Positions 1-36,144 of a stretch of 36,144 nucleotides of DNA are shown here, piece after piece; the stretch's first letter is position 1; every line of letters begins with the position of its first letter. The stretch is from contig NZ_CP013141.1 in assembly GCF_001442535.1 (NCBI RefSeq), positions 5,178,855-5,214,998 on the forward strand, written 5' to 3'. This DNA comes from Lysobacter antibioticus. Lineage in GTDB: Bacteria; Pseudomonadota; Gammaproteobacteria; Xanthomonadales; Xanthomonadaceae. Made by a program: the position numbers and the translations under genes. The notes beneath the pieces are model-generated. The model did not search any database, was not told the DNA's origin, and worked only from the letters and a program-made list of their open reading frames with translations.

Positions 1-60
1 GGCTTAGCAAAAGAAAGTAACCCGGCCGCGTCAGCGGACGGAAGCTCTGCTCTTGCTTGA
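1..60 (-). repeat. Fragment of hairpin element, type B, cut by window edge
   Basis: Bases 2-60 are the exact reverse complement of 18241-18299 (59 of 59). This is the head of the type B copy described at 18241-18480, in the opposite orientation. The match stops at base 61, and the rest of this copy would lie outside the window. It abuts the type A copy that starts near base 91. Confidence 0.85.
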
Positions 61-90
61 TGTTTTTTGTAGAAGCTAGATCAAACGCCA

Positions 91-297
91 AGAGCTTCCG
101 CCACTAAAGCGGCGGGTTACTTTCTTTTGTCTAAAGCAACAAAAGAAAGGTAACCAAAGAAAAATGCTTTTCTTTGAATCACAAGCCCGCACGAGCGATG
201 CCGACGCAGGGATTTTTCATACGGGACATCCCTGTCCCGATGAAAAACGGCGCGCATCCCTGCGCGCCGCCCTCCGGGTCTGCCCTCGACCGGCAGA
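91..297 (+). repeat. Hairpin element, type A, copy 1
   Basis: Near-complete copy of a dispersed intergenic element. Four hairpins follow one another. The first is 115-155 (GGTTAC-TTTCTTTTG against CAAAAGAAAGGTAACC, one bulge). The second is 155-176 (9-bp stem, loop ATGC). The third is 213-247 (TTTTTCAT and CGGGACA against TGTCCCG and ATGAAAAA, one bulged A, loop TCCC). The fourth is 248-269 (CGGCGCGCA/TGCGCGCCG, loop TCCC). The conserved tail CCCTCCGGGTCTGC follows. Stretches 95-131, 136-177 and 209-250 are perfect reverse complements of 18020-18056, 17974-18015 and 17901-17942. I do not know a named family for it. Confidence 0.85.
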
Positions 298-299
298 GC

Positions 300-320
300 G
301 ACAAGCGACAAGCGACAAGC
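300..320 (+). repeat. Tandem heptamer GACAAGC x3
   Basis: Three perfect copies of GACAAGC directly downstream of the type A hairpin element. The other complete element copies carry comparable 6-nt tandem tails at the same relative place (17816-17839 and 18509-18538). Confidence 0.8.
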
Positions 321-360
321 GAAGCCTGACATCGACGCCGACCACAAAAGGTCTGCACCA

Positions 361-384
361 GTCGCGGCTTGCGCCGCTCCTACC
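361..384 (+). repeat. REP-like palindromic 24-mer
   Basis: Short palindromic unit with stem GCGGC/GCCGC around a 4-nt loop, followed by TCCTACC. Four other copies in the same orientation lie at 445-468, 18122-18145, 18190-18213 and 22835-22858. It resembles the repetitive extragenic palindromes common in Xanthomonadaceae and Pseudomonas. Confidence 0.8.
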
Positions 385-444
385 CTTAGACGGATCGTGG
401 CCTCGATCGATCCCATCGGCAACGCGTGCTCTGCGCATCCCGTG

Positions 445-468
445 GTCGCGGCTCACGCCGCTCCTACA
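445..468 (+). repeat. REP-like palindromic 24-mer
   Basis: Second copy of the unit at 361-384, ending in TCCTACA. In its stem-loop the loop reads TCAC instead of TTGC. With the hairpin element and the heptamer tail it makes up most of the 614 bases upstream of the first gene. I see no supported gene in 1-614. Confidence 0.75.
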
Positions 469-614
469 GGGGCTCGACCCGGTAACGCCGCCACCCCCGA
501 TTCCGCAACGCGACGCACTGTTCCGCTCACGCGCGCCCGGTCATCGCCCACCGCTAACGCCATTTGCGCGACCATCGGCGGGCTCGGGCTCCGCCGCCCG
601 ATACGGAGTCCCGC

Positions 615-2261
<1,647 letters not shown>

Positions 2262-2299
2262 CGCGGCGCTCCCGCCCCCTTTTCGACCAGGAGCATTCC

Positions 2300-3805
2300 A
2301 TGGCCCGATCGCCGAAGCAGTCCGATCGCCGCAAAGCGGCCAAGCCCGCCAAGCCCGGCAGCGGCTTGAAGCCGAGCTACCCCTATTACCTGGCCAACCG
2401 CCCGGTCGCCGCCAATACCGCCCTGGACGTGCTCGACAAATTCAGCGGCAAGCGCGCGACCCGGGTCGCGATGGCCGACGCCACGGCGGTGCGCAAGGCG
2501 ATCGTCGCCGCGCACAAGGCGCGCGAAGCGATGGCGGCGTTCACGCCCGACCGCCGTCGCGACGTGCTCGAGCACTGCGTGCGCCGCTTCAGCGAGCGCT
2601 TCGAGGAGCTCGCCTTGGCGCTGTGCATCGAAGCCGGCAAGCCGATCCGCGATGCCCGCGGCGAAGTCACCCGCCTGATCGATACCTTCCGCATCGCCGC
2701 CGGCGAGGCTACCCGCAGCGGCGGCGAGCTCATCGAACTGCAGATCTCCGAACGCACCCGCGGCTATCGCGGCATGGTCAAGCGGGTGCCGATCGGGCCA
2801 TGCAGCTTCATCACCCCGTTCAACTTCCCGCTCAACCTGGTCGCGCACAAGGTCGCGCCGGCGATCGCCGCGGGCTGTCCCTTCGTGCTCAAGCCGGCGA
2901 TCAAGACCCCGGTCGGCGCGCTGATCATCGCCGAGGTGCTGGCCGAGACCGACCTGCCCGAAGGCGCGTTCTCGGTGCTGTGCTGCTCGAACGAAGATGC
3001 CTCGCTGTTGGTCGAGGACGAGCGCATCAAGCTGCTGAGCTTCACCGGCGGCCTGATCGGCTGGGACCTCAAGGCACGGTCCGGCAAGAAGAAGGTCACC
3101 CTCGAACTCGGCGGCAACGCGGCCTGCATCGTCGATGCCGACCCGGGCGCGAGCCTGGACCACGTGGTCGAGCGGTTGGTGTTCGGCGCCTACTACCAAA
3201 GCGGGCAGAGCTGCATCAGCGTGCAGCGCATCTACGCCCACGCCGATATCTACGACAAGCTGCGCAAGAAGCTCAAGTCCGCGATCGCCGCCTTACGCAT
3301 GGGCGACCCGCGCGACGAGCAGACCTTCATCGGCCCGGTCGTCGACGTCGATGCCGCCAAGCGCATCGAGTCCTGGATCGACGCGGCGGTCAAGGGCGGC
3401 GCCAAGCGTATCGTCGCCGGCCCGCGCGACGGCAACATGATCCCCGCGACCTTGCTGGAGAAGGTGCCGCGCGACTCGGACCTATACCGCAAGGAAGTAT
3501 TCGGGCCGGTGGCGTTCATCGAACCTTTCGACGATTTCGACAAGGTCCTGACGACCGTCAACGACAGCGATTTCGGCCTGCAGGCGGGCGTATTCACCGG
3601 CCGCCTCGACCATGCGATGAAAGCCTGGGACCGGCTCGACGTCGGCGGTGTGATCGTTGGCGACGTGCCCAGCTTCCGCGTCGACAACATGCCCTACGGC
3701 GGCGTCAAGGATTCCGGCCTCGGCCGCGAAGGCGTGCGCTATGCGATCGAAGACATGAGCGAACAGCGGCTATTGGTGATCCGCGATCCAACCGAAGGTG
3801 CGTAA
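2300..3805 (+). CDS. NAD(P)-dependent aldehyde dehydrogenase
   Basis: A 501-aa member of the aldehyde dehydrogenase superfamily, oxidising an aldehyde to its acid. The substrate-anchoring Asn175 (PFNFPLN), general base Glu269 (LELGGN) and nucleophile Cys305 (GQSCIS) are present at the usual spacing. The nucleotide-binding turn reads FTGGLIG where FTGSxxxG is usual. The first 22 residues form an Arg/Lys-rich extension with no match to the core fold. The start is fixed by AGGAG about 8 nt upstream. It is the second gene of the operon with the thiamine-diphosphate enzyme, so it may oxidise an aldehyde made by that enzyme; this is inference. The family includes lactaldehyde and glyceraldehyde-phosphate dehydrogenases, and I cannot assign a substrate. 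Confidence 0.9.
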   Translation: MARSPKQSDRRKAAKPAKPGSGLKPSYPYYLANRPVAANTALDVLDKFSGKRATRVAMADATAVRKAIVAAHKAREAMAAFTPDRRRDVLEHCVRRFSERFEELALALCIEAGKPIRDARGEVTRLIDTFRIAAGEATRSGGELIELQISERTRGYRGMVKRVPIGPCSFITPFNFPLNLVAHKVAPAIAAGCPFVLKPAIKTPVGALIIAEVLAETDLPEGAFSVLCCSNEDASLLVEDERIKLLSFTGGLIGWDLKARSGKKKVTLELGGNAACIVDADPGASLDHVVERLVFGAYYQSGQSCISVQRIYAHADIYDKLRKKLKSAIAALRMGDPRDEQTFIGPVVDVDAAKRIESWIDAAVKGGAKRIVAGPRDGNMIPATLLEKVPRDSDLYRKEVFGPVAFIEPFDDFDKVLTTVNDSDFGLQAGVFTGRLDHAMKAWDRLDVGGVIVGDVPSFRVDNMPYGGVKDSGLGREGVRYAIEDMSEQRLLVIRDPTEGA

Positions 3806-3868
3806 CCCCGGACTTCTCCGAAGCCACGTCCCCGCTTCCGCTGCAGAGCCGGCCTAACAAGCCAACCA

Positions 3869-3898
3869 CTCACCCGGCCCCGGACGGGGCCGGGTGAG
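3869..3898 (+). terminator. Strong hairpin after the aldehyde dehydrogenase gene
   Basis: A perfect 13-bp GC-rich stem (3869-3881 with 3886-3898) closes a 4-nt loop, about 60 bp after the stop codon. There is no T-run behind it, so it is a terminator-like hairpin rather than a textbook intrinsic terminator. Confidence 0.55.
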
Positions 3899-4023
3899 CG
3901 AGCAACTTCCCCGACCGCCCCTTCCCCCGCCCGGCCTCCACGCAAAAAGATTCTGCCAGGCTCAACCCCACCCCCAGCACCGGCACGTTCCACTTCCCAG
4001 GTCCACACACCAGGGAAGCCGCC

Positions 4024-5982
4024 ATGAACGTCCGAGCCACGCCGCAGTCGTCGTCGAACCTCCGCTCCATCCGTCCCCTCACTGCGGCCTTGCTGACCGC
4101 ACTGGCGTTCTCGATCGCCGGCTGCCAGGCGCCCGGCGAGCTGGCGCAGTCGCGCGACAAGAGCGAAGGCGACGCCCTCGTCGTCGAAGTCGCCCCTCAC
4201 GATGACGCCGCCGCAGCGGCCGACGCCGCCGCCAGCGCCGCGGCGGCTCCTCCGGCACCACCGGCGCCGCTCGCCGAAGCCGCCAAACCGATCCGTGCCG
4301 ATGCGCGCGCCAAGGGCGCGGCCGAACGGTCGCGAGGGCAAGTGTTCGCAGAAGCCAAGGCCATGCCGGCCGGTAACGCAGCGGCGCAAAGCACCACCCT
4401 CGACCGCGTCCAGGTCAGCGGCAGCCGCATCGGGCCGGCCCCGCGCATGCTCAAGCGCAGTGTGTCCGCGCAAATGGCGGCTCCCGCCGCACTCGTGCCG
4501 CCGCCCCCGCCGCCGATGTACCAGGCCAGCGCCGACACGGAAAAATACGCCGAGCGCGAAGACAACCCGGTGCACCGCACCAGCGAACAGCCGCTGTCGA
4601 CCTTCTCGATCGATGTCGACACCGGCAGCTACGCCAATGTCCGGCGCATGCTCAGCAACGGCCAACGGCCGCCCGCCGATGCGGTGCGCGCGGAGGAATT
4701 CATCAACTACTTCGACTACGGCCATGCCGCACCGGCCTCGCTGGCGACGCCGTTCCGGGTCAGCACCGAGCTCGCGCCGGCGCCGTGGAATGCGCAGCGC
4801 CAGTTGCTGATGATCGGCATCAAGGGCTTCGACGTGCCCAAGAAGACCCTGCCGCCGGCCAACCTGGTGTTCCTGATCGATACCTCGGGCTCGATGGACT
4901 CGCCCGACAAACTGCCGCTGCTGAAAAGCTCGTTCTCGCTGCTGACCAAGCAGTTGCGCGCGCAGGACCGCATCTCGATCGTGGTCTACGCCGGCTCGGC
5001 CGGCCTGGTGTTGCCGCCCACGCCGGGCGACCGCCAGGAAGAGATTCTCGCCGCGCTCGATCGCCTGCAAGCCGGCGGCAGCACCAACGGCGGCGACGGC
5101 ATCCGCCTGGCCTATGCGATGGCCAAGCAGGCCTACGTCAACAACGGCGTCAACCGCGTGATCCTCGCCACCGACGGCGATTTCAATGTCGGCACGGTCG
5201 ACAACAACGCTCTGGAAACCCTGGTCGCCGATCAGCGCAAGAGCGGCATCGCCCTGACCACGCTGGGCTTCGGCCAAGGCAACTACAACGACGAACTGTC
5301 GGAGAAACTCGCCGACGTCGGCGACGGCAACCATGCCTACATCGACACCCTGCAGGAAGCGCGCAAAGTGCTGGTCGAAGAGATGGGCTCGACCCTCATG
5401 ACCATCGCCCGCGACGTCAAGATCCAGATCGAGTTCAACCCGGCCCAGGTCGCCGAATATCGCCTGATCGGCTACGAAAACCGCCTGCTCAAGCGCGAGG
5501 ACTTCGCCAACGACAAGGTCGACGCCGGCGACATCGGCGCCGGCCACGAGGTCACCGCGCTGTACGAACTCACCCCGGTCGGCTCGAGCGCGATGCGTCT
5601 GCCGGCGCTGCGCTATGCCGGCAGCGCGCCGGCGCTCGGCCAGGGCGGCGAAATCGCCAACCTCAAGCTGCGCTACAAGCGTCCCGGAGAAGACCGCAGC
5701 CAGTTGATCGAAACGCCGGTCAGGCGTTCGAGCCTGCGCCTGGTCGCGAGCGAGCCGATGCGCATGGCGGCCTCGGTCGCGGCCTTCGCCGACACCTTGC
5801 GCGGCGGCAGCCAGTACGACGGCTGGGGCTGGGACCAGATCATCGCCACCGCGCGCGGTCTCAAGCTCGACGACCGCTGGGGCCAGCGCGCCGAGTTCAT
5901 CGGCCTGGTCGAACGCGCCAAGGTGCAGATCGGCGAGATCGGCCGGGTCGGGCCGGTCGCGGGCGTGGCGGTCAGCGAATGA
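4024..5982 (+). CDS. YfbK-type von Willebrand A domain lipoprotein
   Basis: A 652-aa predicted outer-membrane lipoprotein. The signal peptide ends in a lipobox (SIAGC, Cys34), followed by an Ala/Pro-rich linker (about 58-115). Residues 126-136 read LDRVQVSGSRI, a sequence typical of the plug entrance of TonB-dependent receptors. Next comes the YfbK N-terminal region (STFSIDVDTGSYANVRRML), then a von Willebrand A domain with a complete metal-ion site (Asp286, Ser288, Ser290 in DTSGS; later TNGGDG and ATDGDFN), and a DUF3520-like C-terminal part. Function of the family is unknown; the metal site suggests protein binding. The same LDRVQV(S/T)GSRI motif and a PPPPPM run recur in the probable anti-sigma factor at 9788-10894, so the proteins may work together. 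The stop codon overlaps that of the convergent gene by 11 bp. Confidence 0.88.
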   Translation: MNVRATPQSSSNLRSIRPLTAALLTALAFSIAGCQAPGELAQSRDKSEGDALVVEVAPHDDAAAAADAAASAAAAPPAPPAPLAEAAKPIRADARAKGAAERSRGQVFAEAKAMPAGNAAAQSTTLDRVQVSGSRIGPAPRMLKRSVSAQMAAPAALVPPPPPPMYQASADTEKYAEREDNPVHRTSEQPLSTFSIDVDTGSYANVRRMLSNGQRPPADAVRAEEFINYFDYGHAAPASLATPFRVSTELAPAPWNAQRQLLMIGIKGFDVPKKTLPPANLVFLIDTSGSMDSPDKLPLLKSSFSLLTKQLRAQDRISIVVYAGSAGLVLPPTPGDRQEEILAALDRLQAGGSTNGGDGIRLAYAMAKQAYVNNGVNRVILATDGDFNVGTVDNNALETLVADQRKSGIALTTLGFGQGNYNDELSEKLADVGDGNHAYIDTLQEARKVLVEEMGSTLMTIARDVKIQIEFNPAQVAEYRLIGYENRLLKREDFANDKVDAGDIGAGHEVTALYELTPVGSSAMRLPALRYAGSAPALGQGGEIANLKLRYKRPGEDRSQLIETPVRRSSLRLVASEPMRMAASVAAFADTLRGGSQYDGWGWDQIIATARGLKLDDRWGQRAEFIGLVERAKVQIGEIGRVGPVAGVAVSE

Positions 5983-8900
5983 GGGTCGAGGCCGCCTTCG
6001 CGGCGGCCGCTTCGACCCGATCGGAGTCGATCGGGTCGGCCTCCGCGGGGAAGGCCTCGTCGGCGCCGAGTTCGATCAAGCCCGATCCGTCCGCGAACGC
6101 AGCCACCGCGTCCGATTCGAGCAGGCCCGAGCGATAGCCTTCGGCGATGCTCGCCGCGCTGCGGATGTGTTCGCCGGGATGGCCGAACAGATAGCCCTGG
6201 CCGTAGGTGCAGCCCAGCTCGCGCAAAGCCGTGCGCTGGGCTTCGGTTTCCACGCCCTCGCCGATGGTGTGGATGCCGAGCGTACCGGCCAGCGCCTGGA
6301 TCGCGCGCACCACCGCGACGCTTTCCGGACGCGATTCGCCGACCAAGCCCGCGACGAAACTCTGATCGATCTTCAAACACTCGATCGGAAAACGGTGCAG
6401 GTACGACAGCGCAGAGAAGCCGGTACCGAAATCGTCCAACTGCGCCAACACCCCGTGATTACGCAGGTTGCGCAACATCCGCAAGGCGCGCGGCACGTCG
6501 TCGAGCAAGGCGACCTCGGTGATCTCGATACGCAGGCGGCGCGGATCGGCGCCGGCCTCGTCGATCATCCGCAACAGCCGGTCGGCGAAATCGCCTGAAC
6601 GGAAATGCCGCGGCGAGACGTTGACCGAGATGTAGCCGTCGCCGCCGCGCGCCAGTTCGGTGACCACGCGGCCGTACAGGATCCAGTCGGCCTCTTCGAT
6701 CAGACCGCTGTCCTCGCCCAGGCCGATGAATTCGCGCGGCAGCAACAGGCCGCGTTTCTCGTGGCGCCAGCGCAGCAGCGCTTCGTGGCCGATCAGGCCG
6801 TGGTCGTCGAGGCGCACGATGGGCTGGTAATAAGCGATGAAGGCATCGCCGTTGATCGCGCGACGCAGGTCGGCTTCCAGGTCGAGGATGCGCATCGCCT
6901 GCTCGCGCATCTCCTCGTCGAACACCGCGCAACGGCCGCGTCCGGCGCCCTTGGCGCGGTACATCGCCGCGTCGGCGTCGCGCAGCAGCTCGATGCCGTT
7001 GCGATAACGCGGGTGCCACATGGCGATGCCGATGCTGGCCGACGGAAACACTTCGCGCCCGGCCACCCAGCACGGCTCGCCCAGCGTGCGCAGCACGCGC
7101 GAGGCCAGTTCCTCGGCCACGCCGAGTCCGTCGATGTTCTCGATCAGAATCGCGAATTCGTCGCCGCCGAGGCGCGCCACGGTGTCGTTGCTGCGCACGG
7201 TCGAGACGATGCGGCGGCTGCTTTCGACCAACAGCTCGTCGCCGGCCGAATGGCCGACGCTGTCGTTGACCAGCTTGAACCGGTCCAGGTCCAGGAACAG
7301 AACCGCGAACGCACGCTGCTCGCGGCGCGCGCGCGCGATCGCGTCGTCCAGGCGTTCGAGCAACTGGCCGCGGTTCGGCAGGCCGGTGAGGGCGTCGTGC
7401 AGGGCCTGGTGGGTCAGCTTCTGTTCGGCGCGCACGCGTTCGCCGATCTGGGCGAGCAGTTCGGCGTTGGTGTGGGCCAGCTCGCGGGTGCGCGAAGCGA
7501 CCCGCTGTTCGAGCTCGCCGTGCGCGGTCACCAGCCGGTCCTGGGCCTGCTTGCGCGCCAGGCCGATGCTGATGTGGTGGGCGACGAAGGTCAGCAGTTC
7601 CTGGTCGCGGGCATTGAAGCTGATCGCACGCGAGTAGCTCTGTATCGCAATCACTCCGACCACCGAGTCGTCGCGGTACAGCGGCACGCCCAGCCAGCAA
7701 TGCGCGGCCGAGCCGTGGCTGCGCACTTCGCCGCGGCTGTTGAGCTCGGCGATGCGGTGGCGGTCGGCCAGCAACGGCCGGCCCTGGCGGATCACGTATT
7801 CGGTCAGGCCGCCGGCAAGCTGGCGGCTCTCGCGGATCATGTCGCGCTCGTCGATCGAGTACGGGAACTGCAGGCGGTCGCCGTCCTCGGACAGCAGCGC
7901 GATGTAGAAATTGCGCGCGTACAACAGCTCGCTGACCACGTCGTGGACTTGCGAATAGAAGCGGCCCAGGGTGTCGGAAGTGATGGTCAGCTCGGCGATG
8001 CGGAACAGCGCGCGTTGCAGGCGTTCCGAGCGCTGGCGCTCGATGATCTCGGCCTGCAGGTCGCGGTTGCTGAGCTGCAAGGCGTAGGTTCGCTCGGCGA
8101 CGTGGCGTTCGAGCTCCTCGCGGGCGCCGAAACGGTCGAGCGCGGTCAGGATGTGCTGGGCCACGAACGACAACAGCGCCCGGTCTTCCTCGCCGTAGCT
8201 GCCGGCGCTCTCGTAGTTCTGCACCACGATCGCGCCGCAGACGCGTTCGTCGCGGCGCATCGGCACGCCGAGCCAGTCGGCGCTGTCGGGGCCGTGGTAC
8301 TCGTCGGGCGGCACGCCGAGCAGGTCGCGCAGCGCCGCCGAACTGCCCTGCAGCGGCTCGCCGTGGCGCAACAGGGCCAGGGTCAGGCTGGTCGGCATCT
8401 CGTCGCCGCGGATCACCCGCTGCGGATCGGCCACGTAGGGGTCGTTGCGGTCGGCGAAATACAGGAAGCGCATCGTGTCGGCGACGTCGTCGTAGAGCAC
8501 GATGTAGAAATTCTCGGCGTACATCAGGCCGCAGACCACGCCGTGGATGCGGCTGAGCAGGTCGGTCATCTCCAGCCCGGAGCCGGCCAGGTCGGCGATG
8601 CCGTACAAGGCCTGCTGCAGGCGTTCGGACTTTTCCAGGGCTTCGGCGCGGGCGTGGGCGCGCACCGCCGACAGATCGGCGGCGACGATACGCCGCGCCA
8701 TCGCCAGCCAGGCGGCGCGCAACGGCGTCGGCAGGGCCTGCGGCAGGCAGGCGACGATCGCCGCGCGACTGCCGTCCTCCAGCCACCAGGCCGCCTCGAT
8801 GCGGTCGCCGCCGCAATCGTCGGACGCGCCGACCGCGGGCGGGTCGCGTTCGAGCAAGGCGCCGGCATCGGCGCGCAAGGGCGCCTCGACGCCCGGCGTG

Positions 8901-9019
8901 AACGATTCCGACAGGCGGCCGTAGGCCGAACGCCAGCAGACCACCACGAGGGAGCCGACCGGCAACGCCTCCTGCAGCGCGCAGGCGAGCGCCTCGCCCG
9001 CGGACGATCTATCGCTCAC
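5972..9019 (-). CDS. GAF-GAF-GGDEF-EAL cyclic-di-GMP enzyme
   Basis: A 1015-aa cytoplasmic protein without membrane segments. After about 120 poorly conserved residues come two GAF sensor domains (about 130-300 and 330-490), each preceded by a similar helix (LQQALYGIADL, LQRALFRIAEL). A coiled linker (about 490-540) leads to GGDEF and EAL domains. GGDEF is intact (618-622) with the inhibitory RxxD (RSND, 609-612) exactly five residues upstream. The EAL domain keeps EAL (746-748), Asn800, Glu832, the Asp pair 862-863, Lys883, Glu921/924 and Gln941, so both synthesis and hydrolysis of cyclic-di-GMP look possible. I chose GTG at 9019 (MSDRSSAG) because AGGGG lies 6 nt upstream; a GTG at 9049 would add 10 residues. 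It is divergent from the sigma factor gene. The signal sensed is unknown. Confidence 0.92.
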   Translation of the reverse strand: MSDRSSAGEALACALQEALPVGSLVVVCWRSAYGRLSESFTPGVEAPLRADAGALLERDPPAVGASDDCGGDRIEAAWWLEDGSRAAIVACLPQALPTPLRAAWLAMARRIVAADLSAVRAHARAEALEKSERLQQALYGIADLAGSGLEMTDLLSRIHGVVCGLMYAENFYIVLYDDVADTMRFLYFADRNDPYVADPQRVIRGDEMPTSLTLALLRHGEPLQGSSAALRDLLGVPPDEYHGPDSADWLGVPMRRDERVCGAIVVQNYESAGSYGEEDRALLSFVAQHILTALDRFGAREELERHVAERTYALQLSNRDLQAEIIERQRSERLQRALFRIAELTITSDTLGRFYSQVHDVVSELLYARNFYIALLSEDGDRLQFPYSIDERDMIRESRQLAGGLTEYVIRQGRPLLADRHRIAELNSRGEVRSHGSAAHCWLGVPLYRDDSVVGVIAIQSYSRAISFNARDQELLTFVAHHISIGLARKQAQDRLVTAHGELEQRVASRTRELAHTNAELLAQIGERVRAEQKLTHQALHDALTGLPNRGQLLERLDDAIARARREQRAFAVLFLDLDRFKLVNDSVGHSAGDELLVESSRRIVSTVRSNDTVARLGGDEFAILIENIDGLGVAEELASRVLRTLGEPCWVAGREVFPSASIGIAMWHPRYRNGIELLRDADAAMYRAKGAGRGRCAVFDEEMREQAMRILDLEADLRRAINGDAFIAYYQPIVRLDDHGLIGHEALLRWRHEKRGLLLPREFIGLGEDSGLIEEADWILYGRVVTELARGGDGYISVNVSPRHFRSGDFADRLLRMIDEAGADPRRLRIEITEVALLDDVPRALRMLRNLRNHGVLAQLDDFGTGFSALSYLHRFPIECLKIDQSFVAGLVGESRPESVAVVRAIQALAGTLGIHTIGEGVETEAQRTALRELGCTYGQGYLFGHPGEHIRSAASIAEGYRSGLLESDAVAAFADGSGLIELGADEAFPAEADPIDSDRVEAAAAKAASTLIR

Positions 9020-9236
9020 CGTTGCCCCTGGTAGTACGTCACTGTGCACCGCATCGCCGCCTTCTGCGCAAGGCGCAGGATAACGCGAGCTTTACAGGAT
9101 CGGCAGACGGCAACCCCACCAGGGCTCCCGGACCGTTGTTCCGAACATGCAACTGGCCCTCCCATCGCCGCTATACGACGTCTCTCCCGTGCGCAACCGC
9201 TTCCCGTCTGCGTCGCCAGGCCGTACCCTGCCGCGG

Positions 9237-9791
9237 ATGAATTCCGGTGCGGACGCTAGCGATGACGTGCTGATGCTGGCCTGGACGGGCGGCGACGCCG
9301 CCGCGTTCGAGGTCCTGTATTCGCGTCACCGCGGCCCTTTGTACCGTTTCTTGCTGCGTCAGATCCGTGATTCGGCGCTCGCTGACGAGTTCTTCCAGGA
9401 CGTCTGGCAGCGAGTGATCGCCGCGCGCGACGGCTGGAAGCCGGATGCGGCGTTCAGCACCTGGCTGTTCCGGATCGCCCACAACCGCCTGAACGACTAC
9501 TGGCGCGGCCTCAAGCACCGCCCGCCGGCACCGGCCGACGGCGACGAGCGCGCCGCCCGGGTCGCCGACCCGACCACGCCCGAGCGCGAACTGTCCGAGT
9601 TCGAACAGCGCCGCCGCCTGCAGCGGGCGATCGAGGAATTGCCCGAGGAGCAGCGCGAAGTGGTGCTGCTGCGCCTGGAACAGGAATTGAGCCTGGAGGA
9701 CATCGGCGCCATCACGGGGGCCGGCAGGGAAACGGTGAAGTCCAGACTGCGCTACGCGATGGACAAGTTGCGCGCGAGGTTGACCGAATGA
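9237..9791 (+). CDS. ECF-type RNA polymerase sigma factor
   Basis: A 184-aa group IV (extracytoplasmic function) sigma factor that directs RNA polymerase to a small set of promoters. Region 2 spans about 20-90 (FEVLYSRHRGPLYRFLL ... FSTWLFRIAHNRLNDYWR) and region 4 spans about 128-180 (LPEEQREVVLLRLEQ ... ETVKSRLRYAMDKLR), joined by a short Pro-rich linker and without region 3. I took the ATG at 9237; an upstream start at 9147 would add an Arg/Pro-rich, non-conserved stretch. The stop codon overlaps the next ATG (ATGA), so sigma factor and probable anti-sigma factor are translationally coupled. A palindrome TGTTC-C-GAACA at 9137-9147 lies in the upstream region and could be a regulatory site; that is only a suggestion. 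Confidence 0.92.
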   Translation: MNSGADASDDVLMLAWTGGDAAAFEVLYSRHRGPLYRFLLRQIRDSALADEFFQDVWQRVIAARDGWKPDAAFSTWLFRIAHNRLNDYWRGLKHRPPAPADGDERAARVADPTTPERELSEFEQRRRLQRAIEELPEEQREVVLLRLEQELSLEDIGAITGAGRETVKSRLRYAMDKLRARLTE

Positions 9792-10894
9792 ACCGCCGTC
9801 ACGACGCCCACGATCCGCTGTCGCCCGAGGAACGCGAGCTGGCCGAGCGCCTGCTGCGCCTGGGACCGCACGACGGCCCCTCGCCGGCCCTGGACGCCAA
9901 GATCCTCGCCGCCGCCCATGCCGCCGTGGCGCAGACGCCGCGTGCGCGCAGCAAGACGCGCTGGCCGGCCTGGATCGGCGTGGCGGCCTCGCTGACCCTG
10001 GCGATCGGCGTGGCCTGGCAGTTGCGGCCGATGGACAAGGCGCTGGAGTCGGTCGGCGAAGACCAGGCCACCGCCGCTTCAGTGAACTCGGCCGAATCCG
10101 CCGCCGCGGCCCCGGCCGCGGCTGACGCCGCCACCGACTCCGCCTACGACAGCAGTGCCGGTGCGGCCGATGCCGCCACCAGCGTCGCCGCGCCCGAGCC
10201 CCTACCCGAGGCGCGAATGGTCGCTCCACCCTCGCCTCCGGCGCGAACGGTCGCGCCGCCTCCGCCGCCGATGGAAGCCGTCAAGCGCAACGACGCGGCT
10301 GCCGATAGCCTGCGCGCGGAACAGCGGCAGCAGGAACACAAGCGAGCCGCCAAGCGTGCCGAGACCCGCGACGTCCAGGCCTTTGGGGCAGCGACGCCGA
10401 TCGACGCGCCGGCGCCACCGCCGGCGCCGGCCTCGGCTCCGGTCTATGCCCCGGCCCCGGCCGCCGCGCCCGCCAGCGATGCCGCCAAACCGCAGCTCGC
10501 ACGGGAACGCCGCTACGAACTGCAGGAGGCTGCCCCGGCAGCCGCGACCTCGGCGCCCAAGGCCGAGGGCGACATGCGCAGCAAACCGGCACCGTTAATG
10601 GGCAATGCCACGCGCTCGGTCGCACCTGCCGCCGCTCAACCGGCGCAAGCCGAAACCGCGCAACCGGCGGCCGCGAACGACTCGACCAGCCTGGACCGGG
10701 TCCAGGTCACCGGCAGCCGGATCATGCCGGATGCCGCCCAGGAAGCCCGCCTGACCCCGGCGCAATGGCTGGAGCTGATCCGCGGCTACCGCGACCGCGG
10801 CGACACCGAGCTCGCCCGCGACAGCCTGCGCCGCTTCCACCGCGCCCATCCGCAGACGCGGGTGCCGGACGACCTGCGCGCCCTGCTGAAATGA
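9788..10894 (+). CDS. Probable membrane anti-sigma factor, Ala/Pro-rich
   Basis: A 368-aa protein with a short cytoplasmic part (1-58: LSPEERELAERLLRLGP and a helix), one membrane segment (about 59-78) and a long periplasmic part. The latter is mostly Ala/Pro-rich, low-complexity sequence (85-300) with a VAPPPPPM run. It then has LDRVQVTGSRI (302-312) and a compact C-terminal helical region (about 322-368: LTPAQWLELIRGYRDRGD). The coupling to the sigma gene and the topology point to an anti-sigma factor; I see no clear zinc-binding (ZAS) motif. The LDRVQVTGSRI motif is the same as in the von Willebrand lipoprotein at 4024-5982 and is otherwise typical of TonB-dependent receptors. A plain function assignment from sequence alone is not possible. 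Confidence 0.8.
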   Translation: MNRRHDAHDPLSPEERELAERLLRLGPHDGPSPALDAKILAAAHAAVAQTPRARSKTRWPAWIGVAASLTLAIGVAWQLRPMDKALESVGEDQATAASVNSAESAAAAPAAADAATDSAYDSSAGAADAATSVAAPEPLPEARMVAPPSPPARTVAPPPPPMEAVKRNDAAADSLRAEQRQQEHKRAAKRAETRDVQAFGAATPIDAPAPPPAPASAPVYAPAPAAAPASDAAKPQLARERRYELQEAAPAAATSAPKAEGDMRSKPAPLMGNATRSVAPAAAQPAQAETAQPAAANDSTSLDRVQVTGSRIMPDAAQEARLTPAQWLELIRGYRDRGDTELARDSLRRFHRAHPQTRVPDDLRALLK

Positions 10895-10926
10895 GCCCGC
10901 GCCGCCGGCCCGGCACCGGCGCGGGC
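10895..10926 (+). terminator. GC hairpin between anti-sigma gene and yigZ
   Basis: A perfect 10-bp stem GCCCGCGCCG/CGGCGCGGGC with a 12-nt loop begins right after the stop codon of the probable anti-sigma gene and ends 8 nt before the GTG of the next gene. No T-run follows. It may end the sigma operon or limit ribosome access to the next start. Confidence 0.45.
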
Positions 10927-10934
10927 GGCCGCCG

Positions 10935-11540
10935 GTGACCGCCGCGACCCTGGCCGCACGCGCCAGCCTGTCGATCGAGGTCAAGCACAGCCGCTTTCTC
11001 GCCCTCGCCGCTCCGGTGACCACACCGGAAGAGGCCCTGGCCTTCATCGCCGAGGTCGGCGACCCGGCCGCGACCCACAACTGCTGGGCCTACCGCATCG
11101 GCGCCCAATACCGCTTCAACGACGACGGCGAACCGGCCGGCACCGCCGGGCGGCCGATCCTGGCCGCGATCGACGGCCAGGGTTACGACCAGGTCGTGGT
11201 CGTGGTGACCCGCTGGTACGGCGGCATCAAGCTCGGCGCCGGCGGCCTGGTCCGCGCCTACGGCGGTTGCGCGGCGGAGTGCCTGCGCTGCGCCGAGCGA
11301 CGCGAACTGGTGCGCTACAGCGAGCTGGAGCTCGCGTTTCCGTTCGAAGACACCGGCGCGGTGCATGCCGCGCTGAGCGCCCATGGCGCCGAGAAAGACC
11401 AGGAACGCTACAGCGCCGAGGGCGTGCGCATGCTCGTCCGCCTGCCCGAATCGCAGGTCGACGCCTTGAAAGCGCAGCTTCGCGACGCCACACGTAATCG
11501 CGTGCGCCTCGAACAACCCGGCCGCGCCCCTTCCCCATGA
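10935..11540 (+). CDS. YigZ/IMPACT family protein
   Basis: A 201-aa member of the UPF0029 (IMPACT/YigZ) family. The family core is clear: HSRFLA near residue 18, HNCWAYRIG (48-56), FNDDGEPAGTAGRPIL (61-76) and RWYGGIKLGAGGLVRAYGG (93-111). A second small domain follows, with an alpha-beta fold typical of the YigZ C-terminus. The eukaryotic relative affects Gcn2 signalling, while the bacterial role is not settled. The GTG start at 10935 is the one that fits the family length; its ribosome-binding site is poor and a stable hairpin sits just upstream. The ABC exporter gene begins 10 bp after the stop codon, so the two are probably co-transcribed. Confidence 0.9.
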   Translation: MTAATLAARASLSIEVKHSRFLALAAPVTTPEEALAFIAEVGDPAATHNCWAYRIGAQYRFNDDGEPAGTAGRPILAAIDGQGYDQVVVVVTRWYGGIKLGAGGLVRAYGGCAAECLRCAERRELVRYSELELAFPFEDTGAVHAALSAHGAEKDQERYSAEGVRMLVRLPESQVDALKAQLRDATRNRVRLEQPGRAPSP

Positions 11541-11550
11541 ACGCCTCCCG

Positions 11551-13353
11551 ATGACAGATTCCAGCGCCGGCCGCCCGGTCGACTCACGCCGCGACGACCG
11601 CAAGGCCCCGATCGGCAGTCTGCGGACCTTGTGGCCGTTCGTGCGCAAGCACAGCCGCCTGTTCGTGGCCTGGCTGTTCGCCCTCGGCGCGTCCAGCGCC
11701 GCCACCCTGAGTCTGCCGGTCGCGTTCAAGACCATGATCGACCAGGGCTTCGCTCAGAGCTCCGCCGGCGGCGGCAGCAGCGCGATCGACCGCGCCTTCC
11801 TGTTGCTGTTCCTGGTCGCCATCGCCCTGGCCTTCGCCACCGCGATCCGCTTCTATTTCGTCTCGGTGCTGGGCGAGCGCGTGGTCGCCGACTTGCGCGA
11901 GAAGCTCTACAGCCATCTGATCGCGCTCGATGCCGGTTTCCACGACCGCAACCGCAGCGGCGAGCTGGTCTCGCGCCTCACCGCCGACGCCGAACTGTTG
12001 CGCAGCGTGGTCGGTTCGAGCATGTCGGTCGCTTTGCGCAGCACGGTCACGGTGATCGGCAGCCTCGGCATGCTGTTCTGGACCAGCCCGCGCCTGGCCG
12101 TGTTCGCCCTGATCGGGATTCCGCTGGCGGTGCTGCCGATCGTCATCGGCGGACGCAAGCTGCAGAAGATCTCGCGCGCCAGCCAGGACCGCGTCGCCGA
12201 CGCTAACACCCTGGCCAGCGAAACCCTCGGCGCCGTGCGCACGGTCCAGGCGCATGCGCGCGAGCCCTACGAGCAAGGCCGTTTCAGCCAGTCGCTGCAG
12301 ATCGCGGTGAAGGCCGCGCGCCAGCGCATCAGCGCCCAGGCCTGGGTCACCGCGATCGCCATCACCCTGGTGTTCGGCGCGATCACCCTGGTGCTGTGGT
12401 CGGGCGCGCACGACGTCGTCGCCGGGCGCATGAGCGCCGGCACGCTCGGCCAGTTCGTGCTCTACGCCCTGATCGGCGGCGGTTCGATCGGCGCCCTCGC
12501 CGAAGTCTGGAACGACCTGCAGCGCGCCGCCGGCGGCATGGGCCGGATCAGCGAACTGCTCAACGAATCCAGCGCGGTGCGCGCGCCTACGCACCCGAAA
12601 GTGCTGGCGAAGCCGCTGCACGGCGAACTGGTCTTCGAGCACGTCGGCTTCCACTACCCGCTGCGCCCCGACCTGCCCGCGCTGGAGGATTTCAGCCTGC
12701 GCGTGCGTCCGGGCGAGACCGTGGCCCTGGTCGGCCCCTCCGGCGCCGGCAAGAGCACCGTGTTCTCGATCCTGCTGCGCTTCCACGACCCGCAGCAGGG
12801 TGCGGTCAAGGTCGACGGCGTCGACGTGCGCGAGCTCGACCCGGCCGCCTTGCGCGAAGCCGTCGCCCTGGTGCCGCAGCAGCCGACCATCTTCGCCACC
12901 ACCGCGCGCGACAACATCCGCTACGGCCGCCTCGAAGCCAGCGACGACGATGTCGCCCAGGCCGTGCGCGCCGCTCATGCCGCCGATTTCATCGGGGCCC
13001 TGCCCGACGGGCTGGGCACCGAGTTGGGCGAACGCGGCGCGCGCCTGTCGGGCGGCCAACAGCAACGCATCGCCATCGCCCGCGCCCTGCTCAAGGACGC
13101 GCCGATCCTGCTGCTCGACGAAGCCACCAGCGCACTCGATGCGCAGAGCGAACGCGCCGTGCAGCAAGCCTTGGAAACGCTGATGGAAGGCCGCACCACC
13201 CTGGCCATCGCCCATCGCCTGGCGACCGTGCTAAAGGCCGACCGCATCGTGGTCATGGACCGCGGCCGTATCGTCGCCGAAGGCACGCATGCGCAATTGC
13301 TCGCGCAGGGCGGTTTATACGCCGAGCTGGCGAAACTGCAGTTTCTCGATTGA
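11551..13353 (+). CDS. ABC exporter, fused permease and ATPase (MsbA-related)
   Basis: A 600-aa half-transporter of the ABCB exporter type, expected to work as a homodimer in the inner membrane. About 30 cytoplasmic residues precede a six-helix membrane domain (about 35-320). The ATPase domain has Walker A GPSGAGKST (395-403), signature LSGGQ (499-503), Walker B ILLLDEA with Asp523/Glu524, and the switch histidine in IAHRLATV. All catalytic residues are present. The sequence resembles the MsbA-related exporters often found in alpha- and gammaproteobacteria; the cargo (lipid or other hydrophobic molecule) cannot be told. It is the last gene of this plus-strand run and ends at a large hairpin shared with the protease gene. 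Confidence 0.92.
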   Translation: MTDSSAGRPVDSRRDDRKAPIGSLRTLWPFVRKHSRLFVAWLFALGASSAATLSLPVAFKTMIDQGFAQSSAGGGSSAIDRAFLLLFLVAIALAFATAIRFYFVSVLGERVVADLREKLYSHLIALDAGFHDRNRSGELVSRLTADAELLRSVVGSSMSVALRSTVTVIGSLGMLFWTSPRLAVFALIGIPLAVLPIVIGGRKLQKISRASQDRVADANTLASETLGAVRTVQAHAREPYEQGRFSQSLQIAVKAARQRISAQAWVTAIAITLVFGAITLVLWSGAHDVVAGRMSAGTLGQFVLYALIGGGSIGALAEVWNDLQRAAGGMGRISELLNESSAVRAPTHPKVLAKPLHGELVFEHVGFHYPLRPDLPALEDFSLRVRPGETVALVGPSGAGKSTVFSILLRFHDPQQGAVKVDGVDVRELDPAALREAVALVPQQPTIFATTARDNIRYGRLEASDDDVAQAVRAAHAADFIGALPDGLGTELGERGARLSGGQQQRIAIARALLKDAPILLLDEATSALDAQSERAVQQALETLMEGRTTLAIAHRLATVLKADRIVVMDRGRIVAEGTHAQLLAQGGLYAELAKLQFLD

Positions 13354-13378
13354 ACCGGTCGAGCGAGACGTGAGTGCA

Positions 13379-13435
13379 GAGAAGTGAGGAGTGAGCGAAG
13401 GCGGATTCCGCCAACGCTCGCTCTCCTCACTTCTC
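13379..13435. terminator. Large nested hairpin between convergent genes
   Basis: A perfect 13-bp outer stem (13379-13391 with 13423-13435) encloses two further short stems (GAGCG/CGCTC at 13393 and 13415; GGCGG/CCGCC at 13400 and 13408). It is followed by two copies of AGTTCCTAT. Lying between the stops of the exporter and the protease genes, it probably ends transcription from both sides. Confidence 0.65.
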
Positions 13436-13465
13436 GTTCCTAGTTCCTATTTACCAGTTCCTATC

Positions 13466-15252
<1,787 letters not shown>

Positions 15253-15429
15253 TCAACCGGCGCGCTTGGCCTCGCCGATCAACCAAAGCGTAAACAGGCA
15301 CAGGGCGACCAGCATCGCCCCGCGTCCGAGCCAGAACAGCGCAAACGAAAAATCCGAACCGTGCGCCGGCGGCGGTACCGCGGCCAGCGCCAGCAGCGCC
15401 AGCGCCTGGGATTTACGTGAACCACGCAT
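15253..15429 (-). CDS. Small 58-aa membrane protein of unknown function
   Basis: A short gene with GGGAGG 7 nt before its ATG at 15429. Residues 1-20 form a positively charged, hydrophobic leader (RGSRKSQALALLALAAVPPP), possibly a signal peptide ending near AHG. A second hydrophobic segment covers about 32-50 (LGRGAMLVALCLFTLWLIG), followed by a short basic tail (EAKRAG). I recognise no family. It lies 123 bp downstream of the L,D-transpeptidase gene on the same strand and may share its transcript. The good ribosome-binding site and membrane pattern favour a real gene. Confidence 0.6.
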   Translation of the reverse strand: MRGSRKSQALALLALAAVPPPAHGSDFSFALFWLGRGAMLVALCLFTLWLIGEAKRAG

Positions 15430-15552
15430 GGTTGCACCTCCCGCTGCGGCCTGGAATGGCCGACCGGGCGACCATACACCCATCCGAGGAAAACCGGCGT
15501 CATCGCCGGCTCGCTGCGACGGACGTCGCATTCAGGGAGGTCGTCGCGCGGG

Positions 15553-16047
15553 CTAAGGATCGATCCGGATCGGAGTGCCGTTCGGCACCAGACTCCAGAC
15601 TTCCTCGATCTGCTCATTGCTCAGTGCGATGCAGCCATCGGTCCAGTCGCGTCGGTACCCGGGCGGCGTCCCGCCATGAATCATGATGTCTCCGCCCGGA
15701 TCGACGCCGCGCGCACGCGCCTGCTTGCGATCGGCCTCGTTCGGATACGACACGCGCAGGGACAAATGAAAACGGCTGTTGGGATTGCGCCCGCTGATGC
15801 GGTAAGCGCCTTCGGGCGTGCGCTCGTCGCCTTGCTGGCGCTTGTGTCCGCTCGGCGCATCGCCGAGCAGAATCGAATAGGTGCGGATGAGCTTGCCGTC
15901 GCGCAGCAGCCGCATGCGCCGCTCCGACTTGTCGACGACGATGCTGTCGGCGCGTTGCGCCGCCGGCGCCATCGCCGGCGGCGTGCGCGCCCAGGCCGGC
16001 GCACAGACCAGAGCAACCGCGAACAAATACAGGCCCATCGTCCTCAT
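15553..16047 (-). CDS. L,D-transpeptidase (YkuD domain), periplasmic
   Basis: A 164-aa exported enzyme. A signal peptide ends near AWA-RT (20/21). The YkuD domain follows directly (SIVVDKSERRMRLLRDGKLI from 35) and carries the catalytic motif: His124 in IMIHGG and Cys139 in DWTDGCIALSN. Such enzymes form 3-3 crosslinks in peptidoglycan or attach proteins to it, and some relatives do the reverse reaction. No peptidoglycan-binding domain is present. The ATG at 16047 overlaps the stop of the upstream acyl-CoA dehydrogenase gene (ATGA), so translation is coupled although the two functions have no obvious link. Much longer frames upstream are out-of-frame readings of that dehydrogenase. Confidence 0.9.
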   Translation of the reverse strand: MRTMGLYLFAVALVCAPAWARTPPAMAPAAQRADSIVVDKSERRMRLLRDGKLIRTYSILLGDAPSGHKRQQGDERTPEGAYRISGRNPNSRFHLSLRVSYPNEADRKQARARGVDPGGDIMIHGGTPPGYRRDWTDGCIALSNEQIEEVWSLVPNGTPIRIDP

Positions 16048-17681
16048 GCCGGCAGCACCCGCTGCAGGACGAGGTCGAAATCCAAGCCCTCCGGCAAGGT
16101 GCCGAAAGCCAGGCCATGCTGCCCGCCGAGCCGGCTCGCGCAGAATGCCGGCGCCAGCGGGCTGCCGGCACGCAACAGCGTCGCCGCCTGCAGCGCTAGA
16201 GCGAGGCGCTCGGTCCATGCCCGCGCCTGCGCTTCGACCACTGGCGTTTGCCCGCTCAGGACCGCGCGTAATGGGTCGAGCCAAGCGTCGAACGCGGCGT
16301 TGCGGCCCGCGGCCGATTCGAGCTCGGTCAGCAAGGCCGCAGCGGTCTGCGGCTCGCGTGCGAGCGCACGCAGCACGTCGAGGCATTGGATGTTGCCGCT
16401 GCCCTCCCAGATCGAATTCAACGGTGCCTGCCGATACAGCCGCGGCAGGATCGATTCCTCGACATAACCCGCGCCGCCCAGGCACTCCTGCGCTTCATTG
16501 ACGAAGGCCGGCGCGCGTTTGCAGACCCAGTACTTGCCGATCGCGGTGGCGATACGCGCGAACGCCGCTTCGCCGGCATCGCCGCCGGCACGGTCGACCG
16601 CGCCGGCGACCCGGATCGCGAACTGGATCGCGGCCTCGGCTTCGAGCGCGAGATCGGCCAGGACGTTGCGCATCAGCGCGTGATCGAGCAGCGGCTTGCC
16701 GAAGCTGCGCCGATGGCGGGCGTGGTGCATGGCCTGCGCCAGGGCCATGCGCATTTCGCCGGCCGAGCCGAGCATGCAGTCCAGGCGGGTCAGCATCACC
16801 ATCTCGATGATCGTCGCCACACCGCGGCCTTCATCGCCGATGCGTTGCGCCCAGGCGCCCTGGAATTCGACTTCCGACGATGCGTTCGACCAGTCGCCGA
16901 GCTTGTCCTTGAGCCGCATCAAGCGCAGCGCGTTCTTGCCGCCGTGCGGATGCCAGCGCGGCATCAGGAAACAACTCAGCCCACCGGGCGCCTGTGCCAG
17001 TACGAGGAAGCCATCCGACATCGGCGCCGAGAAAAACCATTTGTGACCGACCAGTTCGTACTCGTCGCCGGACAAGGGCGTGGCAACGGTCTGGTTGGCG
17101 CGCACGTCGGAGCCGCCCTGCTTCTCGGTCATGCCCATGCCGAGGGTGAGGCCGGCCTTGTCGCCGAAGCCGACATCGCGCCCGTCGTAACTCGGCGTAG
17201 CGGCCTTGCGCGCCCACTCGTCCAGCGCCGGCGCGTGACGCAGCACCGGCGCGGCGGCGTGGGTCATGGTCAAGGGGCAACTGGTGCCTGGCTCGACCTG
17301 GTGATGCAGATAACTCAGCGCCGCGCGCGCGACAGGCGAGCCCGGACGAGGATCGTGCCAGGACAGGCCGGCCACGCCGTTTTCGATCGCGGCGCGCAGG
17401 ATCGCGTGGTAGTTCGGATGGAACTCGACCAGGTCGATGCGATGGCCTTGGGCGTCGTGGCTGCGCAGGCGCGGCTTGTCGCGATGCGCATCGAAGCTGA
17501 GGCGGTAGATCTCGTCGCCGGCGAGCGCGCCATAGCGTGCCAGCGCCTCGGCATGGCCGTCGCCGCCTTCGCGGCTTACCGCTTCGCGCAGCGCGATGTC
17601 GTCGCGCCACAGATCGCGCGGGGCGAACGGCGGCGGTTGATTCTCGACCCGATGGGTCGCGAACGGGGGCAGCGTATCCAT
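16044..17681 (-). CDS. AidB-like acyl-CoA dehydrogenase family protein
   Basis: A 545-aa flavoprotein of the acyl-CoA dehydrogenase superfamily. Its N-terminal extension, MTEKQGGSDVRANQT (184-198), the C-terminal NEAQECLGGAGYVEES and WEGSGNIQ (about 425-432) are typical of the AidB branch. E. coli AidB is an adaptive-response protein that binds DNA and FAD and has weak isovaleryl-CoA dehydrogenase activity; its real role is unsettled. The start at 17681 is preceded by ACGGAGAG at 8 nt. The L,D-transpeptidase gene is coupled downstream. Upstream lies the repeat-rich region 17682-18644, so its promoter should be within about 130 bp of the start, before the tandem repeat at 17816. Confidence 0.9.
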   Translation of the reverse strand: MDTLPPFATHRVENQPPPFAPRDLWRDDIALREAVSREGGDGHAEALARYGALAGDEIYRLSFDAHRDKPRLRSHDAQGHRIDLVEFHPNYHAILRAAIENGVAGLSWHDPRPGSPVARAALSYLHHQVEPGTSCPLTMTHAAAPVLRHAPALDEWARKAATPSYDGRDVGFGDKAGLTLGMGMTEKQGGSDVRANQTVATPLSGDEYELVGHKWFFSAPMSDGFLVLAQAPGGLSCFLMPRWHPHGGKNALRLMRLKDKLGDWSNASSEVEFQGAWAQRIGDEGRGVATIIEMVMLTRLDCMLGSAGEMRMALAQAMHHARHRRSFGKPLLDHALMRNVLADLALEAEAAIQFAIRVAGAVDRAGGDAGEAAFARIATAIGKYWVCKRAPAFVNEAQECLGGAGYVEESILPRLYRQAPLNSIWEGSGNIQCLDVLRALAREPQTAAALLTELESAAGRNAAFDAWLDPLRAVLSGQTPVVEAQARAWTERLALALQAATLLRAGSPLAPAFCASRLGGQHGLAFGTLPEGLDFDLVLQRVLPA

Positions 17682-17815
17682 GGCAGCGACTCTCCGTTGG
17701 GTTTATCTGGATTCTAGTGGGGTCTAGGCGGTGTGGCTCGCTGGTCCGGGAAACAGGGCGACCGCGAGACTCTAAGCCGGCGCGGCCCCTTACCTCGTAC
17801 CGTAGCCCCAGCCTT

Positions 17816-17839
17816 GGCTGTGGCTGTGGCTGTTGCTGT
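17816..17839 (-). repeat. Tandem hexamer tail (GGCTGT)n
   Basis: Three GGCTGT units and one TGCTGT unit. In the orientation of the neighbouring type A element this is an ACAGCC tail, matching the placement of the GACAAGC tail at 300-320 and the hexamers at 18509-18538. Confidence 0.7.
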
Positions 17840-17870
17840 GCGTCGCCTGGATCTAGCGAAGGCAATAGAA

Positions 17871-18060
17871 GGCCCGGAGGGCGGCCCGCATGGATGCGGG
17901 CCGTTTTTCATCGGGACAGGGATGTCCCGTATGAAAAATCCCCGCGGATGCATCGCTTGTGCGGGCCCTTGACTCAAAGAAAAGCATTTTTCTTTGGTTA
18001 CCTTTCTTTTGTTGCTTATGACAAAAGAAAGTAACCCGCCGCTTTAGTGGCGGAAGTTTT
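17871..18060 (-). repeat. Hairpin element, type A, copy 2 (inverted)
   Basis: Near-complete type A copy, reverse complement of 91-297. Perfect blocks of 42, 42 and 37 bp match 209-250, 136-177 and 95-131. The hairpin at 17882-17903 (CGGCCCGCA/TGCGGGCCG, loop TGGA) differs from its partner at 248-269 by paired changes that keep the stem. The hairpin at 17904-17938 is unchanged. Confidence 0.85.
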
Positions 18061-18121
18061 TAGCGTTTGATCTTGATCTTGATCTCGCTTCAGCGATGCG
18101 CCGCAAGACCGAATCAGCGCG

Positions 18122-18145
18122 GTCGCGGCTCGCGCCGCTCCTACC
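18122..18145 (+). repeat. REP-like palindromic 24-mer
   Basis: Third copy of the unit at 361-384, loop TCGC, followed by TCCTACC. It lies between the type A and type B hairpin elements. Confidence 0.75.
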
Positions 18146-18189
18146 CTGACGCACTGCCGCCGCCCTCGGCGCGAGATCGATGCAATGCG

Positions 18190-18213
18190 GTCGCGGCTCG
18201 CGCCGCTCCTACA
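18190..18213 (+). repeat. REP-like palindromic 24-mer
   Basis: Fourth copy, identical to 18122-18145 over the first 23 bases and ending in A. It stands 68 bp after the third copy in the same orientation. The whole stretch 17682-18644 consists of tandem tails, hairpin elements, REP units and the terminator of the cold-shock gene; I see no gene in it. Confidence 0.75.
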
Positions 18214-18240
18214 GGGGAAGGGTTCGCTACGCGCCCTTCT

Positions 18241-18480
18241 TCAAGCAAGAGCAGAGCTTCCGTCCGCTGACGCGGCCGGGTTACTTTCTTTTGCTAAGCT
18301 CAAAAGTCCGTCTGGATTCCCTTCGGTCAAAGCTAACCAAAGAAAAGGGCTCTCCTTGCAAGGGCACAGGCCACGAGTGCGATGCACGCGCCGGGATTTT
18401 TCGATAGGACATCCGTGTCCTATCGAAAAACGCCGCACGTCCTGTGCGGCGCCCTCCGGGTCTGCACTTGACCGGTAAAG
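18241..18480 (+). repeat. Hairpin element, type B
   Basis: Diverged copy of the same element. Its head (18241-18299) is repeated exactly and inverted at 2-60. It has a perfect 15-bp hairpin at 18397-18430 (TTTTTCGATAGGACA with TGTCCTATCGAAAAA, loop TCCG). A second one follows at 18431-18451 (CGCCGCAC/GTGCGGCG), then the same CCCTCCGGGTCTGC tail as type A. The middle is longer and less regular than in type A. Confidence 0.8.
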
Positions 18481-18508
18481 CGGCAAAGCAGATCAAAATC
18501 TCGGCAAG

Positions 18509-18538
18509 GACTACGGCTACGGCAACGACAACGCCTAC
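18509..18538 (+). repeat. Degenerate tandem hexamer tail
   Basis: Five hexamers in a row: GACTAC, GGCTAC, GGCAAC, GACAAC, GCCTAC. They follow the type B hairpin element, as tandem units follow both type A copies. Confidence 0.6.
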
Positions 18539-18560
18539 CGCTGCAGCCACCACTGCGCAC

Positions 18561-18592
18561 AAAGAAAAAAGGCCCCGCCGGAGCGAGGCCTT
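18561..18592 (-). terminator. Intrinsic terminator of the cold-shock gene
   Basis: On the minus strand a stem of about 10 bp (AAGGCCTCGC with GGCGGGGCCTT, one wobble pair) is followed by TTTTTTCTTT. It lies about 50 bp beyond the stop codon of the cold-shock gene and is the clearest intrinsic terminator in the window. Confidence 0.85.
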
Positions 18593-18644
18593 GGAAACTG
18601 TCCGATGCGATCGGGCCAGCCATTGCCCTCGAGGGGCAACGCAA

Positions 18645-18851
18645 TCAAACCACCGGAGCCACTTCGGACGCTTGTGCGCCCTTCGGACCCTGGGTCAGCT
18701 GGTAGCTGACGCGCTGACCTTCCTGCAGACTGCGAAAGCCTTTTGCGTTGATCGCGGAGAAGTGCACGAATACATCCGCGCTGCCATCTTCGGGAGAAAT
18801 GAAACCGAAGCCCTTGGCGTCGTTGAACCACTTCACGGTGCCGTACTGCAT
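18645..18851 (-). CDS. CspA-family cold-shock protein
   Basis: A 68-aa single cold-shock domain with both nucleic-acid-binding motifs, KGFGFI (RNP1, residues 13-18) and VFVHF (RNP2, 27-31). It binds single-stranded RNA and DNA and melts RNA structure. I chose the ATG at 18851 (MQYGTVKWF), the usual family start; GAGGT lies 11 nt upstream and AAGGA almost touches the ATG. A longer frame to 18929 would add a non-conserved stretch. A plausible promoter at 18921-18949 gives a leader of about 60 nt, and a clear terminator follows, so the gene is probably a single transcription unit. Whether it is cold-induced cannot be told. Confidence 0.95.
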
Positions 18852-18920
18852 ATCCTTATTGACCTCATGCTGGATGCGTTGACGTGCGTCGTCGCTATGT
18901 GTGCCACGAGACGCATTGCG

Positions 18921-18949
18921 AGTATGCAAACTGTGCCGGTAGATGACAA
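18921..18949 (-). promoter_or_regulatory. Sigma-70-type promoter of the cold-shock gene
   Basis: On the minus strand TTGTCA (18944-18949) and CATACT (18921-18926) are separated by 17 bp. They match the sigma-70 consensus in five and four of six positions. The distance to the ATG fits a leader of about 60 nt. Confidence 0.5.
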
Positions 18950-19034
18950 CGGCTCAGCGTGACCACATCCATCACGTAGTCCGCAGGGAAAACCGGCCAC
19001 GCGCATTTGCGGGATTCGGTTTATGCGACCCCGA

Positions 19035-19793
19035 TCACCTATCGAGCACGGCGCTCAGCAGCGCCGGCAGCCCGGCGGAGGCCGCCGCGACGTTGTCGAG
19101 CACGTCCTGCAGGGTGATCACTTCGTCCGGATCGGGACCCGCGCCGGCGGCCCAGTTGGCGACGATGGCCAGGCAGGCGTAGTCGAGGCCGAGTTCGCGC
19201 GCGAGGCCGGCTTCGGGCATGCCGGTCATGCCGACCAGGTCACAGCCGTCGCGGCGCATGCGCACGATTTCGGCGCGAGTCTCCAGGCGCGGGCCCTGGG
19301 TGGCGCCGTAACAACCGCCGTCGACCAAGGCCACGCCGGCGCTCTGCGCGGCGGCGATGACGGCCTGGCGCAAGCTGCGGGTATAGGGCTCGCCGAAATC
19401 GACATGCAGCACTTCGGTGCCCGGTTCCTCGCAGATCGTCGAAATGCGGCCCCAGGTGTAGTCGATCAACTGATCCGGGCAAGCCAGCACGCGCGGCCCA
19501 AACCGTTCGGTAATGCCGCCGACCGTATTGATTGCGAGTACGCGCCGGGCACCCAGGGCCTGCAACGCGGCGAGATTGGCGCGGTAATTGACCTGGTGCG
19601 GCGGCAGCGAATGGCCTTCGCCATGGCGCGCCAGGAAGGCGACGCGGCGGCCGCCGAGCAGGCCCACCCGGATCGGGCCGGACGGCGCGCCGTAGTGCGT
19701 CACCGGCTGGTGCGACTCGACGTCCTGCAGTTCGGCGATGCGGTACAGGCCGGTGCCGCCGATGACGGCCAGGTCGATTGCCAGATCGCTCAT
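19035..19793 (-). CDS. S-methyl-5'-thioinosine phosphorylase family enzyme
   Basis: A 252-aa purine nucleoside phosphorylase of the MTAP/PNP class. It shows GGTGLY (12-17), ARHGEGH, PPHQVNYRAN, NTVGGI, ATQGPRLETRAEI and VGMTGMPEAGLARELG. The pattern is closest, by memory, to the Pseudomonas aeruginosa enzyme PA3004, which splits methylthioinosine with phosphate into hypoxanthine and methylthioribose phosphate; classical methylthioadenosine phosphorylase is the alternative. The gene starts 1 bp after the stop of the hypoxanthine phosphoribosyltransferase gene, which could reuse the hypoxanthine released. This pairing supports the thioinosine assignment. It is the last gene of the nagZ-hpt operon. 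Confidence 0.88.
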   Translation of the reverse strand: MSDLAIDLAVIGGTGLYRIAELQDVESHQPVTHYGAPSGPIRVGLLGGRRVAFLARHGEGHSLPPHQVNYRANLAALQALGARRVLAINTVGGITERFGPRVLACPDQLIDYTWGRISTICEEPGTEVLHVDFGEPYTRSLRQAVIAAAQSAGVALVDGGCYGATQGPRLETRAEIVRMRRDGCDLVGMTGMPEAGLARELGLDYACLAIVANWAAGAGPDPDEVITLQDVLDNVAAASAGLPALLSAVLDR

Positions 19794-19794
19794 C

Positions 19795-20349
19795 TCAATC
19801 CTTCAGTGCGTAGATCGCGGGCAGGTTGCGGCCCTGTTCGTGGAAATCCATGCCGTAGCCGAATACGTAGCGGTCCGGCACTTCCACCCCGACGTAGTCC
19901 GCGCACAGGCCTTCGACGCAACGGTCGTGCGCCTTGACCGCAAGCGCGGCGATGCGCACCTCCACTGCGCCCTGCTGCAGGCACCACTCGCGGATCGCGT
20001 GCAAGGTGTGGCCTTCGTCGACGATGTCGTCGGCGAGCAGCACGCGACGGCCGCGCAAGGGCGTTGCCGGGCGATGCTTCCAGACCAGATCGCCGCCGGA
20101 GGTCGCGCCGCGGTAGCGCGTCGCGTGCAGGTAATCGAACTCCAGATCGAGCCCGCGTGCGCCGATTTCCATCGCCAGCTGCGCGGCGAACGGCAGGCCG
20201 CCGTGCATGATCGTCAGGTACACCGGCACGCTGCCGGCGTAGTCGTTGCGGATCTTGCCGGCCATGCGGGCGATTTCGCGCTCCAGGGTGCCGCGATCGA
20301 AAATCAGCTCGGCATCGGCGAGCGCCGCGGCCAGGTCGTGCGAAGTCAT
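19795..20349 (-). CDS. hpt: Hypoxanthine-guanine phosphoribosyltransferase
   Basis: A 184-aa type I phosphoribosyltransferase that joins hypoxanthine (or guanine) to PRPP to give IMP (or GMP). The PRPP-binding loop VLLADDIVDEGHT (103-115) is intact, with the catalytic acidic pair 107-108. VKAHDR in the later part supplies the Lys that contacts the purine, and DRYVFGYGMDF near the C-terminus is typical of the hypoxanthine enzymes. Its ATG overlaps the stop of nagZ by one base (TGATG), and its own stop is 1 bp from the next start, so all three genes are coupled. Confidence 0.92.
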   Translation of the reverse strand: MTSHDLAAALADAELIFDRGTLEREIARMAGKIRNDYAGSVPVYLTIMHGGLPFAAQLAMEIGARGLDLEFDYLHATRYRGATSGGDLVWKHRPATPLRGRRVLLADDIVDEGHTLHAIREWCLQQGAVEVRIAALAVKAHDRCVEGLCADYVGVEVPDRYVFGYGMDFHEQGRNLPAIYALKD

Positions 20350-21344
20350 CAGGCCAATCCTTCCAGGCGGAGGCGGGTTTCGCCGTAGCGGGCGTCGGCG
20401 ATCAGGCCGTCCCAGCCCATGGCGCCGCGACCGATCAGGCCGGTCAGCGCCGCGGTGTTGAGGCGACGGCCTGCGACCGCCGCCAACGATTCTTCGACCA
20501 GTTGCGGGTGGCAGACCAAGACCACGTCGCAGCCGGCGTCCAGGTGCGCATCGATGCGCGCCTTGATGCCGCCGACCGAGAACGCGGCGGCCATGCCGAT
20601 GTCGTCGCTGAAGACGACGCCGCGGAACTGCATCTCGCCGCGCAGGATTTCTTCGATCCAGCGCCGCGAATAGCCGGCCGGTTCCGGCGCGACCGCCGGG
20701 TACGAGACATGCGCCATCATCACCGCATCGGCCTTGGCCTCGATGCCGGCGACGAACGGAATCAGGTCGGTCGCACGCAGTTCGTCGAGGGTGCGCGGAT
20801 CGACCGCTTCGTCGAAATGGGTGTCGGCCAGCACCGAGCCGTGACCCGGGAAATGCTTGAGCGTCGCGGCCATGCCGCGCGCGTGCATGCCGCGAACGTA
20901 GGCGGCGGTGAATTCGGATACGACCTGCGGGTCGGCGTCGAAGGCGCGATTGCCGATCGCCAGATTGCCGCGTCCCAGGTCGACCACCGGGGCGAAGCTC
21001 AGATCGACGCCGCTGGCCTGCACCTCGCTGGCCATCAGCTGGGCGTGTTCCTCGGCCAATTTGAGCGCCGCCTCGCGGTCGCTGGCATAAAGCCGGCCGA
21101 ACACCTCGAGCGGCGGCAGCGCGCTATAGCCCTCGCGGAAGCGCTGCACGCGCCCGCCTTCCTGGTCGACGCAGATCAGCTGCGGACGCGGCGCGGCCTC
21201 GCGGATCGCCGCCGACAGTTCGGCGACCTGGGCCCGGGAGGCGAAGTTGCGGCTGAACAGGATGACGCCGGCGCAGGCATCGTGCTGCAACCAGTCGCGC
21301 TCCTGCGCGGTGAGTTCGGTACCGGCGACGCCGATCACGAGCAT
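20349..21344 (-). CDS. nagZ: Beta-N-acetylhexosaminidase NagZ
   Basis: A 331-aa cytoplasmic glycoside hydrolase of family 3 that removes N-acetylglucosamine from anhydro-muropeptides during cell-wall recycling. Visible are the substrate loop KHFPGHG (163-169) with the Asp-Thr-His acid/base element (174-176) and the nucleophile in VVFSDDIGM (247-248). DQEGGRVQRF (60-69) is also typical. GGAG 6 nt before the ATG at 21344 fixes the start and gives the usual single-domain length; an upstream frame to 21389 would add 15 non-conserved residues. It is the first gene of the operon with hpt and the nucleoside phosphorylase. Confidence 0.95.
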   Translation of the reverse strand: MLVIGVAGTELTAQERDWLQHDACAGVILFSRNFASRAQVAELSAAIREAAPRPQLICVDQEGGRVQRFREGYSALPPLEVFGRLYASDREAALKLAEEHAQLMASEVQASGVDLSFAPVVDLGRGNLAIGNRAFDADPQVVSEFTAAYVRGMHARGMAATLKHFPGHGSVLADTHFDEAVDPRTLDELRATDLIPFVAGIEAKADAVMMAHVSYPAVAPEPAGYSRRWIEEILRGEMQFRGVVFSDDIGMAAAFSVGGIKARIDAHLDAGCDVVLVCHPQLVEESLAAVAGRRLNTAALTGLIGRGAMGWDGLIADARYGETRLRLEGLA

Positions 21345-21459
21345 GCGGAACTCCAGGAAAGAAGGCGGCGCTGGCTGCGCCGCGGCCATTGTCTCGCAGA
21401 TGGCGCGACAGGCGTACCCCGCCCGCCTCCGCCCCCTTCAGGCGGCGCCGGGCGTGGGC

Positions 21460-21990
21460 TCAGGCGGCGCTGCCGTCGCGCTCGGCCGGGGTCCACTGCG
21501 CGTAGGGCCGGGTCGCCAGGGCCAGGTTGTAATAGCGCGCCGAGTCGGTGACCTCGGCGCCGGCCCAATCGGGTCGGGCGAAGTCGGCATCGGGGTGGTC
21601 CAGCTCGATCTCGGCCACCACCAGGCCGGCGTTGTCGCCGAGGAACTCGTCGACTTCCCACAAGTGGCCCTGGTGTTCGACGTAATGGCGGCGCTTGTCG
21701 ATCATGCCGCCGACGCAGAGCGCGAGCAGGCTGCGCGCGTCCTCGACCGGGATCGGGTAATCGAACTCCTGTCGTGTGTGGCCGAGCTCACGCGACTTGA
21801 GGTTCAAGAACGCCTCGTCGCCGGCGATGCGCACGCGCACCGAGGCCTTCATCGCTGCGACGCCCGCGACCGGCGCATCCATCGCCGCCAGATCGTTGAG
21901 ATAGCCCTGCGCCATCGGCACGACTTTGTGCGCAGCCGTGCGCCAAGCGTCGCCGACCACCAGGAATTTGCGTTCGATTTCTATAGCCAT
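21460..21990 (-). CDS. CYTH-domain protein, probable triphosphatase
   Basis: A 176-aa single CYTH (tunnel-fold) protein. It begins with the signature EIERKF (4-9) and contains alternating charged strands facing the tunnel: SVRVRIAGDEAFLNLKS, RQEFDYPIP, KRRHYVEHQGHLWEVDEF and GLVVAEIELD. Bacterial members hydrolyse inorganic or organic triphosphates with a divalent metal; some relatives are class IV adenylate cyclases, but the short length fits the small triphosphatases. Its ribosome-binding site is weak. It is followed after 115 bp by nagZ on the same strand and may belong to that transcript. Confidence 0.88.
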   Translation of the reverse strand: MAIEIERKFLVVGDAWRTAAHKVVPMAQGYLNDLAAMDAPVAGVAAMKASVRVRIAGDEAFLNLKSRELGHTRQEFDYPIPVEDARSLLALCVGGMIDKRRHYVEHQGHLWEVDEFLGDNAGLVVAEIELDHPDADFARPDWAGAEVTDSARYYNLALATRPYAQWTPAERDGSAA

Positions 21991-22083
21991 GCGCCATTAT
22001 GACGCAGCGGCCGGATGCGGTCGCGCGGTTGCGTACACTGCGCGGTCCGCGGGCAGCGCCCGCCACGCCCGAGTTCCGCACGG

Positions 22084-22701
22084 ATGCCCGTCATCGCGCT
22101 CACGTCCCGCCTGTTGTATCTCGCCCTGCTGTCCGTTCCCGGCGCTGCGTTCGCCGCCGATGCGCTCAGCCTGGAGGAAGCCAAGGCCGCCTTCCGGCTC
22201 GCCATCGATGCCGAAATCCACAAGCATGCGAGCAAGCCTTCGCCCTCGCTGCTGGTCGCCACCATGCTGGAATCGATGAAGATCGCCGCGGTGCAAGGCT
22301 GTCAGCCGGTGGACGAAGTGCAGACCACCTGCATTCTCAAGATCGAAGGCAGCATCGGCGACGACTACACGGCCCTTCGTTTCCGCCGCGACGGCACGCA
22401 GTGGCGCGTGGTCGAAGAGAAGGACATCGATGCGCCGCAACCGACGCTGGCACGAGCGCAGGACCTGGTGCGCGGGCATCTGTCCGACCTGGCCAGCCAG
22501 GAACAGGACCCGAAGACCGCGGCGCAGTACAAGGAGTTTGCGACCAGTCTTACCGTCACCGCGCTGGAGTCGTGCCGGCTCGAGCGCGACAGCGACGCGG
22601 TCGAGTGCCATGCCGACCTGGACACGCCGAGCCAAGGCAAAGGCTCTAAGCCGCTGCGTTTCCGCCTGCAGGGTACGAACTGGTCGCTGCTGCCGGATTA
22701 A
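22084..22701 (+). CDS. Secreted protein of unknown function, internally duplicated
   Basis: A 205-aa exported protein with a signal peptide ending near AFA-AD (24/25). I recognise no family. It appears to contain the same unit twice: Cys73-x9-Cys83 followed by ALRFRRDGTQWRVV (97-110), and Cys164-x10-Cys175 followed by LRFRLQGTNWSLL (191-203). Each unit ends in an LRF...GTxW strand pair, so two small domains, each with one disulfide, are likely. The ATG at 22084 is chosen because the signal peptide starts there. It is divergent from the CYTH gene and convergent with rlmD. Confidence 0.8.
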   Translation: MPVIALTSRLLYLALLSVPGAAFAADALSLEEAKAAFRLAIDAEIHKHASKPSPSLLVATMLESMKIAAVQGCQPVDEVQTTCILKIEGSIGDDYTALRFRRDGTQWRVVEEKDIDAPQPTLARAQDLVRGHLSDLASQEQDPKTAAQYKEFATSLTVTALESCRLERDSDAVECHADLDTPSQGKGSKPLRFRLQGTNWSLLPD

Positions 22702-22834
22702 CGCGCGACCGGATGCGTGCACTCCTGCCGGATCGCTATCCCGAACCGCCTGAGCCGGCGAACTACGCGCAGCTCCTCGCGGTCGGGAGCTGGGTCAGCT
22801 GCGATCCTGAAATCGTCGGCGCTGTCGGATCGCG

Positions 22835-22858
22835 GTCGCGGCTTGCGCCGCTCCTACC
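22835..22858 (+). repeat. REP-like palindromic 24-mer
   Basis: Fifth copy of the unit at 361-384, with the same TTGC loop, in the gap between two convergent genes. Confidence 0.75.
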
Positions 22859-22909
22859 CTTTAGGCAGCGGCGCAATCCATCAGATTCCACGCAACACCG
22901 GCTTCGGGC

Positions 22910-24241
22910 TCAGCGCGGCTCGAACATCGCGATCGATTCGACGTGGGCGGTGTGCGGGAACATGTCCATCACCCCGGCGGCACGCAGTTTCCAGCCCTTC
23001 TCGCGCACCAGATAGCCGGCATCGCGGGCGAGCGAAGCCGGGTGGCAGCTCACGTACACGATGCGCTTGAACTGCTTCAGCGGCAGCTGGGTCAGGACGA
23101 AATCGGCGCCCGAACGCGGCGGATCGAGCAACAGACGGTCGAACCCTTCGCGCATCCACGATTCGCCGCTGAGGTCTTTGCTCAGATCGGCGGCATGGAA
23201 CTGCGCATTGGCCAAGCCGTTGTGCTCGGCGTTCTCGCGAGCGCGCCGCACCAGACCGGCTTCGCCTTCGACGCCGACCACTTCGCGCACCGTGCGCGCC
23301 AAAGGCAAGGTGAAATTGCCCAGGCCCGCGAACAGATCGAGCACGCGATCCTGCGGCTGCGGTTCGAGCAGGTCGATCGCGTGCTGGATCATGTGGCCGT
23401 TGAGGCCGGCATTGACCTGGATGAAGTCGAGCGGGCGGAACTTCAGTTCCAGGTTCCACTGCGGCAGCGAGAACGCGAGCTTCGGCTCGGCCGGCCACAG
23501 CGCGTGCACGCTGTCGATGCCGCCGGGCTGCAGGAACACGGCGAAACCGTGGGCCTGGGCGAAGGCGACGATGGCATCGCGATCTGATTCGGACAGCGGC
23601 GCGAGATGGCGGAAGGTCAGCGCCACGCCGGTGTAGTCGGGCGTGGGATCGCCGGCGATGAACTCGACCTGCGGAATTTCGCGACGCGCCTGCAGGCCGT
23701 CGATGAGGGTCGCCAGATCCGAAATTCTGTCGCCGATCAGTGGAATCACGGTCTCGCAGCGGGCGATGTCGGCGACGAAACGCGGGTCGTTCTCGCGGAA
23801 ACCGACCAGGGTCTTGTCCTTTTTCTCGACCCGGCGCACCGAGAACCGGCCCTTGCGGCGATAGCCCCAGGCCGCGTCGGTCAGCGCCGGCAACACGCGC
23901 TCGGGCACGACGTGGCCGATGCGCTCCAGGTTGTCCATCAGCACGCGCTGCTTGGCGACGATCTGTTTGTCTTCGGCCAGGTGCTGCAAGGCGCAGCCGC
24001 CGCAGACGCCGAAATGAGCGCAACGCGGCGCGACCCGGTCGGGCGCGGCCTCGAGCACTTCCAGCGTCACCGCCTCGTCGAAGCTGCGCGAACGCGCGGT
24101 CTGCTTGGCCATGACGCGTTCGCCCGGCAAGGCGCCGGCGACGAACACAGCTTTGCCGTCGGGACGCCGGGCGACGCCGCGGCCGTCATGAGTGAAGTCG
24201 GTGATCGCGACTTCGAAGGGGGTTTGATCGATGCGGGCCAC
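22910..24241 (-). CDS. rlmD: 23S rRNA (uracil-1939-C5)-methyltransferase RlmD
   Basis: A 443-aa SAM-dependent RNA methyltransferase that makes m5U1939 in 23S rRNA. It has an N-terminal TRAM domain (about 5-62), the four cysteines of the iron-sulfur cluster at 74, 80, 83 and 162 (the same numbers as I recall for E. coli RlmD), a central domain, and a Rossmann methyltransferase domain (LDLFAGLGNFTLPLA). The nucleophile Cys399 is in YVSCHPASLARD and the base Glu435 in HVESIAMF. The start is a GTG at 24241. A terminator and heptamer repeats separate it from the upstream lipoprotein gene, so it is probably transcribed alone. Confidence 0.95.
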   Translation of the reverse strand: MARIDQTPFEVAITDFTHDGRGVARRPDGKAVFVAGALPGERVMAKQTARSRSFDEAVTLEVLEAAPDRVAPRCAHFGVCGGCALQHLAEDKQIVAKQRVLMDNLERIGHVVPERVLPALTDAAWGYRRKGRFSVRRVEKKDKTLVGFRENDPRFVADIARCETVIPLIGDRISDLATLIDGLQARREIPQVEFIAGDPTPDYTGVALTFRHLAPLSESDRDAIVAFAQAHGFAVFLQPGGIDSVHALWPAEPKLAFSLPQWNLELKFRPLDFIQVNAGLNGHMIQHAIDLLEPQPQDRVLDLFAGLGNFTLPLARTVREVVGVEGEAGLVRRARENAEHNGLANAQFHAADLSKDLSGESWMREGFDRLLLDPPRSGADFVLTQLPLKQFKRIVYVSCHPASLARDAGYLVREKGWKLRAAGVMDMFPHTAHVESIAMFEPR

Positions 24242-24328
24242 AGCTGCTGGCAGGAATCAAGGCCGGCCATTGTCGCATTTTCGGGAATGGGGAATGAGGA
24301 ATCATTGAGAGCAACAGCCCCCGAGAAA

Positions 24329-24358
24329 GCAAAAGCCCGCCTGATGGCGGGCCTTTGC
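24329..24358 (-). terminator. Intrinsic terminator of the ydbH-ydbL operon
   Basis: On the minus strand GGCCCGCC-ATCA-GGCGGGC is followed by TTTTGCTTT. Pairing of AGCAAA with TTTGCT on the outside lengthens the stem to about 13 pairs. It lies 52 bp beyond the stop of the lipoprotein gene. Confidence 0.8.
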
Positions 24359-24365
24359 TTCTACC

Positions 24366-24402
24366 GATTCCCGATTCCCGATTCCGGATTCCCGATTCCC
24401 GG
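24366..24402. repeat. GATTCCC heptamer array
   Basis: Five imperfect units of GATTCCC/GATTCCG just after the stop codon of the lipoprotein gene. Similar arrays occur at 28798-28842, 28918-28950 and 29965-29986. Confidence 0.8.
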
Positions 24403-24410
24403 CCCCAACC

Positions 24411-25034
24411 CTACTTCTGTTTCCAGCCGCCGCCGGCGTCCTGGTACCACCAGCCGCCCTTGGCGCTGTCGATCCACTGGCGGGCGAATACCTGGCGGAT
24501 CTGCGCTTCCCATTCCGGGTGGCCGTTGGCGACGGCGATTTCGCGATAGACCGCGGCCGAATCGCGGCCCTGGTCGGCCACCGCCTGGTTGACCGCGACA
24601 CGCTCGGCGAGCGGGATCTTGGAGGCGTCGCGCACACTGACGGTGCCGCTGTTGGTGAAGCCCAGCGCGCCGGAGTCGAAATGCGCGCGCAGCTGGCCGT
24701 CGAAACGCGAGGCCATGCGCGACTGGATCGCCTGGATCGCCGGGGTCTTGATCGAGATGTCGGGCGACTGCGCCTGGGCGCTGCCGATGCCGACCAGCGA
24801 CCACCAATCGACCCGGCCGGCCAGCCGGTCCAGTTGCAGGGCCGGGCGCTCGAGCGAGGCGCTGCCGCCCGGCTTGCCGGGCTCAGCCTTGGATTCGGCT
24901 GGTGTTTCGCCGATCACCTTCTCGACGAATTCCTTGGCGGCTTCCTTGGCCTCGGCGGCCGGGAAGTAGACGTTGATCGTGACGCAAGCCGTCAGCATCA
25001 CGGCGGCGACCGGTATTCCCATCCAACGGCGCAT
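24411..25034 (-). CDS. Lipoprotein, apparent YnbE-YdbL (DUF1318) fusion
   Basis: A 207-aa lipoprotein. The lipobox is LTAC (Cys17), directly followed by VTINVYFPAAEAKEA (18-32), which resembles the small E. coli lipoprotein YnbE. A linker (about 45-75) leads to WWSLVGIGSAQAQS (77-90), which looks like a leftover signal peptide with its cleavage site. The rest (about 91-207) is a DUF1318/YdbL domain (ALGFTNSGTVSVRDAS, VNQAVADQGRDSAAVYREIA, and the end WWYQDAGGGWKQK). In E. coli ydbH-ynbE-ydbL form one operon; YdbH and YnbE bridge the envelope for phospholipid transport and YdbL modulates them. Here the ydbH-like gene lies directly upstream and no separate ynbE is visible in the 115-bp gap, so this protein probably does both jobs. 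Confidence 0.82.
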   Translation of the reverse strand: MRRWMGIPVAAVMLTACVTINVYFPAAEAKEAAKEFVEKVIGETPAESKAEPGKPGGSASLERPALQLDRLAGRVDWWSLVGIGSAQAQSPDISIKTPAIQAIQSRMASRFDGQLRAHFDSGALGFTNSGTVSVRDASKIPLAERVAVNQAVADQGRDSAAVYREIAVANGHPEWEAQIRQVFARQWIDSAKGGWWYQDAGGGWKQK

Positions 25035-25149
25035 GAGCGGGTCCTTTCGGTTATGCGCATCCTGCGCGGCGTCCCGCGCATCCGGCGCGGGCTGAACGAT
25101 TGGCGCCTATTGAAGCACGACGCCGTGATAGGACAAGGCTGGCATGGCG

Positions 25150-27180
25150 TCACTGAACCACGGGTTTGACCTCGCCCTTGCTCACCGCCTCCAGGCGTTC
25201 GAGCAGGGTCGGCCAGTCGACGCGGCGGTTGTAGCCGACCACGTCCAGGTGCGGCACGCCCGCCCCCTCGACGATAGTGAAGCCCTGGTTCTTGGCCGGC
25301 CCCAAGCCGCCCATGTTGCAGACCTCGTCGGCGAGGCGGCAGGAAATGCCGATCCGGGCATAGCCGAAATCGTCGAAGAAACCGATCAGGCGGTCCTGCA
25401 GGCTGCCGACGAAGGACGAATCGCCGACGCTGGACAGGTCCTGGACCGCGCGCTGACTGATGCGCTGGCGCACGCCGCGGGCCTTGCGCGTGTGCAACTC
25501 GGCGTCGAAGGCGACCGGCTGCCAGTCGACCAGGCGGAGTCGATCGATGCGCCCGTGGAGCCGGCCGGTGATGCTGCCGAAACCGAACACCCCGGTCAGC
25601 GATTCCAGGTCGAGATTCTCCAGGGCGAGGTCGGAACTCAGGGTCGGCGCGACGCCGAACGGGCGCTCCATCGCCAGGGAGGACACCGCGACGGTGCCGC
25701 CGAACAACTGCATGGTCAGGCCGCCGGCGAGTTCGAGCCGGTCGTCGGCATAGTGCGCTTCGGGCAGGCGGCCGCTCAGCTCGCCGGTAAACGCAGGCCA
25801 GTCCAGGGCCTTGGACAGTTGGGCGACATCGAGCCGGTCCAGGGTGAGGCCGAAACGCACGTCCAGGCCCTTGCCGCCGGACGGCGGGCGCAGGCGCAGG
25901 CCGTCGAAACCGGCGCGACCGCCGAGCATCGGCAACGACACCGCGCGGTTCAGGCGCAACTCGCCGTCGCCGCTGGAAAACGGCAGCCGCACCGCGCCGA
26001 AATCGAGCCCGTACAGCTCGCCGCTGCGCCAACCCAGTTCGCTGTCGACCGCGGCGTCGGCGGAATAGCTGACCGTGCCGTCGAGGCCCTCAAAACGGAA
26101 TCGCCCCTGGGCATCGTTCATCGACGCGTCGATCAGGGTCGCTTCGGCCATCCGCAACTCGTCGCCGCTCATGCGCAAACGCACCTGCGCCGCACCGGTC
26201 AGTTCGAGTTTGGCCAAGCCGGCAAGACCGAGGAAGCCGGACAGATAACCGTCGCGCAGCGGCGCGAGGTCGGCGCTGCGCAGATTCAGATCGAGTTCGG
26301 CCAGCCCCGCGTCCGGCGTCAGCGCGGCGCTGCCGTCGAGCGCGAGGATGCCATCGTCGCGCCACGACAAACGCGGCAGGCGCCAGCCCTCGCCGGCTTG
26401 TTGGGTCGCTTCGATGTGCAGCGCGACCGGCCGGCGCTGCAAAGAGACGTAGGCATTGCCGAACAGCAGCTCGCCGCCTTCCAGATGACCGTCGACGAGG
26501 ACGCGGTCGCGACGATCGAGTTCGCTGTCGATCCGCAGTCGCGCGCCGAGATTCTCGGCGGCGATCGAGCCGTCCGGCGTATCCAGCGCCCCGCCGCTCA
26601 GTTGCAGGGGACCGGCGATGCGCAACGGCTGCCGCGCCGGCGCGGCGATGTCGAGACGCCCGTCGAGAGTGCCGCCCTTGATCCGCGCATCCGGCCAGGC
26701 CTGGGCCACCAGAGCCTGGGCCCAGATCAACGGCACGCGGGCGAGATCGATCCGGGTCAGGTCGGGCGCCGCCGCGTCGCGATGCAGCGACAGCAGGCTT
26801 GCGCCCTGGCTCAAGCGCGCATCGGTCGTGGCGACACCGAGGTCCAGCGCCAACCGCAAGGGTTTGCCCGCGCCGCCGCGCAGCTCGCCATCGCAGCGCC
26901 AACCGCCACGGCCGTCGCGCTGCAGCGGACATCGCCAGACCACATCGCGGTAGCGGTAGCCCAGGTCGGGCGCCACGACCCGCCCGGCCTGCAATTGCAG
27001 CTCGCCCTGCCGAGCCTGCGCCGGCCAGGACAACCGCACCCGCACGTCTTCGAGCGTGGCCACGGCGGTACTGACCCGCGCGATCCTGGCGTTCAGAGTC
27101 GCCGCCCCGACATCGGCCGACACCGCCCAGCAAACGGGCAGCGACAAACCGATCAGGAGGCGTAACATGGTCCGCAGCAT
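25150..27180 (-). CDS. YdbH-like AsmA-type envelope-bridging protein
   Basis: A 676-aa exported or membrane-anchored protein. The N-terminus is hydrophobic (LRTMLRLLIGLSLPVCWA). The long middle is made of repeating beta-strand units (LDGRLDIAAP, GSAALTPDAGLAELDLNLRS, LSGRLPEAHYADDRLELAGGL), as in AsmA-like lipid-transport proteins. The C-terminal part (RAVQDLSSVGDSSFVGSLQDR to VCNMGGLGPAKNQGFTIVEGAG) fits the YdbH/dicarboxylate-transport family end. It is shorter than the E. coli protein (about 880 aa by memory). The ATG at 27180 is preferred; Met5 at 27168 is possible. The next gene is the YnbE-YdbL lipoprotein. The start is only 33 bp from that of the divergent response regulator, so promoters must overlap or lie within coding sequence. 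Confidence 0.82.
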   Translation of the reverse strand: MLRTMLRLLIGLSLPVCWAVSADVGAATLNARIARVSTAVATLEDVRVRLSWPAQARQGELQLQAGRVVAPDLGYRYRDVVWRCPLQRDGRGGWRCDGELRGGAGKPLRLALDLGVATTDARLSQGASLLSLHRDAAAPDLTRIDLARVPLIWAQALVAQAWPDARIKGGTLDGRLDIAAPARQPLRIAGPLQLSGGALDTPDGSIAAENLGARLRIDSELDRRDRVLVDGHLEGGELLFGNAYVSLQRRPVALHIEATQQAGEGWRLPRLSWRDDGILALDGSAALTPDAGLAELDLNLRSADLAPLRDGYLSGFLGLAGLAKLELTGAAQVRLRMSGDELRMAEATLIDASMNDAQGRFRFEGLDGTVSYSADAAVDSELGWRSGELYGLDFGAVRLPFSSGDGELRLNRAVSLPMLGGRAGFDGLRLRPPSGGKGLDVRFGLTLDRLDVAQLSKALDWPAFTGELSGRLPEAHYADDRLELAGGLTMQLFGGTVAVSSLAMERPFGVAPTLSSDLALENLDLESLTGVFGFGSITGRLHGRIDRLRLVDWQPVAFDAELHTRKARGVRQRISQRAVQDLSSVGDSSFVGSLQDRLIGFFDDFGYARIGISCRLADEVCNMGGLGPAKNQGFTIVEGAGVPHLDVVGYNRRVDWPTLLERLEAVSKGEVKPVVQ

Positions 27181-27213
27181 GGAAGCAGGATAGCGGGCGG
27201 AAGCGAACCGGCA

Positions 27214-27945
27214 ATGAAGACATCCCAGGTCCCACGCATCTTGCTGGTCGAGGACGACCCGACCAGCCGCGCCTTCCTGACCGCCGCGGTCGAGGCCGTG
27301 CCGGCCGAAGTCGACGGCGTCGACAGCCTCGCCGCGGCGATGGCGCTCGGCAATGCCGAGGACTACCAACTCTGGCTGTTCGATGCCCATCTGCCCGACG
27401 GCAGCGGCATCGATCTGCTCAAGCGCCTGCGCGAGCGTCATCCGAGCACGCTCGCGGTCGCTCATACCGCCACCGGCGAAACCGAAGTCCGCGACCGGCT
27501 GATCGCCTCGGGCTTCGCCGAAGTGCTGGTGAAACCACTGCCCGCCGCCGCGGTGCGCGCCGCGGTGCGGCGCTTGCTCGGCCTGCCCGAACACGATGTC
27601 GCAGTCGCGCTGTCGTCGATCGACGACGCCGATGCGCCGATCTGGGACGACGAGGTCGCCGCGCGCGCACTCAACGGCAACCGCGCCCATATCGCGACCC
27701 TGCGCGAGCTGTTCACCCAGGAGCTGCCGAATGCACGGCGTTCGGTTTCCAGCGCGGCGGAACTGGGCAATCTCGACGCCTTGCGCGGCGAGCTGCACAA
27801 ACTGCGTGCGAGCTGCGGCTTCGTCGGCGCTGCGCGCCTGGCGCAGGCGGTGCAGGAACTGCAGGCGCAACCCGACTCGTCCTTGCTGCTGGCGCGTTTC
27901 GACCGCGCCGCGCAGGACACCATCGCCCAGCCCACGCTGGGCTGA
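27214..27945 (+). CDS. Response regulator with receiver and Hpt domains
   Basis: A 243-aa cytoplasmic phosphorelay protein. The receiver domain (about 8-122) has the acidic pair Asp14/Asp15, phospho-acceptor Asp57 (LFDAHLPDG), Thr85 and Lys107 (VKPLP). A linker (125-145) leads to an Hpt domain (about 147-235) with the phosphorylatable His195 in HKLRASCGFVGA. There is no DNA-binding output domain and no histidine kinase gene in the window, so it must pass phosphate to or from a partner elsewhere. The weak ribosome-binding site and the 33-bp gap to the divergent ydbH-like gene are unusual. Confidence 0.88.
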   Translation: MKTSQVPRILLVEDDPTSRAFLTAAVEAVPAEVDGVDSLAAAMALGNAEDYQLWLFDAHLPDGSGIDLLKRLRERHPSTLAVAHTATGETEVRDRLIASGFAEVLVKPLPAAAVRAAVRRLLGLPEHDVAVALSSIDDADAPIWDDEVAARALNGNRAHIATLRELFTQELPNARRSVSSAAELGNLDALRGELHKLRASCGFVGAARLAQAVQELQAQPDSSLLLARFDRAAQDTIAQPTLG

Positions 27946-28010
27946 ATCCCTCGCTTCGGGTTTGCGGCCGAGTCCAGTCGACAGATCGGGCGAACCGCCG
28001 CGCATACGCA

Positions 28011-28033
28011 GCCGGCTGCTCCGGCAAAGCCGG
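28011..28033. terminator. Possible hairpin between convergent genes
   Basis: CCGGCT (28012-28017) can pair with AGCCGG (28028-28033), or GCCGG with CCGGC inside it. It sits between the stops of the response regulator and recO. No T-run follows, so the call is weak. Confidence 0.3.
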
Positions 28034-28038
28034 TGCGC

Positions 28039-28794
28039 TCAGCTGCCGTCGCCGTCGCGCCGGCTGTCGCGCTTCGGCGCGACCCGCGCCAGATCGGCCA
28101 ACAACTCCCAGGACTTCAAGCCGCGCGGCCCCAGATGGTGCACGAGCACCGAACGCATGGCCTGACGCAGGCCCGGCAGATCGGCCGCTTCCGGCGCGCT
28201 GTCGTCAGCGAGCGCGAGCAAGGCCCGGCCGGTCGCGGCGGCGCTGCGCTCGCCGTGGCCGCGATCGCTGAGCATGCGCCGCGGCCCCTGCTCGGGGTCG
28301 AGCCGATAGCGCGCAGCGGGGTCGATCGCGACGCCCTCGGCGTCGACGCTCCAATCGAAGCCCGAGCCGAGCGCATCGAGCAGATCGCGCTCGAAACACC
28401 TCAAGGTCCAGGCCAGTCCGTCGTCCTGCAGACGCGCGCGGGTGCGGCCGTACAGCTCGTACAGTTCCGGAAACGGGTCGTTGCGCTGCAGCAGGCGCAG
28501 CAGCAATTCGTTGACGTAGAACCCGGCCAGCGCGACCTCGCCGTCGAAGCGCGGGGCCGCGTCCAGCGCTTCGGCCGAAATCAGCCGGGCCAGTTCGCCG
28601 CGCGCCAAGGCATCCAGGCGGATGTGCTGGAACGGCTGCAAGGCGGCACGCAGCACCTGCCGTTTCGGCCCCTGCACCCCGCGCGCGACCAGACCGATGC
28701 GCCCGTGATGCTCGCTCAGCACCTCGACCAACAGGCTGGTCTCGCGCCAGGGGCGCGTGTGCAGCACGTAGGCGGATTCGGCGACGAGGTGCAT
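28039..28794 (-). CDS. recO: DNA repair protein RecO
   Basis: A 251-aa protein of recombinational repair that helps RecR load RecA on SSB-coated DNA. The N-terminal OB fold ([34 protein letters not shown]) and the helical part ([38 protein letters not shown]) are typical. The tail ([15 protein letters not shown]) is charged and variable. The ATG at 28794 has no good ribosome-binding site; the 157 bp before it are filled with an inverted pair of heptamer arrays. As in other gammaproteobacteria it follows era. Confidence 0.95.
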
Positions 28795-28797
28795 GCG

Positions 28798-28950
28798 ATT
28801 CGGGAATAGAGAATGGGGAGTCGGGAATCGGGATGGGAGCAGAAAGCAAAAGCGGACGCCCGCAAACTTCGGGACTCATCAAGCAACGTTAATCGAACAA
28901 CCGAAATCCCACTCTTACGAATCCCGACTCCCTATCCCCGATTCTCGCCC
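28798..28950. repeat. Inverted pair of GAATCGGG-type arrays between era and recO
   Basis: The left arm (about 28798-28842, containing GGGGAGTCGGGAATCG) and the right arm (about 28918-28950, containing CGAATCCCGACTCCCT) are imperfect reverse complements about 75 bp apart. They could fold into a long hairpin in the transcript between era and recO. Confidence 0.7.
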
Positions 28951-28951
28951 C

Positions 28952-29845
28952 TCATTCGTATCCGAGCTGGCGCAAGGCCGCTTCGTTGTCGGACCAGCCT
29001 TCGCGCACGCGCACCCAGGTTTCCAGGAACACCTTGGAACCGAACAGGCGCTCCATCTGCACGCGCGACTTGGCGCCGATTTCGCGCAGGCGCGAACCTG
29101 CCTTGCCGATCACGATCGCCTTCTGGCCTTCGCGTTCGACCCAGATCACCGCACCGATGCGCAGCAGTTCGCCGTCGACGACGAAACGCTCGATCTCGAC
29201 CGTGGTCGCGTACGGCAGCTCTTCGCCGAGCTGGCGCATGAGTTGTTCGCGGACCATTTCGCCGGCAAGAAAGCGCTGGCTCTTGTCGGTGATCTCGTCT
29301 TCGCCGTACAGCGCCTCCTGCTCGGGCAGCAGCGACAGCACCGTCTTGACCAGCGCGTCCAGGCCCTTGCCCTTGAGCGCCGAGATCGGATGCACGCTGG
29401 CGAAGTCGCGGCCCTCGCTGACTTTCGCCAGGTACGGCAGCAGCACGGTCTTGTCGGTGATGCGGTCGACCTGGTTGACCACCAGGACCACCGGCAAGCC
29501 AGCGCCGCGCAGGGCATCGAACGCGAGGGTGTCCTCGTCGTCCCACTGCCCGGCGCGCACCACCAGCAGGGCCGCGTCGACGCCTTCGAGGGCGCCGCGG
29601 GCGGCGCGGTTCATCATCCGGTTCATCGCCCGCTTCTGTTCGCGATGGATGCCGGGAGTATCGACCAGCAACAGCTGGCCTTCGGGAAAGGTGGCGATGC
29701 CGAGCAGGCGATGGCGCGTGGTCTGCGGGCGCGGCGAGACGATGCTGACCTTGGCCCCGACCAGGGCATTGACGAGGGTGGATTTGCCGACGTTGGGACG
29801 GCCGATGACGGCGACGTGGCCGGCGCGATGCGAAGAGGAAGTCAT
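28952..29845 (-). CDS. era: GTPase Era
   Basis: A 297-aa essential GTPase that binds 16S rRNA and helps assemble the small ribosomal subunit. G1 is GRPNVGKS (15-22), G3 DTPG (62-65) and G5 SALKG (155-159). G4 reads NQVD (124-127), where NKxD is usual: the Lys that packs on guanine is replaced by Gln. The C-terminal KH domain includes [13 protein letters not shown]. The ATG at 29845 gives the family length; its ribosome-binding site is weak. It is separated from rnc by 148 bp with a heptamer array, where many relatives have overlapping genes. Confidence 0.95.
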
Positions 29846-29964
29846 GGGGGAATTGTCCGCCTGGGCGGCGGGAACAGCAAATCGAGCTCGGACGCCGGGA
29901 ATCGGCGAGCGCTGCGTCGCAAGCTGGGGCACTCGCCGGGGCGCCCGGACGCCATGGCTTTTAC

Positions 29965-29986
29965 GATTCCCGATTCCCGATTCCCG
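29965..29986. repeat. GATTCCC heptamer array between rnc and era
   Basis: Three perfect GATTCCC units and one extra base, 8 bp beyond the stop of rnc, in a stretch that also separates it from era. Confidence 0.8.
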
Positions 29987-29993
29987 CCACAAC

Positions 29994-30653
29994 TCAATCC
30001 GCCTTGAGTTGGCGCAGCACGTCTTCGGCGGCGATTTGCTCGGCGGCGCGGCGCGAGCCGGCCTCGCCCACCGCACTGAGCGGCGGCTGGGTCAACACAC
30101 AGCTGACCTGGAAGGTTTTGGCATGGTCTTCGCCGCTTTCGGCGATCAGGGTGTACACCGGCAGCGGCTTCTGCCGCCCCTGCAGCCATTCCTGGAGCCG
30201 GGTCTTGGCGTCCTTGCCGACCTTGTGCGGCGGCGGCAGGGCTTCCATCGCCGCGGCGAACCAGGGCAGGACCTGGGTGCGGCAGGCCTCGAAGCCTGCG
30301 TCTAGGTAGATCGCCGCGACCACGGCCTCGAGGGCATCGGCGAGGATCGAATCGCGGCGATGCCCGCCGGACTTCATTTCGCCGGGCCCGAGGGTCAATT
30401 TTGCGCCGAGTTCGAGCGTGCGCGCGATCGGCGCCAGGGCCGATTCGCGCACCAGCTCGGCGCGGGCGCGGGTCAGCGCGCCCTCGTCGGCTTGCGGCCA
30501 ACGCTGGTACAGCGCCTCGGCGACCATCAGGTTCACCAATGCATCGCCGAGGAACTCGAGACGTTCGTTATGCGGGGCCCCGGCGCTTCGATGCGTCAGG
30601 GCCTGCTCCAGCAATCCCGGGTTCGCGAAACGATGCGTGAACGAATCAGTCAC
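29994..30653 (-). CDS. rnc: Ribonuclease III
   Basis: A 219-aa double-strand-specific endoribonuclease that processes rRNA precursors and some mRNAs. The catalytic domain has the signature [12 protein letters not shown] (29-40) with Glu33 and Asp37, and [20 protein letters not shown] with Asp106 and Glu109. The double-stranded RNA-binding domain covers about 147-217 ([12 protein letters not shown] ... [13 protein letters not shown]). The start is a GTG at 30653 whose first bases overlap the end of the DUF4845 gene by 8 nt (GTGACTGA), so translation is coupled. Confidence 0.95.
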
Positions 30654-31023
30654 CGTCTATCGAACGCAGTTGCTGCACCGCATTGAAGCGGCCGACGACA
30701 TCGAGATTGGCGATCAGCGGACGACGCACCTCGTAGTTCACGGTGATCTCCATGCCCTGATCATTGCGCACGATCTTGAAATGCGCAGGCTTCACACTCT
30801 CGACATAGCTCATTTCCATGCGGCGGAAGAACAAGGTGCGCACTTTGGCACTGTCCATACGCCCGGCACCCGGCTCCTTCGCCAGGTCAGCGAGCGAACG
30901 CTTGACCGAATAGAACTCCGTATACATCGGTACCAGCTTCATGCCCATGTAGGCGAATACGCCGACCACGGCCAGCACGATAATGAACCCGATCAGGGTG
31001 ATGCCGCTCTGGTTACGCTTCAT
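30646..31023 (-). CDS. DUF4845 membrane protein
   Basis: A 125-aa protein with one N-terminal membrane segment (about 8-28) and a small periplasmic domain. The N-terminus [16 protein letters not shown] resembles a type IV prepilin leader with its Gly before the hydrophobic helix, but lacks the usual Glu at position 5. The family is found between lepB and rnc in Pseudomonas and Xanthomonas relatives; its role is unknown. I chose the ATG at 31023, with GGGGA 8 nt upstream, over a TTG at 31038. Confidence 0.85.
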
Positions 31024-31113
31024 ACCTTCGATCCCCAATTGATCAATGTGCCGGGTTCGCGCGTGCCCGATGCACTCGCGAACCGCGTCCCCATCCGCAG
31101 CGGCATGCCGCCG

Positions 31114-31899
31114 TTACGGAATGCTGCTGCCGATGCGCGAGAAATCCACGCCCCCATCGAAATTCATCCAGATCAGGAACGCCTTGCCGCGCAGGTTCTG
31201 TTCCGGCAGGAAGCCCCAGTATCGGCTGTCCTCGCTGTTGTCGCGATTGTCGCCCATCACAAAATACTCGCCCTGCGGCACGACCCACTCGCCCTCGCCC
31301 TGGTCCAGCAGCGGCGACTCGGCGCGCAACAGGATGCGATGGACGTGGTTGCCGACCTGCTCGCGCAGTTCCTGGGCGCCGGTCATCTCGGTGCCGTTGC
31401 CGCGGCCCTGGTAGGTGCCGATCGGGGCGTAGAGAATCGGCTCGCCGTTCACGGTCAGGCGGCCGTCGCGGTAGCTGATCTTGTCGCCCGGCAGGCCGAT
31501 GATGCGCTTGATCCAGTCCTGCTCGGGGTGGTGGGGCGGGCGGAACACGACCACGTCGCCGCGCGCCGGCTCGCCCATCGCCAGGATCTTGCGATTGGTG
31601 ATCGGCAGGCGCAGGCCGTAGGTGAACTTGTTGACCAGGATGAAGTCGCCGGTCAACAGGGTCGGCATCATCGAGTTCGAGGGGATCCGGAACGGCTCGG
31701 CGATGAAGCTGCGCAGGATCAGCACCACGAACAGCACCGGGAAGAACGCCTTCGAATAATCGACGACGATCGGCTCCTTGCCGTCGTCGAGCAGGCCCTC
31801 GCGCGCGGCGCGGCGTTTGGCCAGAACCAGCTTGTCGAGCAACCAGACGACGCCGGTGAATATCGTCAGCGACACCAGTGCGATTTCGAACCAACGCAT
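31114..31899 (-). CDS. lepB: Signal peptidase I
   Basis: A 261-aa inner-membrane protease that removes signal peptides. There are two membrane segments (about 3-22 and 51-64). The catalytic Ser76 is in RIPSNSMMPTL and Lys131 in DWIKRIIGLPGD; GDNRDNSEDSRYWGF near the C-terminus is the third conserved box. AAGGAA 6 nt before the ATG at 31899 fixes the start; an upstream frame to 31977 would add 26 non-conserved residues. It follows lepA after 231 bp and precedes the DUF4845 gene. Confidence 0.95.
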   Translation of the reverse strand: MRWFEIALVSLTIFTGVVWLLDKLVLAKRRAAREGLLDDGKEPIVVDYSKAFFPVLFVVLILRSFIAEPFRIPSNSMMPTLLTGDFILVNKFTYGLRLPITNRKILAMGEPARGDVVVFRPPHHPEQDWIKRIIGLPGDKISYRDGRLTVNGEPILYAPIGTYQGRGNGTEMTGAQELREQVGNHVHRILLRAESPLLDQGEGEWVVPQGEYFVMGDNRDNSEDSRYWGFLPEQNLRGKAFLIWMNFDGGVDFSRIGSSIP

Positions 31900-32070
31900 T
31901 GCCGTTTCCTTGCGGTGTTGTGAGCCGGAGCCGAGAAACGCAGACAGCGGGCCGAACGTAATGCGCGAGCGGGCCATGACGGCTCGATTGCGTTGCGCCT
32001 GTCCTACCGCTGCCTACCCTCGCCGTCCGATGATGTTACGGAAACTCCTGGGCGACCATCGGAGCCGCCT

Positions 32071-32088
32071 TGCGCCCGGTCGGGCGCA
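32071..32088 (-). terminator. Hairpin between lepA and lepB
   Basis: TGCGCCC and GGGCGCA form a perfect 7-bp stem around a 4-nt loop, about 43 bp after the stop of lepA. No T-run follows. It may only dampen read-through or be a processing site within the operon. Confidence 0.3.
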
Positions 32089-32130
32089 GCCGCGGTTCCT
32101 CAACCCCCCATCCCTATTTCCGCCGTTCGC

Positions 32131-33924
32131 TTACTTGTCGCCGGTGGAGAGCACCGCGAGGAAGGCTTCCTGCGGAATCTCCACGCGACCGACCTGCTTC
32201 ATCCGCTTCTTGCCCTCTTTCTGCTTTTCGAGGAGCTTCTTCTTGCGGCTGATGTCGCCACCATAACATTTGGCCAAAACGTTCTTGCGCATGGCCTTGA
32301 CCGTGCTGCGGGCGATGATCTGCGAGCCGATCGCGGCCTGGATGGCGACGTCGAACATCTGCCGCGGGATCAGCTCCTTCATCTTCTCGCACAAGTCGCG
32401 GCCGCGCCGGTCGGCATGGCTGCGGTGGACGATGATGGACAACGCATCGACCTTGTCGCCGTTGATCAGCGTGTCCACGCGCACGAACGGGCCATCCTGG
32501 AAACGCAGGAAGTGATAGTCCAGCGAGGCGTAGCCGCGCGAGACCGACTTGAGCTTATCGAAGAAGTCCAGCACCACCTCGGCCATCGGCAGCTCGTAGC
32601 TGATCTGCACTTGGCTGGCCATGTAAGTGATGCCGATCTGCACGCCGCGCTTTTCCTCGCACAGCTTGATCACGTTGCCGATGTAATCGGGCGGCGTGAG
32701 GATGTTGGCGCGGATCACCGGCTCGCGGATTTCCTGGACCAGGTTCAACTGCGGCAGCTTGGCCGGGTTGTCCATCGGAATCACGGTGCCGTCGGTCTTG
32801 AGCACTTCGTAGATCACCGTCGGCGCGGTGCTGATCAGGTTGAGATCGTATTCGCGCTCCAGGCGCTCCTGCACGATCTCCATGTGCAGCATGCCGAGGA
32901 AGCCGCAGCGGAAGCCGAAGCCCATGGCCTCGGAGCTTTCCGGCTCGAAACGCAGGGCGGCGTCGTTGAGGCGCAGCTTTTCCAGGGCTTCGCGCAGCGC
33001 CGGATAGTCCTCGGCATCGACCGGGAACAGGCCGGCGAACACGCGCGGCTGCATTTCCTGGAAGCCCGGCAGGGGCTTGGGCGCCGGGTCGCTGGCCAGG
33101 GTCAGAGTGTCGCCGACCGGCGCGCCGTGCACGTCCTTGATGCTGGCGTTGATCCAGCCCACTTCGCCGGCGCCGAGCTTGGCCAGGTCTTTGCGCTTCG
33201 GAGTGAACACGCCGACCTTGTCGACCAAGTGGGTGCGGCCGGTCGACATCACCAGGATCTTGCTGCCCGGGACGATCTCGCCCTGCATGACCCGCACCAG
33301 CGAGACCACGCCGAGGTAGTTGTCGAACCACGAGTCGATGATCAGCGCCTGCAACTTGTCGGTATCGCGCGGCTTCGGCGGCGGGATGCGCTTGACGATC
33401 GCCTCCAGCACCAGATCGACGTTGAGGCCGGTCTTGGCGCTGATCGCGACCGCGTCCTCGGCGTCGATGCCGATCACCGCTTCGATCTCGGCCTTGGCGC
33501 GCTCGATATCGGCGGTCGGCAGATCGATCTTGTTGAGCACCGGCACGACTTCCAGGCCCTGCTCCACCGCGGTGTAGCAATTGGCCACCGACTGCGCTTC
33601 CACGCCCTGGGCGGCGTCGACAACCAGCAGGGCGCCTTCGCAGGCAGCCAGCGAGCGGCTGACTTCATAACTGAAGTCGACGTGCCCGGGGGTGTCGATG
33701 AAGTTGAGCTGGTAGACCTGCCCGTCCTTGGCCTTGTAGGGCAAGGACACGGACTGGGCCTTGATGGTGATGCCGCGTTCGCGCTCGATCGGATTGGAAT
33801 CGAGCACCTGCGCTTCCATCTCGCGCGCTTCGAGACCTCCGCACAGCTGGATGATGCGGTCGGCGAGCGTCGACTTGCCATGGTCGACGTGGGCGATGAT
33901 CGAGAAGTTTCTGATGTGTTGCAT
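32131..33924 (-). CDS. lepA: Elongation factor 4 (LepA)
   Basis: A 597-aa translational GTPase that acts on the ribosome, reported to back-translocate stalled complexes or aid ribosome assembly. G1 AHVDHGKS (11-18), the effector Thr in RGITIKAQ, G3 DTPGH (77-81) and G4 NKID (131-134) are intact. The domains related to EF-G III and V and the LepA-specific C-terminal domain ([24 protein letters not shown]) follow. Length is as usual for the family. It is the first gene of the lep-rnc-era-recO cluster. Confidence 0.97.
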
Positions 33925-34138
33925 GCGAGGCGACGCGGAGCTCGCCGGTTCCAGGAAAATTAACGGGAGATTATCGCATAGGCCCCGGCGCTGACGGCAG
34001 TTCCCGTCGCGCCCGGGCGGGCGCCGCTCAGAAAGCCCGATGCCGGGCTGCCATGGACTGTGACTGTGCTGCCGGCTGTAACCGGCACGCGCCCGCCAAG
34101 GACGGGCGAACGTTGATCGACCGGCCCGGCACGGTCAC

Positions 34139-34167
34139 AGCCCGGGCGCCGACAGGCGCCTCGGGCT
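34139..34167 (-). terminator. Hairpin after the mucD gene
   Basis: AGCCCGGGCGCC pairs with GGCGCCTCGGGCT around the loop GACA (about 12 pairs, one mismatch), 18 nt beyond the stop of the protease gene. There is no T-run. Three further small GC hairpins lie between it and the lepA start. Confidence 0.5.
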
Positions 34168-34184
34168 GGAACCCAGGCTGGGAC

Positions 34185-35759
34185 TTACTTTTCCTCGCTG
34201 GCCTGGACCGCGATGAACTGGGTCGCGGCGCCACGGCGGATCAGCAGCATCACGGTCTGGCCCGGCCTGGTGCCGGCCAGGGCTCGATCAAGGGCCGCGG
34301 CGCTGCCGACCTGGACCCGGCCGACCGAGAGGACGACATCGCCCGGACGCACCCCGGCTTCGCCGGCGGCGTCGCCCGGATCGCGCACCACCACGCCCTC
34401 GCCTGCCTTGATACCGAGGCGCTGGCGGGTCGCCGCATCGACGTCCTGGGTGATCAGGCCGAGGGGATTGCCGTTGTTGCGCGGTGTAACGGAGTCGCCC
34501 GGACGCGCCGGCTTGTCGCCGCCGGTCAAGCCCGCCGCTGCGCCGGCGTCCAATTCGCTGACGGCCACGGTCAGCTCGACATTCTTGCCGTCGCGGAATA
34601 CGCCCAACTTCGCCTTGGAACCGGGAGGCAGGTTACCGATGAGCGGCGGCAGGTCGCTGGACTCGTGCACCGGCGTGCCGTTGACCGAACGAATGACGTC
34701 GCCCGGCACCAGACCGGCCTTGGCCGCGGGGCCGCCTTCCAGCACCTGGTTGACGAGCGCGCCGCTGCTATCGGGCAAGCCGAACCCGGCGACCTTTTCG
34801 CTGGTGAGAGGCTCGACCACCACGCCCAACTGACCGCGGCTGACCTTGCCGGTCGCGCGCAACTGCTCGGCCGAATTCATCGCCACGTCGATCGGGATCG
34901 CGAAGCTCACGCCCATGTAGCCGCCGGAGTTCGAGAAGATCTGCGAATTGATGCCCACCACCTCGCCGCTGGTATTGAGCAAGGGACCGCCCGAGTTGCC
35001 CTGGTTGATCGCGACATCGGTCTGGATGAAGGGCACGTAGCGCTGATCGGCATAGGGATTGCTGCGCCCGACCGCACTGACGATGCCGGCGGTGACCGAA
35101 TGGTCGAGGCCGAACGGCGAGCCGATCGCGACCACCCATTGCCCGGCCTTGGTCTGGCCGGCGCCGGCGGCGCGCAGGAACGGCAGGCCCTTGGCGTCGA
35201 TCTTGAGCAGGGCCACGTCGGACTGCTCGTCGCTGCCGATCACCTTGGCCTTGAGCTCGCGGCGGTCGGTCAGCTTGACCGTGACCGTGTCGGCGCCGTC
35301 GACCACATGATGGTTGGTCAACACGTAGCCGTCCTGCGAAATCAGGAAACCGCTGCCGATCGAACGACCGCCGCCGCGCGGCTGGCGCGGGCCCTGCTGG
35401 CCCGGTCCGGGCATGCCCGGCATGCCTTCCGGGCCGAAGAAGCGGCGGAAGAACTCGGGAATCTGCTCTTCGTCCGGCATACCGCTATTACGCGCCACCC
35501 GCTTGGGGGTGACCTCGGCGCTGATGTTGACCACCGCCGGGCCGACCCTCTGCACCAGATTGGTGAAATCGGGCAGGCCGGCGACCAGGGGAGCGGCGGG
35601 CGTCGCCGACGGCGGCGGCGCAATGGGGGTGGTCGGCGCCTGCGCCGTGCAGGCCACCGGCAGCGCGGCGATGATCGCGCCGACCAGGGCCAGGGAATGC
35701 AGCGGACGGCTGCCGGCTGCGGTGCTCTTCGGAAGGCTGTTCATCAGGGGACGGATCAT
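34185..35759 (-). CDS. mucD: Periplasmic serine protease, DegP/DegQ/MucD family
   Basis: A 524-aa protease and chaperone for misfolded envelope proteins. A signal peptide covers about 20-41; VAC at 35-37 is a poor lipobox, so cleavage near AQA is more likely. After a Pro-rich linker come the protease domain with His151 (TNHHVV), Asp181 (SDVALLKI) and Ser256 (GNSGGPLL), then two PDZ domains (about 285-375 and 415-515). A Gly/Pro/Met-rich loop (110-131) is longer than in many relatives. GAGG 8 nt before the ATG at 35759 fixes the start. In Xanthomonas the order is rpoE-rseA-mucD, which fits the gene upstream. Confidence 0.92.
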   Translation of the reverse strand: MIRPLMNSLPKSTAAGSRPLHSLALVGAIIAALPVACTAQAPTTPIAPPPSATPAAPLVAGLPDFTNLVQRVGPAVVNISAEVTPKRVARNSGMPDEEQIPEFFRRFFGPEGMPGMPGPGQQGPRQPRGGGRSIGSGFLISQDGYVLTNHHVVDGADTVTVKLTDRRELKAKVIGSDEQSDVALLKIDAKGLPFLRAAGAGQTKAGQWVVAIGSPFGLDHSVTAGIVSAVGRSNPYADQRYVPFIQTDVAINQGNSGGPLLNTSGEVVGINSQIFSNSGGYMGVSFAIPIDVAMNSAEQLRATGKVSRGQLGVVVEPLTSEKVAGFGLPDSSGALVNQVLEGGPAAKAGLVPGDVIRSVNGTPVHESSDLPPLIGNLPPGSKAKLGVFRDGKNVELTVAVSELDAGAAAGLTGGDKPARPGDSVTPRNNGNPLGLITQDVDAATRQRLGIKAGEGVVVRDPGDAAGEAGVRPGDVVLSVGRVQVGSAAALDRALAGTRPGQTVMLLIRRGAATQFIAVQASEEK

Positions 35760-35882
35760 GGAAGCGGCCTCGAAACGACGTGGATTTTCCGGGGAAAAGA
35801 CAACAGGACGCCTTGCGCGGCGGGGCCGCGCATTCGACGAAGAGGGACTGCCCGGCCGCAACGACCGTGGCAGGCAAGTGGA

Positions 35883-36143
35883 TCAGGGCTGCGGCTGCGG
35901 CCGTTGCGTGGCCTGCGACCGCACCCTGGCCTCTTCGGCCTGGGTGGCCGGCTCGAAGGGGTAGAACGATTGCGAGACGCTGCCGCCGTTGCCGACGCTG
36001 CCGTAACCGGCGGTGTAGCTGCTGCCGCCCGGATAGTTGGGCAGGACCGCACGCGGCCACGGGCGCGTCGCGGGCGATTCGCTCGGCTGCGGCCGGAACG
36101 GGTTGGCGTGGACGGCCTCGGCCGGCAGCGGCGAGGCGTTGGC
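35883..36143 (-). CDS. C-terminal end of a gene upstream of mucD, probably rseA
   Basis: The last 86 residues of a frame that enters from beyond the window edge and ends at TGA (35883-35885). It is Pro/Ser/Gly-rich: ANPFRPQPSES, RPWPRAVLPNYPGG, GYGSVGNGGSVSQSFYPFEP and a PQPQP end. No domain is recognisable in this tail. Its position 123 bp upstream of mucD and the pattern RPWPRAVLP suggest the periplasmic tail of the sigma-E anti-sigma factor RseA/MucA, as in the Xanthomonas rpoE-rseA-mucD locus. That identity is inference from context. Confidence 0.6.
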   Translation of the reverse strand, partial: ANASPLPAEAVHANPFRPQPSESPATRPWPRAVLPNYPGGSSYTAGYGSVGNGGSVSQSFYPFEPATQAEEARVRSQATQRPQPQP

Positions 36144-36144
36144 G

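Follow-up and report, generated by a model that had tools for sequence, protein, structure and literature searches.

Lysobacter antibioticus and its relatives in the Xanthomonadales carry a dispersed repeat whose units of about 190 nt each contain two adjacent hairpins with strongly covarying stems and with loops that keep GGA on one strand. In its dispersal and its dimer form the repeat is BIME-like, and from sequence comparison we hold with moderate confidence that it carries an RNA module bound by RsmA (CsrA). According to this proposal the GGA strand of the element would encode a structured RNA whose two hairpins P3 and P4, spaced about 28 nt apart, both carry a CsrA/RsmA hexaloop (A-N-G-G-A-N with a C-G closing pair) and would serve the two faces of one RsmA dimer. 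This strand would be transcribed and bound by RsmA, and the many copies would either act together as a distributed RsmA decoy or each provide an RsmA site within its own transcript, for example at fliP-fliQ. Copies would have spread in some lineages and persisted by descent in others.

The window, the whole stretch of 36,144 nucleotides of L. antibioticus DNA that was analysed, contains a B unit, two A units that are nearly complete and part of a further B unit (Table 1). A sequence-only reading of this DNA had described two A copies and a diverged B copy that share one plan, and had quoted three stem versions. Indeed, the inverted arms 78-281 and 17870-18073 (204 nt, 91% complementary) are two A copies, the B copy at 18241-18480 shares their plan, and all three stem versions are present as quoted. 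Overlooked at that time was a perfect inverted match of window positions 2-60 to 18241-18299; the window start therefore falls inside a head-to-head B-A pair. On the TCC strand each unit (reference copies: A, 188 nt; B, 186 nt) runs through five hairpins, namely a GC hairpin and an A/T-rich hairpin followed, after some variable sequence, by P4, P3 and the CCC-TNC-GGG mini hairpin. The element had been called dispersed and intergenic, and it proved more extensive than described. The sequence AAAGAAAGTAACC occurs four times in the window at up to two mismatches, against 0.11 expected, and 102+92 times exactly in the whole genome, where the reversed control gives 0 and 1. In the 247 kb examined, 148 of 186 listed places hold a nearly complete unit (86 A and 62 B), the other 38 being partial copies or palindromic cross-hits, and the covariance model R1 finds at least 150 matches in the 5.77-Mb genome. 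A units were among the sequences used to build R1.

Table 1. Repeat units and their parts in the window (window coordinates; P4 and P3 are the upstream and second hairpins, respectively, of the sequence-only reading)
Feature	Position	Strand	Evidence
Head fragment of B unit, cut by window start (GC hairpin and AAAGAAAGTAACC arm)	2..60	-	100% inverted match to 18241-18299
A unit, TCC strand on +, proposed RNA strand -	94..281	+	R1 match 208-281 on -, 98.2 bits
Head GC hairpin then T-rich tract, terminator-like in TCC direction	97..116	+	terminator scan, weak here
A/T-rich hairpin GGTTACTTTCTTTTG / CAAAAGAAAGGTAACC	115..155	.	sequence, folds
P4, stem TTTTTCAT-CGGGACA, loop on - ACAGGGAUGU	213..247	-	sequence, alignment
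P3, stem CGGCGCGC, loop on - CAGGGAUG	248..269	-	sequence, alignment
P2 mini hairpin, CCC-GNA-GGG on -, N varies among copies and species	270..278	-	alignment
A unit, inverted	17870..18060	-	R1 match 17870-17943 on +
P3, covaried stem CGGCCCGC/GCGGGCCG, loop ATGGAT	17882..17903	+	sequence, alignment
P4, loop ACAGGGATGT	17904..17938	+	sequence, alignment
B unit	18256..18463	+	R1 match 18392-18463 on -
23-nt insert GTCCGTCTGGATTCCCTTCGGTC within A/T hairpin arm of B unit	18306..18328	.	sequence, repeat counts
P4 of B, stem TTTTTCGATAGGACA, loop on - ACACGGATGT	18397..18430	-	sequence, alignment
P3 of B, stem CGCCGCAC/GTGCGGCG, loop on - CAGGACG	18431..18451	-	sequence, alignment

Hairpins were parsed at 461 candidate sites of L. 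antibioticus and its relatives, of which 338 passed and 123 were dropped for letters N or a poor hairpin; the 338 units contained 120 distinct P4 and 80 distinct P3 hairpins. The stems have been rewritten across species, reading for example TTTTTCAT-CGGGACA, TGCGCCAC-CGGGACA, GGTCCCAC-CTTGGGC and TTTTCCGAC-CGAGCC on the GGA strand. Two order-wide Infernal alignments, A3 (76 distinct rows, 96.1% of cells paired) and A2 (91 distinct rows, 98.2% paired), each had double changes at 20 of 22 pairs, and the only stem pairs invariant in them were two loop-closing C-G pairs. In A3 double changes filled 312 cells, as compared to nine for one-sided standard changes. None of 500 shuffles reached the values of A3 or A2 on any of five measures, and the slid controls of A3 were far lower. 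Fitting to the model biases both alignments towards structure; given the effect sizes and the slid controls, it is nevertheless unlikely to be the full cause of the covariation signal. Compensating changes among three copies had earlier been taken to mean that structure, not primary sequence, is kept. Three copies are too few to prove covariation, which the order-wide alignments do prove, and the absence of significant covariation from a wide alignment, named beforehand as the outcome that would speak against the element, is the reverse of what was found. The claim holds for the stems but is incomplete, since the GGA of the loops and the C-G pair that closes them are nearly constant. Both structure and loop sequence are conserved, and the informative strand is opposite to the one quoted earlier.

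G.U occupied 11 of 1600 cells in A3, which is low for RNA and fits DNA palindromes, and this scarcity weighs against reading the element simply as RNA. In Xanthomonas a G.A mismatch frequently takes the place of one P3 pair (17 cells). An outer helix, P1, is strong in Xanthomonas as well as in genera g7 and g16, whereas most Lysobacter genomes did not exceed swapped controls; as a helix of the whole family it found no clear support, scoring over all species 16.1 for real against 14.3 for swapped arms (p 0.11).

The loops, which played no part in selecting the sites here, keep GGA almost throughout. TCC, the complement of GGA, had been noticed in both loops, and this observation was upheld in 329 of 338 P4 and 334 of 338 P3 loops. 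Read on the GGA strand, 328 P4 loops, 326 P3 loops and both loops of 322 units fit CA(N)GGA(N)G; in these 322 the two GGA start 28 nt apart in 245 cases and 25-29 nt apart in 319. CsrA/RsmA recognises an ANGGAN hexaloop closed by C-G, and SELEX has given a fuller form of the consensus. A spacing of about 28 nt would suit the two faces of one RsmA dimer. The mini hairpin P2 has a GNA loop, which is not GGA in every copy. At the shared Xanthomonas loci described below, 46 of 47 units keep both loops, and the N of P4 is U in 26, G in 17, C in two and A in two. ACA(N)GGAUGU fits 209 of the 338 P4 loops, the published RsmA consensus being ACARGGAUG (PMC3937308). Matches to CsrA (PF02599) are present in 56 of 60 genomes, including two in L. 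antibioticus; the second of these (G000:C1:4041669-4041818) is more diverged, and two to four CsrA-family matches also occur in five of the 19 other genomes of the genus that were searched. For RsmU, an RsmA-binding RNA of Xanthomonas, PMC7694677 reports that binding survived the mutation of all four GGA; the presence of GGA by itself is thus a poor predictor.

The strand was read from wobble pairs, since a stem change that gives G.U on one strand gives A.C on the other. Among the distinct P4 and P3 hairpins, wobble favoured the GGA over the TCC strand by 22 to 5 (p 0.0015) and, by a looser grouping that is weakened by inflated genus labels, by 18 to 5 (p 0.011), in simple binomial tests. Within Xanthomonas the ratio was 10 to 1 for P3 and P4 (34 distinct rows) and 19 to 4 for P1 (p 0.0026, 31 distinct copies); a few of the P1 cells lie where the alignment overruns the helix, and the core comes to about 16 to 1 on reading. 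GTAG-type REPs, serving as a control, gave 2 to 1 in 21 distinct REPs, too few to decide. This bias points to a single-stranded form of the element, either RNA or single-stranded DNA. Computed folding energies fit either strand: a window unit folds to -102.9 on the GGA strand and -90.0 on the other (z -6.9 and -6.1), and a Xanthomonas unit to -105.4 and -105.3 (z -6.3 and -8.3). Gene orientation was rejected as proof of GGA-strand transcription, because genes reading into the elements run onto the GGA strand in 46 cases and onto the TCC strand in 49, which is no bias; read-through is not claimed. Where a unit stands alone, its GGA strand is often antisense to the preceding gene, as for five of six single units between co-directional genes that were read in the L. 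antibioticus genome and for the stretches read at Xanthomonas loci 3 and 4; at locus 2 it is antisense to the CusA-like gene on one flank. The putative RNA would therefore need its own promoter or convergent read-through; a scan for promoters of the sigma-70 type found none near the window copies.

At gathering thresholds Rfam had no match in the window and 20 loci. In a permissive cmscan with all 4227 Rfam families, run on three loci of the L. antibioticus genome and 12 loci of relatives, TwoAYGGAY or RsmW, of the RsmY clan, fell on the hairpins in nine of 15 loci, all below threshold. TwoAYGGAY (RF01731, clan CL00106) lay at P3-P4 on the GGA strand in seven of the 15, with a best score of 38.1 bits against a gathering score of 43. 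It was found in all three L. antibioticus loci (E 0.044, 0.058 and 0.11), whose A units are near-alike and so not independent, and in four of the 12 relatives' loci (L122, E 0.012; L108, 0.017; L119, 0.076; L205, 0.2). RsmW was found in two more (L226, E 0.092; L112, 0.86), and no family of the clan matched the remaining six (L239, L264, L228, L116, L199 and L117) at E values of 1 or below. Because no match reaches gathering, the units are not filed as a TwoAYGGAY member. Some other matches were set aside: one to RsmY in L064 lies on the csp terminator and was taken as chance, MIR1437 (E 8.8e-7, the best E-value among the relatives' loci) lies on another palindrome, and further permissive hits, to microRNA, IRES, istR, COG2908 and Mycobacterium sRNA families, fall off the units. 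The Xanthomonas sRNA model sX7 overlaps the unit start in L064 (E 0.24) and L004 (E 0.84).

TwoAYGGAY, proposed as CsrA-binding (PMC4333381) and reported from gut, gamma-Proteobacteria and Clostridiales (PMC2864571), likewise has two adjacent hairpins with A-N-GGA-Y loops, both of which are present in 322 of our 338 units, and in some members an outer helix, which in the units is clear for Xanthomonas, g7 and g16. Unlike it, the units form a repeat of at least 150 copies, mostly in inverted A-B pairs. Similarly, the decoys CsrB, RsmX, RsmY, RsmZ and RsmW carry several loop GGA per molecule in hosts with CsrA (in part from PMC4333381); they are single genes, whereas the units are a dispersed repeat, with no sigma-70-like promoter found at the window copies. 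RsmU (sRX061) of Xanthomonas campestris is a GGA-bearing RNA from the same bacterial family that was shown to bind RsmA, but in the account of PMC7694677 it derives from the comEA 3'UTR, is limited to Xanthomonas and is not described as a repeat. Among the titles and abstracts listed we found none that describes the repeat, and a text search of the literature for AAAGAAAGTAACC found no paper. Taken together, several features point to CsrA/RsmA: a GGA that stays constant next to a freely varying N, the C-G pair closing each loop, the distance between the loops, the preference of wobbles for one strand and the clan of the Rfam matches.

If this is so, a repeat family spreads target sites of a global RNA-binding protein through the genome, and the element may have gone unnoticed until now as an RNA partner of RsmA/CsrA. 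We propose more tentatively that the repeat could work as a genome-wide RsmA sponge, the well over 100 GGA double hairpins of a Lysobacter genome setting the level of free RsmA, with fixed sites in Xanthomonas that include fliP-fliQ. RsmA controls virulence and motility in Xanthomonas, where a homologue of rsmB is reported to be lacking (PMC3937308) and the usual CsrB/RsmXYZ RNAs are not known. A structured repeat that bears a pair of consensus RsmA loops and occurs in two families of the order makes a role as RsmA antagonist directly testable, and is also a candidate new RNA family with very strong covariation.

The covariance-model search of relatives that had been suggested for the copies found R1 matches across Lysobacter, Xanthomonas and the wider order. 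By BLAST, units are present in 43 of 100 genomes (L. antibioticus included) and in all 19 other genomes of the genus that were searched. R1 matched 132 of 247 genomes and 40 of 54 genera of the family and, across the order, 73 of 250 genomes, with 28 from the same family, 40 from family f12 and five weak ones elsewhere. Copy number reaches at least 150 at the upper end, while eight of 33 chosen genomes, including one of Xanthomonas, have a single match. Arrangement was scored in 64 clusters below 2.97 Mb, a less biased set found mainly through a 13-mer: 28 adjacencies were head-head, 24 tail-tail and four same-way, and 51 of the 56 joined A with B in opposite orientation. Head-head gaps are mostly about 47-62 bp, others reaching about 245 bp. 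The tail-tail gaps of the examples read contain GGCAAC-like hexamer runs, and hexamer or trimer runs (GGCAAC, CAACAG, GACAGC) recur on the tail side in both Lysobacter and Xanthomonas (L003, L005, L062, L258, L309), as if part of the element. Three R1 units of Xanthomonas maliensis (L255, 6264-7053) lie the same way, against the alternating rule.

Such dispersal introduces the main rival reading, a DNA-level palindromic mobile element that would be a large relative of REPs/BIMEs or of the terminal inverted repeats (TIRs) around Y1 transposases, in which hairpins would form in single-stranded DNA and a putative enzyme would read the loop GGA, with no RNA role. We regard it as rather unlikely, although the wide range of copy number, the rarity of G.U and the GNA mini-loop of P2, which would be very stable as DNA, all speak for it. 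As in REP/BIME families, the units are extragenic, high in copy, 3' of genes and, apart from the same-way trio, arranged in head-head and tail-tail heterodimers, and the opposite A-B pairing resembles that of REP dimers (PMC3733652). REPs of the GTAG and CGTC types, described there as 20-40 bp long, differ from these units, which have five hairpins and a length of about 190 nt. By eye, the P2-P4 alignment showed no GTAG tag, and none of 30 Y1-transposase (PF01797) loci, a subset of the matches to that family, carried a unit. Likewise, one A unit used as query had no match in plasmid and phage records. The earlier suggestion that the copies might be remnants of a known insertion sequence therefore finds no support as regards Y1 elements or these records; the Y1-transposase TIR families of Stenotrophomonas maltophilia (PMC3733652) were set beside the units by description, not by sequence.

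Evidence on mobility itself differs between lineages. In Lysobacter the gap between csp and aidB has R1 matches in the L. antibioticus genome and its relative G017 only, of 20 genomes, the contig of G017 ending inside the unit. The two genes are neighbours in 13 of the 20, csp being not found in the other seven (the csp query had been translated in a wrong frame but still marks the conserved csp DNA), and they lie about 226-806 bp apart in 12 other genomes against about 917 in L. antibioticus; the gaps read in other genomes contain other repeats or little, and no clean empty site was made out among them. Such lineage-specific presence speaks for mobility. The gap (window 17684-18600; L322-L336) holds different repeat families according to Lysobacter species, among them A/B units, GGGAATC runs and TCATTCCCGCGAA palindromes, and is perhaps a repeat hotspot. 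For Xanthomonas, an exact-pattern scan of named genomes returned 65 stretches, 33 of them from this genus; the stretches were pattern-chosen, so absence elsewhere is not implied. By flank similarity, compared on one flank only for some pairs, 31 of the 33 fall into four shared loci of 14, 7, 5 and 5 genomes, two being unplaced. Locus 1 (X. euvesicatoria) lies between fliP, which scored above the model cut-off, and fliQ on the same strand, which matched clearly but below cut-off because its open reading frame was taken too long; both units are present as an inverted pair in 12 of the 14 genomes, and in Xanthomonas fliP and fliQ stand several hundred bases apart (L264, about 2907-3760, with its orthologues). 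Locus 2 adjoins a CusA/CzcA gene, and locus 3 lies between glutamine-synthetase-like and aminotransferase genes. These shared positions speak against ongoing mobility in Xanthomonas, and persistence there suggests use by the host; the units at the four loci keep the GGA and the wobble bias, neither of which mobility alone would need. The sequence-only reading had offered a mobile element or a structured RNA as alternatives. Both keep some support, mobility from the csp-aidB locus, and both may be true.

A second rival, that the hairpins merely end transcripts or, as proposed for REPs 3' of genes (PMC3733652), protect mRNA 3' ends, draws on gene context. Strands of flanking genes were called by a coding-strand prediction trained on 12 window open reading frames, for 84 clusters that cover part of the genome. 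In the 74 with both sides called, 42 pairs of genes were convergent, 30 co-directional and two divergent (42 to 2, binomial p ~1e-10), and the less biased subset gave 33, 22 and one. Terminator-like sites numbered six at 17680-18680, as compared to 1.3 in shuffles, with two of them formed by the A head hairpin, one per strand, and two by the csp terminator; at 1-620 there were two against 1.4, which is not above chance. We consider this explanation improbable, as it leaves the near-invariant GGA of two loops, beside a variable N and at a 28-nt spacing, unexplained, and strong termination within the fliP-fliQ pair would be expected to cut off fliQ.

Finally, the preponderance of double over one-sided changes, together with the matched stem versions of REPs in the same genomes (GCGGC/GCCGC in 196 and GCGAC/GTCGC in 51 of 259), could reflect template switching or repair between palindrome arms, which would make covariation uninformative on selection, but this is very improbable, since such repair would homogenise or free the loop, where GGA stays constant while N varies, and predicts no wobble strand bias, which is seen here (the small REP control aside).

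The proposed RsmA-binding module is accompanied in the window by smaller repeats. GTAG-type REPs (GGTCGCGGCTYGCGCCGCTCCTAC) lie at 18121-18144, 18189-18212 and 22834-22857 and, by eye, near 360-465, two of them within the spacer of the window A-B pair; the 259 of this form in the stretches examined from L. antibioticus and relatives mostly have two matched stem versions. A 23-nt sequence, GACCGAAGG-N-AATCC-NNNN-GGAC (window 18306-18328), has 103 exact pattern copies in the genome and sits within two unrelated repeats, namely A/B units, where it occupies the arm of the A/T hairpin, and GTAG REPs, where it lies in the loop, much as a miniature parasite of repeats would.
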